A stretch of DNA of 64,000 nucleotides from Marinobacter sp. ATCH36. GTDB lineage: Bacteria > Pseudomonadota > Gammaproteobacteria > Pseudomonadales > Oleiphilaceae. Where the stretch lies: assembly GCF_023555055.1 (NCBI RefSeq), contig NZ_JAMJPL010000002.1, positions 434,001-498,000 on the forward strand, in the 5' to 3' direction. The notes beneath the pieces were generated by a model that was not told the origin of the DNA, searched no databases, and worked only from the letters and a program-made list of their open reading frames with translations. The position numbers and the translations under genes were made by a program. Of this stretch, positions 1 through 64,000 are shown one piece after another; position 1 is the first letter of the stretch, and each line of letters opens with the position of its first letter.

Positions 1-1191
1 AACATCGAACAGCTTGCGGTTTACGGCAATAAAGGGCCTGGTGGGCTGGCGATAGAACAGCTGGTCATAATCAGCGAAGTTGGACTTCGCCTCAGCCATC
101 AGGTGGTCAATAAAGCTGCCCAGTGAAATCGGGTTGGAACTGCCGCTGCAACACTGGTAAATCCTTCGCTGAGCCGGCTCGAAAACCGCTTCAGCCAGGG
201 ACAGAATGATGCTGCTGGCAACCAGATCCACTGGAATCACATCAATGATGCCACTGCGTTTGCCGGGGAAAAGAGACACCTTTCCGCGGGCATAGGCCAG
301 AATAATGGCGTCGGCAACTTTTACGCCCTCAATCCAGCCGGGCGACGGTTCTTCCAGAGCGCTTTCGATAATGGATGGTCGTACGATGGTCAGCGACCTG
401 CCTGACAGCGCCTTCATCAATAATTGCTCACCGAGCCACTTGGTGAAGGTATAGGTATCACTCCAGCCGTAAATATTCGCTTCGCGAATACCCAGGTCTA
501 CCAGCTTCTTCTCCAGCATTTTGCCGGAATAACGGGCGCGAACATCCGCAATCTTGTCTTGCAGCAGATGTACAAGCTCGTCAATTTCATAGTAACCATC
601 CGTGCTGCGGGGAATGGTCTCGCCAGCGGGTTTGATAACAGACTCGGTAACCTGCCCGGAGTTCTTGCCATTAACGTAGCAGGTGGATACCTGGATAACC
701 GCCATTTTGCTGTTGAGTCGCGCCAGGGCGGCCACATTTTCCAGACACAGCGTGTTAATTTTCAGAGCCTTGTCGAGCTCTTCGCGGAAATTAACGCTGG
801 CCGCGGAATTGATAAATGCGTCCACCTGGCCGGCAAGTCCCTGGAAGCGGTCCGGTGTCAGGCCAAAACGGGGCTCCGTGACCTCACCAGTAATACAATG
901 CACGCGCTGCTCAAGAAAATTTTCAAAGGCTTCATTATCATCATGCCGGAGACGCTCGAATACCGACGAACTGGCAATCTCGTTGTCAAAACGCTCTCGG
1001 GCACCCGGGTAACGTTTGTTGCCCCGAATTAGCAGGTGTATGCCGCCGATATCCGGCACCGTACGGATCAGCTTTTCCAGCACTACTTTACCGAGAAAAC
1101 CGGTAGTGCCGGTGATAAGAACGTGTTTGCCGCGAAGCTGTTCCAGAACATCAGACGCTGGCGCGCCGGTTTGTAGGTGCTGTTTTTCCAT
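1..1191 (-). CDS. Fatty acyl-CoA reductase, alcohol-forming (3' part beyond window edge)
   Basis: Only the first 397 codons are present; the reading frame is open to the left edge. The product resembles the Marinobacter alcohol-forming fatty acyl-CoA reductases of about 510 residues, which use NADPH to reduce acyl-CoA to fatty alcohol for wax esters. The N-terminal nucleotide-binding motif of the extended SDR/thioester-reductase fold (ITGTTGFLGK, near residue 27) is visible, as are NSAASVNF and an SDR-type YTFTKW segment. The start is the ATG at 1191, preceded by AAGGAA about 8 nt upstream. The C-terminal sterile-type domain lies outside the window. The family assignment is from remembered similarity and is strong along the visible length; chain-length preference cannot be read from sequence. 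Confidence 0.88.
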   Translation of the reverse strand, partial: MEKQHLQTGAPASDVLEQLRGKHVLITGTTGFLGKVVLEKLIRTVPDIGGIHLLIRGNKRYPGARERFDNEIASSSVFERLRHDDNEAFENFLEQRVHCITGEVTEPRFGLTPDRFQGLAGQVDAFINSAASVNFREELDKALKINTLCLENVAALARLNSKMAVIQVSTCYVNGKNSGQVTESVIKPAGETIPRSTDGYYEIDELVHLLQDKIADVRARYSGKMLEKKLVDLGIREANIYGWSDTYTFTKWLGEQLLMKALSGRSLTIVRPSIIESALEEPSPGWIEGVKVADAIILAYARGKVSLFPGKRSGIIDVIPVDLVASSIILSLAEAVFEPAQRRIYQCCSGSSNPISLGSFIDHLMAEAKSNFADYDQLFYRQPTRPFIAVNRKLFDV

Positions 1192-1428
1192 GGCGTAAAT
1201 TCCTTGTCGTCGTCACTGTGCTGCCACTAAGTGCAGTTGATTTCAGGTTTAAAATAACGGTTTCCTGACCACTGCATTTTGCGGGCCACGATTCGGGAAA
1301 TAAGGTCAATATTTGCACAGACGGCATTACAGTGCGGTGACACACTGCAAACTTACGCTACAAAAAACGTAAATAAAATGACGATAAAATAAGGTGAATT
1401 CCGAGAAAAAATTCGATCGGAAAACCAG
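1192..1428. other. Intergenic region upstream of the acyl-CoA reductase gene
   Basis: These 237 bases lie between the stop of the MinD-like gene and the start of the reductase gene, both on the minus strand. They are AT-rich compared with the flanks and must hold the reductase promoter if it is transcribed separately. I could not pick a convincing -35/-10 pair. A Shine-Dalgarno-like AAGGAA lies just before the reductase start. No ORF or large repeat was seen. Confidence 0.5.
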
Positions 1429-2772
1429 TCAGGAACCGTTCCTGTCCGTGTCTGCCAGGGACCGCAAAAGCTGGTCCAGGGAAATGTCGGAGGGCTGCTC
1501 CCTGAGCGCTCTCACCAGCCTGCTCTGGTCGCCAAAACTGATGCGATCATAGTAGGGTTCACGTTGCCTTTGGGGCGTTTCCCGCTTTCCGCTGTGCCGG
1601 CCTGAACCATGCTCATCCGCATCGTTCTGATCTGCGCCCGGGTCAACCTGGCTGGCTATGTGGTGAAGGTGAGTGGCCAGATGCGCTCGCTGTTCCTTGC
1701 TCAACCGCTCCCAGTCAAGAGAGGCCAGGCCCGTCTGGATGATCTCAATCGTGTCTGCATCCATGGTGCGCCCCAACAGTGCAAATAGACCGTTAAACGC
1801 TTCATAACGCAGCAAGGGAGTGTCGTTGCTGTCGGTCAGAACTTTTCCGATATCAGCAATCAGCCGCTTACATTCCGCTGTTGGGTCTGGTGGCTGTCTT
1901 GGCTCACTTTTCGTGGGGACGGGGGCAGACTTCGCTGGCGTCGAGGACACCCGGTGCCAGTACGCCGCAATTCCAGCCTTTCGCGGCGGAAGCTGGCGTA
2001 ATCGCACATTCAGCATGTCGGACAGGGAACGGAACTGACGACAGGACGGGTCCGACGAGGGCATCAGCGCAACCGGGCGCTGATTCAGTACAGACTGGCG
2101 CAGCGTTTCGTCACGCCAGATAGCCCCCAGGTAATGCAGATGCACCCCAAGGTGTCGTTGGGCGGCCGATTCCAGGCGTTGAAAGACAGACCTCGCCTGA
2201 CTGGCCCCCTGAGCCATATTGACCAACACACTGGGTGTCCTGCGGTAACCACGGCGAATCAGCAACTTGATCAGCGAAAAGGCATCCGTCAGCGAAGCCG
2301 GATCGGGCGTAACCACGACACAGGCCAGTTCCGCTGCCGCAATCATGTGCATTCCGGTTTTCTGTAACCCTGACGCCGTATCGATGATGACGTAATTGTA
2401 ATCCTTTTCCAGCCTGGAGAGCGCCTTGAGCACACGCAGGCTTTCCTCCGCTGCCATCTCTACACACTGCTCCACACCAGACGCACCGGGGATAATATGA
2501 AGCCCCCACTCCGCTTTCATAATGACATCGCGAAGACCGCACTCCCCTGCCATCACATTGGCGAGGGTTCGCGTCGGATAGCGTCCCAGCATAATGCTGA
2601 CATTGGCCAGGTCGGTATCACCGTCCAGCAACAGAACCTTGTGGCCCTCACGTGCGAGGGTGAGGGAAAGGTTCAGTGCAACGGATGTTTTACCCACACC
2701 TCCCTTGCCACCGGTAATCGCCAGCGTTCTGGGTTGGCTCTGATGTTGCTTATTTGCAAGGGATTCCGTCAT
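1429..2772 (-). CDS. MinD/ParA-family ATPase with C-terminal extension
   Basis: This 447-residue protein begins with a deviant Walker A motif (GGKGGVGKTS, about residues 21-30), followed by LLLDGDTDLANVSIMLG, typical of MinD, FleN and other SIMIBI-class ATPases that dimerise on ATP. The ATPase part ends near residue 270. A proline-rich linker (about 275-295) then leads into a roughly 150-residue, mostly helical, charged C-terminal region that MinD and FleN lack. No flagellar, min or partition gene is adjacent, so the substrate or polar partner is unknown. It lies 237 bp upstream of the acyl-CoA reductase gene on the same strand and is divergent from the HDOD-kinase gene. A role in cell positioning is only a family-level inference. 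Confidence 0.75.
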   Translation of the reverse strand: MTESLANKQHQSQPRTLAITGGKGGVGKTSVALNLSLTLAREGHKVLLLDGDTDLANVSIMLGRYPTRTLANVMAGECGLRDVIMKAEWGLHIIPGASGVEQCVEMAAEESLRVLKALSRLEKDYNYVIIDTASGLQKTGMHMIAAAELACVVVTPDPASLTDAFSLIKLLIRRGYRRTPSVLVNMAQGASQARSVFQRLESAAQRHLGVHLHYLGAIWRDETLRQSVLNQRPVALMPSSDPSCRQFRSLSDMLNVRLRQLPPRKAGIAAYWHRVSSTPAKSAPVPTKSEPRQPPDPTAECKRLIADIGKVLTDSNDTPLLRYEAFNGLFALLGRTMDADTIEIIQTGLASLDWERLSKEQRAHLATHLHHIASQVDPGADQNDADEHGSGRHSGKRETPQRQREPYYDRISFGDQSRLVRALREQPSDISLDQLLRSLADTDRNGS

Positions 2773-2924
2773 GAGTTCTTATTTGGCGCCGTCTGATCCA
2801 TTGACTGGCACAATTTCGGGTAAATTTGTGCGCTGAATCAAATTGTAACCCGGACAGCGCCCTGACTGTAGCCAAAAACGTGCTATTCAGCTGACAACAA
2901 AATGCACGAATCTGCTACATTTTA

Positions 2925-2943
2925 TGTGTAAAAAGTTTACACA
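2925..2943. repeat. Perfect 8-bp inverted repeat (TGTGTAAA-N3-TTTACACA)
   Basis: TGTGTAAA at 2925-2932 is exactly complementary to TTTACACA at 2936-2943, with a 3-nt centre. It lies in the divergent gap between the MinD-like gene and the HDOD-kinase gene, about 150 nt from each start. It could be an operator for a dimeric regulator or a hairpin. No regulator can be named. Confidence 0.6.
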
Positions 2944-2980
2944 CATCGAAGGGCGGGTAATACTCTGCCTAAAAAAGGAA

Positions 2981-3010
2981 CAATAAGTGTTTAATAAACA
3001 CAGCTTATTG
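2981..3010. repeat. 30-nt imperfect palindrome upstream of HDOD-kinase gene
   Basis: CAATAAG (2981-2987) is complementary to CTTATTG (3004-3010). Nested inside, GTGTTTA (2987-2993) is complementary to TAAACAC (2995-3001) around a single A. The element ends 81 nt before the preferred start of the downstream kinase. It could fold as an RNA leader hairpin or serve as an AT-rich protein-binding site. With the palindrome 40 bp upstream it dominates this 319-bp divergent intergenic region, in which I see no other feature. Confidence 0.55.
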
Positions 3011-3091
3011 TCTAAGCTCGGGTTCAATGTTTTTTTATGAACAAATCGTCAGAAACTAAAGACTCATCAGGTATTGCACACAGGCAGGCTT

Positions 3092-5068
3092 ATGCAGATT
3101 GCCCCTGACATACAATTACCAAGTCTCCCCGAGGTCACCCTCAGGGCGCTGGAAGCCTGTCATCAGGATGAGAGTTACCGCAGGATCAGTGACATTGTTT
3201 CTGCCGATACAGCGCTGGTTTCACGGGTGCTGGCGCTCGCCAATTCTGCACTGTACGGCCCCGTCGCCGAAATCCGCTCCATAGACCAGGCACTTTTAAG
3301 GCTCGGAACCCGACGTTTTCACACGCTGGTACTGACCGCTGCCCTGAGACAGATTCTTTATGAACTGGGGGCAGACCAATGGCAGCAACTCAGAGATTTC
3401 TGGCGACACTCCCTCACAACAGCCCTGACTGCCCGCGCACTGGCAACGCTGACCCGCTACCCCGAACCGGACCAGGCTTTCATGCTGGGCATGCTTCACA
3501 ACGTCGGTGAACTGATTGCCCTGAAGACGCCGCCAGGAGATACCCAGCAGTATTATTTTGACCATCAGGCCGACATCGCAGCGGAGCTGGTCAGTTCCTG
3601 GGGGCTGGGCCCCATGGCCGCTGACGCCATGCGTTATCAGCAGGCCATGCCAACGGAAATTCGCGATGCCGGTCATCTGGTCAAACTGATCAGCCTTGCC
3701 ACAAGGTTGGCGCTGTCTGATGCTGCAGGTATTGCCGCTGCCGGCACCATATTCGGACTGAACGAAGAACTGACGCGGGAAATCAACCGGCGGATTGATC
3801 AGGAAGTCAGTGGGGTGGCTGAATCCCTGGGTATACCTTTGTCCGATGAATACGACGCCAGCCACTCCAACCATAAACTCAAGCAGACGATACTGAAGCA
3901 GGCCATGGCCAACCAGGCGCTGGACCTGTCTCCGATACGCGGCAGCGCCCAGGAGTATCTGGCAGCAACCGTCAATAGCCTGACGCTGATTACCGGCCTG
4001 CCAGCTCTGTACTTCGGCCACGCCGGTGATGGTTTGACCCTTCTGTCCGCCAGCAATGGCGAAACCCCCGATCTGACAGTTGCCAGCGGGCCAGCCACCA
4101 GCGTCCTGACTGCAGCTTTCAACAGTGGTGTCGCCCTTTGCCTGGGCGACCGTCCGCCGACGGTGCTGGACCGGCAATTACTGTCTCTTCTGAAGACCCC
4201 TTCTCTGGTCGCCATTCCGGTCAAGGGTGACGAGCAGTGCGCCGGGGTATTTGCGATAGGCACCGATAACGACAATTCCGGGCAGGCCGAAGAGCTGGGA
4301 CAGCTGTTCAGCGAGAAACTGTCGCAAGCGATTGCTATCATGCTGGCTGACAGTGGTGACAGCCAGGCAGACATGGACGCCGAACTGGCCCACGATGCTA
4401 TCCGGCGTCAGGTTCATGAGGTAAGCAATCCGCTGACCATCATCCGGCAGTATATCTATCAGCTCAGAAATCGTCTCGATGACGACGAAGTTCAGGAAGA
4501 GCTGGATGTTATTCGGGAGGAACTCGACCGGGCGGGAGATCTCCTGTTGCAGATCAGCCGCACGCCAGGCTATGACTCGTCAGAATCGCCAGGGGGCTGC
4601 AACCTTAATGATGAACTGCGAACATTAAGAGACCTTCTGGAAGACAGCCTTTTCAGCGGTGACGAAAAAACACTGACACTGGATCTTTGCGAAGAACCGA
4701 CCGAAGTCTCGGTTCCGCGCGCAGTGATCCGACAGGTGGTTATCAACCTGGCCCGCAACGCGGCCGAAAGCCTGCCTGACGGTGGCAACGTTTCTATCCA
4801 CACGCTGGCTCCGGTCTGGCAGAACGGGAAAACCTGGATTGAACTGGAAATAACAGATACCGGCACAGGGATTCCTGCCGACATCCGCAAGAATCTGTTT
4901 TCTCCGGTAAGATCCACCAAAGGCAAGGGCCACAGCGGCCTGGGCCTGAGCGTGGTAAAACAACTCATTGATGACATGGAGGGCATCATTAATTGCCGCA
5001 CAGGAACTGGAGGAACAGCATTCCGAATACTGTTTCCTTCGGCGGCAAATAACAAAAACGATGATTAA
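3092..5068 (+). CDS. HDOD-domain sensor histidine kinase
   Basis: This protein of about 658 residues joins an N-terminal HDOD domain (about 5-200, beginning IQLPSLPEV) to a GAF-like region (about 285-405) and a histidine kinase core. The H-box is HEVSNPLTII with the phosphoacceptor His near residue 442. The ATPase part carries an N-box (NLARNAAESLP) and G-boxes (DTGTGIP, GLGLSVVK). No membrane segment is apparent, so it should be cytoplasmic. I chose the ATG at 3092, which has AGG 7 nt upstream; an in-frame TTG at 3074 would add six residues. Its stop is 25 bp before a response-regulator gene on the same strand, almost certainly its partner. The signal sensed is unknown. Confidence 0.85.
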   Translation: MQIAPDIQLPSLPEVTLRALEACHQDESYRRISDIVSADTALVSRVLALANSALYGPVAEIRSIDQALLRLGTRRFHTLVLTAALRQILYELGADQWQQLRDFWRHSLTTALTARALATLTRYPEPDQAFMLGMLHNVGELIALKTPPGDTQQYYFDHQADIAAELVSSWGLGPMAADAMRYQQAMPTEIRDAGHLVKLISLATRLALSDAAGIAAAGTIFGLNEELTREINRRIDQEVSGVAESLGIPLSDEYDASHSNHKLKQTILKQAMANQALDLSPIRGSAQEYLAATVNSLTLITGLPALYFGHAGDGLTLLSASNGETPDLTVASGPATSVLTAAFNSGVALCLGDRPPTVLDRQLLSLLKTPSLVAIPVKGDEQCAGVFAIGTDNDNSGQAEELGQLFSEKLSQAIAIMLADSGDSQADMDAELAHDAIRRQVHEVSNPLTIIRQYIYQLRNRLDDDEVQEELDVIREELDRAGDLLLQISRTPGYDSSESPGGCNLNDELRTLRDLLEDSLFSGDEKTLTLDLCEEPTEVSVPRAVIRQVVINLARNAAESLPDGGNVSIHTLAPVWQNGKTWIELEITDTGTGIPADIRKNLFSPVRSTKGKGHSGLGLSVVKQLIDDMEGIINCRTGTGGTAFRILFPSAANNKNDD

Positions 5069-5093
5069 TGACGAAAAGCGACGGGCGTAAACA

Positions 5094-7268
5094 ATGAAAC
5101 CTTCGAGCACCGAGTGGACCTCCTGCAACGGCGCAAAGGCACGGATTCTTGTCGTCGATGACGACCCGAGACTGCTATCCGGCCTGGCATCCCTGCTCAA
5201 AGGCAAAGGGTACGATGTCACCCAGGCGGAAGGTGGCCGTATGGCGCTCCGAGTTATCGAAACTGAACTCTTTGATCTGGCGATGCTGGATCTGCGCATG
5301 CCCGATGTGGACGGATTCGACGTCATGGAACGGCTTTCATCAGAACAGCCGGAATGTGGTGTTATCGTCGTCAGCGGGGAAAGCTCATTCAACTCTGTCA
5401 GCCGGGCCCTTCGCAGAGGTGCACTGGACTATATCCGCAAGCCTTTCGACCCGGAAGAACTGCTCGCAACTGTAAACAGCGTGCTCGGCAAACGCTCTCT
5501 GATTCGCGCCCACGAGCACATACGCATGCGCCTGGAGAAGTCGGAAGAACTGCATCGTTACATCGTCAACAGCTCCCCCGATATCGTTTTCATGCTCGAT
5601 AGCGACGGCCATTTCTGCTTTGTGAACAGCAAAATCGAAAGCCTGCTGGGCTATCAGCCCGCTGAACTTTTTGGCCGGCATTTTCGTCACATACTGGACG
5701 ACCGGGACATTGCCAAAGGCACTTATGCCCTCAATGGCCCGAATATTTCCGCGGATAACCCCCGCACCCTGGAAGTACGGCTGAAAACCCGGGGCAGCCG
5801 CAAGGCAACCCGACATTTTGAAATCACGGCATTTCCTATCGATCCGGAAACCTGGCCCCACGCCAACGACGAAGACGGCAGGCATGCCAGCCGGGAAGCT
5901 CGTTATTACGGCACGGCCCGCGACGTTACCGAGCGCAAGGAAGCGGAAGCCTTTATCAACTTCCAGGCCTACCACGATTTACTGACACGACTACCTAACC
6001 GCGCCCTGTTCAAAGATCGGCTCGACCTGGCCATTACCCACGCCCGCCGCAGTGAACAGAAACTGGCGGTTATGTTTCTCGACCTGGACCGTTTCAAGGT
6101 CATCAACGACACCCTTGGCCATGCCATGGGCGATCGTTTGCTGCAGGCGGTCACCCAGAGGCTGGAACGTTGCCTGCGCAAGGGCGACACCCTGTCACGC
6201 TTTGGCGGTGACGAATTTACCCTGCTGCTACCCTCAATCCACAGCCATGAGGACGCGAGGCAGATTTCCAAGAAGCTGATCAAGACCCTGCGCGCGCCAT
6301 TTCAGCTGGGGGATCACGAAGTATTTGTCGGTGTCAGTATCGGGATTGCCATTTATCCCGAAGCCGGCGAGTCGATGGATAATCTGATCCAGAACGCGGA
6401 TATTGCCATGTACCATGTCAAAGCCCGTGGCAAGGACGGATATCGCTTCTACTCCGAGAGCATGAGCATCGACACTGCCAACCGTCTGAACCTGGAACGG
6501 GATCTGCGACTGGCACTGGAGAGGGATGAGCTACGGGTGTTCTACCAACCCCAGGTCTGCTCCACCAGCAACCGGATAGTGGGCCTGGAGGCGCTTGTTC
6601 GCTGGCAGCACCCTGAACGGGGTTTGCTGTACCCCCGCGACTTCCTGCCCCTCGCGGAAGAAACCAAACTGATTGCCAAGCTCAGCGAATGCGTGCTGGA
6701 CCGTGCCTGCCGTGATGTCGGCCAATGGATACGCAATGGTCACGAGGATCTGCGGCTGGCCGTCAACCTGTCACCGGTTCAGGTGGAACATCCGCGTTTT
6801 GTAGAGACCCTGATGGAGCAGATCCACGCCCATGGGTTCCCTCCGGAAAATCTGGAAATCGAGATCACCGAGAACGTGATCATGAACGATCTTGAGCAGA
6901 TCAGCCAAAAACTCCGTGAATTGGCAGCGTTAGGGGTCAGGATTGCCATTGATGATTTTGGCACTGGCTACTCATCTCTGAATTACCTCCATCGGCTACC
7001 CATCCATACCCTGAAGGTCGACCAGTCTTTCGTGAAGGCCATTCGCAGTGGCGAGGACGGTGCCTGTATCGTAAATGCCATCGTTGCCATGGCTCATGGC
7101 CTGAAGCTGGAAATCATCGCTGAAGGCGTTGAAACTGACGAACAACTGGCCTACCTCAAAAGCCTTGGCTGCCACCAGGTTCAGGGCTTCTTCTACGGCC
7201 CCGCCCGGCCCGCCGATGTCATCGAGAAAACCCTCGGCCACGTGCCTGCGCACGCTGTGGCATTCTGA
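5094..7268 (+). CDS. Response regulator with PAS, GGDEF and EAL domains
   Basis: This 724-residue protein has a receiver domain (about 17-135; acidic DDD at 22-24, phosphoacceptor Asp66 in LDLRMP, conserved Lys in RKPF), a PAS domain (about 155-280), a GGDEF domain (intact GGDEF at 371-375) and an EAL domain (EALVRW from 499; DDFGTG and AEGVET also present). Both catalytic signatures look intact, so it could make and break cyclic di-GMP; which activity dominates cannot be told from sequence. It directly follows the HDOD-kinase gene, and the pair reads as a two-component system whose output is cyclic di-GMP. No DNA-binding domain is present. Confidence 0.9.
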   Translation: MKPSSTEWTSCNGAKARILVVDDDPRLLSGLASLLKGKGYDVTQAEGGRMALRVIETELFDLAMLDLRMPDVDGFDVMERLSSEQPECGVIVVSGESSFNSVSRALRRGALDYIRKPFDPEELLATVNSVLGKRSLIRAHEHIRMRLEKSEELHRYIVNSSPDIVFMLDSDGHFCFVNSKIESLLGYQPAELFGRHFRHILDDRDIAKGTYALNGPNISADNPRTLEVRLKTRGSRKATRHFEITAFPIDPETWPHANDEDGRHASREARYYGTARDVTERKEAEAFINFQAYHDLLTRLPNRALFKDRLDLAITHARRSEQKLAVMFLDLDRFKVINDTLGHAMGDRLLQAVTQRLERCLRKGDTLSRFGGDEFTLLLPSIHSHEDARQISKKLIKTLRAPFQLGDHEVFVGVSIGIAIYPEAGESMDNLIQNADIAMYHVKARGKDGYRFYSESMSIDTANRLNLERDLRLALERDELRVFYQPQVCSTSNRIVGLEALVRWQHPERGLLYPRDFLPLAEETKLIAKLSECVLDRACRDVGQWIRNGHEDLRLAVNLSPVQVEHPRFVETLMEQIHAHGFPPENLEIEITENVIMNDLEQISQKLRELAALGVRIAIDDFGTGYSSLNYLHRLPIHTLKVDQSFVKAIRSGEDGACIVNAIVAMAHGLKLEIIAEGVETDEQLAYLKSLGCHQVQGFFYGPARPADVIEKTLGHVPAHAVAF

Positions 7269-7435
7269 TAGCCGCTTAAATCGACATTCCATTGTCCGAC
7301 ACTCGGATTCAGAATGTTGACCTGGTTTGCAAAGTGTTGCTGTTCGTTACTTTATGTATCCGGAAATGCGCATTGCTGCACATAATTCCCCCATCGGCTT
7401 CTCTAAGCTCAAATCCATCAGACGCTTCCATCGAA

Positions 7436-7451
7436 TTCACCATACGGTGAA
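7436..7451. repeat. Small inverted repeat TTCACC-N4-GGTGAA
   Basis: Six perfect base pairs around ATAC, lying 18 to 57 nt before the two possible starts of the methyltransferase gene. It may be an operator half-site pair or a leader hairpin. Apart from this, the 201-bp gap 7269-7469 shows nothing recognisable. Confidence 0.35.
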
Positions 7452-7508
7452 ACAACCATTACAACAACGATGGAAGCCTCCAATGGATATGGACAGGCAG
7501 AAGTCTCC

Positions 7509-8162
7509 ATGCACGATAAATACAAATACATTGGTCCGGTTTACGATTTTCTGAGCAACCTTTATAGCGGCAGGAATATCCATCGCTGCAAGACCGCCAT
7601 GCTCGATGTAGAAACGGTAAAACCTGGCGCGCGTATCCTGTTTGCCGGCGTTGGCCATGGTCGTGATGCCATTCGTGCAGCAGAACTGGGTGCCGATGTC
7701 ACAGTGGTGGACCTGTCCGAAACCATGTTGCGGAAGTTCGGCGAGGCCCAGGGAAAAGAGGCTCCAGACCTGAACATCCGCCGCATCCACAGCGACATCA
7801 TGAACGTGGAGGAATTCGAGCAATACGACATGGTGGTGGCCAACTTTTTCCTCAACGTGTTCGACGAGGACATGATGGTTCGGGTTCTGGAGCACCTGAT
7901 CCGCCTGGGAAAAGCCGACGCCAAGGTTGTGGTAGGCGACTTCTGTTACCCCACAGGCAACATTATCGCGAGACTGTTCAAGAAAATGTATTGGTACATG
8001 GCGGTTTTCATCTTCTGGCTGTTCGCCAATAACGCTTTCCATAAAATCTACAACTACCCCGAGCACATGCAACGCCTGGGCCTGCAGGTTACCGAGAAGA
8101 AGCACTTCAAACTGCTGAACATGAACTGTTACTGGTCGATTCTGGGTCAGAAACAGGCATAG
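7509..8162 (+). CDS. Class I SAM-dependent methyltransferase, substrate unknown
   Basis: The SAM-binding motif I is visible (ARILFAGVGHGRDAI), followed by the acidic strand-2 end (VTVVDLS) and a motif around SDIMN. The C-terminal third contains a hydrophobic stretch (YWYMAVFIFWLFANNAF) that may touch the membrane or bind a lipid-like substrate. I prefer the ATG at 7509, where similarity to methyltransferase N-termini begins (about 217 residues); an ATG at 7470 would add 13 residues and neither has a strong ribosome site. It lies 20 bp upstream of a DUF2156 gene, so the two are probably co-transcribed and act in one pathway. The substrate cannot be named. Confidence 0.8.
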   Translation: MHDKYKYIGPVYDFLSNLYSGRNIHRCKTAMLDVETVKPGARILFAGVGHGRDAIRAAELGADVTVVDLSETMLRKFGEAQGKEAPDLNIRRIHSDIMNVEEFEQYDMVVANFFLNVFDEDMMVRVLEHLIRLGKADAKVVVGDFCYPTGNIIARLFKKMYWYMAVFIFWLFANNAFHKIYNYPEHMQRLGLQVTEKKHFKLLNMNCYWSILGQKQA

Positions 8163-8182
8163 TCAATCGGGGGAGTAACACC

Positions 8183-9190
8183 ATGTCAGACCAGATTCTT
8201 TCTCTCGACAGCATCCAGTCACTGGACGCAGGCACCTTTACCTTTCCGGAGCGCGTCGGTTATCTGAAAAAATACGGAACCCACTCCCAGTCATTTTCTA
8301 CATTGCAGCCGGGCATGCAGTATTTCGACGTACCCGGCATCGGTTACCTGGCCTACATGCGTAAATGGGGCGGGACGTTTGTGCTTTCAGACCCGGTCAC
8401 AGCCCCAGAGCACTTCGGTGTCATTCTGGAAAACTTCCATCAGCGCTTTCCCAACGCCTGCTACATCCAGGTGTCAAAACCCGTTGTGGACTGTCTCTAT
8501 CGCAGGTTTGGCCTTTTTGGCACCCAGTTTGGCAGCGAATCCCGCATCAACCTGAAAAGCTGGTCCCTGACCGGCAAGAAGAAGCAGATCCTGCGCACCG
8601 CGCTGAACCAGGCTGAGAAGAATGGCATTACAGTAAGAGAGCGCTTCAGCGACGACCATACCCGGGAAATCTCCGACGCCTGGATTCGCACGCGAAAGTG
8701 CAAGAGCAAGGAAATCCGCTTCCTGATTCGCCCCATGGAGATGGATTACCGGGAAAACGAGCGTCACTTCTACGCTTACCAGAATGGCAAGGCAGTGGGC
8801 TTTATTTACTTTGACCCCATATACCGCAACAACGAAATCATCAGTTACGTGCCCAATATATCCAGGGCCAATGCCGATTTCCGCCAGGGCATTTTCTACA
8901 CCCTCATGGCTCACGCCATGGACGTTTTCAAGGCCGAAGGCGTGCCCTTCCTGGACCTGGGACTGATCCCGCTGTCCCTGGACCAGACCACCGAGCACCA
9001 GGAAAGCAGGCTACTGAAACGAATCATGCACGGCCTGTATGAGCGGGGTAATTTCCTTTACAACTTCAAGGGGCTGGAGTTTACCAAATCACGCTTCCGC
9101 GGTGACAACTTCAAGACCTACTGTTGCCATCGCCGTTCTTTACCGGCACTGGAATTTCTGGCCATGTTCAAGCTGACCCGGCTTCTGTAG
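8183..9190 (+). CDS. DUF2156 (LPG-synthase C-terminal-like) protein
   Basis: This soluble 335-residue protein matches the GNAT-like DUF2156 domain that forms the cytoplasmic half of lysyl-phosphatidylglycerol synthases; characteristic stretches are IGYLAYMR near the N-terminus and FLDLGLIPL near the C-terminus. The membrane flippase half of those enzymes is missing. Stand-alone members are poorly characterised. The start has a good GGGGGAG ribosome site. It pairs with the preceding methyltransferase gene. Its 3' end overlaps the convergent murI gene by 23 bp. Confidence 0.75.
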   Translation: MSDQILSLDSIQSLDAGTFTFPERVGYLKKYGTHSQSFSTLQPGMQYFDVPGIGYLAYMRKWGGTFVLSDPVTAPEHFGVILENFHQRFPNACYIQVSKPVVDCLYRRFGLFGTQFGSESRINLKSWSLTGKKKQILRTALNQAEKNGITVRERFSDDHTREISDAWIRTRKCKSKEIRFLIRPMEMDYRENERHFYAYQNGKAVGFIYFDPIYRNNEIISYVPNISRANADFRQGIFYTLMAHAMDVFKAEGVPFLDLGLIPLSLDQTTEHQESRLLKRIMHGLYERGNFLYNFKGLEFTKSRFRGDNFKTYCCHRRSLPALEFLAMFKLTRLL

Positions 9191-10016
9191 CCGTCTCCAG
9201 AGTTGCTGGCCACCACGCCCGTATATCCGCGCACCCCAGATCGAGTTGGTCCAGGAACGTTCCGAGCCCAGGTGGTGCTTCGCCCGTAAACAGGGCGGCG
9301 TCAACCGGCAGATGATCAACCGGTCGTTTCAACCTGCCAGCGTCATGTCCTTGCTGCTCCAACAACCAGGCTGCGCGTCGGGCAATGGCATCACCGGAAT
9401 CCACCCAGTGTTTTACCTCGGGCAATTGCGCTTTTAACAATTCACCGATTAGAGGGTAATGAGTGCAGCCCAGCACCACCGTATCAACACCTGTATCGCG
9501 AAATGGTTGCAACGCTGAGGACAATTCGGCCTCAGGCACTGGAACACCAGTGACAAAACGCTCAATCCAGTGAACCAGATCAGGATTCCCGAGGCGCTCA
9601 ACGCTACAACCATCGGCAAATTCACTGATCAGGTCAACCAGGTACGGGCGTCGCACCGTTGCCGGCGTTGCCAGCACGCCAATGCGGCGACTGACAGACA
9701 ATGCCACTGCCGGCTTGATGGCGGGAACAACACCGATTACCGGGATGGATGTAATAGCACGCAAATGCGGAAGCACGACAGTACTGGCGGTATTGCAGGC
9801 TACGACAATTACATCACAGGGATATTCGCTTATCGCCGCGGTGATCAGGTCCCGGCTGCGTTCAATAACCACCGATTCCGGTTGATTACCGTAAGGGAAG
9901 CCTGCGTTGTCGGCGAGGTACAGCAACCTGACAGCCGGTAGCTGCCTGTGGATACAGGCGGCAATGCTCAGGCCACCGACACCGGAGTCAAAGACCAGCA
10001 CTCTCGGGCTTGTCAC
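9168..10016 (-). CDS. murI: Glutamate racemase
   Basis: Interconverts L- and D-glutamate to supply D-Glu for peptidoglycan precursors in the cytoplasm. The 282 residues are a normal length. The signature motifs are present: FDSGVGGLS at the N-terminus, the first catalytic cysteine in VACNTAST and the second in GCTHYPLIG. The start overlaps the nudC stop by 4 nt (ATGA), which suggests translational coupling. The 3' end overlaps the convergent DUF2156 gene by 23 bp, leaving no room for a separate terminator. Confidence 0.96.
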   Translation of the reverse strand: MTSPRVLVFDSGVGGLSIAACIHRQLPAVRLLYLADNAGFPYGNQPESVVIERSRDLITAAISEYPCDVIVVACNTASTVVLPHLRAITSIPVIGVVPAIKPAVALSVSRRIGVLATPATVRRPYLVDLISEFADGCSVERLGNPDLVHWIERFVTGVPVPEAELSSALQPFRDTGVDTVVLGCTHYPLIGELLKAQLPEVKHWVDSGDAIARRAAWLLEQQGHDAGRLKRPVDHLPVDAALFTGEAPPGLGTFLDQLDLGCADIRAWWPATLETATEAGSA

Positions 10017-10834
10017 GGTTGCGCCTCCGCTCCACTGATCTCCCGTGCCATAGCGTGAATCAAACGGCCAGCAATGGTGGTCGAAGGCGGAACCGGCGGT
10101 AACTCACCCGGTCGGTACCAGTCAGCCTCGGCAATTTCATCTTCCTGCAGCACCAGATCCCCACCGGCATAATCCGCAAAAAAACCCAGCATCAGCTGGT
10201 GAGGAAATGGCCAGGGTTGGGAAGCCTGGTAACGGACACCACAGACGTCCAGGCCGGTTTCCTCTTTCACCTCCCGGGCCACGGCTTCTTCAATATTCTC
10301 GCCTGGCTCCACAAACCCGGCAATCAGACTGAAGAAACGACGTTTTACCCGAGATGATCGAGCCAGGAGCATATGATCGCCACGGCGAATTACCACAATC
10401 ACGCAAGGCGCGAGCCGCGGATACCAGGGAATGCCACAATCCTCGCACCACTTTGCCCGCTCCAGGGGATGCAGGCTGGTCGTTCCACCACAGCGGCCGC
10501 AAAACCGGTGGTCCCGCCACCACTGGTGTACCTGGAAAGCCGTACCCAGCATGTCTGCCGGCGCATCTTCCATCATCAGCAGCGCATCCCTCAAAGGCAC
10601 CGGCTCAGGGTTACCTGGAAGGGCATCGGCATTGGTTTCGGCAACGTAGACAGACTGGCCATCCCACTGGCCAACGTACACCGTACTGGTCTCAGCCCTG
10701 GCAGTTGGCAATATTGTCTGCCATGGATTCAGCCACCCGGAATCCGGCTTCAGAACCGCGTCGCCAGTAATAGCCAACACAAGGTCATCGTCGCCAGGGT
10801 CTTTCGTTGACCAACCGGGTGTCCATATCGCCAT
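10013..10834 (-). CDS. nudC: NADH pyrophosphatase / NAD-capped RNA hydrolase
   Basis: A Nudix hydrolase that cleaves NADH and de-caps NAD-capped RNA. A zinc ribbon (CGRCGG and CEDCG pairs) precedes a complete Nudix box, which starts GFVEPGENIEEA and ends REVKEETG. The following SQPWPFP motif is diagnostic of the NudC subgroup. I start it at the ATG at 10834 (273 residues), where the homologous region begins; the frame stays open upstream to 10936 but that stretch has no family character. It overlaps murI by 4 nt and is divergent from plsB. Confidence 0.93.
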   Translation of the reverse strand: MAIWTPGWSTKDPGDDDLVLAITGDAVLKPDSGWLNPWQTILPTARAETSTVYVGQWDGQSVYVAETNADALPGNPEPVPLRDALLMMEDAPADMLGTAFQVHQWWRDHRFCGRCGGTTSLHPLERAKWCEDCGIPWYPRLAPCVIVVIRRGDHMLLARSSRVKRRFFSLIAGFVEPGENIEEAVAREVKEETGLDVCGVRYQASQPWPFPHQLMLGFFADYAGGDLVLQEDEIAEADWYRPGELPPVPPSTTIAGRLIHAMAREISGAEAQP

Positions 10835-10977
10835 AATTAGAATCCAGCAGCTACCATCATGTAAGAACTTGAAATGTACCACACCGGCGCAATGCAACTG
10901 AACGACATGATGTCTTTCGGCACCGTGCGCAACCAAGTAAACTTAGCGCCTGTTTACGTGAACCGGAGCGATCATTT

Positions 10978-13446
10978 ATGCGTTTTTTCCTGGGCCTTCG
11001 CAGCCTGATCCTGACCCTTTTCCGCAAGATTTTGTTTTTGTGGGTCCGGACAGATGTTAGCGGTAACAGCGTTGAAGACCTGGGACTGGATCCGGAAAAG
11101 CCGGTTTGTTACGTGTTGCAGTACAGCTCGCTCTCCAGTCGCCTGGTTCTGGAACAGGAAGTGCTGAGCGCCGGTCTGCCAGGTGCAACCTCCTCCCTGC
11201 CGGTGAAGAACGGGCCAAACCATTCGTTCTTCTTTCTGTACCGCAGAATAGGCGGCCTGTTCCGGCGACGCCAGACCCCCGTTCCCACCAGCGAGTTCCG
11301 GGCACTGGTTCGCCACGGGCTGGAACACCCGGAGCAGGACGTGCAGATCGTGCCAGTATCGCTGTTCTGGGGCCGCTCGCCGGACAAGGAGAGATCACTG
11401 GTCAAGCTGTTGCTGTCGGACACCTGGTCGGTAGCCGGTCGGCTGCAGAAGTTCCTTATCATCCTGGTGCACGGTCGCAGCACCTATGTGCAGTTCAACC
11501 AACCCCTGTCCCTGAAACAGGTTATTGACGAGTACCGTCACAGTGAGGATCGCGCCAACCGCAAACTGGCACGTATTCTCCGCACCCATTTCCGCCGTGT
11601 ACGCCAGGCCGTTCTGGGACCCGATCTATCCCATCGCCGCACGCTGGTCGGCGGCCTGGTACGAACCCAAGCGGTCAAGGAAGCCATCCGGGAAACCGCC
11701 CGCAAGGACGACATTCCCCCGGAAAAGGTTCGCGCCAAGGCCTACAAATACGCAGACGAAATCGCTGCAAACATGTCCGTTGTCACCATCCGCGTTATGG
11801 AAGTGTTACTGGCCTGGCTGTGGAACCGCATTTACAACGGCATCTCCATCAACAACATCCAGGTAGCAAAGGAAGTGGCCCAGGACCATGCCGTGGTCTA
11901 TGTACCCTGCCACCGCTCGCACATTGACTACCTGCTGCTGTCTTATGTGCTCTATAAAAACGGGCTGATGCCCCCGCACATTGCCGCGGGCATCAACCTC
12001 AACATGCCTCTTGTCGGGCCCATCCTGCGCCGTGGCGGGGCTTTTTTCATGCGCAGGAGCTTCCGCGACAATCCGCTTTACGCCACGGTGTTCAACGAAT
12101 ACATGCACGTTATGTTCTCACGGGGCTATTCCGTCGAGTACTTTGTCGAGGGCGGGCGCAGCCGCACCGGACGAATGCTGCAACCGCGGCCTGGCATGCT
12201 GTCGATGACTGTACGCAGCTTCTTGCGGGACCACCGCAAACCCATCGTGTTTGTGCCAGTCTACATCGGCTACGAAAAGGTCATGGAGGGCCGTTCGTAT
12301 CTGGGTGAGCTGCGGGGCAAGAAAAAACAGAAAGAAAGCGTGTTTGCCCTGGCCAAGACTGCCCGTAAGCTGACCAATTCTTTCGGCAGGGTGGCCGTGA
12401 ATTTCGGGGAGGCAATCCCACTTGCCGACGTGCTGGACGAAATCGAGCCCAGCTGGCGGGACGAAGCCTACAGCTCTGAATACCGGCCGAAGTGGCTGAA
12501 CCAGGCCGTCTCTGAACTGGCGAGCCGTGTTGCGGCCAATATTAATGCTTCAGTCGCCGTTAATCCCATTGGCATTACCGCCACTGCGTTGCTGGGTACC
12601 GAGCGCCTCGCCATGGATGAGGGCCAGTTGATCCGTCTGATGGATCAGTACGCAGACCTGTTGCAAGCCTTTCCCTACGCGGACACTGTCACGCTGCCGG
12701 AAGGCAGTGGCAGGGATTGGGTGGCCTATTGTGAAAATATGGGTCTGGTCACCCGCCAGCCTCAGAAACTTGGCGATATCATTGCTCTGGAGGGCAGTAA
12801 CGCCATATTAATGACCTATTATCGCAATAACATACAGCATCTGTTCGCCCTGCCATCGCTGATCGCAAGTCTGTTTGAGAACAAGCAGTCACTGCGCAGG
12901 GACAAGGTCGAGTTCCTTGCCAGCGTTGCCTACCCTTATCTGAAGTCGGAACTGTTCCTGAAGTATCATCCCGACGACATCGCCAATGTTGTCAATCAAT
13001 GGATCGACGTGCTGGTGTCCAGGGGCCTGCTGTTCGAAGAGGGGGATGACAGGATCCGCCGACCTGAAGAAGGTACCGACGCCATGCTTCGTTTACGGAT
13101 TCTTTCACGGTTCATCATTCAGACCCTGGAGCGCTATCATATTGCCATTGGCATACTGCGCAAATATGGTTCTGGCACGATCACGGCTACCGAGCTGGAA
13201 GAACAGAGCACCCTGCTGGCCGAGCGTATGTCCATCCTGTTTGGCCTCAATGCCCCGGAATTCTTCGACAAGACCCTGTTCCGCAATTTTATTGCCAACA
13301 TGCAGCACAATGGCGTTATCACCACCGACGAAAACGGGCTATTGTGCTACAGCGATGGTCTTGATGAAGTTGCCGAAGATGCCCGGCTGGTCCTGAGCGT
13401 GGAAAAGCGCCAGGCCATCCAGCAGGTAACCATGCTCGGGGCCTGA
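10978..13446 (+). CDS. plsB: Glycerol-3-phosphate 1-O-acyltransferase
   Basis: Catalyses the first acylation of glycerol-3-phosphate in phospholipid synthesis at the inner membrane. The 822 residues match the large PlsB type. The catalytic HX4D motif is HRSHIDYLL, followed by the substrate-binding EGGRSRTGRM and the FVPVYIGYE block. CGGAGCG lies before the ATG. It is transcribed alone, divergent from nudC and convergent with rsmJ. A hairpin overlapping its stop codon is a likely terminator. Confidence 0.96.
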   Translation: MRFFLGLRSLILTLFRKILFLWVRTDVSGNSVEDLGLDPEKPVCYVLQYSSLSSRLVLEQEVLSAGLPGATSSLPVKNGPNHSFFFLYRRIGGLFRRRQTPVPTSEFRALVRHGLEHPEQDVQIVPVSLFWGRSPDKERSLVKLLLSDTWSVAGRLQKFLIILVHGRSTYVQFNQPLSLKQVIDEYRHSEDRANRKLARILRTHFRRVRQAVLGPDLSHRRTLVGGLVRTQAVKEAIRETARKDDIPPEKVRAKAYKYADEIAANMSVVTIRVMEVLLAWLWNRIYNGISINNIQVAKEVAQDHAVVYVPCHRSHIDYLLLSYVLYKNGLMPPHIAAGINLNMPLVGPILRRGGAFFMRRSFRDNPLYATVFNEYMHVMFSRGYSVEYFVEGGRSRTGRMLQPRPGMLSMTVRSFLRDHRKPIVFVPVYIGYEKVMEGRSYLGELRGKKKQKESVFALAKTARKLTNSFGRVAVNFGEAIPLADVLDEIEPSWRDEAYSSEYRPKWLNQAVSELASRVAANINASVAVNPIGITATALLGTERLAMDEGQLIRLMDQYADLLQAFPYADTVTLPEGSGRDWVAYCENMGLVTRQPQKLGDIIALEGSNAILMTYYRNNIQHLFALPSLIASLFENKQSLRRDKVEFLASVAYPYLKSELFLKYHPDDIANVVNQWIDVLVSRGLLFEEGDDRIRRPEEGTDAMLRLRILSRFIIQTLERYHIAIGILRKYGSGTITATELEEQSTLLAERMSILFGLNAPEFFDKTLFRNFIANMQHNGVITTDENGLLCYSDGLDEVAEDARLVLSVEKRQAIQQVTMLGA

Positions 13447-13457
13447 TTGCTCAGGCC
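13440..13457 (+). terminator. Hairpin overlapping the plsB stop codon
   Basis: GGCCTGA (13440-13446) pairs perfectly with TCAGGCC (13451-13457) around TTGC, followed by TTATTCGTT. The left arm contains the plsB TGA stop. The T-rich tail is short, so it may be a weak or bidirectional terminator between the convergent plsB and rsmJ genes. Confidence 0.55.
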
Positions 13458-13469
13458 TTATTCGTTGTA

Positions 13470-14279
13470 TCAACCGCTGGGCAGCGCCTTGATGGAATAG
13501 ACGTCGTAACGGCTACTTTTCCCCTCGATGCGCGTGGTAGGCACCGGCCCGCTCACGGGCTCGGCCTTGCGCGGGCGTTTGACCACCACCCGATAGGTTG
13601 CTATCGCCAGTGCCGCTGCCAGCAGCGCGGGTGAATCGTCGTCATCACCGACCACTGTGCGAAATACCTGCATCTCTTTTTTGACCAAAGCCGCCTTATC
13701 CCGATGGGGAAACATCGGGTCGAGGTAGATCACATCAGCAGCCCCTTTGTCAGCCTGCCTCAGCCAGTCAATACTGTTCCCCGGCTGCAACGCCATGCGG
13801 GCAGAGATCGGCGCACTCTGTTCATTCAGAGCCGCCCTGGCAAGGCCATCCTCGAGTAACGCGTGTATCACCGGTGAGCGTTCAAAAAGCTTAACCCGGC
13901 AGCCAAGCGATGCAAGGACGAAAGCGTCCTGGCCGAGGCCCGCAGTAGCATCCACAACATGCAGTGATTGCCGCGTTTTCTGCAACCCCACCGCCTTTGC
14001 GATCAACTGACCTGTGCCACCACCATGCTCCCGGCGATATCCCGCCTTTCCCGTTACAAACTCGGCCCTGACAGGACCAGGAGCACCCTTGCCAGTCACC
14101 TGCAGGCAAAGACCGCTATCATCGGAAAACAGCAGCACGTCATAATCCCGGACATCGCGGGGACGCAACGTGCCCAGAAAAGGCAGCTCCAGCTTTTCAG
14201 CCAACAACTTTGCTGCAAGGCTATCACCAAGGGCGCTGCAGGCTACGGCCAGGTCAGGGGGGCTTTCAGGGGGAAGCAT
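13470..14279 (-). CDS. rsmJ: 16S rRNA (guanine-1516-N2) methyltransferase
   Basis: SAM-dependent methyltransferase modifying G1516 of 16S rRNA. The motif [17 protein letters not shown] (motif I) and the catalytic-type YLDPMFPH are typical of the RsmJ/YhiQ family, and length (269 residues) fits. The ATG at 14279 shares one base with the stop of the preceding small gene (TGATG), pointing to coupled translation; a TTG three bases earlier is less likely. Confidence 0.93.
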
Positions 14280-14650
14280 CAAACCAGAATGTCGATGCCG
14301 GACAAGCCATTATCGGGAGTATCGCCCCGCGCTGCCACATCGGCAAACGTGGATAAGGCTCTTGAGGTATTCAGGGGTACTTCATCGGCGCGAAAACGCT
14401 CCAGCCTGACATCTTCCGCTGCCTGGCGCGCTTCAATTCGCCGCTCAAGGGACTCGGCCGATGGTACGGGCCGTTCCTCAGCATTGCGGGAGCGGGCATC
14501 AGTCAGGTCCCGCCGGACTGCATTGATGTTGCTGTCCGGCGCTGTCGCAGGAGCCCGGGCCACATCACTTCGTTCCCTGACCGGGCTGTTATTGCCGGAC
14601 TGGAAAGCAAGACCGCTGTTTGGATTAACACCACCAATCATTTCAGGCAC
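14279..14650 (-). CDS. Small hypothetical protein
   Basis: An unrecognised protein of 120-123 residues, low in aromatic residues and cysteine-free, with a disordered-looking N-terminal half and a charged, probably helical segment (about residues 60-95, rich in Arg, Glu and Ala). No signal peptide or membrane segment. The start is either GTG at 14650 or ATG at 14641; neither has a clear ribosome site. It is kept as real because its stop overlaps the rsmJ start and because it fills the gap to uppP on the same strand. Function unknown. Confidence 0.55.
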
Positions 14651-14750
14651 ACCGGTTATGGTTACAACTGAACTTGAATTATGGAAGATTTACCAGGGTT
14701 TTGAAAGCAGGCTGTTCATTTTGTGCTCTACCCTCTGCCACAGCATGGAG

Positions 14751-15548
14751 CTACCACAGCATGAAAATCAGCAACAAGCCAAGCACCAGGCGGTAAATGA
14801 CAAACGGCATCAAACCGAGCCGTTCAAGAAACTTCAGGAACAGATGTATACAGATCACCGCGCTTACAAACGACAACGCAGCACCCAATGCTATTGCCGC
14901 CCAGTCTGTTGCACCACCCTGATCGATCAGTTCCAGTGTCTTCAACAGGCCGGCAGCAAGAATCAGCGGAATGGAGAGCAGGAACGAAAAACGTGCCGCG
15001 GCTTCCCGGCCAAAACCCAGGAACAGGGCTGCCGTTATGGTTATACCTGAACGGGACGTACCAGGAATCAACGCCAGTGCCTGGGCCACCCCGATGATCA
15101 CCGCATCTTTCATGGTCAGGGATGGCAAGTCGCGAGCCCTGCGCCCCACCGCATCCGACCACCAGAGCACCAGGCCAAAACCGATGGTAGAAATCGCAAT
15201 AACCAGGCCAGAGCGCAGGGACGACTCGATAAAATCATTGAGCAGAAGCCCTGTCAGACCGGCGGGAATGGTGCCGGCAATAACCGCCCAGGCAAGCCCA
15301 CTGTCCTGCCCCACCCGACCGCGTGCTGTATCTCCGGCCCAGGCAACCGAGAGCCTGAAAACATCCTTGCGAAAATACCAGACCACCGCGGCGAGTGTAC
15401 CCACGTGCACTGCTACATCGAAAGCCAGGCCCTGGTCTGGCCAGCCCAGAATCTGTGACGGCAGAATCAGGTGGGCAGAGCTGCTGATCGGAAGAAATTC
15501 CGTCAGCCCCTGAATCACAGCCAATACAATAATATGCCACAGTTCCAT
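14751..15548 (-). CDS. uppP: Undecaprenyl-diphosphatase
   Basis: Polytopic inner-membrane enzyme that recycles the undecaprenyl carrier for peptidoglycan and O-antigen. The 265 residues carry both BacA/UppP signatures: the N-terminal Glu-rich region running into ISSSAHLILP, and PGTSRSGITITAALFLG. Multiple hydrophobic segments fit the family. It sits 33 bp downstream of tsaB on the same strand. Confidence 0.96.
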   Translation of the reverse strand: MELWHIIVLAVIQGLTEFLPISSSAHLILPSQILGWPDQGLAFDVAVHVGTLAAVVWYFRKDVFRLSVAWAGDTARGRVGQDSGLAWAVIAGTIPAGLTGLLLNDFIESSLRSGLVIAISTIGFGLVLWWSDAVGRRARDLPSLTMKDAVIIGVAQALALIPGTSRSGITITAALFLGFGREAAARFSFLLSIPLILAAGLLKTLELIDQGGATDWAAIALGAALSFVSAVICIHLFLKFLERLGLMPFVIYRLVLGLLLIFMLW

Positions 15549-15581
15549 GGGCAGTATTTCCGGATGGTAGCGGGGAGGTTA

Positions 15582-16277
15582 TTAGCGGCCGGGAAGTTTC
15601 TTCCAGGCCACTTCGTCACGAATGTAGACGGGCTGAGCCTGGGCGGCGGGAACACCGGCACCCTCATGAAAGGCTCGGGCGGCCAAATCAGCCACTCTGG
15701 AGGCTCTGGGAACCAGCGACTCATCGATTTCCTTCATAGCACCGGTAACGTCGGCAGGAAAGGCGTCACGCAATCCCCAGCCCTGGCCGACGCCAAACCA
15801 GCGGGACACACCGGGCGTCAGAGTAGCGGATTCTGGTGTGCACACCTGCTCATGTCCTACCAGCTCTGGCTGCCCATCGCGGCAAACAAAGCACGCCCAG
15901 TAGATCTCGCCCATGCGGGCGTCAAACGCCACAGCGATGCCGTCACCTTCAGACAACGCCATATGGGCAATGGCATCTGCTGCAACCGCAGCCAGTGATG
16001 ACACTGGAACAACGGGCACTTCAAGGCCATAGGCCAGGCCCTGAACAACCCCTGTGGCAATTCGAAGACCGGTAAAAGACCCGGGACCACAGGCGAACGC
16101 CAGGGCATCAAGCTCAGCAGGCACCAGTCGCTGTTCCGCAAGAAGCTCGCGGACCATCGGCATCAGCAGCCGGGTATGACCCCGGGGAGCAAGCTCAAAC
16201 CGCTCCGTTACGCTGCCATCCACCAGCAGGGCTGCCGAGCAGCCCTCAGATGACGTGTCCAGTGCCAGTAGTTTCAC
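15582..16277 (-). CDS. tsaB: tRNA threonylcarbamoyladenosine biosynthesis protein TsaB
   Basis: TsaB partners TsaD and TsaE in making t6A37 of ANN-decoding tRNAs. The N-terminus (LLALDTSSEGCSAALL) and the GPGSFTGLRIA block identify it. It is 231 residues long. It begins with GTG at 16277, 4 bp after the adk stop, and is therefore likely co-transcribed with adk, as in pseudomonads. Confidence 0.95.
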   Translation of the reverse strand: MKLLALDTSSEGCSAALLVDGSVTERFELAPRGHTRLLMPMVRELLAEQRLVPAELDALAFACGPGSFTGLRIATGVVQGLAYGLEVPVVPVSSLAAVAADAIAHMALSEGDGIAVAFDARMGEIYWACFVCRDGQPELVGHEQVCTPESATLTPGVSRWFGVGQGWGLRDAFPADVTGAMKEIDESLVPRASRVADLAARAFHEGAGVPAAQAQPVYIRDEVAWKKLPGR

Positions 16278-16281
16278 GCCG

Positions 16282-16956
<675 letters not shown>

Positions 16957-16979
16957 TCATTATCATTTGAAAAGCTGTG

Positions 16980-16999
16980 GCAAAACCCTGCGGCTTTGC
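16980..16999 (-). terminator. Hairpin between the YbaK-HDOD gene and adk
   Basis: Read on the minus strand, GCAAAGCC and GGTTTTGC pair over eight positions (one G-T wobble) around a 4-nt loop. There is no long T-run after it, so it may be a weak terminator of the upstream gene or a leader structure of adk. Nothing else was recognised in the 16936-17132 gap. Confidence 0.35.
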
Positions 17000-17132
17000 G
17001 ACAGCCTCTCGCCGGCCACAACCCGATGTACCATGCCGAAGAAAGCGCATTATACGAACTCAGCCACTCCAGAGAAAGTGGACCTCCGTAGCATGCACCA
17101 AAAGGTAACATCGGGTTGTAATTGTCAGAAGA

Positions 17133-18503
17133 TCAGGATGACAGGGAAAGTGCCAGTGCGTCCAGATCTCCGGAAACCTTGTCAATCTCCTCACCGAGAA
17201 TGGTCACATCGCCCTCAGTTAGCCCCAGGGATGTCGCAAGAGCAGGCAGTTCGTCCGGGTTGAACTCGTCACCAATTCCCTTCTCTTTGAGTAACCCGTT
17301 AGCAAGCTGGACCATGAGCACATAGCTTTCATGCTCACCGTGGTAGCCCTGCTGCTGATGCATGCCGGCAGCCTTGACCACCGGATCCGGTAACTCCCAA
17401 AGCCGATGCAGAATACCGCCAATGGCACCATGACCGACGGCCAGCATCTGCTGACTGTCGTCGGCACCGAATACCTGCTGCTCCAGTGCATGCATACTGG
17501 CTTCCGGGTTGGCTTCGCGAAGGGTATTGAGCTCGTTGAATTCCTGTGGAAACAGGTGGCCGATGAGTAGCAGGCCGAAGTTATGCAGCAAACCACAAAG
17601 ATAGGCCAGCCCTTTGTCTGCATTGCACTTGGGCGCCATGCGCTGACACAGGAAAGCGCAGTACAGTGAATGTCGCCAGAACTGGTCCATCCCCAACATG
17701 CCCTGACGCGGCACTTCGAAAGCACGAACCGAGGCAATCCCCAGTGCTATATGTGCAACACGATCGAAACCCAGAACACGGGTTACCCCTTCCTGAACGG
17801 AGTTGATCTGGCCAGGGTAGTTGAAAAGCGCTGAACGCGCATAACGCATGATTTGCGCCGTCAGGCTGGGATCAAACTCAATAAGCTCCGCCAGTTCCCG
17901 GGCAGTGGCTTCGGTGTTGGCAGTCAGCCTGAGGATTCGCAGCGCCAGTGCCGGCATGGGCGGCAGGCGATACAGCTTCTGGAGTTTATCCGCCACTTCT
18001 TCCAGCGTCAGCGCGTCCCGTTGGCCGTTATTCTCTCCGCGAATCACCAGATGCCCCTGAGTAGCGTCGGCCAGTGCCCGCGCCAGCGAGGTCCGATCAA
18101 GTTCCAGCAGGGTGTTATCGGTACCACAGCACATAAGTGTGCGCGGATAACCCAGAACATCCTGATCGACCAGCACAGGAACCTCATAGGCGGCTCCGAC
18201 CGGAGGCTGAAAACCCGGATCACAATCCGCAAACAACCGCGCGGACTGGCGAGCGGTCAGTGGTTGCAAGCGACGACCTGTCAGCTTGTGGACAAGATCC
18301 ATATCCAGACTGGTGTTGTAACCATGAACCGCCATGACAACACCATTTATATCGATCAATGGTGTTGCGCGGATAAACTCGTCCTGAGAGCGTCCTGATG
18401 CCATCACCGCCGCATCAAAGTTGAGCACCTGGTCAATGGGCACTGCCTTGTATGCAATCCCCTGACGGATCAGAAAACGTTCCAGCCTTGCCGCTAACGC
18501 CAC
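17133..18503 (-). CDS. YbaK-like deacylase domain fused to HDOD domain
   Basis: 456 residues. Residues about 1-150 resemble the YbaK/ProXp family of aminoacyl-tRNA deacylases, including a segment around DQVLNFDAAVMASG. Residues about 165-420 are an HDOD domain (LPPMPALALRILRL; FWRHSLYCAFLCQRMA; YLCGLLHNFGLLLIGHLFP). The GTG start at 18503 has AGGAG 7 nt upstream. It lies 36 bp after ppc and upstream of adk, the same setting as in pseudomonads, so it is a conserved core gene and not a recent insertion. Whether the deacylase part is active is not clear; a regulatory role combining tRNA or amino-acid sensing with HDOD signalling is inference. Confidence 0.8.
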   Translation of the reverse strand: MALAARLERFLIRQGIAYKAVPIDQVLNFDAAVMASGRSQDEFIRATPLIDINGVVMAVHGYNTSLDMDLVHKLTGRRLQPLTARQSARLFADCDPGFQPPVGAAYEVPVLVDQDVLGYPRTLMCCGTDNTLLELDRTSLARALADATQGHLVIRGENNGQRDALTLEEVADKLQKLYRLPPMPALALRILRLTANTEATARELAELIEFDPSLTAQIMRYARSALFNYPGQINSVQEGVTRVLGFDRVAHIALGIASVRAFEVPRQGMLGMDQFWRHSLYCAFLCQRMAPKCNADKGLAYLCGLLHNFGLLLIGHLFPQEFNELNTLREANPEASMHALEQQVFGADDSQQMLAVGHGAIGGILHRLWELPDPVVKAAGMHQQQGYHGEHESYVLMVQLANGLLKEKGIGDEFNPDELPALATSLGLTEGDVTILGEEIDKVSGDLDALALSLSS

Positions 18504-18539
18504 GGCGTTACTCCTGTTTTTTTTTGTTTGCTTCCACCG

Positions 18540-21185
18540 CTATCCGGTATTCCGCATGCCGGCAGAAATGCCCGCCATGGTTACTTTCAACGCGCGCTCT
18601 ACCATCTCGGGGACTTCACCCTTGCCTTCGCTTTCACGGTCACGCTTCAATAACTCGGCCTGCAGGTAGTGCAGCGGGTCAGTATACGGATTACGGACAC
18701 GCATGGAATGGGCGAAGACCGGTTCCTGCTCCAGTAGTGTGTCCTGTTCTTTCAGTTCCAGCAATCGCTGGATACAGCCCTCAAGGCGCTGCCGTAGGCT
18801 TTTACCCAGCGCCAGCAATTCGGGATCGTCCACCAGGGTTTGCTCGTAGTAACTGGCAATTCGCAGGTCCGATTTTGCCAGTACCATCTCCAGCATATCC
18901 ACATAGGTTTTGAAGAACGGCCATTGTTGCATCATTTCCCGCAGCACCGGCACCTTGTCATTACGGAAGGCTTCTTCCAGGGCGACGTCGCTGCCCAGCC
19001 AGCTGGGAAGCATCAGACGCATCTGGGTCCAGGCGAAGATCCACGGAATAGCTCGCAGGCTTTCCACGCCACCGCCAGGTTTGCGTCTTGCCGGGCGACT
19101 GCCGAGGGCGAGTTTGCCCAGCGCCTGTTCCGGGGTGACCTGGCGGAAATAGGGCACAAAATCCGGGTTGTCTCTCACCACGTCTCGATAGGCTTTCAGC
19201 GACCGTTCCGTCAGCCAGTCCATGACCTCCCGCCACTCTGGCTCAGGCCCACGGGGTGGCGCCAGGGTCGCTTCCACCACAGCGGTGGTGTACAGGGTAA
19301 GGCTCTGTTCCGCCAGCCGGGGAAGGCCGAACTTGAAGCGGATCATTTCACCCTGTTCCGTAATCCGGAAGCTACCGTTGACGGACCCTGGAGGCTGGGA
19401 CAGGATTGCCCGGTTGGCGGGGCCACCACCACGGCCAACGGTACCGCCGCGGCCGTGAAAAAGCGTCAGGTGGACATTGTATTCATTGGCGACTTCCGTC
19501 AGTTTTTCCTGCGCCTGGTACTGTGCCCAGGCGGCCATCATCTGGCCTGCGTCCTTGGAGGAGTCAGAGTACCCGATCATGACTTCCTGGCGCCCTTGGC
19601 AGTAATCCCGGTACCAATCCACATTGTACAGGGCGGCCATACTGTCCGGCGCGCCACGCAGGTCATCGAGAGTCTCGAACAGCGGCACGACTCTCATCGG
19701 GTTTGCCATTCCCGATTCCCGCAGCAGCAGAATCACATTCAGCACGTCCGACGGCTTGCTGGCCATGGAAATAACGTAGGAACCCAGGGCTTCCGGAGTC
19801 TGCTGCGCCACTACCTCACAGGTGGCAAGCACTTCGGCAACCTCGGCCGATGGCTGCCAGTTCCGGGGCACCAGAGGCCGCCTGCCCTTGAGCTCACGCA
19901 CAAGAAAGTCCTGCCGTTCCTGCTCTGACCAGGACAGGTAGTCGCCCATCCCCAGATAGTCGACCATTTCGGCAACCGCCGCCGCGTGACGGGAGGCTTC
20001 CTGGCGGATATCCAGCCGGATCAGCGGCAAGCCAAAGGTGTGGGCCCGCCGAATGGTGTCCAGTAGCGGGCCATTGGCAATGGTTTCAAGCCCGCTCTCA
20101 ACCAGGGAGCGGTAACACAGTTCCAGTGGGTCAGTGAAATCCTCGTTGGCAAACAGAATGTGTGAGGTGTCCACAGGCTCCCCGGCCAGGCTGGCCTCGG
20201 CCCAGTCCCGGGTTTTGATCAGCTTTTCCCGCAGTTCCGCCAGCACCATGCGATAGGGCTCACGGGAGCCCCCGGTGACCGCACGCAACTCGTCACTCGC
20301 CTGCCACATGGAAAGCTCGGCACGCAGCGTCTGAATATCCCGCAGGTACAGATCGGCGGCCATCCAGCGGCTCAGCAGGAACACTTTCCGAGTCACTTTA
20401 TGAGTGACGTTGGGGTTGCCATCGCGATCACCCCCCATCCAGGAAGCAATGCGGATAGGTGATGCGTTCAGGGGCAAGCCCTTGCCGGTGGCCTCGGAAA
20501 GCGACAGGTCGAGGCTTCGAAGGAAGCGTGGCAGAGCCTCCCACAGGCTGTTCTCAATAACCGCAAAGCCCCACTTGGCTTCGTCCACTGCCGTGGGGCG
20601 TTGGTGACGGATTTCATCCGTATGCCAGGCTTCGGTAACCAACTGCCCCAGCCGGTCGATAATTTCTTCGCGCTCTGCGGGGAACAGGTCATCATGATCC
20701 AGACGCGCAAGACAGTCCGACATCTCGTCGTATTTCATGATGAGTGTCCTGCGCGCTACCTCGGTAGGATGCGCTGTCAGCACATATTCGATACGCAGGT
20801 CGGCCACTCGCCGATGCAACTCCTCCGCACTGACACCGCCGCTCTTCAGGCGGGTGAATACGTCGCCAAGGGATTCCACCATCAGGTCCGACTGGTGGCC
20901 ACGTTTGCGACGGATGCCATGAAACTGTTCAGCAAGGTTTGCAAGGTTCAGAAACTGGTTAAACGCACGGGTTACTGGCAGCAACTCGTCATCACTCAGT
21001 TTCCCCAACAGACTGACCAGACGCTGTCCGGAACCACTCTCCTGGAAGCGATCAGCCTTGGCCGCCGCACGCACTTCTTCAATGAGTTCGTAACAGTCCT
21101 GGCCCGGGTGGCGCTGAATACTTTGTCCCAGTAACTCACCCAGCATGCGAACGTTTTCTCGGAGTTCAGGGTGTAGCTCGGTCAC
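18540..21185 (-). CDS. ppc: Phosphoenolpyruvate carboxylase
   Basis: Anaplerotic enzyme converting PEP and bicarbonate to oxaloacetate. The 881 residues are full length. Visible signatures are the catalytic His in TAHPTEVARRTL, FHGRGGTVGRGGGP, GYSDSSKDAGQ and the C-terminal MRNTG. The GTG start at 21185 has AAAAGGACG upstream. It is divergent from a small unknown gene. Confidence 0.97.
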   Translation of the reverse strand: MTELHPELRENVRMLGELLGQSIQRHPGQDCYELIEEVRAAAKADRFQESGSGQRLVSLLGKLSDDELLPVTRAFNQFLNLANLAEQFHGIRRKRGHQSDLMVESLGDVFTRLKSGGVSAEELHRRVADLRIEYVLTAHPTEVARRTLIMKYDEMSDCLARLDHDDLFPAEREEIIDRLGQLVTEAWHTDEIRHQRPTAVDEAKWGFAVIENSLWEALPRFLRSLDLSLSEATGKGLPLNASPIRIASWMGGDRDGNPNVTHKVTRKVFLLSRWMAADLYLRDIQTLRAELSMWQASDELRAVTGGSREPYRMVLAELREKLIKTRDWAEASLAGEPVDTSHILFANEDFTDPLELCYRSLVESGLETIANGPLLDTIRRAHTFGLPLIRLDIRQEASRHAAAVAEMVDYLGMGDYLSWSEQERQDFLVRELKGRRPLVPRNWQPSAEVAEVLATCEVVAQQTPEALGSYVISMASKPSDVLNVILLLRESGMANPMRVVPLFETLDDLRGAPDSMAALYNVDWYRDYCQGRQEVMIGYSDSSKDAGQMMAAWAQYQAQEKLTEVANEYNVHLTLFHGRGGTVGRGGGPANRAILSQPPGSVNGSFRITEQGEMIRFKFGLPRLAEQSLTLYTTAVVEATLAPPRGPEPEWREVMDWLTERSLKAYRDVVRDNPDFVPYFRQVTPEQALGKLALGSRPARRKPGGGVESLRAIPWIFAWTQMRLMLPSWLGSDVALEEAFRNDKVPVLREMMQQWPFFKTYVDMLEMVLAKSDLRIASYYEQTLVDDPELLALGKSLRQRLEGCIQRLLELKEQDTLLEQEPVFAHSMRVRNPYTDPLHYLQAELLKRDRESEGKGEVPEMVERALKVTMAGISAGMRNTG

Positions 21186-21286
21186 ATTGACGTCCTTTTA
21201 AATTGACGGAGGCGAAGTAAACTTACGATACTATTTACTCTTAAAGCCTGTCTAACGATTAAAGCCTGTGGCTGCAAGGAGTATTC

Positions 21287-21520
21287 ATGAAAGTAACCGA
21301 TCTGCCCAAACACTGGGAAGGCGCAAAAGAACCTGTCGAGCGGAGCCATGATTACAATCTCCGACTCCCCCTGGAAGATGCAGCGCGTATAGCTGCGCTG
21401 GCTGAACTGTATCCGGACCGTTCGGAAAGCGATATTCTGAACGATATGATTGGCGCGGCACTGGACGATCTCGTCCGGCTTAGCCCGTTGAAGGATAAAC
21501 TGGAAGGCAGGGACAAATAG
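21287..21520 (+). CDS. Small conserved hypothetical protein, paralogue of 21599-21943
   Basis: 77 residues with AAGGAG before the ATG. The N-terminus MKVTDLPKHWE and the segment RIAALAELYPDRSESDILN followed by DMIGAALDDL match a neighbouring convergent gene closely (MKIKDLVNYWD; LAALYPMKSSQDL; AALDEL). The core reads as a short strand followed by two helices, which could be a ribbon-helix-helix-like fold, but this is not established. No signal peptide. I recall relatives in pseudomonads carrying a pilus-related label without evident support; I do not adopt it. Confidence 0.75.
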   Translation: MKVTDLPKHWEGAKEPVERSHDYNLRLPLEDAARIAALAELYPDRSESDILNDMIGAALDDLVRLSPLKDKLEGRDK

Positions 21521-21538
21521 CAGAGGGAGGTATACCGT

Positions 21539-21557
21539 GGGGTGGCTGGACCACCCC
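21539..21557. terminator. Hairpin between two convergent small genes
   Basis: GGGGTGG (21539-21545) pairs perfectly with CCACCCC (21551-21557) around CTGGA, between the stops of the two paralogous genes. There is no strong T-tract on either side, so it may end transcription from both only weakly. Confidence 0.4.
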
Positions 21558-21598
21558 GTGGTTATTGCAGGTCTTTCGAAATCAGACAGCTGGTCTGA

Positions 21599-21943
21599 TC
21601 AGGCAACCGATTCGAGCTGGCGAGCCTTGAGCTTTTGAATGTGTTTCTGGCTCAGGCTGATGAAGCGCGGAGTCATACCCTCGTCTTCATAGATCTCGAA
21701 ACCATCCTCATCGAATGCAACAACCTTGGAGCCCTGAACGTACGGAAAGCCGGTTTCCAGTTCATCAAGGGCAGCGGATATCAGGTCTCGCATCAGATCC
21801 TGGGACGACTTCATCGGATACAGCGCGGCCAGTTTTTCCAACCGCTGGTGATGCTGGTCGGCCAGGTTGGCAAAATACGCATCCCGGGTCAGACGACCAC
21901 GCGCATGCTTGTCCCAGTAATTGACCAGATCTTTGATTTTCAT
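21599..21943 (-). CDS. Conserved hypothetical protein, paralogue of 21287-21520
   Basis: 114 residues starting at the ATG at 21943, which has GCAGGAGTGAAGG upstream; the open frame continues further upstream but without coding character. Its first 65 residues parallel the small gene on the other side of the hairpin (MKIKDL..YW[DE]; R[LI]xxLAxLYP; SAALDEL). It adds a C-terminal part with a FPYVQGSKVVAFDEDGFEI segment and a positively charged tail. Cytoplasmic by appearance. Function unknown. Confidence 0.78.
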   Translation of the reverse strand: MKIKDLVNYWDKHARGRLTRDAYFANLADQHHQRLEKLAALYPMKSSQDLMRDLISAALDELETGFPYVQGSKVVAFDEDGFEIYEDEGMTPRFISLSQKHIQKLKARQLESVA

Positions 21944-22071
21944 GGTGCCTTCACTCCTGCATCTTCTTGGTGGCCCACCAGACGCACAAAAGTTGTGCAT
22001 CCGTAACCGGAAGTGTAGACGAAGCGGCAGCACCGGGGGCAGAAATAATGGTAACGGATTGTACTTATCCG

Positions 22072-22929
22072 TTACTTTTCCCGCTGCTTTTCAATCCCTT
22101 TCACGGCCTGCCAGACCGCATCCAGCGCCTCCAGTGACTCACCGTCCATATCGCGGCCTTCGCCTTCCAGGTGATCCTCAATAGCACGGAACCGTGCCTC
22201 AAATTTGTGATTGGTGCTGTTGAGGGCCTGCTCCGGATTTACTTTCATGAACCGTGCCAGGTTGACGCAAACAAACAGCAAGTCCCCCAGCTCATCCTCG
22301 ACCGCTTCCACCGGGCCAGCACCGGAGCGCGCGTCATACCAGGCTTCCTTCAGCTCATCGATCTCTTCATGGAGTTTTTCGAAGACCGGCTCAACATCCG
22401 GCCAGTCAAAACCGTGATTGGCAGCCCTGCGCTGAAGTTTTTCAGCACGCACCATTGCGGGTAGGGTACGGGCAATGCCATCCAGCCGACTGTCAGGCCC
22501 TAACTCTGACGGCTTTTCCGGTTTGGCGGCCCGCTCTTCCGCCTTGATACGCTCCCAACTGGCTTTGATTTCCGCCTCTCCAGGGCGATTATCCGGGTCA
22601 ATCCGGCTTTCCAGGGTGCCATCCGGAAATACATGAGGATGGCGCCGGACCAGCTTGCGCACCAGGTTGTCCACCACCGAGTCAAAATCGAAATGGCTCT
22701 GCTCCTTTCCCAGCTGACTGTAGAAGATCACCTGAAACAACAGGTCGCCCAGCTCATCCTCCAGGTGAGGGTAATCCTCCCGGTCGATGGCATCGGCAAC
22801 CTCATAGGCTTCCTCCAGGGTGTGCGGCACGATGGTTCGGAAAGTCTGCCTGGTATCCCATGGGCAACCGGTATCAGGATCCCGAAGCCTCGCCATCAGG
22901 GTTTTCAGGTCGTCGATGGAATAGTTCAT
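22072..22929 (-). CDS. mazG: Nucleoside triphosphate pyrophosphohydrolase
   Basis: Hydrolyses NTPs and dNTPs to monophosphates; in E. coli linked to lowering ppGpp. The 285 residues contain two MazG-like helical domains, each with the metal-binding signature LEDELGDLLFQ or VEDELGDLLFV. The ATG overlaps the relA stop by 4 nt (ATGA). The order relA-mazG is conserved among gammaproteobacteria. Confidence 0.95.
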   Translation of the reverse strand: MNYSIDDLKTLMARLRDPDTGCPWDTRQTFRTIVPHTLEEAYEVADAIDREDYPHLEDELGDLLFQVIFYSQLGKEQSHFDFDSVVDNLVRKLVRRHPHVFPDGTLESRIDPDNRPGEAEIKASWERIKAEERAAKPEKPSELGPDSRLDGIARTLPAMVRAEKLQRRAANHGFDWPDVEPVFEKLHEEIDELKEAWYDARSGAGPVEAVEDELGDLLFVCVNLARFMKVNPEQALNSTNHKFEARFRAIEDHLEGEGRDMDGESLEALDAVWQAVKGIEKQREK

Positions 22930-25163
22930 GAGCGCTTTCGCCTGACGTCGATAATGTTGGGCAGATTACGGATCTGAGCGAGCAGCTTCGCCAACTGGTC
23001 GAGGCTGGAAATCTCCACTGTCACTGTCATGGTTGCGGTGTTCTCATCCTTGTTGGACATGGTGTTCAGCGACAGCACGTCACTTTTGGACGACGACAGT
23101 ACCTGGGTGATATCCCGCAACAATCCGGAACGGTCGTATGCCTCAATCTCCACATCCACTGGATACACAGCCACGGGTTGTCCACCCCAGCTTACCTCGA
23201 TAATCCGGTTGGGTTCGAATTCCTTGAGGTTCAGAAAGGTAATGCAGTCCTGTCGATGCACCGTCACGCCACGACCAACAGTAATGTAGCCACCGATCGG
23301 ATCTCCCGGCAACGGCTTGCAGCATTTTGCCACCTGAGTCTTGAGCTTACCGACACCACGGATCTGAATGTCCGACTCGGTGTCGTAGGGCTTGCGCCTC
23401 AGTGTACTGAGCTTGAGGTTCAGCTGTTCCGATTTCGGCTCCAGCATCTGCTGGGCGATATTGGCCACATGAGTTGGGCGCAGGTCACCGGCACCAACCG
23501 CCGCAAACATGTCCTCTGCCCCCTGGTAATTCACCTTGCGGGCCAGGTCGTTCAGATCCACGTCATAAAGCGACAGGCGCCTGAATTCGTCCTCCAGGAT
23601 CGCCCGGCCATCAATGATATTGCGGCCGCGGTCCTGCTGTTTGAACCAGTGAGTAACCTTGGCCCGGGCCCGGGAAGTCTGAATATACCCAAGGCTGGGG
23701 TTCAGCCAGTCCCGGCTGGGGGCCTGGTTGTTGGAGGTCAGGATCGAAATCTGGTCTCCGGTTCTCAGGGGATAGGTCAGCGGCACGATGCGGTTGTTGA
23801 CCTTGGCACCGCGGCAGGCATGGCCAATCTCGGTATGCACCCGATAGGCAAAATCCACCGGTGTGGCACCTTGGGGCAGGTCCACCACGTGGCCCTCCGG
23901 AGTAAAAACATACACCCGGTCTGATGCGACATCCGACTTCAGATGGTCGGCCAGACCCGACAGATCGCCCAGCTCTTCCTGCCACTCCAGAACCTGTCGC
24001 AGCCAGTTGATCTTGGCATCGTAGCCCACGGAACGGTTGCCCTTGTCCATGCCCTTGTACAGCCAGTGGGCACAAACTCCCAGCTCCGCTTCATCATGCA
24101 TGGCATGGGTGCGGATCTGAACCTCCATCACCTTTCCTTCCGGGCCGATCACCGCGGTATGAAGGGACTGGTAGCCGTTTTCCTTGGGATTGGCGATGTA
24201 GTCATCAAATTCGTTGGGAATGTGCCGCCAGAGCGTATGCACAATCCCGAGTGCGGCATAGCAGTCGCGCACGGCCGGCACCAGTATCCGCACCGCACGC
24301 ACATCATAGACCTGAGAGAAATCGATCCCCTTGCGGCGCATCTTTCTCCAGATGCTGTATATGTGCTTGGCGCGGCCGGACAGCTCTCCCTCTATACCGG
24401 AGGCGCACAGCTCGTCTCTCAGGGAGGTGATCACACGTTTGATGTAACTTTCACGGTCCAGCCGTTTCTCGTCCAGCAACTTGGCAATTTTTTTGTAGGC
24501 CGATTCGTGCAGGTAGCGGAAAGAAAGGTCTTCCAGTTCCCACTTGATATGACCGATACCCAGGCGGTGCGCCAGAGGTGCGTAGATGTCGAACACCTCG
24601 CGGGCCACACGCATGCGCTTTTCTTCGGGCGCATTTTTCACCGCACGAATGGCGCAGGTTCGCTCAGCAAGCTTGATCAACGCAACCCGGACGTCGTCGA
24701 TCATGGTCACCAGCATCTTGCGGACATTGTCGAGCTGGCCTTCGGTCTGACCCAGCACATTACCCTTGAGTGGGTGATGAATGGACGATATGGCGGCCAT
24801 CTGCTGAACGCCGTCGATCAGCCCGGCCACTTCATCACCGAACTCTTTGCGGATTTCCTCAAGGGGGATGCGTTCTTCCCGCACGGCGCGGTAAAGAATG
24901 GCTGCCACCAGGCTCGCCTGGTCAAGGTGCAACTCCACCAGTACCTGAGCCATTTCAATACCGGTACGGAAACTGCTGGCGCCGGGTGCCCATACCCTGT
25001 CCTCGCGCACTGCCTGGAAGTCGATGGCCGCCGCTTTTTCGCACGCCTGTCGAAACTGTTCTGCGTTTTCCAGATGTGTTTGCGACTCGATCTGGCGAAC
25101 CCAGCGTTCAATATCAACCTGGCCGTCACCCGTCACTGCATAGTCTTCGCGAACTTTTACCAT
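22926..25163 (-). CDS. relA: GTP pyrophosphokinase (ppGpp synthetase I)
   Basis: Ribosome-associated alarmone synthetase. The 745 residues show a pseudo-hydrolase region in which the HD signature is lost (ILYRAVREER where SpoT has HDVVEDT), a synthetase domain (NGYQSLHTAVIGPEG, QIRTHAMHDEAELGVCAHW), a TGS domain (VYVFTPEGHVVDLPQGATP) and C-terminal zinc-finger-like and ACT regions. The degenerate HD is what separates RelA from SpoT. It lies 57 bp after rlmD and overlaps mazG. Confidence 0.96.
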   Translation of the reverse strand: MVKVREDYAVTGDGQVDIERWVRQIESQTHLENAEQFRQACEKAAAIDFQAVREDRVWAPGASSFRTGIEMAQVLVELHLDQASLVAAILYRAVREERIPLEEIRKEFGDEVAGLIDGVQQMAAISSIHHPLKGNVLGQTEGQLDNVRKMLVTMIDDVRVALIKLAERTCAIRAVKNAPEEKRMRVAREVFDIYAPLAHRLGIGHIKWELEDLSFRYLHESAYKKIAKLLDEKRLDRESYIKRVITSLRDELCASGIEGELSGRAKHIYSIWRKMRRKGIDFSQVYDVRAVRILVPAVRDCYAALGIVHTLWRHIPNEFDDYIANPKENGYQSLHTAVIGPEGKVMEVQIRTHAMHDEAELGVCAHWLYKGMDKGNRSVGYDAKINWLRQVLEWQEELGDLSGLADHLKSDVASDRVYVFTPEGHVVDLPQGATPVDFAYRVHTEIGHACRGAKVNNRIVPLTYPLRTGDQISILTSNNQAPSRDWLNPSLGYIQTSRARAKVTHWFKQQDRGRNIIDGRAILEDEFRRLSLYDVDLNDLARKVNYQGAEDMFAAVGAGDLRPTHVANIAQQMLEPKSEQLNLKLSTLRRKPYDTESDIQIRGVGKLKTQVAKCCKPLPGDPIGGYITVGRGVTVHRQDCITFLNLKEFEPNRIIEVSWGGQPVAVYPVDVEIEAYDRSGLLRDITQVLSSSKSDVLSLNTMSNKDENTATMTVTVEISSLDQLAKLLAQIRNLPNIIDVRRKRS

Positions 25164-25220
25164 ATGACTCTTGTTATTCCTGGTCGCTTACCCGGCCATC
25201 GTGTCCGGCACCGAGGTTCA

Positions 25221-26558
25221 TCAGTTATCCACGCGCTCGAACATCGCCATGGACTCAACGTGAGTGGTGTGGGGGAACATATCCATAACACCCGCCTGTA
25301 CCAGCCGGTAACCATTACGCACGATAACTCCCGCATCCCTGGCCAGCGTGGCCGGGTTGCACGACACATACACGATTCGCCGCGCTCCAAAGGCTGTGAG
25401 ATATTCACAGACCTCTTTGGCACCAGAACGCGGCGGATCAATCAGAATCTTGTCAAAGCCCTCCGCCGCCCAGGGCTGTGCAGTAAAATCAGCCTGCAAG
25501 TCGGCGCCGTGGAATGCGACATTCGAAAGCCCATTGAGTTCCGCATTTTCCCGGCCACGAACCACCATGGCATCATCGCCTTCAACGCCGACCACCTGCC
25601 CGGCACGACGCGCCAAAGGCAGGGTAAAATTCCCCAGCCCGCAGAATAGATCGAGTACCCGCTCGCCAGGCTGCACGTCCAGCCACTCCACAGCCCTGTG
25701 TACCATGGTGCGATTGATCCCTGCATTGACCTGGGTAAAGTCCATGGGATGAAATTTCATCGTCAGATCGAATTCATCCATGCGATAGGCCAGGCGCTCC
25801 TCACCCGAATCGGGCCAGATCCTGTGAACCGTATCCGGCCCTTTAGGCTGCAGGTAGATATGCAAATCATGGGCCTGCCCAAAGCGAATCAGTGCTGCGG
25901 TGTCTGCCTCGCTTAACGGATCCATGTTACGAAACACCATCGCTGCATCCTCGTCCCCGCAGGCCACCTCCACTTGGGGAATGCGCCGATAGGCATCCAT
26001 GCCATGAAGCATTTCCCGCAGCGGGGCAATGCGATCACCAATACGGGGATCCAGAACCACGCAGCGGTCAATGTCGGTCAGGAAGCTGTTGCGTTTTTCA
26101 CGGAATCCGACCAGTACCGACTCCCGTGCCGGCACATACTTCACTCCCAACCTGGCTTTGCGACGGTAACCCAGTGCCGGGGAGCGCATGGGAGGCACCC
26201 ATTCCTCCGGCTCGATGCCCCCGAAGTGGGCGAAGTGTTCCCTCAGGGTTTCTTCCTTGAACCGGATCTGGGCATCACTACCCATATGCTGCAGGCTGCA
26301 TCCTCCGCACAGGTCTGCAAACTCGCAAGGCGGGGTAATCCGGGCATCGCCGGCTTCCAGCACCTCGACCGTTCGCAATTCGTCAAACTTGCTGCGTGAG
26401 CTGATCACTTTTGCCATCACTGTCTCGCCCGGCAACGCACCATCAACAAATTGCGCCTTGCCATTATCGCGGGCGATTCCGCGGCCATCGTGGCTCAGGG
26501 TCTCAACTACACAACGTACCGGCTCGGTGGGCAGGACTTTCCTGCGTCTTCTGCTCAT
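25221..26558 (-). CDS. rlmD: 23S rRNA (uracil-1939-C5) methyltransferase
   Basis: RNA 5-methyluridine methyltransferase. An N-terminal TRAM domain (about 5-70) is followed by the iron-sulfur cysteines in [14 protein letters not shown], the SAM-binding [16 protein letters not shown] and the catalytic cysteine in [12 protein letters not shown]. The 445 residues are typical. It stands between cysM and relA, as in Pseudomonas. Confidence 0.95.
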
Positions 26559-26593
26559 AGGAGGTCTCTTGATGGGATCTGGTCTTGGTAAAT

Positions 26594-27487
26594 TCAGGCA
26601 CCGGGAAACACACCGGTGGACAGGTAACGGTCGCCCCGGTCACAGATAATGGCCACTATCACCGCGTTTTCAACCTGGGCTGAAAGTTTCAGCGCAGCGG
26701 TAATGGAACCACCGGAGGAAACACCGCAGAAGATACCTTCCTCGCTGGCCAGAGCGCGCATGGTGTCTTCGGCTTCCTGCTGGCCGATATCCAGAACGGT
26801 GTCTACACGGGAAGCATCGTAGATTTTCGGCAGGTAGGGTTCCGGCCAACGACGTATACCCGGTATGGAGGCACCTTCTTTCGGCTGCAAACCCACAATC
26901 CGGATATCCGGATTGCGTTCCTTGAGATACCGGGAAACGCCCATGATGGTTCCGGTGGTACCCATGGAGCTGACAAAATGAGTAACCCGGCCTTCGGTCT
27001 GCTCCCAGATTTCCGGGCCGGTGGTGCGGTAATGCGCCAAAGGGTTGTCCGGATTGGCAAACTGGTCCAGCACCTTACCTTTCCCCTCGGCTTCCATCTG
27101 TTGGGCCAGGTCCCGGGCAGTTTCCATACCTCCCTCTTTACTCACATTGACGATCTCGGCGCCGTAGGCCCGCATGGAGGCGCGGCGCTCTTCGCTGGCA
27201 TTCTCGGGCATGATCAGAACCATTCGATAGCCCTTTATCGCTGCCGCCATTGCCAGGGCGATACCGGTGTTCCCACTGGTGGCCTCGATCAGCGTATCAC
27301 CGGGCTTTATTTCACCTCGCCGTTCCGCCTCCTGAATCATGCTGATCGCAGGGCGGTCTTTCACCGAACCAGCCGGGTTGTTGCCCTCCAGCTTTGCCAG
27401 AATCACGTTGCTGGTGTCGCCCGGAAGCCGTTGCAACCTTACAAGGGGCGTATGTCCTACATAATCTTCTATGGTCGGGAAATGCAT
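26594..27487 (-). CDS. cysM: Cysteine synthase B
   Basis: PLP enzyme making cysteine from O-acetylserine and sulfide or thiosulfate. The PLP lysine lies in [11 protein letters not shown] and the phosphate-binding loop in [12 protein letters not shown]. At 297 residues and with a short C-terminus it is CysM-like more than CysK-like; the position beside gacS and rlmD supports CysM. GAAGG precedes the ATG. Confidence 0.94.
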
Positions 27488-27734
27488 GTTTTTACCTTCC
27501 TCAAATCTTCCGCAACCCGCAGCCAGCCATTACCGCCGACAACACAAGCCTGTGTTACACTCCGGATTCGCATGATACGCGGAATACCCGCTGCCTCCCA
27601 ATACAGCTTCTCGCTATATCCATGACTGCGGGCTATATCCGGGAGCGTCAACACGGCCAGACTGGATGGAATCATCTATTCTGACAGGGAAGAATGCCGG
27701 ATATCCGGCCGGCGAAGTCAATCGGGAATACACT

Positions 27735-30614
27735 ATGCGGCGCTGGGGCATACGTAAAAAAGTACTTGTGGTGACACTCGTCCCCACCCTTCTGACCACC
27801 CTGATGCTGGGGCTCTTCTTCACCTACAGCTGGGTCAACAATATTGAAAACCTGCTCAAGGACCGTGGCGAATCGCTCTCGCGGCAACTGTCCGCAGGGT
27901 CGGAGTACGGCCTCTTCACCGCCAATCGCAGCCTTCTTAGCAGCCTTTCCAACGCCTTGCTGGAAGAGCAGGACGTTCGTTCCATTACCTTCTTTGGCAG
28001 TGAGCATAACCGGCTGCTTCACACCGGCCCCGGAAGCTCCGATGACGTCGATAAAGAAGTACTTACCGGTGAGGATGCCAAACAGATCAGCAGGCCGGAC
28101 AGCACCGTATTCGTGACTCCCGTTTACCTGCAGGACCTGATGATCGAAAGCATGCTGGCCCCGGACTCCCGCCAGAATACGGGCAGCGTCAAGGAGCCGA
28201 TTGGTTGGGTCACTGTGGAGATGTCACATGTTCGCACCGAGAAGGAAACCTACAAGGCGCTGCTGATTTCTCTGCTGTTAGTGCTGGGAGGCGTTGTTCT
28301 CAGCCTGGTGATCGCACTGCGCCTGAGCCGCGCCTTTACAGACCCGGTATTTGAACTCAACGAAGCGGTTGCCAGGCTCAAGGAGGGCAAGCTGGACACC
28401 CGTGTCTACACCGGGGCAGGCCCGGAATTCGAGCAACTGGAATCTGGCCTTAACGCCATGGCCGAGGAGCTGAGCAAGGCCCAGGCCGAGATGCAGCAAA
28501 ACATTGACCAGGCAACGGAAGACCTGCGGGAAACCCTGGAAACGATCGAGATCCAGAACATCGAACTGGATTTTGCGCGCAAGGAAGCACTGGAAGCCAG
28601 CCGCATCAAGTCGGAATTTCTGGCCAATATGTCCCACGAAATCCGCACACCTCTGAACGGCATCATCGGTTTCACCGAACTGCTGCTGAAAAGCCCACTG
28701 CCCCGCCAGCAGCGGGACCACCTGAGCACCATCCGCAAGTCGTCGGAAATACTGCTGACCATCATCAACGATATCCTCGATTTCTCCAAAATCGAGGCAG
28801 GAAAACTGATTCTCGACAGGATTCCGTTCCAGCTTCGGGACATTGTCGAGGAAGTCATGGTCATGCTGGCCCCGGCCGCGCACAGCAAGAACCTGGACCT
28901 GGTACCGCTGGTTTACAATGATGTGCCGGACAACGTCATGGGTGACCCGCTGCGGGTGAAGCAGGTGATCACCAACCTGGTCAACAACGCCATCAAGTTC
29001 ACCCAGACCGGTGAAGTGGTATTGCGGGCCAGCCTGGAGGAAGAAGACAAGGAAGGTAACCGTATTACCCTGCGCTTGAGCATTTCCGACTCCGGCGTTG
29101 GTCTTTCCCGGGCCCAGCAACAATCCCTGTTCAATGCCTTTAGCCAGGCGGACGCCTCCACCGCACGGCAGTATGGTGGCACCGGCCTCGGCCTTGCCAT
29201 TTCCAAGCGTCTGGTAGAGGAAATGGGTGGCAAGATCGGCCTTGAAAGCGAGCTCGGCAAGGGCTCTACCTTCTGGTTCACCCTCACATCGGAGTTGTCC
29301 TCCACCGGAGAGGCCATCGCTCCGAAAGACGCCCTGCGCGGCGAACGGGTCATCTATCTGGAGCAACAGAAGACCACCGGTCTGGCGGTAGAGCACATGC
29401 TGCGCGAATGGGGCATGACCGTAGACAGGGTTTCCTCACCGGGCGCCATGCAGGAGCAGATCGAAGAGGCCCAGAAAGCGCAATCCGGTTACGCAGCTGC
29501 CCTTCTGGGTATCACCCGCCATCTGCTTAATTCCAGCCAGTACTGCTCGCTGGTACGGACCCTGGAACTGGAAAGGGACTGCCGCACCCTTTTACTGACG
29601 CCAACGCTGGAAACCCACGACACACCGCTCTCGGGCCTGGCCAGCGGCCACCTTACTAAGCCGGTTTGCCGTGACTCTCTCTATGATGAGCTGTTGTTAC
29701 TGGTTCACGGCATAAGCAGCGGACAGCGACAACTTCCGGTGCCGCCGGACGCAAGGAAGACCGCGCAAACATCTGGCCGGGTACCTCGGGTGCTGGCCGT
29801 GGACGATAACGATGCCAATCTGAAACTGGTGCTGACGCTGTTAAACGACTGCCAGATTGAAGCCGAGGGCGCCAGTAGTGGCTTCGAGGCCCTCAGCAAG
29901 GCAAGGCAGAAACCATTTGACCTGGTTTTCATGGATTTGCAGATGCCGGGTATGGATGGTGTCGAGACCACGGTAAGGCTGAGGAGCCTGGATGGCAACA
30001 GCCATCGCACCGGCATCATTGCACTCACTGCGCATGCACTGGCCGAAGAGCAGGACCGGCTGATTCGGCAGGGTTTCGACGGCTACCTTGCCAAGCCTAT
30101 CAGCAACAACCAGCTGATCGACATTATCTACGATTACACCGGTTACAGCTGTGACGCAGGATCCGAGAATCATTATCTTCCCGTACCAGAGGTTCGCGAT
30201 ACCCGCCAGGCACTGCGGCCGTCTACCCGCAAGAAACAACCGGATTGCGTCAGCATCACTGAAAGCATCCAGTTAGCCGCTGGCAAAGCAGACCTGGCGG
30301 AGGAATTGTTCAGCATGCTGGTTGAACAGATCCGTACTGACCTGGACCGCGTGAACAGCCTCTGGGATAACGATGAACGGGAGGAGTTACTGGAGTGCGT
30401 ACACAAGCTGCATGGCGCAACCCGTTACTGCGGTGTCCCGGAACTGCGAGGCGCCGCCAATCAGTTGGAAACGGCATTGAAATGCGCCTCGCCAGATACC
30501 GAATACCAGAAAGACCAGTTGCTTGTGGCCATGGAGCGCCTGCAAATCTGGAGTGAGCAGACCGACTGGCAGCATCTGTTCAGGCAGCAGGATCAGCAGG
30601 CTACTGCAGACTGA
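27735..30614 (+). CDS. gacS: Hybrid sensor histidine kinase GacS/BarA
   Basis: Tripartite kinase of the Gac/Rsm cascade. From the ATG at 27735 (959 residues) it has an N-terminal membrane helix (VLVVTLVPTLLTTLMLGLFF), a periplasmic loop, a second helix (about 180-205), a HAMP domain, HisKA with His301 in NMSHEIRTPLNG, HATPase (GLGLAISK), a receiver with Asp734 in FMDLQMPGMDG and an Hpt domain with His890 in HKLHGAT. A longer start at 27666 would add 23 residues before the helix; GGGAA before 27735 favours the shorter form. It is divergent from cysM. Its usual partner GacA is not in the window. Confidence 0.94.
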   Translation: MRRWGIRKKVLVVTLVPTLLTTLMLGLFFTYSWVNNIENLLKDRGESLSRQLSAGSEYGLFTANRSLLSSLSNALLEEQDVRSITFFGSEHNRLLHTGPGSSDDVDKEVLTGEDAKQISRPDSTVFVTPVYLQDLMIESMLAPDSRQNTGSVKEPIGWVTVEMSHVRTEKETYKALLISLLLVLGGVVLSLVIALRLSRAFTDPVFELNEAVARLKEGKLDTRVYTGAGPEFEQLESGLNAMAEELSKAQAEMQQNIDQATEDLRETLETIEIQNIELDFARKEALEASRIKSEFLANMSHEIRTPLNGIIGFTELLLKSPLPRQQRDHLSTIRKSSEILLTIINDILDFSKIEAGKLILDRIPFQLRDIVEEVMVMLAPAAHSKNLDLVPLVYNDVPDNVMGDPLRVKQVITNLVNNAIKFTQTGEVVLRASLEEEDKEGNRITLRLSISDSGVGLSRAQQQSLFNAFSQADASTARQYGGTGLGLAISKRLVEEMGGKIGLESELGKGSTFWFTLTSELSSTGEAIAPKDALRGERVIYLEQQKTTGLAVEHMLREWGMTVDRVSSPGAMQEQIEEAQKAQSGYAAALLGITRHLLNSSQYCSLVRTLELERDCRTLLLTPTLETHDTPLSGLASGHLTKPVCRDSLYDELLLLVHGISSGQRQLPVPPDARKTAQTSGRVPRVLAVDDNDANLKLVLTLLNDCQIEAEGASSGFEALSKARQKPFDLVFMDLQMPGMDGVETTVRLRSLDGNSHRTGIIALTAHALAEEQDRLIRQGFDGYLAKPISNNQLIDIIYDYTGYSCDAGSENHYLPVPEVRDTRQALRPSTRKKQPDCVSITESIQLAAGKADLAEELFSMLVEQIRTDLDRVNSLWDNDEREELLECVHKLHGATRYCGVPELRGAANQLETALKCASPDTEYQKDQLLVAMERLQIWSEQTDWQHLFRQQDQQATAD

Positions 30615-30633
30615 CGCCTTTACCTTTGCTAGC

Positions 30634-31383
30634 TCAGCCCCGGGCGCTTGCCAGGATGGCCTTCATATCCCTGACCGCCTCTTTAAGGCCGGTGAAGACG
30701 GCCCTCGCGATGATCGCATGACCAATATTGAGTTCATTGATTCCACCAATGGCCGCCACCCGCTCGGTATTGTGATAGTGCAGACCATGCCCTGCATTCA
30801 CAACAAGGCCCTTTTTCCGGGCATGTTCAACGGCGGTCACCAGAGTATCAAAAGCGGCATTTTCAGCATCCGGTGTACCGGCTTCTGCATATTCACCGGT
30901 GTGGAGTTCTACCACCGGCGCGCCGCACCTGACAGCCGCATCTATCTGGGCAATATCAGGATCGATAAAAAGGGAGACTTCAATTCCGAGCCTGCCCAAC
31001 CGTTCACAAGCCTTGGCAACACGGGCTTCCTGACCGTCTACATCGAGACCGCCTTCTGTTGTCAGCTCTTCCCGCTTTTCCGGCACCAGACACACGCACT
31101 CGGGGCGCACCTGTTCTGCGAATGCCAACATGGCGTCAGTAACCGCCATTTCCAGGTTCATTTTGGTGGTCAGGATTTCCTTCAGTAAAAGTACATCACG
31201 GTCCTGAATGTGTCGGCGGTCTTCCCGCGGATGAATAGTAATACCATCAGCCCCGGCCTCCTCCGCCAGGATCGCCGCCTGAACCGGATCAGGGTAGCGA
31301 GTACCCCTGGCCTGCCGCAGCGTTGCAACATGGTCAATATTGACGCCCAGCAGCACTCTGGGATTCGTTGGGCTAGGGTTCAT
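30634..31383 (-). CDS. pdxJ: Pyridoxine 5'-phosphate synthase
   Basis: Last step of de novo pyridoxal phosphate synthesis. The N-terminus [18 protein letters not shown], the [16 protein letters not shown] block and [10 protein letters not shown] are characteristic. The ATG at 31383 (249 residues) has GAGGAG upstream and overlaps the recO end by 11 bp; the frame continues further upstream without homology. Last gene of the lepA-pdxJ run, ending 19 bp from the convergent gacS gene. Confidence 0.96.
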
Positions 31384-32101
31384 TGCGATCTCCTCGATGA
31401 TGACTGAACAGGCTGCGGCTGTTGAGTGGCCGGCCCTGCAGAAGATAATCCACCAACACGCGGGTAACACGCTTGGCAGTACGCCGGCATTCAGTAGACT
31501 CCAGATCTCCGGAGGCAAGTGCCAGCAATGTGGCGCCGGAAAGATTCTGAAGCCTGACATCTGCCGAAGGCATGGCCACAATCCCTTGCGCCGGATCATA
31601 ACAATAATACTCACTGGCCTCGACGGCGTGCCCGGTGTCGGTTGCCAGATCCCAGGCAAAGTCGTAACCCAGCTCTGCAGCAAAGGACTGCTCAAACCGC
31701 CGGAGAACCGGCTCCACATCACTGGCTTCCGATAGCTTGGCAATCACGTCGATATAGGATGCGAAGAGATGAGGGTGGGGATCGGCCAGCGGCAACAGTC
31801 GTTGCAGCAACTCGTTCACGTAGAGCCCGCTGTAAAGTGACAGTGTGCGCTTGAGCGCTGGCCCGGCACGCACTTCCGCCTGTGTGAGGGTCTTCAGGTC
31901 ACTGCGTCCAGTCCAATCCAGCAGCAGCGGCTGGAAGGGTTGAAGCTGTGCTTTCAGAGGACTTTTGGCACTGTTGCCACCACGGGCGATAACAGTAATC
32001 CGGCCCGCGTTAAGGGAAAAAATATCTACCATCAGGCTGGTTTCTCGCCACGGCCGGCGGTGGAGGACGTAAGCGGGCTCCTGCTGTGTTGGCCCCGTCA
32101 T
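31373..32101 (-). CDS. recO: DNA repair protein RecO
   Basis: Recombination mediator of the RecFOR pathway. An N-terminal OB-fold ([20 protein letters not shown]) and helical C-terminal part fit the family; 242 residues. It lies between era and pdxJ, the standard order, 7 bp after the era stop. Confidence 0.94.
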
Positions 32102-32108
32102 AAACGCC

Positions 32109-33026
32109 TCAGAAGTCGTTCATACCAAGACTTTTCAGTGCCCGTTCACTGTCGGCCCAGCCACGCTTGACCTTGACCCAGAGCCTCAGCATGACTTTGC
32201 TGTCAAACAGGCGCTCCATGTCGGCCCGGGCTTCCTGGCCAATACGGCGCAACCGCTCACCCTTGTCGCCGATCATGATCTTTTTCTGACCTTCACGCTC
32301 CACCAGAATCAACGCGGAAATGTGCAGCGTCTTGCCATCCTTGCGGAATTCCTCGATCTCAACCGCCACGGAATACGGCAGTTCGGCGCCCAGTTGGCGG
32401 GTGATTTTCTCACGCACCATCTCCGAGGCCATGAAGCGCTCACTGCGATCGGTAATCTGATCATCGGGATAGAAGTGAACGCTTTGCGGCAGGAAACGCC
32501 CCACCGCTTCCTCCAGTGGCTCCAGGTTCATACCCTTCAGAGCGGACAGCGGGATCAGTTCGGCGAAGTCCCGCTTCCGTGACAGCATGTCCAGATGGGG
32601 CAGCAATGCCTCACGATTCTCAATCCGGTCCACCTTGTTCACCGCCAGAATCACCGGGCATTTCAGGCTGCTGAGTTTTTCCAGCACCATTTCGTCGGCT
32701 GTGGTCCAGGCCATCTGGTCGACCACAAACACCACCACATCAACATCTTTCAACGCCGACGTGGCGGCCTTGTTCATATACCGGTTGATTGCGCGGGGCT
32801 CTTCTTCGTGCATACCCGGTGTATCCACGTAAATTGCCTGTACCGGGCCTTCGGTCTTGATCCCCAGAACCTGGTGGCGCGTGGTCTGGGGCTTGCGGGA
32901 GGTAATGCTCAGTTTCTGGCCAAGAATATGGTTCAGCAGTGTGGACTTGCCCACATTGGGGCGGCCAACTATCGCTACGAAACCACAACGGCTTTCCGGA
33001 TTCTCCGGACGGGTAACATCATTCAT
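32109..33026 (-). CDS. era: GTPase Era
   Basis: Essential GTPase for 30S maturation that binds the 16S rRNA 3' end. G1 [13 protein letters not shown]3 DTPGMHEEE and G4 NKVD are present, with a C-terminal KH domain ([15 protein letters not shown]). I use the ATG at 33026, whose A overlaps the rnc stop (TGATG), giving 305 residues. Confidence 0.96.
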
Positions 33027-33715
33027 CAATCATTCTCCACGCCCAGCTGCTTGAGGGCATTACGGGCGGCCTGCTGCTCGGCAATTCGTCGGCTATTACC
33101 GGTACCGGTCGTTCTCCGGTCCAATGATGGCATAGCACAGGAAACATGGAACGTCTGGGCGTGGGCTTCACCATCAACGGATATGACATCGTAGCGCGGC
33201 AGCGGAAACTGTCGTGACTGCAGATATTCCTGCAGCCGGGTTTTGGGGTCTTTCTGGGTGTCCTGTAGATCAAGCTGTTTGAGACGCAGCTCGAACCAGC
33301 GTAAAACCTGCTCGCGGCAGGTATGGAAGTCGCTGTCCAGATAAATAGCGCCAATGATGGATTCCACCGCATCGGCAAGGATGGATTCGCGGCGGAACCC
33401 ACCGCTTTTCAACTCCCCCGAGCCCAGGCGAAGGTATTTCCCCAGTTCGAATTCACGGCCGATCTCCGCCAGGGTCACACCTTTGACCATTCGCGCCCGC
33501 AGACGGCTCAGCTGGCCTTCCCGGGCTTTCTCGAAATGCAGGTAAAGATGCTCGGCTATGACCATGTTGACAATAGAGTCGCCCAGAAACTCCAGGCGCT
33601 CATTATTCTGGTTGCCATAACTGCGATGAGTAAGCGCCAGCATCAGGCGCTCCGGTACTTTAAAATGATAACCGATACGCCGCTGCAGCTGTTCCAGATC
33701 CGGTTGCGAACTCAC
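33026..33715 (-). CDS. rnc: Ribonuclease III
   Basis: Double-stranded RNA endonuclease for rRNA and mRNA processing. The signature [20 protein letters not shown] is present, with a C-terminal dsRNA-binding domain ending in [16 protein letters not shown]. 229 residues. The GTG start overlaps the stop of the DUF4845 gene by 4 nt (GTGA). Confidence 0.96.
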
Positions 33716-34101
33716 TTGCCCTTCATCTCGTACTCGTGTTGGAAGTGGATAATCGTATCCACGTTACGGAAGAGGTTGTTGCGAACTTCATAATCCACAT
33801 TGATCACCACAAATTCCCCGTTTTTCTCAACGGTGATGTTTTTGGCGTCAAAGCCTCTTACGTTGTTAACGCTCAACCGCTTGTTAATAAGACTTCTTAC
33901 CTGAGCGGGTCCCATAGTGGAGAGGTCCTCGGTTCCCTCAAGGCTTTCCAGCGCTTCCTGAATAGTGATGTCGTCAAGATAGGCAGGCCCCAGTTTGATG
34001 ACCAGGGTCAGCAAGCCACCGAAAAAGAGCACCATGATCATGATAACCAGTGCCGAGGCACCAGACTGCTTGTGCATGGAGGAAAGACTGTTTTTCTTCA
34101 T
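33712..34101 (-). CDS. DUF4845 single-pass membrane protein
   Basis: 129 residues with one N-terminal membrane helix ([19 protein letters not shown], about 17-35) and a small extracytoplasmic domain. Matches DUF4845 proteins that sit between lepB and rnc in many gammaproteobacteria. Function unknown. The ATG at 34101 has AGGGG upstream; an in-frame ATG at 34077 is possible. Confidence 0.85.
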
Positions 34102-34130
34102 TATAGAGACACCCCTGAATTACAACCCAC

Positions 34131-34910
34131 TTATTCTATGCCGCCCACACGACCAAAGGATGGCAGGCTGGTCAGCGATTGCCAGTGCATCCAGATCGCA
34201 AACGCCTTGCCCACAACCAGTTCGTCCGGAACCGTGCCCCAGTAGCGACTGTCATTACTGTTGTCGCGATTGTCGCCCATCACGAAATACTCGCCTTCAG
34301 GCACCAGCCATTCTCCTTCACCAGAACGGCCCGTGCGCCCCAGAGTCAGGAAAATATCGTGTTCGACATCGCCCAGTTGTTCACGCTTTAATTCAACCGG
34401 CGGAAGCCTGGCCACAAAACGGCTATCCACTTTTTCACCGTTGATAAACAGCTCCCGGTCCTGATATCGGACGCGATCACCGGGCATACCGACAACCCGC
34501 TTGATGTAATTGGTGCTGCCATCTTCCGGATAACGGAATACAATGACGTCACCGCGCTCGGGATCATCCACTTCCAGTATCTTGGTACCTGCCACAGGCA
34601 ACCGTAGCCCATAAGCGAATTTGTTCACCAGAATAAAGTCCCCTACCTCCAGGGTGGGCAACATGGAACCAGAAGGAATCTGGAACGGCTCTACCAGAAA
34701 CGAGCGCAGAACGAGCACAACCGCCAGCACCGGGAAGAAAGAGCGGCTGAGATCTACCAGATAGGGCTCTTTTGTCTCTTCCTCCGCTCCGCCGTCAGCC
34801 TTCTCTGCCCCAGTCAGCCGGCGCTTGCGAAGAAAGAGTATGTCCAACAGCCAGATCAGCCCCGTTGCAAACGTCAGAATTACCAGAACCAGGGGAAAAT
34901 CAATATCCAT
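34131..34910 (-). CDS. lepB: Signal peptidase I
   Basis: Cleaves Sec and Tat signal peptides at the inner membrane. Two N-terminal membrane segments precede the catalytic Ser in QIPSGSMLPTL and the catalytic Lys in YIKRVVGMPGD; FVMGDNRDNSNDSR is also conserved. 259 residues. It directly follows lepA. Confidence 0.96.
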   Translation of the reverse strand: MDIDFPLVLVILTFATGLIWLLDILFLRKRRLTGAEKADGGAEEETKEPYLVDLSRSFFPVLAVVLVLRSFLVEPFQIPSGSMLPTLEVGDFILVNKFAYGLRLPVAGTKILEVDDPERGDVIVFRYPEDGSTNYIKRVVGMPGDRVRYQDRELFINGEKVDSRFVARLPPVELKREQLGDVEHDIFLTLGRTGRSGEGEWLVPEGEYFVMGDNRDNSNDSRYWGTVPDELVVGKAFAIWMHWQSLTSLPSFGRVGGIE

Positions 34911-34921
34911 TCAGGTGCCTT

Positions 34922-36724
34922 TTAGTTATCCACTTTCAGTACGGCAAGGAACGCTTCCTGAGGCACCTCAACATTACCCAGCTGCTTCATGCGTTTTTTA
35001 CCTTCTTTCTGCTTCTGCAGCAGTTTTTTCTTCCGGCTGACGTCGCCACCGTAGCACTTTGCGGTTACATTCTTGCGAAGCGCCTTGACGGTTACTCTGG
35101 ACACCACCTGGTTGCCTATCGCGGCCTGGATGGCAATATCAAACATCTGCCGCGGTATAAGCTCTTTCATTTTTTCGACCAGGGCACGGCCCTTGTAGTG
35201 AGCCTGGTCCTTGTGAACGATCAGCGCCAGAGCATCCACACGCTCAGCGTTGATCAGTACGTCCAGCCTCACCAGGTTGGCGGTCTGAAAGCGCACAAAA
35301 TGGTAGTCAAGTGAGGCAAATCCCCGGCTGGCGGACTTGATCCGGTCAAAAAAGTCCAGAACCACCTCCGCCATCGGCAGCTCATAGGTCACCTGCACCT
35401 GGGTTGACAGGAAGTGCAAGTTTTTCTGGATGCCGCGCTTTTCTTCACAGAGCTTGATGACATTACCCAGATGTTCCTGAGGCACCAGAATGCTGGCTTC
35501 AACGATTGGCTCCCGCATCTCCTCAATGGAACCAATATCCGGAAGGCTGGACGGATTGTCTACCGACAGCGTCTCACCCTGCTTGGTAACGACTTCATAA
35601 ATTACGGTGGGCGCGGTGGTAATCAGGTCAATGTCGTATTCACGCTCCAGGCGCTCCTGGATAATTTCCATGTGGAGCATACCCAGAAAGCCACAACGGA
35701 AACCAAATCCGAGTGCGTCCGAACTTTCCGGCTCGAAAAACAGCGAGGCATCGTTCAGGGTCAGCTTTTCCAGCGCGTCACGAAAATCGTTGTAGTCGTC
35801 CGCGCTGACCGGGAACAGGCCGGCATAGACCTGGGGCTTCACTTTCTTGAACCCGGGCAGCATCGGAATATCTTCCGATCCTTTCTGCTGCACAATGGTA
35901 TCGCCCACCGGCGCACCATGGATGTCCTTGATGCCGGCTACGACAAAGCCGACATCGCCGGCTTCCAGGATATCTGTATCTTTGGGCTTGGGATTGAAAA
36001 TACCTACCTTGTCGGCATTCCAGGCCTTGCCGGTGGACTTGATAACAATCTTGTCGCCCTTCTTCAGAGTGCCTTCGGTCACTCGCACAAGGGAAACAAC
36101 GCCCAGGTAATTATCGAACCACGAATCAATAATCAGTGCCTGCAAGGGGGCACTGCGGTCGCCCTTCGGTGGCGGAATCTTGGCGATCAGGTCTTCCAGA
36201 ACGTCTTCCACACCAAGCCCGCTCTTGGCACTACAGCGGACCGCCTCAGTGGCGGCGATACCGATGATATCCTCGATTTCCTGGGCCACCCGCTCGGGCT
36301 CGGCCTGTGGAAGGTCCATCTTGTTCAGCACGGGCACCACTTCCAGACCCTGTTCGATCGCGGTGTAACAGTTGGCCACGGACTGGGCTTCAACACCCTG
36401 GCCGGCGTCTACGACCAGAAGAGCGCCTTCACAGGCATACAGTGATCGCGACACTTCGTAGGAAAAGTCCACGTGGCCGGGTGTATCGATAAAGTTCAGT
36501 TTGTATTCTTCGCCATCCCGGGCCCGATAATTCAGTGTCACACTCTGGGCCTTGATGGTGATGCCGCGTTCTCGCTCAAGATCCATGGAATCAAGTACTT
36601 GCTCGGCCATTTCACGTTCCGTGAGGCCGCCACAGATCTGAATAAAGCGGTCTGCCAGAGTGGATTTACCGTGGTCAATGTGGGCGATGATCGAAAAATT
36701 TCGGATTCGGCTCAGTTCAGTCAC
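34922..36724 (-). CDS. lepA: Elongation factor 4
   Basis: Translational GTPase acting on ribosomes. The G1 loop [21 protein letters not shown] and NKMDLP are present, and the C-terminal domain unique to LepA is intact. The GTG at 36724 gives 600 residues, the family length; a TTG at 36730 would also fit and the frame runs open to 36790. No strong ribosome site was seen for either. First gene of the lepA-pdxJ series. Confidence 0.95.
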
Positions 36725-36829
36725 AGACAATGAATACTCATAAAAATACGAAGGATTGAGCCCGGATGGGCCGCCACCGGTGTCCGGCAACGGCGTGATT
36801 TTACCGGTTACCGGCCCCCATTGCCATGA

Positions 36830-39556
36830 TCAGGAGGTTAGCGGCCGCTCATATTGCTGAATCAGGAAGCCAATGAGTGCATCCTCATCCAGCGGGTAGC
36901 TGAACAGGTTGCCCTGACACTGGGCGCATCCAGCGCTTTTAAGAAAGCTGAGCTGCTGCGGCGTTTCCACTCCCTCGGCCACTACGGTGAGGTGTAATTT
37001 CCGCGCCAGCGCAATAACGGCCGAAGCCACGTCCGTCGCGCTGACGTTGTACGGGATGTCCCGGATAAAGCGATGATCAATCTTGATCACGTCCAATGGC
37101 AACTGTTGCAGAGCCACGAGGGAGCATGAACCCGTTCCGAAATCATCCAGGATCAGACAAACCCCCATATCGTGAAGGGATACCAGAAGCTCCCTGAGCA
37201 TCCTCGGATCTTCGTTCAGCAGCTCCGCCGGCATCTCCAGCTCCAGGCGCTCCGGAGACACGCCTGTCTCAGTGATCACCTGGCGCATCATGTCCAGAAA
37301 TCCGGAGTCGGTGAGCTGACGCACAGACAGATTAACCGCCATTTTCAACGACTCGAATCCGGCACGTTCGAGGGCCTGGACCTGGATACAGGCCTGGCGC
37401 AATGCCATTTCACCAAGCCGGACGATCAGCCCGGTTTCCTCGGCGAGGGAAATAAACTGTTGGGCGCTGACCAGCCCCTTCTCCGGGTGATGCCAACGCA
37501 GGAAGGCTTCAACCCCGATCACCCGCTCGCTCTCAAGATCAATCTTGGGTTGGTAATGCAGTACAAAGCGGTCGCCATCGAGGGCCGTCGCCAGCTCCTC
37601 CTGCTGCAACAGGCGACGCGCTGCCTTGATGTTCATCGCGGGAGTGAAGAACTGATAGGTGTTCCGCCCCATCTCCTTGGCCCGATACATCGCCAGGTCC
37701 GCGTATTTCATCAGGGTGCCCGGGTCCTCGCTGTCGTGGGGAATCATGGTAATACCGATACTGACGGTAATGCCCACTTCATGATCGTTCAGGCGAATAC
37801 GCTGGCACAGGCGCCGGAGGATGGTCTCGGCCACCTTTCCAGCGGCGTCCGGGCCACTGATACGTGACAGCAGCACAACAAACTCGTCACCACCGAGCCT
37901 GGCAACCGAATCGTCTTCCCTCACACAGCCGGTCAGCCACTGGGATACCTGCTTGAGTAACTCATCACCACAATCGTGTCCCAGGGTGTCGTTGATTCGC
38001 TTGAAGCCATCCAGATCCAGGAACATCAGAGCGGCCGGTTCCTCGCTGCGGCGGCTTCTGCGAACAACATGGTTCAGGCGGTCCTTGAACAGTTGTCGAT
38101 TGGCCAGACCCGTCAGCGGATCATAGAACGCCAGGCGGTGAAGCTCCGACTGAGCCGCCTTGAGCTGGGTCAGATCCCGCAGACTGAGCACTACACCATC
38201 TACCCCGGGCACATTGAGCATGGCCGTGTAGGTGCCCTCCATGTCTCGCCACTGCCCATCCGAATCCCGAATGCGGGCATGGATCACCGGAATCTGTTTG
38301 CCCGGCGAGTTCACTGCCTCATCAAAACCGGCCTTCAATTGAGGCCGGTCTTCTCCGTGAACCAGGGTGTCGAGATCCAGGCGGTAAACCTGTTCCGGAT
38401 CAAAGCCGAGGATGTCACGACTGGACGGGCTTGCGTATCGGGGGTTGCCTTTGCGATCCAGTACCAGGGTTACGTTCGCAGCCCCCTCGGTGATGGCCCG
38501 GTAACGGCCAGCGCTTATCTGCGCCATAATCCGGCCACGAATCATGGTAAGCACAAACAGGAACATCAGCAGACTGATGACAATTCCGGAACTGAGAACA
38601 ATAGGGGGACGCGGGTCAGACGCCAGAAAATCAAAGGCTGGCGTGGAACGGGTCTGCAGCAGCCAGTCCCGACCACCATGGGTGATCGTCTGGCTCATTT
38701 CAAAGCTGAAGTCTTCATCCAGGGAGCCAAGATTGGAGCCGTACATCAGCGAGTCCCGGGAGATGTCACCGGCATCGTAGATCTTCACATCCAGGAACGG
38801 GGATATCAGGCCAACGATACCGTCCAGCAGGTGATTCATTCTGAACGCACTGAAGACATAGCCCGCCAGCATCATCTGACGCTCACCCCGACTTTCGGGC
38901 ACGTCGCCACCCTGATAGACGGGGTAATACATCAAAAAGCCGGCCTGATCTTCGGCGACTTCTTCCTGCACCAGCACCACCTTGCCGGTTACCGTGGGTT
39001 CGGCGTCGTCTCTGGCACTAACCATGGCGCGTCGGTGTACCGGATCACTGAACGCATCGTACCCGAGAGCCTTGCGGTTTCGCTCGGTGCCAGGTTCCAG
39101 GTACACCATCGGATAGTAGTCCGGGCCAGTGCCCAGTGGGGTGACCAGATAATTGAGAACCCCGTCCCGCCTGACAGATGCTATATGATCAGCCATCTGT
39201 CGAACACCAATCTTCTGGACATATCCGATGCCCTGGATCCCCGGGTAATAACGGTTGATATCCACGTTGTCGACGTATTCCCGCCAGTCACTCCTGGTGA
39301 CTTCACCTGCGACAGCAAACAGGCCAGCGCTGCCGGCCAACACCTGTTCATAGTTCAACAGCCGCTCTTCGATAGCGGTTTTAAGCTGCAGGGACTGGGT
39401 TTTAAAACGGGCTTCAGTGCGATCATCAACCAGGCGAATAGACACCTGCCAAAGCAGTACAGTCACGGCCAGGCACGCGGCCAACAAAAGCCATGCCACC
39501 CACGAGTAACGCGGCTGGAGCAGTTTCCGGAGAGGAAGATCCTTTTTATTCATCAT
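36830..39556 (-). CDS. CHASE-PAS-GGDEF-EAL membrane protein
   Basis: 908 residues. A membrane helix (about 18-40) is followed by a periplasmic CHASE domain (about 75-290), a second helix (about 315-340), PAS, GGDEF (RLGGDEFVVLLS, intact) and EAL domains. The EAL signature reads EAFLRWHHP, with F for L, but the other metal and substrate residues (VNLS, LELE, DDFGTG, AEGVET) are kept, so phosphodiesterase activity remains possible. It lies between mucD and lepA, which are neighbours in Pseudomonas, separated from mucD by a terminator-like hairpin. CHASE domains usually sense small molecules; the ligand is unknown. Confidence 0.88.
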   Translation of the reverse strand: MMNKKDLPLRKLLQPRYSWVAWLLLAACLAVTVLLWQVSIRLVDDRTEARFKTQSLQLKTAIEERLLNYEQVLAGSAGLFAVAGEVTRSDWREYVDNVDINRYYPGIQGIGYVQKIGVRQMADHIASVRRDGVLNYLVTPLGTGPDYYPMVYLEPGTERNRKALGYDAFSDPVHRRAMVSARDDAEPTVTGKVVLVQEEVAEDQAGFLMYYPVYQGGDVPESRGERQMMLAGYVFSAFRMNHLLDGIVGLISPFLDVKIYDAGDISRDSLMYGSNLGSLDEDFSFEMSQTITHGGRDWLLQTRSTPAFDFLASDPRPPIVLSSGIVISLLMFLFVLTMIRGRIMAQISAGRYRAITEGAANVTLVLDRKGNPRYASPSSRDILGFDPEQVYRLDLDTLVHGEDRPQLKAGFDEAVNSPGKQIPVIHARIRDSDGQWRDMEGTYTAMLNVPGVDGVVLSLRDLTQLKAAQSELHRLAFYDPLTGLANRQLFKDRLNHVVRRSRRSEEPAALMFLDLDGFKRINDTLGHDCGDELLKQVSQWLTGCVREDDSVARLGGDEFVVLLSRISGPDAAGKVAETILRRLCQRIRLNDHEVGITVSIGITMIPHDSEDPGTLMKYADLAMYRAKEMGRNTYQFFTPAMNIKAARRLLQQEELATALDGDRFVLHYQPKIDLESERVIGVEAFLRWHHPEKGLVSAQQFISLAEETGLIVRLGEMALRQACIQVQALERAGFESLKMAVNLSVRQLTDSGFLDMMRQVITETGVSPERLELEMPAELLNEDPRMLRELLVSLHDMGVCLILDDFGTGSCSLVALQQLPLDVIKIDHRFIRDIPYNVSATDVASAVIALARKLHLTVVAEGVETPQQLSFLKSAGCAQCQGNLFSYPLDEDALIGFLIQQYERPLTS

Positions 39557-39604
39557 TCGGGCAGGTCCGATCCGTGGCCAGTTATCAGAATATTTGCCCA
39601 GTAT

Positions 39605-39650
39605 AACAAAAGCCCTGCTGACTGTCGTTTAACCAACAACCAGCAGGACT
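39605..39650 (-). terminator. Rho-independent terminator after mucD
   Basis: On the minus strand a ten-pair stem (39641-39650 with 39611-39620, one G-T pair) is followed by TTTGTT. It lies 14 bp after the mucD stop and before the CHASE-GGDEF-EAL gene, so the algU-mucABCD transcript probably ends here. Confidence 0.65.
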
Positions 39651-39663
39651 CTGTTCCCTCCTG

Positions 39664-41142
39664 TCAGGGTTTCATGACCAGATAAATCGCCCTTCCCTCG
39701 CGCACGACGCGAACCGATACCGCGCTACCTTCCGGCAACGACGCTACCGCTTCCCGGAAGTCGTCAACGGAGCTGATCGGACGTCGATTGAGCTCGGTTA
39801 TCACATCCCTGGGCCGGATACCGGCATTCAGGGCGGGCCCCTGTGCCAGGTCGGAAACCAGCACACCACCGGGAATACCCAGGGAGTTCCTGAGGTCATC
39901 CGGCAATGGCTCAACCGTCATGCCCAGTGGTGCGGATGAGGGGCCATTATTGTTGGTGGATGGCGCGGATGCCCTTTCATCACCTTCTTCCGGCAGCTTA
40001 CCGATTTCTACGTCCAGGCTGATCTGTTTACCTTCCCGCATAACTTTCAAAGAGGCCGTTTCACCGATAGGGGTGCGCCCCACCATGGGTGGCAGATCGG
40101 AAGACAGGGTCACGTCCTCACCTTCATACTCAAGTACGATATCGCCAGCTCTAAGGCCAGCCTTTTCAGCAGGCGAACCGGACATGACCTCCGCAACCAG
40201 AGCGCCACGTGGACGTTTCAGTCCGAAAGATTCCGCCAGATCACGATTCACTTCCTGAATCAGGACGCCAAGCCATCCCCTGGAAACCGAACCCTTGTCC
40301 CTGATCTGCCGAAATACATTCATGGCATCATCAATGGGTATGGCGAACGAGACCCCCATGAAACCGCCAGAGCGGGTGTATATCTGCGAGTTGATGCCAA
40401 CGACCTCGCCGTCGAGGTTAAACAGCGGCCCACCGGAATTTCCCGGGTTGATAGCAACATCAGTCTGAATAAACGGAACGTAGTTTTCTGACGGGAGAGA
40501 GCGACCAAGGGCGCTGACGATACCGGCTGTCACGGTATAATCAAATCCGAAGGGGGAGCCGATGGCCAGTACCCACTCGCCCACTTTAAGATCCCGGGAG
40601 CTACCCACCCGGACCACAGGCAAATCGTCTCCATTTTCTATCTTCAGCACCGCCATGTCCGAGCGAGGATCAGTGCCCACCAGTTTTGCCTGCAACTCGC
40701 GACGATCGTTCAGGCGCACAATGATCTCATCCGCACCTTCCACAACGTGGTTGTTGGTCAATACATAGCCGTCAGTGGAGACAATAAAACCAGACCCCAT
40801 GGACTGGCGAGGGGCAGAACCGCCCGGGCTTCCACCGAACGGCGACTGGGGACCACGAAAGAAGTCCTGAAAAAAGTCTGGCAATTGCTCGAGTTGGCGT
40901 TCATCAAACGGAAGACCATGGGAGCGATTGCGCCCTGACCTGGGCTCGGTCGTGGTACTGATGTTGACCACCGCAGAAGAGTTGTCTTCTACCAGTTCGG
41001 TGAAATCAGGCAAGCTTCTGGCTGACACAGATTGCGCCAGCGACAAAGGCACCAGCAGGCAAAGCAGATACAAGCCGAGCGTTGACATAGTCCGGCCCCC
41101 GAGCGGGAACGACTTTTCACGGTCATTCTTTACTTTGAGCAT
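39664..41142 (-). CDS. mucD: Periplasmic serine protease MucD (DegP-like)
   Basis: HtrA-family protease degrading misfolded envelope proteins. A signal peptide (LYLLCLLVPLSLAQSVSA) precedes the catalytic triad: His in LTNNHVVEGADE, Asp in DPRSDMAVLKI and Ser in NPGNSGGPLF. Two PDZ domains follow. The start is either ATG 41142 or ATG 41088; both have G-rich ribosome sites, and the shorter form gives a more usual signal peptide. It is the last gene of the algU cluster. Confidence 0.94.
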   Translation of the reverse strand: MLKVKNDREKSFPLGGRTMSTLGLYLLCLLVPLSLAQSVSARSLPDFTELVEDNSSAVVNISTTTEPRSGRNRSHGLPFDERQLEQLPDFFQDFFRGPQSPFGGSPGGSAPRQSMGSGFIVSTDGYVLTNNHVVEGADEIIVRLNDRRELQAKLVGTDPRSDMAVLKIENGDDLPVVRVGSSRDLKVGEWVLAIGSPFGFDYTVTAGIVSALGRSLPSENYVPFIQTDVAINPGNSGGPLFNLDGEVVGINSQIYTRSGGFMGVSFAIPIDDAMNVFRQIRDKGSVSRGWLGVLIQEVNRDLAESFGLKRPRGALVAEVMSGSPAEKAGLRAGDIVLEYEGEDVTLSSDLPPMVGRTPIGETASLKVMREGKQISLDVEIGKLPEEGDERASAPSTNNNGPSSAPLGMTVEPLPDDLRNSLGIPGGVLVSDLAQGPALNAGIRPRDVITELNRRPISSVDDFREAVASLPEGSAVSVRVVREGRAIYLVMKP

Positions 41143-41200
41143 TCAGGACCCCCTGATGAGCGATTGTTTGCAAATTATTGTGTGGTCAAAAGTGGTATTT

Positions 41201-41641
41201 TCAATGTGTCTGCATCTGCCTGACGTTAACCAATCTTGGCTCATAGTCCCGCGCAGGGTCCGAGCCAACTCGTCTGGCCACCAAAAAACCCGCTGCCATC
41301 CCCGCGGCGGCACCAAACATGGCGGCAGCGTCGTGGCCCCCTGAAAGCTGATGTCCCGATACTGCTCCAATCACCATCAAAACCAGAGGCAGTGCATACA
41401 CCAGCAGAGACGCACCCAGCAGAGCCGACTCCTCAATGGCGACTGTCACCTCATCACCAACCCTCGCGCCAAGACTGTTGGTGACCAGCACCTGGTTGGC
41501 ACGCCCGCCAGACACACTGGCCAATGCCCGCTGACCACAGCCATGGCGCGCAGAGCAGCTTTGGCAGGCACTGGTCCGGACTGTCTGCACCCAGACTCTG
41601 CCACCACTGACCGCCACCACTTTGCCTGTTTCCGTAATCAT
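41201..41641 (-). CDS. mucC: RseC/MucC family protein
   Basis: 146 residues with an N-terminal cysteine motif (CQSCSARHGCGQ), two central membrane helices (about 75-95 and 103-122) and a short cytoplasmic tail. Matches RseC/MucC, which modulates the sigma-E regulon and in E. coli is also linked to SoxR reduction. The start overlaps the mucB stop by 4 nt (ATGA). Confidence 0.92.
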   Translation of the reverse strand: MITETGKVVAVSGGRVWVQTVRTSACQSCSARHGCGQRALASVSGGRANQVLVTNSLGARVGDEVTVAIEESALLGASLLVYALPLVLMVIGAVSGHQLSGGHDAAAMFGAAAGMAAGFLVARRVGSDPARDYEPRLVNVRQMQTH

Positions 41642-42675
41642 TGCCCGATTGCTCCGAATGCCAGGGTGTCGTCTACCCGGACGGACTCCGCAACCTTACG
41701 GGCCGTAGTGGGAGGAATTTCCCCGACGACCGTCACAAAAAAACCCGCGCCATCAATGTCGAGCTGTTTCATATATACGGTGGTGGCGCCAATGCGCGAC
41801 GCCCCCGTAGGCATTGCAATTTTGCGGGCAGGCTCAACAAATACGGAAAATGCTGCCAAACCGTCTGAAAAAGCCACAGCCCGCCCTTTTCCGGAACGTG
41901 GCGCAGCCGCGGGGATAAAACCATCAGGTTGCCACTCAAGTGTCCAGCCGTCCATTCGCGGCGCCGGAGAAGCCGTCTGTTCCGGCGACAGATTCCTGGC
42001 AACCTCTTCTCCCTTGGTACGGATCACAAATTCGCTGTCTGAAAGACTGTCGGTAATTTCCAGACTGGTGAACTGGAAGTGTTCTAGAACCTCGCCATCT
42101 GATGAACGCACATGGCTTTTAACCAGCAGGCCAGTGGACTTTTCCAGCCATAGCTGATGACTGTAACGCAGGTCGTCTTTGGCCTTCAGGGCAAGCTTCA
42201 CCACATCATAACCGGCAATGCGATCATCGCCGGCCAGCTGGGGCTGATACCAGCGACTGACCGGCATGAACTGACTTGAAAATGCTTCTGCAAAAGGACC
42301 GGAAGGAATGACCTGATCCAGCTGGATACGCCCGTGATCCGGAAGCACACAAACAACTCGCATTCCCTTGCGGACAATTTCACCGCTGGCACCGTCCTGG
42401 GGAACCAGGCGTTCTTCAACAACGCCGTCCTGATAGCGATGGGCGATCTGCATAGAGCTGACCTGGTCGCCCCGCGCGTAAACAAACACACCGCGGTAAG
42501 ACGTCATATTCAAGGCGGGGCCCAGGCGATCCAGCCAGTACTCTGCATTCTCGGAATCGGTATCAGCAACGGCCTGCCCCATAAGGGAAGCGGCCATAAG
42601 AACCACCAGCGTCAGCAGCTGTCTGCCACGCTTCAAATACCGCCCCCGGATTCCAGTTACTGTTCTGCGAATCAA
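41638..42675 (-). CDS. mucB: Periplasmic anti-sigma regulator MucB/RseB
   Basis: Binds the periplasmic part of MucA and protects it from proteolysis; senses mislocalised lipoproteins or lipopolysaccharide. The 345 residues have a signal peptide ending near VADT, the MucB/RseB N-terminal domain (YRGVFVYARGDQVSSM) and a C-terminal domain. The start is TTG at 42675, with CGGAG about 10 nt upstream. It lies 40 bp after mucA. Confidence 0.93.
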   Translation of the reverse strand: MIRRTVTGIRGRYLKRGRQLLTLVVLMAASLMGQAVADTDSENAEYWLDRLGPALNMTSYRGVFVYARGDQVSSMQIAHRYQDGVVEERLVPQDGASGEIVRKGMRVVCVLPDHGRIQLDQVIPSGPFAEAFSSQFMPVSRWYQPQLAGDDRIAGYDVVKLALKAKDDLRYSHQLWLEKSTGLLVKSHVRSSDGEVLEHFQFTSLEITDSLSDSEFVIRTKGEEVARNLSPEQTASPAPRMDGWTLEWQPDGFIPAAAPRSGKGRAVAFSDGLAAFSVFVEPARKIAMPTGASRIGATTVYMKQLDIDGAGFFVTVVGEIPPTTARKVAESVRVDDTLAFGAIGQ

Positions 42676-42715
42676 CTATTCAACTCCGGCTATTATTCAC
42701 GGTGAAATCATGGGC

Positions 42716-43294
42716 CTAGTAGCCCGACCCGGATGCGCTAACCAGCCTTGCGTAACCAACCGAACCACGCCCGGCCCCGACACTGTTGTGCTGGGCATGC
42801 TCAAGAAGGTAGCGGCTGACATGCTCCCATTGCTCTTCATCCAGGCCCTGCAGGGCAACCTCCTGCATTGGCTCAACCACCGTACCGGCATTCCGCCCCT
42901 CGGACTGTTCGGCAGTAATGCCGGCGTTGGCCATTGAGTCAGAGCTGTCTGCGGACTCCCACCCCGCGCCGGCGCCAAAACCCACTGCCAACGCAAGGGT
43001 TACCATTGCGACCGCGGGCCAATGCCACTTTCGCTCCGCACCAACCTGATGCCGGGCAACCGGGCCCGACAATGGCGGCGCCCCTCCGTCCAGCGCCTCT
43101 CTGACACCGGCACTGACATCTACCCGATCATCAGAAAGGTTTCCCTGATGCATCAGGTCGCGTACCTGCTGCCAACGTTGCCATTGGGCACGGACCTCAT
43201 CCTGCCGGGCATGGGACAGCAGCCGGCGGACAGACAGCTCGTCTGCCTCGTCATCCATCATTGCCGACAGGGTTTCTTTGAGACGATCATCCAT
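42716..43294 (-). CDS. mucA: Anti-sigma factor MucA/RseA
   Basis: Inner-membrane anti-sigma factor holding AlgU inactive. 192 residues from the ATG at 43294 (GAGG 9 nt upstream), beginning DDRLKETLSAMMDDEADELS as in other MucA N-terminal domains. A single membrane helix (VAMVTLALAVGFGAGAGW, about 100-118) leads to the periplasmic part that MucB binds. Confidence 0.93.
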   Translation of the reverse strand: MDDRLKETLSAMMDDEADELSVRRLLSHARQDEVRAQWQRWQQVRDLMHQGNLSDDRVDVSAGVREALDGGAPPLSGPVARHQVGAERKWHWPAVAMVTLALAVGFGAGAGWESADSSDSMANAGITAEQSEGRNAGTVVEPMQEVALQGLDEEQWEHVSRYLLEHAQHNSVGAGRGSVGYARLVSASGSGY

Positions 43295-43305
43295 AGGACG
43301 CAACC

Positions 43306-43926
43306 TCATTCTGTCCGGGAATCATTTAACATGGGGCCAAGATGCCGATCCACCGCATCCCGTGCCCTGAAAATCCGCGATCTGACTGTACCAATCGGGC
43401 ACTCGAGAATACCGGCGATGTCTTCATAACTCAGCCCGTCATACTCCCTGAGTAGAAACGCCGACCGGAGTTCCTCCGGCAGATTACCGATGGCCACCCC
43501 AAGAGCTTCCTGCAACTCGTCACGCTGCAACAGCTTTTCCGGTGACGCGTTGTCTCTCAGCCTCGAGCCATCGTCGAAGTTCTCGGCTTCAACGGCGTCT
43601 GCACTCCCCTGCGGACGACGACCGCGGGATTCCAGGAAATTCTTTGCCGTGTTCACCGCAATCCGGTACAGCCACGTATAAAAGGCACTGTCACCCCGGA
43701 AGCGGTCTATCGCACGATAGGCTTTGACGAAGGTTTCCTGGGTCAAATCCATCACTTCCTGGCTGTCGTAAACATAACGACTGATGATCGACGCTACCCG
43801 AGACTGGTATTTGACCACCAGAAGGTCAAAGGCAGGCCGATCGCCATGACGAACCTTCCGTACTAACTGAAGATCGGTCTGGCTCTCGCTGTTTTCTTCC
43901 TTGTGTCGTTCGGTATCCAAAGTCAT
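43306..43926 (-). CDS. algU: Extracytoplasmic-function sigma factor AlgU/RpoE
   Basis: Envelope-stress sigma factor. Region 2 (FDLLVVKYQSRV to RFRGDSAFYTWLYRIA) and region 4 (GLSYEDIAGILECPIGTVRSRI) are clear. I start it at the ATG at 43926 (206 residues), slightly longer than the Pseudomonas protein; an in-frame ATG at 43995 would add 23 residues with no family character. Neither has a good ribosome site. A matching sigma-E-type promoter lies upstream, suggesting autoregulation. Confidence 0.95.
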   Translation of the reverse strand: MTLDTERHKEENSESQTDLQLVRKVRHGDRPAFDLLVVKYQSRVASIISRYVYDSQEVMDLTQETFVKAYRAIDRFRGDSAFYTWLYRIAVNTAKNFLESRGRRPQGSADAVEAENFDDGSRLRDNASPEKLLQRDELQEALGVAIGNLPEELRSAFLLREYDGLSYEDIAGILECPIGTVRSRIFRARDAVDRHLGPMLNDSRTE

Positions 43927-44061
43927 GGACGGAGTGCCGGGGTTTCCATAGTGAGCAACAACTTGTTCTGCTTGCCTGTACTTCGGTGGATTCATACCGC
44001 TACCCGGTGTCCAATTAGGCTATGGCGCGCCCGGTTCGATGGGTGCACCCCGTCAGGCCAA

Positions 44062-44088
44062 ATAGACAGCGGGCACAAAGTTTAGTTC
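44062..44088 (-). promoter_or_regulatory. AlgU/sigma-E-type promoter upstream of algU
   Basis: On the minus strand GAACTA (44088-44083) is separated by exactly 16 nt from TCTAT (44066-44062). This matches the sigma-E/AlgU promoter pattern GAACTT-N16-TCTGA at most positions and lies about 70-140 nt upstream of the possible algU starts. In the known systems the sigma factor activates its own operon from such a site. Confidence 0.7.
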
Positions 44089-44104
44089 AATACACTTCCA
44101 TATT

Positions 44105-45730
44105 ATGGCCTGCGATAACGACCCGATGCCACAATCCTACGAATTCGATGTTTTGATAATCGGCAGCGGCGCGGCCGGGCTGACCGTCGCTCTCAACTTG
44201 CCCGAACACCTTCAGGTTGCCGTCGTCAGCAAGGCTGACATCAGCAGCGGCGCAACACTTTGGGCCCAGGGAGGTATTGCCGCGGTACTGGATGACGACG
44301 ACTCCCTGGAAAACCACATCAGCGACACGCTCAGCGCCGGGGGCGGTCTTTGCCACGAAGATGCCGTCCGGTTCACCGTGGAGCATGGCCGTGAAAGCAT
44401 AGACTGGCTGATTGACAGCGGAGTCACCTTCACCCGCGATGACGAATCACACTACCATCTTACACGGGAGGGCGGGCATAGCCACCGGCGTATCATCCAT
44501 GCTGCCGATGCCACCGGCCACGCAGTTTCCACCACACTGACATCTCAGGCTCAGGCGCGCTCCAATATTTCGCTGATGTCCGGCAGGGTTGCTGTTGATC
44601 TTATTACCCACCGTAAGCTTTCCCTACCAGGTAACGCCTGCGTAGGAGCCTATATCCTGAACCTGGAAGACAACCACGTTGAATTGTTCCGGGCGCGCTT
44701 CACGATTATTGCTACCGGTGGTGCCAGTAAAGCCTATCGCTACACCACCAATCCCGATGGCGCATCCGGAGACGGCATTGCCATGGCCTGGCGGGCAGGC
44801 TGCCGGGTCGGCAACATGGAGTTCAACCAGTTCCACCCCACCTGCCTGTACCACCCCCACGCCAAGTCGTTCCTGATTACGGAGGCGGTCCGTGGTGAAG
44901 GAGGCCTCCTTCTGCTTCCGGACGGCACCCGATTCATGGACCGGTTTGACGAACGGGGTGAACTGGCTCCCAGGGACATTGTTGCCCGAGCCATTGACCA
45001 TGAGATGAAACGTTTGGGTGCCGATCATCTGTACCTGGATATCAGCCACAAACCGGCTGATTTTGTCAGACACCATTTCCCGACCATCTACGAAAAGTGC
45101 CTGACCTTTGGTATTGATATAACCAAACAACCGATTCCAGTGGTACCTGCCGCTCACTATACCTGCGGCGGCGTTCTCAGTGATGAGCGGGCCCGGACCG
45201 ATATCAACCAACTCTATGTGGTTGGTGAGGCCGCGTTCACCGGACTGCACGGTGCCAACCGCATGGCCAGCAACTCCCTGCTGGAGTGCCTGGTATACGG
45301 CCGTGCCGCTGCCGCCGACATCGCGCGGCGGGAATCCGATATCCCGCCACCACCGGTAGCTCCTGACTGGGACGAAAGCCAGGTGAGGGATTCCGATGAG
45401 GACGTGGTAATCTCCCACAACTGGGACGAACTCCGACATTTCATGTGGGACTACGTGGGCATCGTCCGCACCACGAAACGTCTGCAGCGGGCCAAACACC
45501 GTATTGACCTGCTTGAGCGCGAAATCGGCGAGTTTTACAGCAACTACCGGGTATCCAATGACCTGCTGGAACTGCGGAACCTGGTCACCGTTGCCGACCT
45601 GATTATCTGCTCAGCCCTGCAGCGCAGGGAAAGTCGCGGGCTGCATTACACGCTGGATTTCCCGGGACTGCTCCACGAAGCAAAAGATACCGTACTGGTT
45701 CCTACAACCTACAGAAGACCATCCCCCTGA
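44105..45730 (+). CDS. nadB: L-aspartate oxidase
   Basis: FAD enzyme oxidising L-aspartate to iminoaspartate for NAD synthesis. FAD-binding [17 protein letters not shown], the substrate loop [15 protein letters not shown] and [22 protein letters not shown] are typical. 541 residues from ATG 44105; an ATG at 44126 is an alternative, and neither has a clear ribosome site. Divergent from algU, the same order as in Pseudomonas. Confidence 0.95.
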
Positions 45731-45774
45731 TCGGGGCGAACCCTAGTGATTCTATAAGCCAACTGAGAGTATTC

Positions 45775-46029
45775 ATGTCTGATAACACCGAGTTCAACCG
45801 CCTTTGGTGGCACAGCCGTCGCGGCATGCTGGAGCTGGACGTACTACTGATTCCTTTCCTGGAAGAGGCCTACCGGGATTTGCAGGCAGAGGACCAGGCC
45901 CGGTACCACAAACTGATCACCTGCGAAGATTCCGACATGTTTGAGTGGTTCATGCAGCGCAGCCGGCCGGACGACCCGGACCTTCAACGTATCGTCGATA
46001 TCATTCTGAAACGTGTCCAGCCGGATTGA
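45775..46029 (+). CDS. sdhE: FAD assembly factor SdhE (YgfY)
   Basis: Small cytoplasmic protein (84 residues) promoting covalent FAD attachment to succinate dehydrogenase and related flavoproteins. The diagnostic RRGMLELD motif is at residues 15-22. It lies 44 bp after nadB and its 3' end overlaps the next gene by 17 bp, the common sdhE-ygfX pairing. Confidence 0.93.
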
Positions 46030-46483
46030 TCTAACGATTTCGCCGTCACACCCGGTGGCTATTCTCTGCGCCCTGCCATGGTTGCTGCTCACGGCCCTGG
46101 TGACGCTCATAGCCAGCGATCATGGCTTGGTTCTGCTGCTACTGACCACACTCACGCTCGTCGGCGCCATCTTTCAGTATCGCCGAAACGGCTTGCTGTC
46201 AGACGCGAATTCCGTAACCGGTTTGCGGATTGAAAGCCAGCATTTTTACGCTCGCCTTGGCTCCGGTGAAGAAGTTGCCGTGGTGCCCGCCGCTGAAAGC
46301 CGAATGAGCGCCGGATTTGCCATCTTGAAACTGCAACCTGCCGGCTCCATATCCACTACGTATCCTGTTGTTCTGGTTGCGCTCACCCCCTGGCTCTGCA
46401 ATACCCCACCAGAAGCATTCCGTCAGTTGCGGGTATGGCTTCGCCTGGGCAAGCAACCCCTCGATGTTCAGGAAACCCAATGA
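46013..46483 (+). CDS. YgfX family inner-membrane protein
   Basis: 156 residues from a GTG start inside the sdhE 3' end. Two adjacent membrane helices (about 13-30 and 35-53) precede a cytoplasmic domain. Position immediately after sdhE and layout match YgfX/CptA, proposed in E. coli as a toxin paired with YgfY, a proposal that is debated since YgfY proved to be a flavinylation factor. Sequence similarity is low, as is usual for this family. Confidence 0.75.
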
Positions 46484-47496
46484 TTCCGGAGCGCCCCATG
46501 TCAGATATTGAAAATACGACTGCCAGCCATCCACTGCCTGATCCCGCCCGCATTACCATTACCGACCGGGTTATTGTGCGAATAGCCGGCCCAGGAACCG
46601 ATAAGTTTCTGCAGGGGCAATTCAGCCAGCAGATTGACGATGTCACCCAACGCCACTCCCCGAGAGCTGCCGCCTGCACTCCCAAAGGACGGGCCTATTG
46701 CCTGACCAGAATGGTAAGGGATGGTGATGACGTATTGATGGAAATGCCTGCTGAACTGGCTGACGAAACCGTCGCCCATCTGCGCAAATACCTGATGCTT
46801 TTCCGGGGCACCACCATGGAAGTGGAAGCCAGCGCCCGGATAGTCGGTCTGATGGGCGAGACCTCGGTACATGGACTGCTGCCGGATACCTCCGATAAAT
46901 TGTCGGCTGCCGGGGACTCAGCGATCATTCACGGGGGCCACCTGATACGCACAATGAGCACCGCCGAAGATGTGACCCGCTACGAGCTCTGGCAGACCGG
47001 AGATCCGGATGAGTCTCTGCAGAAAGTGCTTGAAGATATTCCGCTAGCGAGCCTGGCCGACTGGCACGCTTCCGAGATTGCAGCCGGTGTAGCGGCGCTT
47101 ACCCCTGCTACCAAAGAAGGTTTTGTACCGCAAATGCTGAACTGGCAGCATGTGGGTGGAGTTCACTTCAAAAAAGGATGCTATACCGGGCAGGAGGTCA
47201 TTGCCCGCATGCATTTTCTGGGACAACTCAAGAAAAGCCTGTTTCGCTTCAAGACCGTGCAAGCCGCAACGCCGCCTGCCCCCGGCGAGGCCATTCTGGA
47301 TGGCGACCGGCCGGTGGGCACCGTGATCAATTCTGTCGGTTTTGCCGATGGCACTGCAGAACTACTTGCCGTGGTGCGGCACGATGCAGTGAAGCTGAGC
47401 CTCGCACCTGAGAGTGCGCAAAATGCCACTCTTTCACTGCGCCCGCTGCCCTATTCCGTTTCCGAACGTGAACAATCGGAGCCGTCTGATACATAA
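46480..47496 (+). CDS. ygfZ: Folate-binding tRNA-modification/Fe-S protein YgfZ
   Basis: Folate-dependent protein related to GcvT, needed for iron-sulfur enzymes such as MiaB. The signature KKGCYTGQEVIARMHF is present, and the C-terminus ends LPYSVSE. I start it at ATG 46480, which overlaps the preceding stop (ATGA) and has AGGAA upstream; ATG 46498 with GGAG is equally possible. About 338 residues. Confidence 0.92.
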   Translation: MIPERPMSDIENTTASHPLPDPARITITDRVIVRIAGPGTDKFLQGQFSQQIDDVTQRHSPRAAACTPKGRAYCLTRMVRDGDDVLMEMPAELADETVAHLRKYLMLFRGTTMEVEASARIVGLMGETSVHGLLPDTSDKLSAAGDSAIIHGGHLIRTMSTAEDVTRYELWQTGDPDESLQKVLEDIPLASLADWHASEIAAGVAALTPATKEGFVPQMLNWQHVGGVHFKKGCYTGQEVIARMHFLGQLKKSLFRFKTVQAATPPAPGEAILDGDRPVGTVINSVGFADGTAELLAVVRHDAVKLSLAPESAQNATLSLRPLPYSVSEREQSEPSDT

Positions 47497-47521
47497 GTTG
47501 ACAGGAAGAGTCCTGATAATT

Positions 47522-47530
47522 TGCTATAAA
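47522..47530 (+). promoter_or_regulatory. Extended -10 candidate upstream of HDOD gene
   Basis: TGCTATAAA matches the extended -10 pattern TGNTATAAT and lies 83 nt before the preferred start of the HDOD gene. A TTGACA at 47498 is 21 nt from TATAAA, too far for a normal -35 spacing, so only the -10 is proposed. Confidence 0.35.
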
Positions 47531-47613
47531 GTACTTCATATACCTGAAAATTTTGGCCGTTCCGGATTTTTCCGCCGGCCATGCAACATTCAACAGGCGG
47601 ACCACAGCTGATC

Positions 47614-48447
47614 ATGTCGAACATTGTCGAAACCATAAAAACCGATCTGACCGATGCCATCGAAAACGACAAACTTGTATTGCCGACACTTCCGGAAGTT
47701 GCGTTGCAGGTGCGGGAAATCACGGAAAATGAGGATTCGGCGATACTAGATCTGGTCAAGGTCATCAGCAATGACACGGCTCTTTCTGCCCGCATCATAC
47801 GCGTCTGCAACAGCCCTCTTTTCCGTGGCAGCCGCGCCATTGAAAACCTGAACATGGCGGTCAGCCGCCTTGGTATGGCATACACCAGTAACCTGGCCAT
47901 GGGCCTGGCAATGGAGCAGATGTTCCAGGCCACGTCGGATATGATCGACAAGCGTCTGCGGGCCACCTGGCAGAAGAGTACCGAGGTGGCGGGTGTCTGC
48001 CATGTACTTGCACAGCATTACACCACGCTGAAGCCGGATCAGGCGACTCTGGCGGGGCTGGTCCACCTGATAGGGGTATTGCCGATTCTGCGCTATGTGG
48101 AAGACCAGGACATCCAGATCAGCAGTATCATGCTGGATAATGTGATCGATGAGATTCATCCGCGCATTGGCGCCACAATTCTGCAGAAGTGGGATTTTCC
48201 GAAGGAGCTTCAGAATGTGCCGCTGGAATATGCGAATCTGCACCGGGAGGTGCCGGCGGCGGATTATGCGGATCTGGTGTTGATTGCCAATCTGCAGTTG
48301 ATTGCGGGTACGGATCATCCCTGGACGGAGGTGGACTGGAAGACCATTTCGGCGTTTGATCGGCTTGGGCTGGATCCTGAAGTGGATATGAACGAAGAAG
48401 AGGATCTGAACGCGCAGATGGAAGCGGCGATGGCCCTGCTTCAGTAG
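47614..48447 (+). CDS. Stand-alone HDOD-domain protein
   Basis: 277 residues from the ATG at 47614, almost entirely one HDOD domain: LPTLPEVALQVREI, SNDTALSARIIRVCNS and GLVHLIGVLPILRYV are typical positions. A short acidic C-terminal tail (NEEEDLNAQME) follows. HDOD proteins are HD-like but non-catalytic and often act in signalling or chemotaxis. It follows ygfZ by 117 bp and may have its own promoter. An inverted-repeat element begins 17 bp after its stop. Confidence 0.85.
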   Translation: MSNIVETIKTDLTDAIENDKLVLPTLPEVALQVREITENEDSAILDLVKVISNDTALSARIIRVCNSPLFRGSRAIENLNMAVSRLGMAYTSNLAMGLAMEQMFQATSDMIDKRLRATWQKSTEVAGVCHVLAQHYTTLKPDQATLAGLVHLIGVLPILRYVEDQDIQISSIMLDNVIDEIHPRIGATILQKWDFPKELQNVPLEYANLHREVPAADYADLVLIANLQLIAGTDHPWTEVDWKTISAFDRLGLDPEVDMNEEEDLNAQMEAAMALLQ

Positions 48448-48463
48448 GTTTTGGGGGCTGGCC

Positions 48464-48550
48464 AGGGGGGCTGGGGTATTTTTTCTTTGGGAAAAGAACT
48501 CGCTGCGCTCAGACACCTTTTCCTGGCAGAAAAAATACCCCAGCCCCCCT
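48464..48550 (+). repeat. Nested inverted-repeat element, copy A
   Basis: A perfect 23-bp stem (48464-48486 with 48528-48550, from AGGGGGGCTGGGG outward-in to TTTTTTCT) encloses a 41-nt centre with its own 7-bp stem (GGAAAAG 48490-48496 with CTTTTCC 48517-48523). It begins 17 bp after the stop of the HDOD gene and lies before the convergent ung gene. The centre is 38/41 identical to the reverse complement of the element at 52333-52425, and both are followed by CGATC(G/A)AAC. It may act as a terminator or mRNA 3' end structure, or be a dispersed palindromic repeat. Confidence 0.88.
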
Positions 48551-48594
48551 GTCCGATCGAACTTTTTTCGGGCTTCCCTTCGCCACCCGCTGTG

Positions 48595-49338
48595 TTATCT
48601 CGACTGATTCTTACCGTATTGTTCCAGCAGCTCGGATTTGCTTGGTAAAGACCAATCGACGGTGGTTAGACCGTTTTGCTGTAACCACTCATTCGCCTGG
48701 GAAAAGTGCTTGCAGCCGAAGAAGCCGCGGTAGGCACTCAGTGGCGAGGGGTGTGGACCGTCCAGCACGAGGTGTTTGGTCCGGTCGATGTGCTGACCTT
48801 TCTTTTTCGCGTAACTTCCCCAGAGTAGGAACACCACGCTTTGCCGCTCCCGGTTGATGGTTTCGATGACGCGGTCTGTGAACGTTTCCCAGCCTTTGCC
48901 CTGGTGGGCGCCGGCCTGGCCCTGGACGACAGTGAGGACGCTGTTGAGCAGCAGTACGCCCTGTTCGGCCCAGGGCTGGAGGCAGCCGTGGTCCGGGGGC
49001 TGGATGCCCATATCATCCTGGATTTCCTTGAAGATGTTGACCAGCGATGGCGGTGTGGCCACGTGGGGGCGGACGGAGAAGCACAGGCCGTGGGCCTGGC
49101 CGGGACCATGGTAGGGGTCCTGGCCGAGGATGACCACGCGCACCTGGTCAAGCGGGGTGCTGTTCAGGGCGTTGAAGCAGAGGTGGCTGGCGGGGAACAG
49201 GGTTTTTCCGGCCTGTTCTTCCGCCGCGAGAAAGTCAGCCAGCTGTTTCATGTATGGCTGACTGAATTCGTTGCCAAGGTGCTCGGACCAGCCCCGGTTG
49301 GACTTTAGCTGGTTTGCCAGTACTTCCACCGGCTGCAT
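48595..49338 (-). CDS. ung: Uracil-DNA glycosylase
   Basis: Removes uracil from DNA. Catalytic Asp lies in [15 protein letters not shown] and the DNA-intercalation loop in [11 protein letters not shown]. 247 residues. The ATG starts 2 bp after the lysS stop, so the two are probably co-transcribed; GAGGG at the lysS end serves as ribosome site. Confidence 0.96.
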
Positions 49339-49340
49339 GG

Positions 49341-50873
49341 TCAGCCCTCGTCTTTCCTGGTTTCCGCCTTGTGTTCCGGGCGCATGGCGGGGAACAGGAT
49401 GACGTCCCGAATGGAGGCCGAATTGGTCAGCAGCATGGCCAGACGGTCGATGCCGATACCCTCGCCAGCGGTTGGTGGCAGGCCGTATTCCAGTGCCATG
49501 ATGTAGTCATCGTCGTAGAACATGGCTTCGTCGTCACCAGCGTCTTTTTCCGCCACCTGGTCCTGGAAGCGTTCTGCCTGGTCTTCTGCATCGTTAAGCT
49601 CGGAGAAGCCGTTGGCGATCTCGCGGCCACCCACGAAGAACTCGAAACGCTCGGTGACGAACGGGTCGCTGTCCTTACAGCGTGCCAGCGGGGACACTTC
49701 TTTCGGGTAATCGGTGATAAACGTCGGCTGCATCAGGCGATGCTCGGCAGTTGCCTCGAAGATTTCGATCTGGACCTTGCCAAGCCCCCAGCCATTCTTG
49801 ACGTGAATGCCAAGATCCTTGGCCACCTTGCGGGCACTGGTTTCATCGGCCAACTGTTCGGCCTTGATGTCTGGATTATGGCGCAGGATGGCATCCACCA
49901 CAGTCAGTCGCTCAAACGGCTTGCCGAAGTCGTATTCGATGGTTTCTTCCTCACCATCCGCCAGGGTGCGGGTGTTCACTACAGTGGTGGTTCCCAGTAC
50001 CTTCTGAGTGATGGTGCGCAGCATATCTTCGGTCAGGTCCATCAGGTCGTTGTGGTCTGCATAGGCCTGATAGAATTCCACCATGGTGAATTCCGGGTTG
50101 TGACGGGTGGAGAGCCCCTCGTTACGGAAGTTACGGTTGATCTCGAACACCCGCTCGAAACCACCCACCACAAGGCGCTTGAGGAATAGCTCAGGCGCGA
50201 TGCGCAGGTACATGTCGATGCCCAGAGCGTTGTGATGAGTCACGAACGGCCTTGCCGTAGCTCCGCCCGGGATCACCTGCAACATCGGGGTTTCCACTTC
50301 CATGAAGTCCCGGTCGGTGAAGTACTGGCGCATGATACTGATGATCTTCGAACGGGCGTAGAACACCCGACGACTGTCCTCGTTCACCATCAGGTCAACG
50401 TAGCGATGGCGGTAGCGGGCCTCGGTGTCAGTCAGACCCTTGTGCTTCTCCGGCAGCGGGCGCAGTGACTTGGTGAGCAGTGTGTACTCGTCCATGCTTA
50501 CATACAGATCGCCCTTGCCCGATTTGCACAGGATGCCACGCACACCAACGATATCCCCGAGATCCCAGTCCTTGGTGTCTTTCTGGACGTCTTTGGGGGC
50601 GTAGATCTGGATACGGCCGGTCATGTCCTGAACTACCTTGAAGGCTTTGCGGTCCAGCATCATGCGGCCGGCAATGGCCACCTGGACACCCATCTCTGCC
50701 AACTCTTCCTTGCTCTTGTCGCCGTATTTGGCCTGCAGCTCGGCAGCGGTGGCGTCGCGACGGAAGTCGTTGGGAAAGGCATTGCCCTGCTCACGCATAT
50801 CAGACAGTTTGGCGCGACGCTCGGCAATCAGCTTGTTATCCTCTGGCTGTGCATTCTGGGTGTGGTCAGTCAT
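49341..50873 (-). CDS. lysS: Lysine--tRNA ligase (class II)
   Basis: Charges tRNA-Lys. An N-terminal OB-fold anticodon-binding domain precedes class II motifs: motif 2 in [19 protein letters not shown] and motif 3 in [13 protein letters not shown]. 510 residues. It lies 52 bp after prfB, the widespread prfB-lysS order. Confidence 0.97.
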
Positions 50874-50925
50874 GTTGGCTCACAAAATTCGGGAATTGTC
50901 CGGTTCAGCATGGCGATGGCGCTGG

Positions 50926-52021
50926 TTACAGCGCCATCTTCAGGCTGGCTTCGATAAACTTGTCGATGTCACCATCCAGCACCGCCTGGGTGTTGCTGGT
51001 TTCCACCTTGGTGCGCAAGTCCTTGATACGGCCGTCATCCAGCACGTAGGAACGGATCTGGCTACCCCAGCCAATATCCGCCTTGGCATCCTCGGCCCTC
51101 TGTTTCTCGGCGGTACGCTCCTGCATCTCGCGTTCGTACAGCTTTGCCTTGAGCTGTTGCATGGCCTTGTCCCTGTTCTGATGCTGGCTTCGGCCAGCCT
51201 GACAGGCGACGACAATGCCGGTGGGGTTGTGGGTCAGACGCACCGCGGACTCCGTCCGGTTAACGTGCTGACCACCAGCACCTGAGGCGCGGTAAACATC
51301 GACCCGCAGATCAGACGGGTCGATCTCGATTTCGAAGCTGTCATCCACTTCCGGTGATACAAACACGGACGAGAAAGACGTATGGCGACGGTTGCCGGAG
51401 TCAAACGGCGATTTGCGCACCAGCCGATGCACACCGGTTTCCGTGCGCAACCACCCGAAGGCATACTCACCCTGAACGTGAACAGTGGCACTCTTGATGC
51501 CTGCCACATCGCCTTCCTGCAATTCGACGATCTCGGCCTTGAACCCACGATTCTCAGCCCAGCGCAAATACATGCGCAGCAGCATGTTGGCCCAGTCCTG
51601 GGCTTCGGTGCCGCCGGAACCGGCCTGGATGTCCAGGTAAGCGTTGTTGCTGTCCATCTCGCCTGAGAACATACGACGGAACTCGAGTTTCTCGAGTTCC
51701 TTGTCGAGACTTGCCAGGTCGGCTTCAATCTCGGCGACCGTGCCCTCGTCCTCTTCCTCGGCCGCAATTTCCAACAGGCCATCAGCGTCGTCCAGGCCGG
51801 AGGTAAGGTTGTCAATCGTGCGGACAACCAGTTCAAGATCGGACCGCTCCTTGCCCAGCGCCTGGGCCCGGTCGGGGTCTTCCCATACCGAGGGTACTTC
51901 CAGTTCGCGCTCTACTTCGGTCAGTCTTTCACTACGCTGATCGTAGTCAAAGATACCCCCTGAGCGCTTCAGTGCGCTCCCGAAGGTCTTTTATCTTCGT
52001 AACAATGGGATTGATTTCCAT
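50926..52021 (-). CDS. prfB: Peptide chain release factor 2, programmed +1 frameshift
   Basis: Release factor for UAA and UGA. Translation starts at ATG 52021, and codon 25 is an in-frame TGA (51949-51947). The surrounding AGGGGGTATCTTTGAC is the classic autoregulatory frameshift site: an internal Shine-Dalgarno, slippery CTT and poor-context stop. A +1 shift joins 24 codons to the 340 downstream, about 364 residues. The SPF recognition motif ([11 protein letters not shown]) and the GGQ motif ([13 protein letters not shown]) are intact. It is not a pseudogene. Confidence 0.97.
51942..51960 (-). promoter_or_regulatory. prfB programmed frameshift signal
   Basis: On the minus strand AGGGGG (internal Shine-Dalgarno) lies 3 nt before CTT-TGA-C; the tRNA at CTT slips +1 to TTT when RF2 is scarce. 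Spacing and sequence match the conserved bacterial signal. Confidence 0.95.
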
Positions 52022-52128
52022 GAAATCCTTACTCGCTCTCAGAAAATGGATGCGAACAAAATCAGACGCGAGATTCTACCGGAAATCTGTTCCTAAATCA
52101 GCCGGTGGTTTCTTTGAGTGGGTGCATG

Positions 52129-52234
52129 CATTGGTCGGTGAGGCCCTTCCAGGATACGCGGTGAATACGTCCCTGTACGCTCGACAAAAACATCCATGTT
52201 TTTGACGATCCTGAAAGGGCCTCACCGACCAATG
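52129..52234. repeat. Long palindrome with 27-bp arms, upstream of prfB
   Basis: CATTGGTCGGTGAGGCCCTT at the start of the left arm (52129-52155) pairs with the right arm (52208-52234) at 26 of 27 positions. Inside, CAAAAACAT (52185-52193) and ATGTTTTTG (52196-52204) form a second 9-bp hairpin with a 2-nt loop, flanked by TCG/CGA. The 52-nt centre also contains GCGGTGAATACGTCCCTGTA, which looks like a repeated-element core. It ends about 108 bp upstream of the prfB start. No ORF fits. Confidence 0.85.
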
Positions 52235-52247
52235 CCCAGAGCCCACA

Positions 52248-52318
52248 GTTAACGTCAGAACCGTTGGATTAGAGGCACCGCCTCGTAATCCAACAATGTC
52301 CGGTCCTACGGCGTTAAC
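52248..52318. repeat. Nested palindrome with GTTGGATTA core
   Basis: Outer arms GTTAACG (52248-52254) and CGTTAAC (52312-52318) frame an inner stem: GTTGGATTAGAGGC (52263-52276) pairs with GCCTCGTAATCCAAC (52280-52294), with one bulged G and a 3-nt loop. GTTGGATTA...TAATCCAAC palindromes are, to my knowledge, recurrent intergenic repeats in several gammaproteobacteria. Confidence 0.8.
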
Positions 52319-52332
52319 TCTCAGGTTTGATC

Positions 52333-52425
52333 GGGCCTGGGGTGGGGGTATCTTTTCTGCCAGAAAAAGGTGTCTGAGCGAAGCGAGTTCTTTTTCCAAA
52401 GAAAAGATACCCCCACCCCGGGCCC
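52333..52425 (-). repeat. Nested inverted-repeat element, copy B
   Basis: Arms 52333-52358 and 52400-52425 pair at 25 of 26 positions; inside, GAAAAAG (52363-52369) pairs with CTTTTTC (52390-52396). On the minus strand the 41-nt centre matches copy A at 48464-48550 in 38 positions, and two of the three differences are a paired exchange within the inner stem. It starts 41 bp after the recJ stop, in the same sense relative to recJ as copy A is to the HDOD gene. Confidence 0.88.
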
Positions 52426-52466
52426 GGCCCGCCAAGGCCGAAGCCCTGGGCGCCAGACTCAAAGCC

Positions 52467-54200
52467 TCAGGCCAAAGGCTCCAGATAATCCACCAGAAGC
52501 TGCAGGTTAGTACGCCCGCGAAAAGTATTGACATCAGGCTTGTACACCACCCGCGCCCCGGTTCTGGTGTAGTCGGGCACTTCCGGCCCGGTGTTGAAGG
52601 CAATGCCGTCGATGATGGCACCGCCCTCTTCCAGCTGGAGAACCAGTTTCAGATGGTTCTCACCAACGATTCGCTGGCTGACCACACGGAAGTTGCCGTC
52701 GAACAGCGGCTCCGGGAAATGCTGCCCCCAGGGGCCGGCGCGTTTCAGCAGGGTCGCGGTTTCCAGGTGTAGTTCGTCCGGGCTCAAGGGGCCGTCGGTG
52801 GTGATGGCGGCTTCAAGGTCTTCCGCCCGGAGGGTATCGCGTACGGCTCTGTCGAAGGCCTCGCTGAAGACGTCCAGATCGCTGCGGGCCAGGCTCATGC
52901 CGGCAGCCATGGCGTGGCCGCCGTACTTTTTCATCATGCCAGGGTGGCGGGCATCGACCACAGCAAGCACATCACGGATATGCAGCCCGGGGATGGAACG
53001 GGCGGAGCCCTTGATATCCTCGCCATTATCATCCGGGGCAAAAGCGATGGTCGGGCGGTGCGTCTGTTCGCGGATGCGGGCGGCCAGTATTCCGATCACA
53101 CCCTGGTGCCAGTCGGTATCAAACAGCGCCAGCCCCCAGGGCAAACCTTCGATATCCAGTGACATGGAGGCCAGCAGATCCTGTGCCTGGGTTTTCATGT
53201 CTTTTTCGATGGTGCGCCGTTCGCGGTTGAAGGTGTCCAGCTCGCGAGCCAGTCGCTGGGCTTCCTCACGGCTGTCCGCCACCAAGCAGGCGATACCCAC
53301 GCTCATGTCGTCCAGGCGGCCGGCGGCGTTAAGGCGGGGGCCGACCACAAAACCCAGATCAGTGGAGCTGATTTCGCTATGATCGCGCCCAGCCACTTCC
53401 AGCAGCGCCAGGATACCCGGCCGGGCTTCGCCCTGACGGATGCGGCGCAGGCCCTGTTCCACGAAAATGCGGTTGTTGTGGTCCAGTGGTACTACGTCGG
53501 CCACCGTGCCGAGTGCGACCAGATCCAGAAGGTTGCCCAGGTTCGGCTGCGGATCTGGCAGCAAACCCTGCTCCCGGAGATGTTTACGCAAGGCCGTCAG
53601 CACATAGAACATCACACCCACACCCGCCGCGTTCTTGCTCAGGAACGGGCAACCAGGCTGGTTCGGATTCACAATCGCATCAGCGTCAGGCAAGATTTCC
53701 CCGGCCAGGTGATGGTCGGTGACAACCACTTTGATACCCAACTCCCGCGCAGCGCTGACCCCTTCAACCGCGGAAATACCGTTGTCCACGGTAATCATCA
53801 GGTCTGGAAGGGAATCTTCTTCCTGCAGCCGATGAATGATACCGGGCGTCAGTCCGTAGCCATCGGAAAAACGGCTGGGCACGCGGAAATCGATGTCGTT
53901 CAGCCCCAACATGCCCAGGCCCAGCATGGCCACAGCGGTGCTGGTGGCGCCGTCGGCATCAAAGTCACCCAGAACCAGCACCCGCTGCTGACTGGTAATC
54001 GCCTCAGTCAGCAGAGATACCGCGCGGTCAATTCCCCGGAGTTCCATGGGAGAGGCCAGGTGCTTCAATGAATAGCTGAGCTGGTCATCGGAGGTGACGC
54101 CACGGGCTGCGTAAAGGCGACGCAGCAGTGGGGGCAGGTTGTTACCCCAGTCCGGGCTGGTTTCCAGGCTGGGGCGACGCAGGATTTTTTTCGGTGTCAT
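52467..54200 (-). CDS. recJ: Single-stranded-DNA-specific exonuclease RecJ
   Basis: 5'-3' ssDNA exonuclease in recombination and mismatch repair. DHH-family motifs: DFDADGATSTAVAML, VTDHHLAGE and GPRLNAAGRLDD. 577 residues, the usual length. It starts 5 bp after thrC, so hom-thrC-recJ is probably one transcript, which would end in the repeat-rich gap downstream. Confidence 0.96.
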   Translation of the reverse strand: MTPKKILRRPSLETSPDWGNNLPPLLRRLYAARGVTSDDQLSYSLKHLASPMELRGIDRAVSLLTEAITSQQRVLVLGDFDADGATSTAVAMLGLGMLGLNDIDFRVPSRFSDGYGLTPGIIHRLQEEDSLPDLMITVDNGISAVEGVSAARELGIKVVVTDHHLAGEILPDADAIVNPNQPGCPFLSKNAAGVGVMFYVLTALRKHLREQGLLPDPQPNLGNLLDLVALGTVADVVPLDHNNRIFVEQGLRRIRQGEARPGILALLEVAGRDHSEISSTDLGFVVGPRLNAAGRLDDMSVGIACLVADSREEAQRLARELDTFNRERRTIEKDMKTQAQDLLASMSLDIEGLPWGLALFDTDWHQGVIGILAARIREQTHRPTIAFAPDDNGEDIKGSARSIPGLHIRDVLAVVDARHPGMMKKYGGHAMAAGMSLARSDLDVFSEAFDRAVRDTLRAEDLEAAITTDGPLSPDELHLETATLLKRAGPWGQHFPEPLFDGNFRVVSQRIVGENHLKLVLQLEEGGAIIDGIAFNTGPEVPDYTRTGARVVYKPDVNTFRGRTNLQLLVDYLEPLA

Positions 54201-54205
54201 ACCGA

Positions 54206-55609
54206 TCAGGTATTCTTCCAGTGTTTGGCGATAAAGTCCTGCACGGCTGGCAGGTCGTTATCCAGCACGGTGTATTGCTCTTCGCGCTCGAACAGATCAG
54301 ACATGTGTACCGGCAGCGACGGAGCTGCCTTGACACCGGAGCGCAACACGGCGTCCGGAAACTTGGCCGGGTGAGCCGTGCCCAGGGTAATCATGGGTAT
54401 GGCCGGGTCGCGGCGACAGTTGCGGGCAGCGCGCACCCCGATGGCGGTATGCGGGTCCAGCAGATATTCGTTCTGCTCGAAGATTTCACGAATGGTGTCC
54501 GTGGTTCCTTCATCACCGACCGCATCGCTATCGAACAACTTACGTGCATGCTTCCAGCGGTAATCTTCAATACTGACCGGCCCCTTGGAAGCATTCTCCA
54601 ACAGCTCTTTGACAGCGATTCCATCCCGCCCATGGAGATCAAATAACAGGCGCTCGAAGTTGCTGGATACCATGATATCCATGCTCGGCGACAGGGTATG
54701 CTCCAGCTTGAGCTGCTCGTACCGATTACCGCTCATGAAGCGATGCAGGATGTCGTTCCGATTGGTGGCAATCACCAACTGGGAGATCGGCAACCCCATT
54801 TTCTTGGCCAGGTAACCGGCAAAGATATCGCCGAAGTTACCGGTTGGCACGGAAAACGCCATGCTTCGATCCGGGCCACCAAGGGCCAGGGACGCGTGAA
54901 AATAATAGACAATCTGGGCCATGATGCGGGCCCAGTTGATGGAATTCACTGCGGCCAGCTGTGTTTTCCCACCCAGGAAAGACTGGTCACCAAAGCTTGC
55001 CTTGACCATGCGCTGGCAGTCGTCAAAATTGCCGCGCACGGCGATGTTGTGGATATTGTCGCCCTTCACGGTGGTCATCTGGCGACGCTGCACTTCGGAA
55101 ACACGCTCATGGGGATGCAGGATGAATATGTCCACATGCTTGCAGCGGCGGCACCCCTCAATGGCGGCGGAACCGGTATCGCCGGACGTCGCACCCATGA
55201 TCACCACGTGCTGTTGACGCTTCTCCAACACGTAGTCCAACAGACGTCCCAGTAATTGCAGAGCGAAATCCTTGAACGCCAGCGTAGGGCCACGGAACAG
55301 TTCCATAACCCACTCATTGGTGTCCAGCTGAACCAGTGGTGCCACCGCTTTGTGGGCAAACACGTCGCCGTAGGTGTCGTCCAGCATCCTGCGGAAATCC
55401 TCCGCCGGAATGGCATCGTCCACAAACGGATACATCACCTTGAAGGCCAGCTCACTGTATGAGAGGCCGCGCCAGCTGCGGATTTCCTCGAGGCTGAAAT
55501 GGGGCAGTGATTCCGGGACATACAGGCCACCATCGGTGGCCAGGCCAGTCAGCAGGACATCTTCAAAACCCAGGGCGGGAGCTTCGCCCCGTGTACTGAT
55601 GTATCTCAC
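54206..55609 (-). CDS. thrC: Threonine synthase
   Basis: PLP enzyme converting O-phosphohomoserine to threonine. The PLP lysine lies in GPTLAFKDFALQLLG and the cofactor loop in GATSGDTGSAA. 467 residues, the long proteobacterial type. GTG start at 55609 with CAGGAA upstream, 14 bp after hom. Confidence 0.96.
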   Translation of the reverse strand: MRYISTRGEAPALGFEDVLLTGLATDGGLYVPESLPHFSLEEIRSWRGLSYSELAFKVMYPFVDDAIPAEDFRRMLDDTYGDVFAHKAVAPLVQLDTNEWVMELFRGPTLAFKDFALQLLGRLLDYVLEKRQQHVVIMGATSGDTGSAAIEGCRRCKHVDIFILHPHERVSEVQRRQMTTVKGDNIHNIAVRGNFDDCQRMVKASFGDQSFLGGKTQLAAVNSINWARIMAQIVYYFHASLALGGPDRSMAFSVPTGNFGDIFAGYLAKKMGLPISQLVIATNRNDILHRFMSGNRYEQLKLEHTLSPSMDIMVSSNFERLLFDLHGRDGIAVKELLENASKGPVSIEDYRWKHARKLFDSDAVGDEGTTDTIREIFEQNEYLLDPHTAIGVRAARNCRRDPAIPMITLGTAHPAKFPDAVLRSGVKAAPSLPVHMSDLFEREEQYTVLDNDLPAVQDFIAKHWKNT

Positions 55610-55623
55610 CTTGCGCGTTCCTG

Positions 55624-56925
55624 TCAGTTAAAGTTTTCGGCACGGATGCGAATGACTTTTCCGTCGATGTCACTGAGGGCTTCCAGTTCTTCAATGGCGC
55701 GGTTGATCTGGCGCTCCTGGACCGTGTGGGTCAGGATAATAACCGGAATGCGACCATCCTTCAGCTCCGATTCCTTCTGCATGATGGACTCGATATTGAT
55801 GCCGTGCTCGCTCAGGATAGACGCTACTTTTGCCAGCACACCGGGGCGGTCCAGCGCCTGGATACGCAGGTAATAGGCAGACTGGATATCCTCCATGGGC
55901 AGTACCGGAAGGTCTTCCATTGCCGAAGGTTCAAAGCCCAGATAAGGCACACGCTGGTTGCTTTCAGCAGCAACGGAACGGGCCGCATCGATGATGTCGG
56001 CAATAACGGCAGATGCTGTGGCTTCGTCGCCCGCACCGGGGCCGTAATACATGGTCTGGCCGACGGCGTCGCCATCCACCAGTACGGCGTTCAGCACGCC
56101 ATCGACCTGAGCGATCAGGTGACTGCGGGGAACCAGGGTAGGATGAACCCTAAGCTCAATGCCCTCATCGCGGCGACGGGCGATACCCAGATGCTTGATG
56201 CGATAGCCAAGAACCTCGGCGTGGGCAATGTCGTAGGGGGTAATTTCGGAGATACCCTCGGTGTAGGCTTTCTCGAACTGAAGCGGCACCCCAAAACCCG
56301 CCGAGGCCAGAATGGTCAGCTTGTGGGCTGCGTCGATACCTTCAACGTCAAAAGTGGGATCAGCTTCAGCATAGCCCAGATCCTGCGCCTCTTTGAGCAC
56401 CTCGGCGAATTCACGGCCGGCACGCATTTCAGTCAGGATGTAGTTACCGGTGCCGTTGATGATGCCGGCAATCCAGTCGACCCGGTTGGCCGCCATACCT
56501 TCACGAACCGCCTTGATAACGGGAATCCCGCCAGCAACACCCGCTTCGTAGGAGACGATTACGTTCTTCTTGGCAGCGGCCTCGAAAATCTCATTGCCAT
56601 GAACCGCAATCAGGGCCTTGTTGGCTGTTACCACGTGCTTGCCATTCTTGATGGCTGCCAGCACCAGCTCACGCGCAGTTTCATAACCGCCAATCAGCTC
56701 GACCACGATGTCGACCGAAGGGTCATTCACCACATCAAAAACGTCAGTACTGAACGGAATATCCCCCAGATCAATATCTTTGCGGGGGGTGCGCGTCGCA
56801 ACCCGGGCAATTCGGATATTGAAACCTGTTCGGCCTGTTATCAGGCTGGCATTCCGGGTCAACACGTTGAACGTGCCACCACCGACTGTTCCCAGTCCGC
56901 AGATTCCGACATTGACGTCTTTCAA
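55624..56925 (-). CDS. hom: Homoserine dehydrogenase
   Basis: Reduces aspartate semialdehyde to homoserine, feeding threonine and methionine synthesis. The NAD(P)-binding motif is GICGLGTVGGG; the C-terminal ACT domain (DRPGVLAKVASILSEHGI) is the likely site of threonine feedback. 433 residues. It begins with TTG at 56925, with AGGTG 5 nt upstream. It is not fused to aspartokinase. Confidence 0.96.
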   Translation of the reverse strand: MKDVNVGICGLGTVGGGTFNVLTRNASLITGRTGFNIRIARVATRTPRKDIDLGDIPFSTDVFDVVNDPSVDIVVELIGGYETARELVLAAIKNGKHVVTANKALIAVHGNEIFEAAAKKNVIVSYEAGVAGGIPVIKAVREGMAANRVDWIAGIINGTGNYILTEMRAGREFAEVLKEAQDLGYAEADPTFDVEGIDAAHKLTILASAGFGVPLQFEKAYTEGISEITPYDIAHAEVLGYRIKHLGIARRRDEGIELRVHPTLVPRSHLIAQVDGVLNAVLVDGDAVGQTMYYGPGAGDEATASAVIADIIDAARSVAAESNQRVPYLGFEPSAMEDLPVLPMEDIQSAYYLRIQALDRPGVLAKVASILSEHGINIESIMQKESELKDGRIPVIILTHTVQERQINRAIEELEALSDIDGKVIRIRAENFN

Positions 56926-57037
56926 GCTTTCACCTCTGTTCCCGATGGGTTGCTGTGGGGAGCGACAGTATAACGGTTAACGCGCGCTCGAATAAGCCCC
57001 ACCCGACGAACAGGCGGAACTGCAAGACGGTAGCGTA

Positions 57038-57778
57038 TCAGAGCAGCCCGAGGCCTTCAGCCAGTTTTTCCGCCGGGACGTAACCACGCACCATATTACC
57101 GTCTTCCAGGACAATAGCCGGGGTACCTGTTACACCAACACGACCACCAAGCCGGAACTGATCGGCAACCGGATTTTCACAGCTCTGGTCTTCGACCTCG
57201 CGCCCCTGTTTGGCAGCATCCATCGCTGCCTGCTGATCATCCGCACACCAGACTGAAATGTACTTGCGGAACGAGCGAGTATTAGGCCCGGACCGTGGGA
57301 AGCCATAATAATGAACGGTAATGCCCATTTCATTGAGCTGCGGTACTTCGTCATGCAGTTTGCGGCAATAGGGGCAGTCGATATCGGTAAACACTGCCAC
57401 GGAGGCCTTTTCCTCACCCTTGGCGGCGTAGCTGATAAGACCCCGATCACCAAACTCATCCATCGCTCGGGCCCGTTGTGACGCCCTTCCCTGCTCTGAG
57501 ACATTGGCGATGCCATTGCTGGTGACCTTAAGGAGATCTCCGGTCAGAATGTACTGACCGTCGGCGGTGGTGAAAATGGTATCACCGTTATTGCTGTATA
57601 CCTCGTAGAGACCGGTGGCCTCGGACTCTCGTACCTCAGAAATTTTCAGTCCCGGAACCGCGGCAGTCAGTTTCTCGGCAATCGTATCCTCGACTTCGCC
57701 CGCATGAACTGCTGTCGCACCTGCGACGGCAGCAGCAACGAACAGCAGACAGGATTTGAACAGGTTGTTGATCAGCAT
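57038..57778 (-). CDS. dsbC: Thiol:disulfide interchange protein DsbC
   Basis: Periplasmic disulfide isomerase. A signal peptide (residues 1-25, ending near AVHA) precedes an N-terminal dimerisation domain and a thioredoxin fold with active site CPYC and the cis-Pro loop GVTGTPAIV. 246 residues from the ATG at 57778. Upstream of hom, as in Pseudomonas; 112 bp separate them. Confidence 0.95.
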   Translation of the reverse strand: MLINNLFKSCLLFVAAAVAGATAVHAGEVEDTIAEKLTAAVPGLKISEVRESEATGLYEVYSNNGDTIFTTADGQYILTGDLLKVTSNGIANVSEQGRASQRARAMDEFGDRGLISYAAKGEEKASVAVFTDIDCPYCRKLHDEVPQLNEMGITVHYYGFPRSGPNTRSFRKYISVWCADDQQAAMDAAKQGREVEDQSCENPVADQFRLGGRVGVTGTPAIVLEDGNMVRGYVPAEKLAEGLGLL

Positions 57779-57907
57779 ATTGGATTCCAATCTAAAAGGC
57801 TCACTGGGTAGTCAAACATCAGGGCGACGAGGCCTCGCCGCGTTGTTGCGACACCGCCTGCCCTAAAAAGTTCAGTCTATCAGGGCGCATCACCGCCGCA
57901 TAACCAG

Positions 57908-58840
57908 CTAGCCCCGGGGATGATGTGACTGGTGCAGCGACTGCAGCCTCTGGCGCGCTACGTGAGTGTATATCTGCGTGGTAGACAGGTCCGAATGGCC
58001 CAGCAGCATCTGCACTACCCGCAGATCGGCCCCGTTATTCAGCAAATGAGTGGCAAAAGCATGCCGCAGGGTGTGGGGTGACAAGTGCTTGTGGATACCC
58101 GCCCGCGCCGCATAATGCTTTATGCGGTGCCAGAACGTCTGCCGCGTCATCGCAGCCGGGCGGTTTCCGGGAAACAGCGCATCGCAGGACCGACCCTTGA
58201 GAAGCTCACCACGCCCTTCTTTCATGTAACGCACCAGCCAGTCAATAGCCTCTTCTCCGAGAGGAATGAGGCGCTCCTTGCCCCCCTTGCCAACAATCCT
58301 GATCACACCCTGGCGCAGGTTGACCTCATCGACAGTCAGCTCTACCAGTTCCGACACCCGCAAACCGCAGCCGTAAAGAATTTCCATCATCGCCTTGTCG
58401 CGGAGTTCGATGGCCACCTCGGCATCTGGTTCGGACAGCAGATTGTCCACATCCTCCTCTGACAGGGAGTCAGGCAGCCTCCGGGGCAGCTTTGGGCTGT
58501 CGATGCGCAACGTCGGATCCTCGGATATAACGCCCTCACGCAGAAGATAGCGATAGAACCGCCGCAATCCCGACAGGCGACGAGCGGCCGTCGACGTCTT
58601 GAAGCCATCCGCCAGTCCCCGGGAAATCCACGCCAGCAGATCGGTACGGCGCACCTCCGTCAGCAACGGCTTGCCCGGTTGATCCCGAAGCCAGGCCGCC
58701 AACCGCTCAAGATCACTGCGATACGCCTGACGGGTTTTCTCACCCAATCCGTCCTCAAGCCATACAGCATCGGTAAAGCGAAGGATAATCGCTTCGTCCT
58801 GTGACCGCAGTTCAGCCCTGGTGTTGGGTTTCCGGTTCAT
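57908..58840 (-). CDS. xerD: Site-specific tyrosine recombinase XerD
   Basis: Works with XerC at dif to resolve chromosome dimers. 310 residues with catalytic residues visible: Arg in GCGLRVSELVEL, Lys in GKGGKERLIPLG, His/Arg in SPHTLRHAFATHLL, His in LLGHSDLSTTQIYTHV and the Tyr in the same block. The neighbour dsbC and the lack of phage genes mark it as the housekeeping XerD. Confidence 0.95.
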   Translation of the reverse strand: MNRKPNTRAELRSQDEAIILRFTDAVWLEDGLGEKTRQAYRSDLERLAAWLRDQPGKPLLTEVRRTDLLAWISRGLADGFKTSTAARRLSGLRRFYRYLLREGVISEDPTLRIDSPKLPRRLPDSLSEEDVDNLLSEPDAEVAIELRDKAMMEILYGCGLRVSELVELTVDEVNLRQGVIRIVGKGGKERLIPLGEEAIDWLVRYMKEGRGELLKGRSCDALFPGNRPAAMTRQTFWHRIKHYAARAGIHKHLSPHTLRHAFATHLLNNGADLRVVQMLLGHSDLSTTQIYTHVARQRLQSLHQSHHPRG

Positions 58841-58892
58841 GCCAGATTACTCGAAACAGAACGCACGAATTTGCGGCCCGGGGAGCGGATAC

Positions 58893-58921
58893 GAAAAAGG
58901 CAGCCAGTGGCTGCCTTTTCC
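58893..58921 (-). terminator. Rho-independent terminator of the rpsP-rplS operon
   Basis: An 11-bp stem with AGT (minus: ACT) loop, core AAGGCAGCC/GGCTGCCTT, followed on the minus strand by TTTTTCG. It lies 31 bp after the rplS stop and before xerD, and is the clearest terminator in the window. Confidence 0.88.
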
Positions 58922-58951
58922 TGACGAACTGTAATCAGCAACCCGTGCCGA

Positions 58952-59308
58952 TCAGCCCAGCTTTTCCTTGATGCGAGCTGCCTTACCAGACAGATCGCGC
59001 AGGTAATAAAGCTTGGCCTGGCGAACGTCGCCACGACGCTTCACGCTGATGCTATCGATCAGCTTGGAGAAGGTCTGGAAAGTACGCTCTACGCCCACGC
59101 CGTAGGAAATTTTCCGTACGGTGAAGGAAGAGTTCATGCCGCGGTTGCGCTTGCCGATAACAACGCCCTCGAACGCCTGCAGACGCTCACGGTTGCCTTC
59201 AGTTACACGCACCTGGATAACCACGGTATCACCCGGCGCAAAGGCTGGGACTTCCTTGGTCATCTGCTCTGATTCAATCTGACTGATGATGTTGTTCTTG
59301 CCGCTCAT
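58952..59308 (-). CDS. rplS: Large-subunit ribosomal protein bL19
   Basis: 118 residues, usual length. [27 protein letters not shown] and [15 protein letters not shown] segments are partly recognisable family signatures. It ends the rpsP-rimM-trmD-rplS operon. Confidence 0.97.
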
Positions 59309-59334
59309 CGTTAGTGCTCCTGATACCCAATCTT

Positions 59335-60093
59335 TTAATGCCCTGACAATTCAGAGGCACCCGGTTCGTTCAAAATCTCTTCCAGCAGCTCACGCTCTTC
59401 GTCCGTAAACACCCGCTTTTCCAGCAGGTCGGGGCGTCGCTCCCGGGTTCGCCTCAGCGACTGTTTGAGCCGCCAACGCCGGATCTGATCATGGTGACCG
59501 CCCAATAAAACATCCGGCACCGCCTGACCTTCGTATACCTCGGGCCGGGTGTAGTGCGGACAATCCAGCAAACCGTCAGCAAAGGAATCCTGCTCTGCCG
59601 ACTGCGCATGACCCAGCGCTCCGGGGATGAGGCGTGTAACCGCATCGATAACGGCCATGGCTGCCAGCTCACCACCTGAGAGCACGAAATCTCCCAGCGA
59701 CACCTCCCGGTCAACCTCGGCCGATATCAGACGTTCATCGACGCCTTCGTACCGCCCGGCTACCAGAATGAGGTTCTGTGCTGCTGCCAGTGACTCAACC
59801 ACCTTCTGGCTCATCGGCTCCCCCTGGGGAGACAGATAAACCACGCAAGCCTTGCCAGGTGCCGACGCTCTGGCCGCATGAATGGCATCCCTGAGCGGCT
59901 GAATCTTCATCAGCATGCCCGGGCCGCCTCCATAAGGCCGGTCGTCAACGGTGCGGTGACGATCGTGGGTATATTCCCGCGGATTCCATGCACTGAAAGT
60001 CAGCAAACCATCTCTGACCGCCCTGCTGGTAATACCGTAATCTGTCACCGCGGCAAACATTTCCGGGAACAGACTGACTGCGCCAATCCACAC
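59335..60093 (-). CDS. trmD: tRNA (guanine-37-N1) methyltransferase
   Basis: Makes m1G37 in tRNAs reading CNN and GGG codons to prevent frameshifting. The SPOUT knot region includes [24 protein letters not shown] and [14 protein letters not shown]. 252 residues. GTG start at 60093, 3 bp after rimM. Confidence 0.97.
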
Positions 60094-60096
60094 CCG

Positions 60097-60624
60097 TCAG
60101 AACTCCGGATCCCAGTCAACCACAATGCGCGATTCGCCCAGTTCCACGCTCCGGACCACCTGGTCCGGAAGGTAGGGAATCAGCCGCTCGCGCTGGTCAA
60201 TGGAGGCATCGGTTGCCCTCACCACCAGGACATCGTTGGAGCCGGTCTCTATCAGATGATGCACCCTGCCGAGGCACTCATTCTCCGTCGTGAACACGCC
60301 CAGCCCTTCCAACTGGTACCAGTAGTATTCCCCTTCGGGTAACTCTGGCAACTCCTCGGTGGGCACAATAACGTCCGCGCCGCAATAACCGCGCGCCACT
60401 TCACGATCGCTAATACCTTTCAGCCTGACAACGATCCCCTGGCCCTGCCGACGACCTTCCTCAAGCCTTGCTGGGATACGCTTGCCGTCGTGGACCAGCG
60501 TCCAGTCCCGATAGTTCAGTATCCCTTCTCTGGGGTCCGTGAACGAGTGGACTTTCAGCCACCCTTTGACCCCAAACACCGAGGTAATCTGACCAATCAC
60601 AGTTTCCTGCGAATGCTGAGCCAT
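60097..60624 (-). CDS. rimM: Ribosome maturation factor RimM
   Basis: Assists assembly of the 30S head. N-terminal IGQITSVFGVKGWLKVHSFTD and a PRC-barrel C-terminal domain (YWYQLEGLGVFTTENECLG) are present. 175 residues. Between rpsP and trmD, as usual. Confidence 0.96.
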   Translation of the reverse strand: MAQHSQETVIGQITSVFGVKGWLKVHSFTDPREGILNYRDWTLVHDGKRIPARLEEGRRQGQGIVVRLKGISDREVARGYCGADVIVPTEELPELPEGEYYWYQLEGLGVFTTENECLGRVHHLIETGSNDVLVVRATDASIDQRERLIPYLPDQVVRSVELGESRIVVDWDPEF

Positions 60625-60657
60625 ACCCGAACCCCGGTGGTGAAACGTTATTACTGT

Positions 60658-60912
60658 TTACGCCTGCTGCTCTGCGGCAGCGCCTTTTAGCAGCTGTGCC
60701 ACACGCTCGCTGGTCTGCGCGCCCAGACCCAACCAATGATCAATGCGATCACGATCAATACGCAGACGCTCTTCCTGGCCGCGGGCGACCGGGTTAAAGA
60801 AACCAACGCGCTCGATAAAACGACCGTCGCGGGATTTGCGGCTATCTGTCACTGTCAGATGGTAGAACGGGCGCTTCTTGGAGCCACCACGAGCCAAACG
60901 GATTATTACCAT
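60658..60912 (-). CDS. rpsP: Small-subunit ribosomal protein bS16
   Basis: 84 residues from the ATG at 60912 ([20 protein letters not shown]). The frame is open further upstream to 60990 but without family character. An AGGA-type ribosome site lies before the ATG. First gene of the operon; its promoter must lie in the 143-bp gap to ffh. Confidence 0.97.
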
Positions 60913-61055
60913 TTCGACCAATATCCTGTTCTGTTTTGCGAACTTTGTACGATTCACACCGGCCAAACCATGGCTGGCGCGAAGACCCATACTCGAAAGG
61001 GGCGCTATTCTATGCTAAATCAACGCCAAAGAAAACAGGGAATACATCCCGGTTT

Positions 61056-62444
61056 CTACATACGCCCACGCGGGGGCATGCCACCAGCTCCACCGCCCGG
61101 CGGCATCATACCGCCAAGACCACGCATCATGTTAGCCATTCCGCCTTTTTTGCCGAATTTCTTCATCATTTTTTGCATTTGCTTGTGCTGCTTGAGCAGG
61201 CGATTCACGTCCTGAATCTGGGTACCGGACCCTGTCGCAATGCGGCGCTTGCGGGAGTTGTTGATCACGTCAGGGTAGCGGCGCTCCTTTGCGGTCATTG
61301 AGCAGATGATAGCTTCCATCTGCCCCATGGACTTGTCATTCACCTGCTGCTGGGCCATTTGCGCCATCTGGCCCATCCCCGGCAGCTTGTCCATCAGGCC
61401 GCCGATACCACCCATGCTTTTCATCTGTTGGAGCTGGTCGCGGAAATCCTCGAGATCGAAGCTTTTACCCTTCTTGATCTTCTTGGTCAGCTTCTGGGCT
61501 TTCTTCTGGTCAATCTTGCGCTCGGCCTCCTCTATAAGAGAAAGCACATCGCCCATTCCCAGAATCCGCGATGCAACCCGGTCCGGATGGAACGGTTCCA
61601 GGGCATCAGACTTTTCGCCCACACCCAGGAACTTGATCGGTTTGCCGGTGATGTGGCGAACAGAAAGCGCGGCACCGCCACGGGCATCGCCATCGGTCTT
61701 GGTGAGAACCACACCGGTCAGCGGCAGCGCATCATTGAAGGCCTTGGCGGTGTTGACGGCATCCTGACCGGTCATGGCATCCACCACGAACAGCGTCTCG
61801 ACCGGGTTTACCGCTTTGTGCAGGCGACCTATCTCCCCCATCATCTGCTCGTCGACATGGAGGCGGCCGGCAGTATCCAGAATGACGACATCTATATGTT
61901 TCTTGCGGGCGGCATCCATTGCGCCGTTGGCAATGTCTACCGGATCCTGATCGGCGGAACTGGGGAAGAACTCAACACCCACTTCCCCGGCCAGGGTTTC
62001 CAACTGGCGAATCGCCGCAGGACGATAAACGTCTGCGCTCACCACCATCACGGACTTTTTGTGACGCTCTTTCAAAAATCGGGACAGTTTGGCAACAGTG
62101 GTGGTTTTACCCGCGCCCTGCAAACCGGCCATCATGATCACAGCCGGTGGCGCCACTGCAAGGTTAAGGGACTCGTTGCCATCCCCCATCACGCGCTCCA
62201 GCTCCTGCTGGACCACTTTTACAAACACCTGCCCCGGGCTAAGACTGCGCTGAACCTCCTGGCCAATGGCTCTCTGGCGTACGCCCTCTACAAATGCCTT
62301 GACCACTGGCAGGGCAACGTCCGCCTCCAAAAGCGCCATGCGAACTTCACGCAGCGTTTCCTTTATATTGTCGTCGGTCAGCCGCGCCTGACCTGATATC
62401 TTGCGCAGACTGCCGGAAAGTCGATCCTGGAGGTTTTCAAACAT
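61056..62444 (-). CDS. ffh: Signal recognition particle protein Ffh
   Basis: SRP54 GTPase targeting nascent membrane proteins. N domain, G domain (GLQGAGKTTTVAKL, DTAGRLHVDE, TKTDGDARGGAALS) and a methionine-rich M domain with the RNA-binding SRKRRIATGSGTQIQDVN segment. 462 residues. Divergent from ypjD; followed by rpsP on the same strand. Confidence 0.97.
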   Translation of the reverse strand: MFENLQDRLSGSLRKISGQARLTDDNIKETLREVRMALLEADVALPVVKAFVEGVRQRAIGQEVQRSLSPGQVFVKVVQQELERVMGDGNESLNLAVAPPAVIMMAGLQGAGKTTTVAKLSRFLKERHKKSVMVVSADVYRPAAIRQLETLAGEVGVEFFPSSADQDPVDIANGAMDAARKKHIDVVILDTAGRLHVDEQMMGEIGRLHKAVNPVETLFVVDAMTGQDAVNTAKAFNDALPLTGVVLTKTDGDARGGAALSVRHITGKPIKFLGVGEKSDALEPFHPDRVASRILGMGDVLSLIEEAERKIDQKKAQKLTKKIKKGKSFDLEDFRDQLQQMKSMGGIGGLMDKLPGMGQMAQMAQQQVNDKSMGQMEAIICSMTAKERRYPDVINNSRKRRIATGSGTQIQDVNRLLKQHKQMQKMMKKFGKKGGMANMMRGLGGMMPPGGGAGGMPPRGRM

Positions 62445-62623
62445 GTTGCTCTTCCGTACCCGGATTAATTGAGTGCATGAAACACCGGAACCTGATCAGG
62501 CTCCTTGATTCCTGTTGCATAATCGCGACATTATAACCAGACTATCGCCCTGAAACGACCAGCCCGGTCAAATCGGTGTGAAACCCCGCCGCCCCCCAGT
62601 CAGAGAGTGGTTAAAAGGAAGTC

Positions 62624-63430
62624 ATGGGAACGCTGATCCTCGCGGTCACTTCATTATTACTGTACAGCATCGGTACTGCCCTGCAGGCGCTCAGCTTCCG
62701 GGGCCGGGTGCACGCCAATATTGCAGTAACCACTCTCATCGGCATGCTGGCGCTGACCGCTCACGGCCTGTTGATCGCCCAGACGGTTCACCGGGAAGGC
62801 GGATTCGATTTCGGCCTCTTCCAGAGCTCGGTGCTTATTTCCTGGCTGATTGTATTCCTGCTACTCGGGCTCAACCTTCGCAAGCCTGTCCAGAGCCTTT
62901 TCCTTGGCGTCTACCCCATCGCGGCGCTGACCATCATCATGGCGCTGATCACCCATTCTTCATCCCGGCTGGTCCCGGAATACAGCTACGGTATGCTCTC
63001 CCACATCGCGCTGTCGATTACAGCGTACAGCCTGTTTACCCTGGCGGCTATACAGGCAGCTCTGCTGTACCTCCAGAACCGCCAGCTCAAGCACAATTAC
63101 AACAGCATACTGATCAGAAACCTTCCACCCCTGCAGACCATGGAGTCCCTGCTGTTTGAAATGGTCTGGGCAGGCGTGGTGATGCTGGTGCTGGCCATTG
63201 TTACCGGTGCACTGTTCATCGACGATATCTTTGCCCAGGACCTGGCTCACAAAACAGTATTTTCGCTTCTGTCCCTGACGGTCTTCCTGGCACTACTCAT
63301 CGGGCGCTATACCCGTGGATGGCGCGGTATAACCGCCAGCCGCTGGACGCTTGCGGGTTGTGCCCTGCTGATGCTCGCCTTCTACGGTAGCAAGTTTGTG
63401 CTCGAACTGGTCTTCCACCGGGGCGGCTGA
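62624..63430 (+). CDS. ypjD: CcsA-like inner-membrane protein YpjD
   Basis: 268 residues with about eight membrane helices and similarity to the cytochrome c assembly (CcsA/CcmC) family, for example ALITHSSSRLVPEYSYGMLS and LHIALS-type segments. In the same place beside ffh in Pseudomonas and E. coli relatives. No c-type cytochrome maturation genes are near, so its substrate is unclear. AAGGA lies before the ATG. Confidence 0.87.
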   Translation: MGTLILAVTSLLLYSIGTALQALSFRGRVHANIAVTTLIGMLALTAHGLLIAQTVHREGGFDFGLFQSSVLISWLIVFLLLGLNLRKPVQSLFLGVYPIAALTIIMALITHSSSRLVPEYSYGMLSHIALSITAYSLFTLAAIQAALLYLQNRQLKHNYNSILIRNLPPLQTMESLLFEMVWAGVVMLVLAIVTGALFIDDIFAQDLAHKTVFSLLSLTVFLALLIGRYTRGWRGITASRWTLAGCALLMLAFYGSKFVLELVFHRGG

Positions 63431-63527
63431 TGGCGGTCACAACAGCCCCCGATCCGGTGCGAACTTGACACCGCGATCGCCAACCACCTACTTTCTTTTC
63501 TTGTCAGCAACATAAGGACATTCAGTC

Positions 63528-64000
63528 TTGAACGAAACATCGCTAACCGCGCTGTTCATCATCCTGGCAGGACTTATCCTACTGTCCGCCTTCTTCTCCA
63601 GCTCCGAAACCGGCATGATGTCGCTCAATCGTTACCGGTTGAAGCACATGGCCAAAACCGGCCACAGGGGCGCGAAACGTGCACAGTCATTACTGAATCG
63701 CACAGACCAGCTGATTGGCGTCATCCTGATCGGCAACAATTTCGTCAACATTTTTGCTTCAGCGATTGCGACAGTTATCGCTATTCGCATCTGGGGCGAT
63801 GCCGGCATAGCCATTGCCACCGTGCTGCTGACCATTGTCATTCTGATATTTGCAGAAGTAACACCAAAAACCCTTGCAGCCCTGTTTCCCGAGAAAATTG
63901 CTTTTCCCGCCAGCCACGTGCTGGGCCCACTACTGAAGATACTTTACCCGGTTGTCTGGGCGGTGAACCTGTTCACCGGCGCCATATTGAAAATCATCGG
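63528..64000 (+). CDS. CNNM/HlyC-CorC family membrane protein (3' part beyond window)
   Basis: The first 157 codons of a DUF21/CNNM transmembrane domain: FFSSSETGMMSLNRYRLKHM and LIGNNFVNIFASA, EVTPKTLAAL are family hallmarks. The CBS pair and CorC/HlyC domain would lie beyond the right edge. Such proteins are linked to magnesium or cobalt efflux. The start is TTG at 63528 with AAGGA about 9 nt upstream; no in-frame ATG occurs before the first helix. It follows ypjD by 97 bp. Confidence 0.88.
   Translation, partial: MNETSLTALFIILAGLILLSAFFSSSETGMMSLNRYRLKHMAKTGHRGAKRAQSLLNRTDQLIGVILIGNNFVNIFASAIATVIAIRIWGDAGIAIATVLLTIVILIFAEVTPKTLAALFPEKIAFPASHVLGPLLKILYPVVWAVNLFTGAILKII

Follow-up and report, generated by a model that had tools for sequence, protein, structure and literature searches.

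The window analysed here is a 64-kb stretch (64,000 nucleotides) of the 4.29-Mb genome of Marinobacter sp. ATCH36, whose nearest relatives are Marinobacter. On its minus strand, the gene order is recJ, prfB, lysS. The upstream gene recJ (52467-54200, minus strand) ends with a stop codon at 52467-52469, and prfB (50926-52021, minus strand), which contains a programmed frameshift, begins at about 52021, a start assigned by way of ATGGAAATCAATCC, a conserved motif. Three palindromes, E1, E2 and E3, occupy the gap between recJ and prfB (about 52022-52466), and a conserved prfB promoter lies inside the gap downstream of them. All three lie where a preliminary description had located them, and the sole correction concerns the arm length of E1, which is 28 nt and not 27. 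When the window was scanned for inverted repeats (arms no shorter than 26 nt, at most 2 mismatches, loop 30-80), three places were recovered, namely E1, E3 and a second copy of E3 (48453-48560, minus strand), and six Markov-randomised windows contained no inverted repeat of that size. E2 on its own, with arms of 8-9 nt, stands out less from chance, but its homology identifies it as a REP. The three palindromes are thus real, far beyond chance, and they represent separate families, so that the preliminary description was correct in calling them unrelated.

The corresponding gap was compared across 30 Marinobacter relatives, in which it was found to contain E3 alone, E1 alone, E3 with E1, E3 with a REP, all three, or none. 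No palindrome is present in four relatives (L050, L052, L053 and L056), whose gap is clean and measures 97 bp, and mere scraps of an arm are left in L044 and L058. In the ATCH36 genome itself, the 331-bp interval used as a query retrieved two separate dispersed sets of matches, one of E1 and one of E3, and the full 300-bp interval occurs a single time. The preliminary description had suggested either one composite repeat or a site-specific hotspot for such repeats, and the presence of all three elements inside 300 bp, together with the resembling sets in the gaps of L032, L036 and L039, speaks for this. Nevertheless, the parts occur separately both in relatives and elsewhere in the genome and are all missing from four relatives, which refutes the single composite repeat and leaves the suggestion as a whole very improbable. 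Conservation of the 300 bp at this locus only, with no copies elsewhere, which the preliminary description had named as the contrary outcome, is not what is seen either. The varied combinations and the clean or scrap-containing gaps indicate that the gap accumulates elements one at a time, be it as a genuine hotspot or simply as an ordinary intergenic gap that tolerates them. Three interspersed palindrome families, independent of one another, are now represented in it.

E2 (52247-52319) is the remnant of a partly deleted GTAG-type REP pair (REPIN) between the outer arms AGTTAACG (52247-52254) and CGTTAACT (52312-52319). It retains one minus-strand REP hairpin, GTTGGATTA..TAATCCAAC (52263-52294; arms 52263-52271 and 52286-52294), and a leftover GTAGG tag, also on the minus strand, at 52305-52309. 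In relatives, GTAGGTYGGATTA..TAATCCRAC hairpins are arranged in inverted pairs at the recJ-prfB gap and genome-wide, and the gaps of L032, L036 and L039 carry such pairs intact. Strict REP copies numbered 115 in G010, 117 in G007 and 6 in the ATCH36 genome, with none in G071 and G052. A RAYT-like Y1 transposase of 173 aa with the same REPs on its flanks was found in G007, G016 and G010 (L419-L421). The family therefore shows the features of the GTAG-tagged REPs and REPINs that are associated with RAYT transposases (Di Nocera 2013, PMC3733652): a tagged short palindrome, many copies, inverted pairs and, in the relatives, a REP-flanked RAYT. A REP-flanked Y1 transposase (a REPtron of GTAG type) was not found in the ATCH36 genome, whose single Y1 transposase gene, at C21:285192, is a different one; this gene sits between two of the six remaining GTAGGTCGGATTA REPs (C21:280427 and C21:295522). 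Given the few copies and the lack of a REP-flanked RAYT-like gene in this genome, E2 is, as judged from its sequence, a damaged GTAG-type REP pair and a relic of deletion. An attC/integron-like reading of its GTTAAC ends was dropped when E2 proved to be a REP pair.

E3 (52332-52426, plus strand) has a 26-27-bp stem with arms at 52332-52358 and 52400-52426, and an inner GAGCGAAGCGAG mini-hairpin at 52376-52387. It belongs to a Marinobacter family with some 20-65 palindromes in each genome. In the family as a whole the stem is typically 26 bp and encloses an inner GAGCGNAGCGAG mini-hairpin. Matches to the E3 model, counts of which include some opposite-strand echoes, numbered 65 in the ATCH36 genome, 5-66 in the other relatives having E3 and 0 in G071. 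Wobble pairs fall on the plus strand in 35 cases versus 1. We also noted clusters of E3 at C21:186000-215000 of the ATCH36 genome, at G080:C11:712780-744446 and at G007:C1:2005000-2157000, in which many copies share the same orientation and lie about 1 kb apart. E3 was considered as the terminal repeat of a Y1 transposase, since in G007 and G016 a gene of this type has E3 on its flanks; REPs lie in between, so the gene belongs to the REPs. One E3 arm includes GGGGGTATCTTT, which matches 12 bases of the frameshift signal of prfB (51949-51960 of the window) exactly, probably by coincidence. A literature search by sequence and topic in open-access papers returned no earlier description of E3.

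E1 (52128-52235) has its GGA-loop strand on the minus strand, sense to recJ-prfB, and consists of a 28-bp stem around a three-way-junction core. The arms, P1 (52128-52155) and P1' (52208-52235), have a sequence private to the locus, and P1' is the complement of P1 (28 nt, 96% complementary). The overall plan is P1 - P3 hairpin - CGAGC - P2 hairpin - ACxGCGT - P1', in which P3 (52181-52208, minus strand) presents CATGGATG at 52191-52198 with the loop ANGGAY, and the P2 loop, CAGGGACG, is located at 52168-52175 on the minus strand. Seventeen copies of the ATCH36 genome share a core of about 58 nt, whereas the 28-bp outer stem differs from copy to copy and yet remains complementary. Arms of different copies are only 37% identical, and the self-complementarity score within a copy is 23.4 versus 4.4 across copies. 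Covariation in the stem is strong: 164 cells had changed on both sides versus 43.8 in shuffles, 27 of the 28 stem pairs had changed on both sides, no shuffle attained the observed values, and the stem columns were 95.5% paired versus 36-46% when slid. Covarying pairs were also present in P3 (columns 3/22, 4/21 and 8/17). Sub-families vary in their inner stems and keep the plan, and stem length falls in a narrow range of 25-31 bp in most copies everywhere, which rules out insertion of E1 into existing hairpins.

An E1 covariance model gave 93 matches at E <= 1e-6 in the ATCH36 genome, or about 86 distinct copies, and 13-132 matches in 13 relatives with none in G071, the per-genome counts including some opposite-strand echoes. 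In a genome scan covering the order and the class Gammaproteobacteria, a strict E1 pattern was found in at least 23 of 146 genomes of the order and at least 15 of 204 of the class, and the reversed control gave zero; E1 is patchy across Gammaproteobacteria. The 118 named E1 loci among the matches listed are nearly all gammaproteobacterial. The others come from a Nitratireductor MAG (L205), a record labelled Bacillus subtilis (L212) and unclassified proteobacterial MAGs (L203 and L215), and may be mis-binned or contaminated. With a Marinobacter core as query, no E1 was found on plasmids or on phages, and an enterobacterial query matched 14 plasmid records, 13 of them from Pantoea, and 5 E. coli records. 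The enterobacterial subtype is present on large Pantoea plasmids (Pantoea agglomerans NZ_CP016890.1 and others), and is rare on E. coli plasmids and one chromosome (wastewater records NZ_CP022154.1 and NZ_CP058751.1). Two structural variants were observed: five E1-like units in tandem with a spacing of about 227 bp at G162:C1:94444-95396 (L110), and an E1 orthologue of G010 (L102, about 17330-17470) with about 81 extra nt within P2 and the remaining core kept. Against Rfam, no family scored above the gathering score and sub-threshold matches were chance ones only; with open-access papers searched by sequence and topic, no earlier description of E1 was found, and in that literature the family appears to have gone unnoticed.

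The families of E1 form an age series. Copies within the young families of G134 and G318 agree at 94-95% of arm positions and 97-98% of core positions; in G336 and G331 the arms are 73-75% identical, down to the 37% of Marinobacter. The 14 copies of G134 share discrete ends with TA on their flanks, and such shared ends have been lost in old families. This series indicates that the palindrome spreads whole and that the arms then drift in complementary steps. At orthologous loci, mean divergence was 0.24 for the arms, 0.17 for the flank and 0.06 for the core, and changes in the arms comprised 331 paired Watson-Crick double changes versus 72 single and 19 other changes. The core can also invert: at L065 it is inverted between identical arms in one species, and at another locus one species has an inverted core with other arms, and one cleanly lacks the palindrome. 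Copying of the arms from the target at insertion was ruled out, since young families share arms and neither arm is present at the single clean empty site. In G318 (L288-L300), E1 lies inside a larger repeat with the outer inverted repeats TTTCAATGAGGCCAGCAGCCTGTCGGACTT, and in L296 and L297 this outer portion is inverted relative to the core. Template switching can keep stems perfect and invert spacers (PMC8794818; PMC8604942). Replication template switching is the probable process behind both the arm drift and the core flips of E1.

On the minus strand of E1, P3 and P2 both read C-A-N-G-G-A-Y-G. In the covariance-model set of the ATCH36 genome, CANGGANG was present in both hairpins of 91 of 94 copies. 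Among 108 fuzzy-matched cores, almost no variation was seen at C, A, G, G, A or the closing G, and the N columns were free, the N of P2 being the most variable of all. The most stringent comparison was between copies at orthologous loci of different species, for which changes were counted as minimum changes and not on a tree: N had changed in 19 of 99 cases, A/G/G/A in 5 of 396 and the closing C/G in 0 of 198 (Fisher p = 2e-10); the per-site change was 0.10 in flanking DNA and 0.11 in the arms. These three tests are unconditioned and stem from Marinobacter-derived models or loci, and loop counts by pattern across Gammaproteobacteria are conditioned on that pattern. The N column was not linked to other variable columns in an inter-copy linkage check; inter-copy gene conversion could contribute to conservation of the core.

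Constraint of this kind on the loops of fixed copies is difficult to account for unless some protein reads ANGGA, and CsrA/RsmA is the known protein that does so. The csrA gene was present in 11 of 11 genomes tested, and the CsrA of ATCH36 is intact (65 aa). G134 carries 9 csrA genes alongside its young E1 copies. The motif ANGGAN is bound by CsrA/RsmA (PMC3791407), the SELEX consensus of CsrA is RUACARGGAUGU with six-nt loops and a variable N, and one dimer can bridge two sites that are 10-63 nt apart (PMC7652899). By sequence, E1 agrees with these properties in having an ANGGA hexaloop with C-G closure and a free N in both hairpins, in a genome encoding CsrA/RsmA, and its two sites lie within the bridging distance (20 nt between the two GGA motifs in the window). 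The freedom of N in both loops matches Csr specificity exactly and therefore counts for this assignment.

Several observations count against it. In nearly all E1 folds the P3 hexaloop forms, whereas P2 competes with an alternative fold, and in the window the P2 fold is the less stable of the two by 1.6 kcal/mol. P3 is longer than the SELEX hairpins of CsrA, mostly of 4 base pairs or fewer (PMC7652899). Genome G071 has csrA and lacks E1. In its favour, on the other hand, is the strand bias of the imperfect pairs in the E1 stems: the GGA strand carries G-U where its complement has A-C, and the opposite assignment is far less frequent (52:8 in Marinobacter; 66:7 in an independent gammaproteobacterial set). 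This bias indicates that one strand folds under selection, and it does not distinguish RNA from single-stranded DNA; together with the loop conservation, it also fits single-stranded DNA read by some protein.

Genomic context was assessed with simple longest-ORF gene calls, by which 38 of the 89 E1 copies of the ATCH36 genome (43%) lie between convergent genes compared with 40 of 213 background gaps (19%; p = 4e-5), and only 6 of 89 lie between divergent genes, a depletion. E3 likewise favours convergent-gene gaps. Blocking of exonucleases and limiting of convergent read-through have been proposed for REPs, and E1 and E3 could similarly be 3'-end hairpins whose loops are incidental. The position preference is independent of orientation and shared by both families, and the E1 stems are very stable (-47 to -87 kcal/mol), all of which speaks for such a role. 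We nevertheless consider it improbable, since sequence-invariant ANGGA loops with a free N and a strand-specific wobble bias would be left unexplained.

In tandem gene contexts of the ATCH36 genome, the GGA strand was sense in 22 and antisense in 23 cases (13:22 in a wider E1 set), and this absence of sense bias is a further point against a Csr site. In close E1 pairs, with copies 60-500 bp apart, the GGA strands point outward in 32 of 32 inverted pairs; examples are L322, L324, L326, L374, L382 and L385, and gammaproteobacterial loci including L124, L141 and L189. GWTAWC (GTTAAC, GATATC and similar) occurs just outside the stem, 3' of E1+ copies of the ATCH36 genome, 13 times versus 0.9 expected. 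Judged by eye from the positions in G016, E1 orientation showed no clear pattern relative to replication.

Outward pairing and the lack of sense bias are unexplained by a simple 3'-UTR model, which keeps a DNA-level reading alive: E1 would be a MITE-like parasitic palindrome, and a putative transposase would recognise its two ANGGA hairpins as single-stranded DNA, so that they are conserved through mobility and not through host function. Strictly outward close pairs are expected of a two-ended unit, young families share arms and have discrete TA-flanked ends in G134, the number of model matches per genome ranges from 0 to >100, and the wobble bias would also arise for hairpins of single-stranded DNA. 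However, where a locus is fixed in several species, ANGGA stays constant and the flank and arms change, a pattern not required by mobility on its own, and the free N of both loops is the very specificity of Csr proteins. E1 was not on phages and, for the Marinobacter query, not on plasmids. Moreover, no E1 motif was found within about 1.5 kb of 31 Y1 loci from 14 genomes, the exception being one weak model match (L389) in G134, at a distance of about 440 bp from a gene of IS200 type, so that a tie between E1 and a Y1 transposase is not supported by the fetched loci. We therefore regard conservation through mobility alone as unlikely, though a serious alternative.

Judging from loop sequence and constraint, it is about an even proposition that E1 was formerly a mobile palindrome and is now retained, at scattered places, as a double docking site for CsrA/RsmA. 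E1 would have spread as a small non-autonomous mobile palindrome and been retained because its minus-strand RNA offers a paired docking site, in which a helix of about 28 bp leads into a three-way junction presenting two C-ANGGAY-G hexaloops about 20 nt apart, fit for one CsrA dimer. The RNA could be made by read-through from a neighbouring 3' end, here that of recJ. The stem would only have to stay perfectly paired, leaving its sequence free to drift as template switching at replication transfers changes between the arms and at times flips the core. A perfectly paired stem of 25-31 bp would, speculatively, also suit RNase III. It is more tentative, and somewhat short of even, that a mobile palindrome has supplied some gammaproteobacterial genomes with up to about 100 double docking sites, on private, drifting and occasionally flipping stems, that act jointly; the roughly 90 copies of ATCH36 might then together form a diffuse CsrA sponge or a network of 3'-UTR docking sites.

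If CsrA/RsmA binds E1, the Csr system has many unrecognised targets in addition to sponge sRNAs and 5' leaders, and a mobile element of the kind commonly written off as junk would have given rise to a regulatory network; if the RNAs are made, genomes carry about 100 scattered CsrA docking sites. Whatever its function, E1 provides palindromes of graded age in their natural setting (arm identity of 95%, 75% and 37% around a core that hardly varies), in which the upkeep of complementarity in long stems during replication could be measured. Work on this question has so far relied mostly on RNA genes and reporter quasipalindromes.

E1 shares features with several known kinds of element and differs from each. 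Like GTAG REPs and REPINs, it is intergenic, paired and present in many copies. GTAG and CGTC REPs are defined by a single 5-13-bp stem, a tag at one end and a short loop (PMC3733652), whereas in E1 an outer stem of 25-31 bp encloses a three-way junction with two 6-nt loops, and both the GTAG tag and an adjoining Y1 transposase are missing. Each CGTC REP is one hairpin of 8-9 bp whose loop has 4-5 nt, usually followed by a CCA tail, and most are from alphaproteobacteria (PMC3733652). The Marinobacter subtype of E1 shares with them a CGTC before P3, a palindromic nature and the lack of a known dedicated transposase, but differs in its 6-nt loops, two hairpins, outer 28-bp stem and almost exclusively gammaproteobacterial distribution. 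The TIR families of TIRYT transposases, for example in Stenotrophomonas maltophilia (PMC3733652), are likewise self-complementary repeats often found in close pairs. Such TIRs are paired around a Y1 transposase gene; in contrast, none of the 31 loci gave an E1 motif match, the fetched Y1 loci of S. maltophilia D457, SJTL3 and Sm46PAILV among them. MITEs are multi-copy, non-coding elements with terminal repeats in common and a duplicated target. With the MITEs ERIC, YPAL and NEMIS, E1 has in common that these are non-coding inverted repeats of about 110-140 bp near gene ends with RNA structure, and the TA at both ends in G134 is MITE-like; it differs in that arms are unshared among old copies, and neither a transposase nor similarity to ERIC or YPAL is established. 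Finally, the sponge RNAs CsrB, CsrC and RsmX/Y/Z have ANGGA-type hairpin loops in common with E1, which would bind CsrA/RsmA, and in both cases a genome contains several sites overall. A sponge sRNA unites many sites in one molecule, whereas E1 comprises about 90 dispersed two-site copies, each on a private stem.
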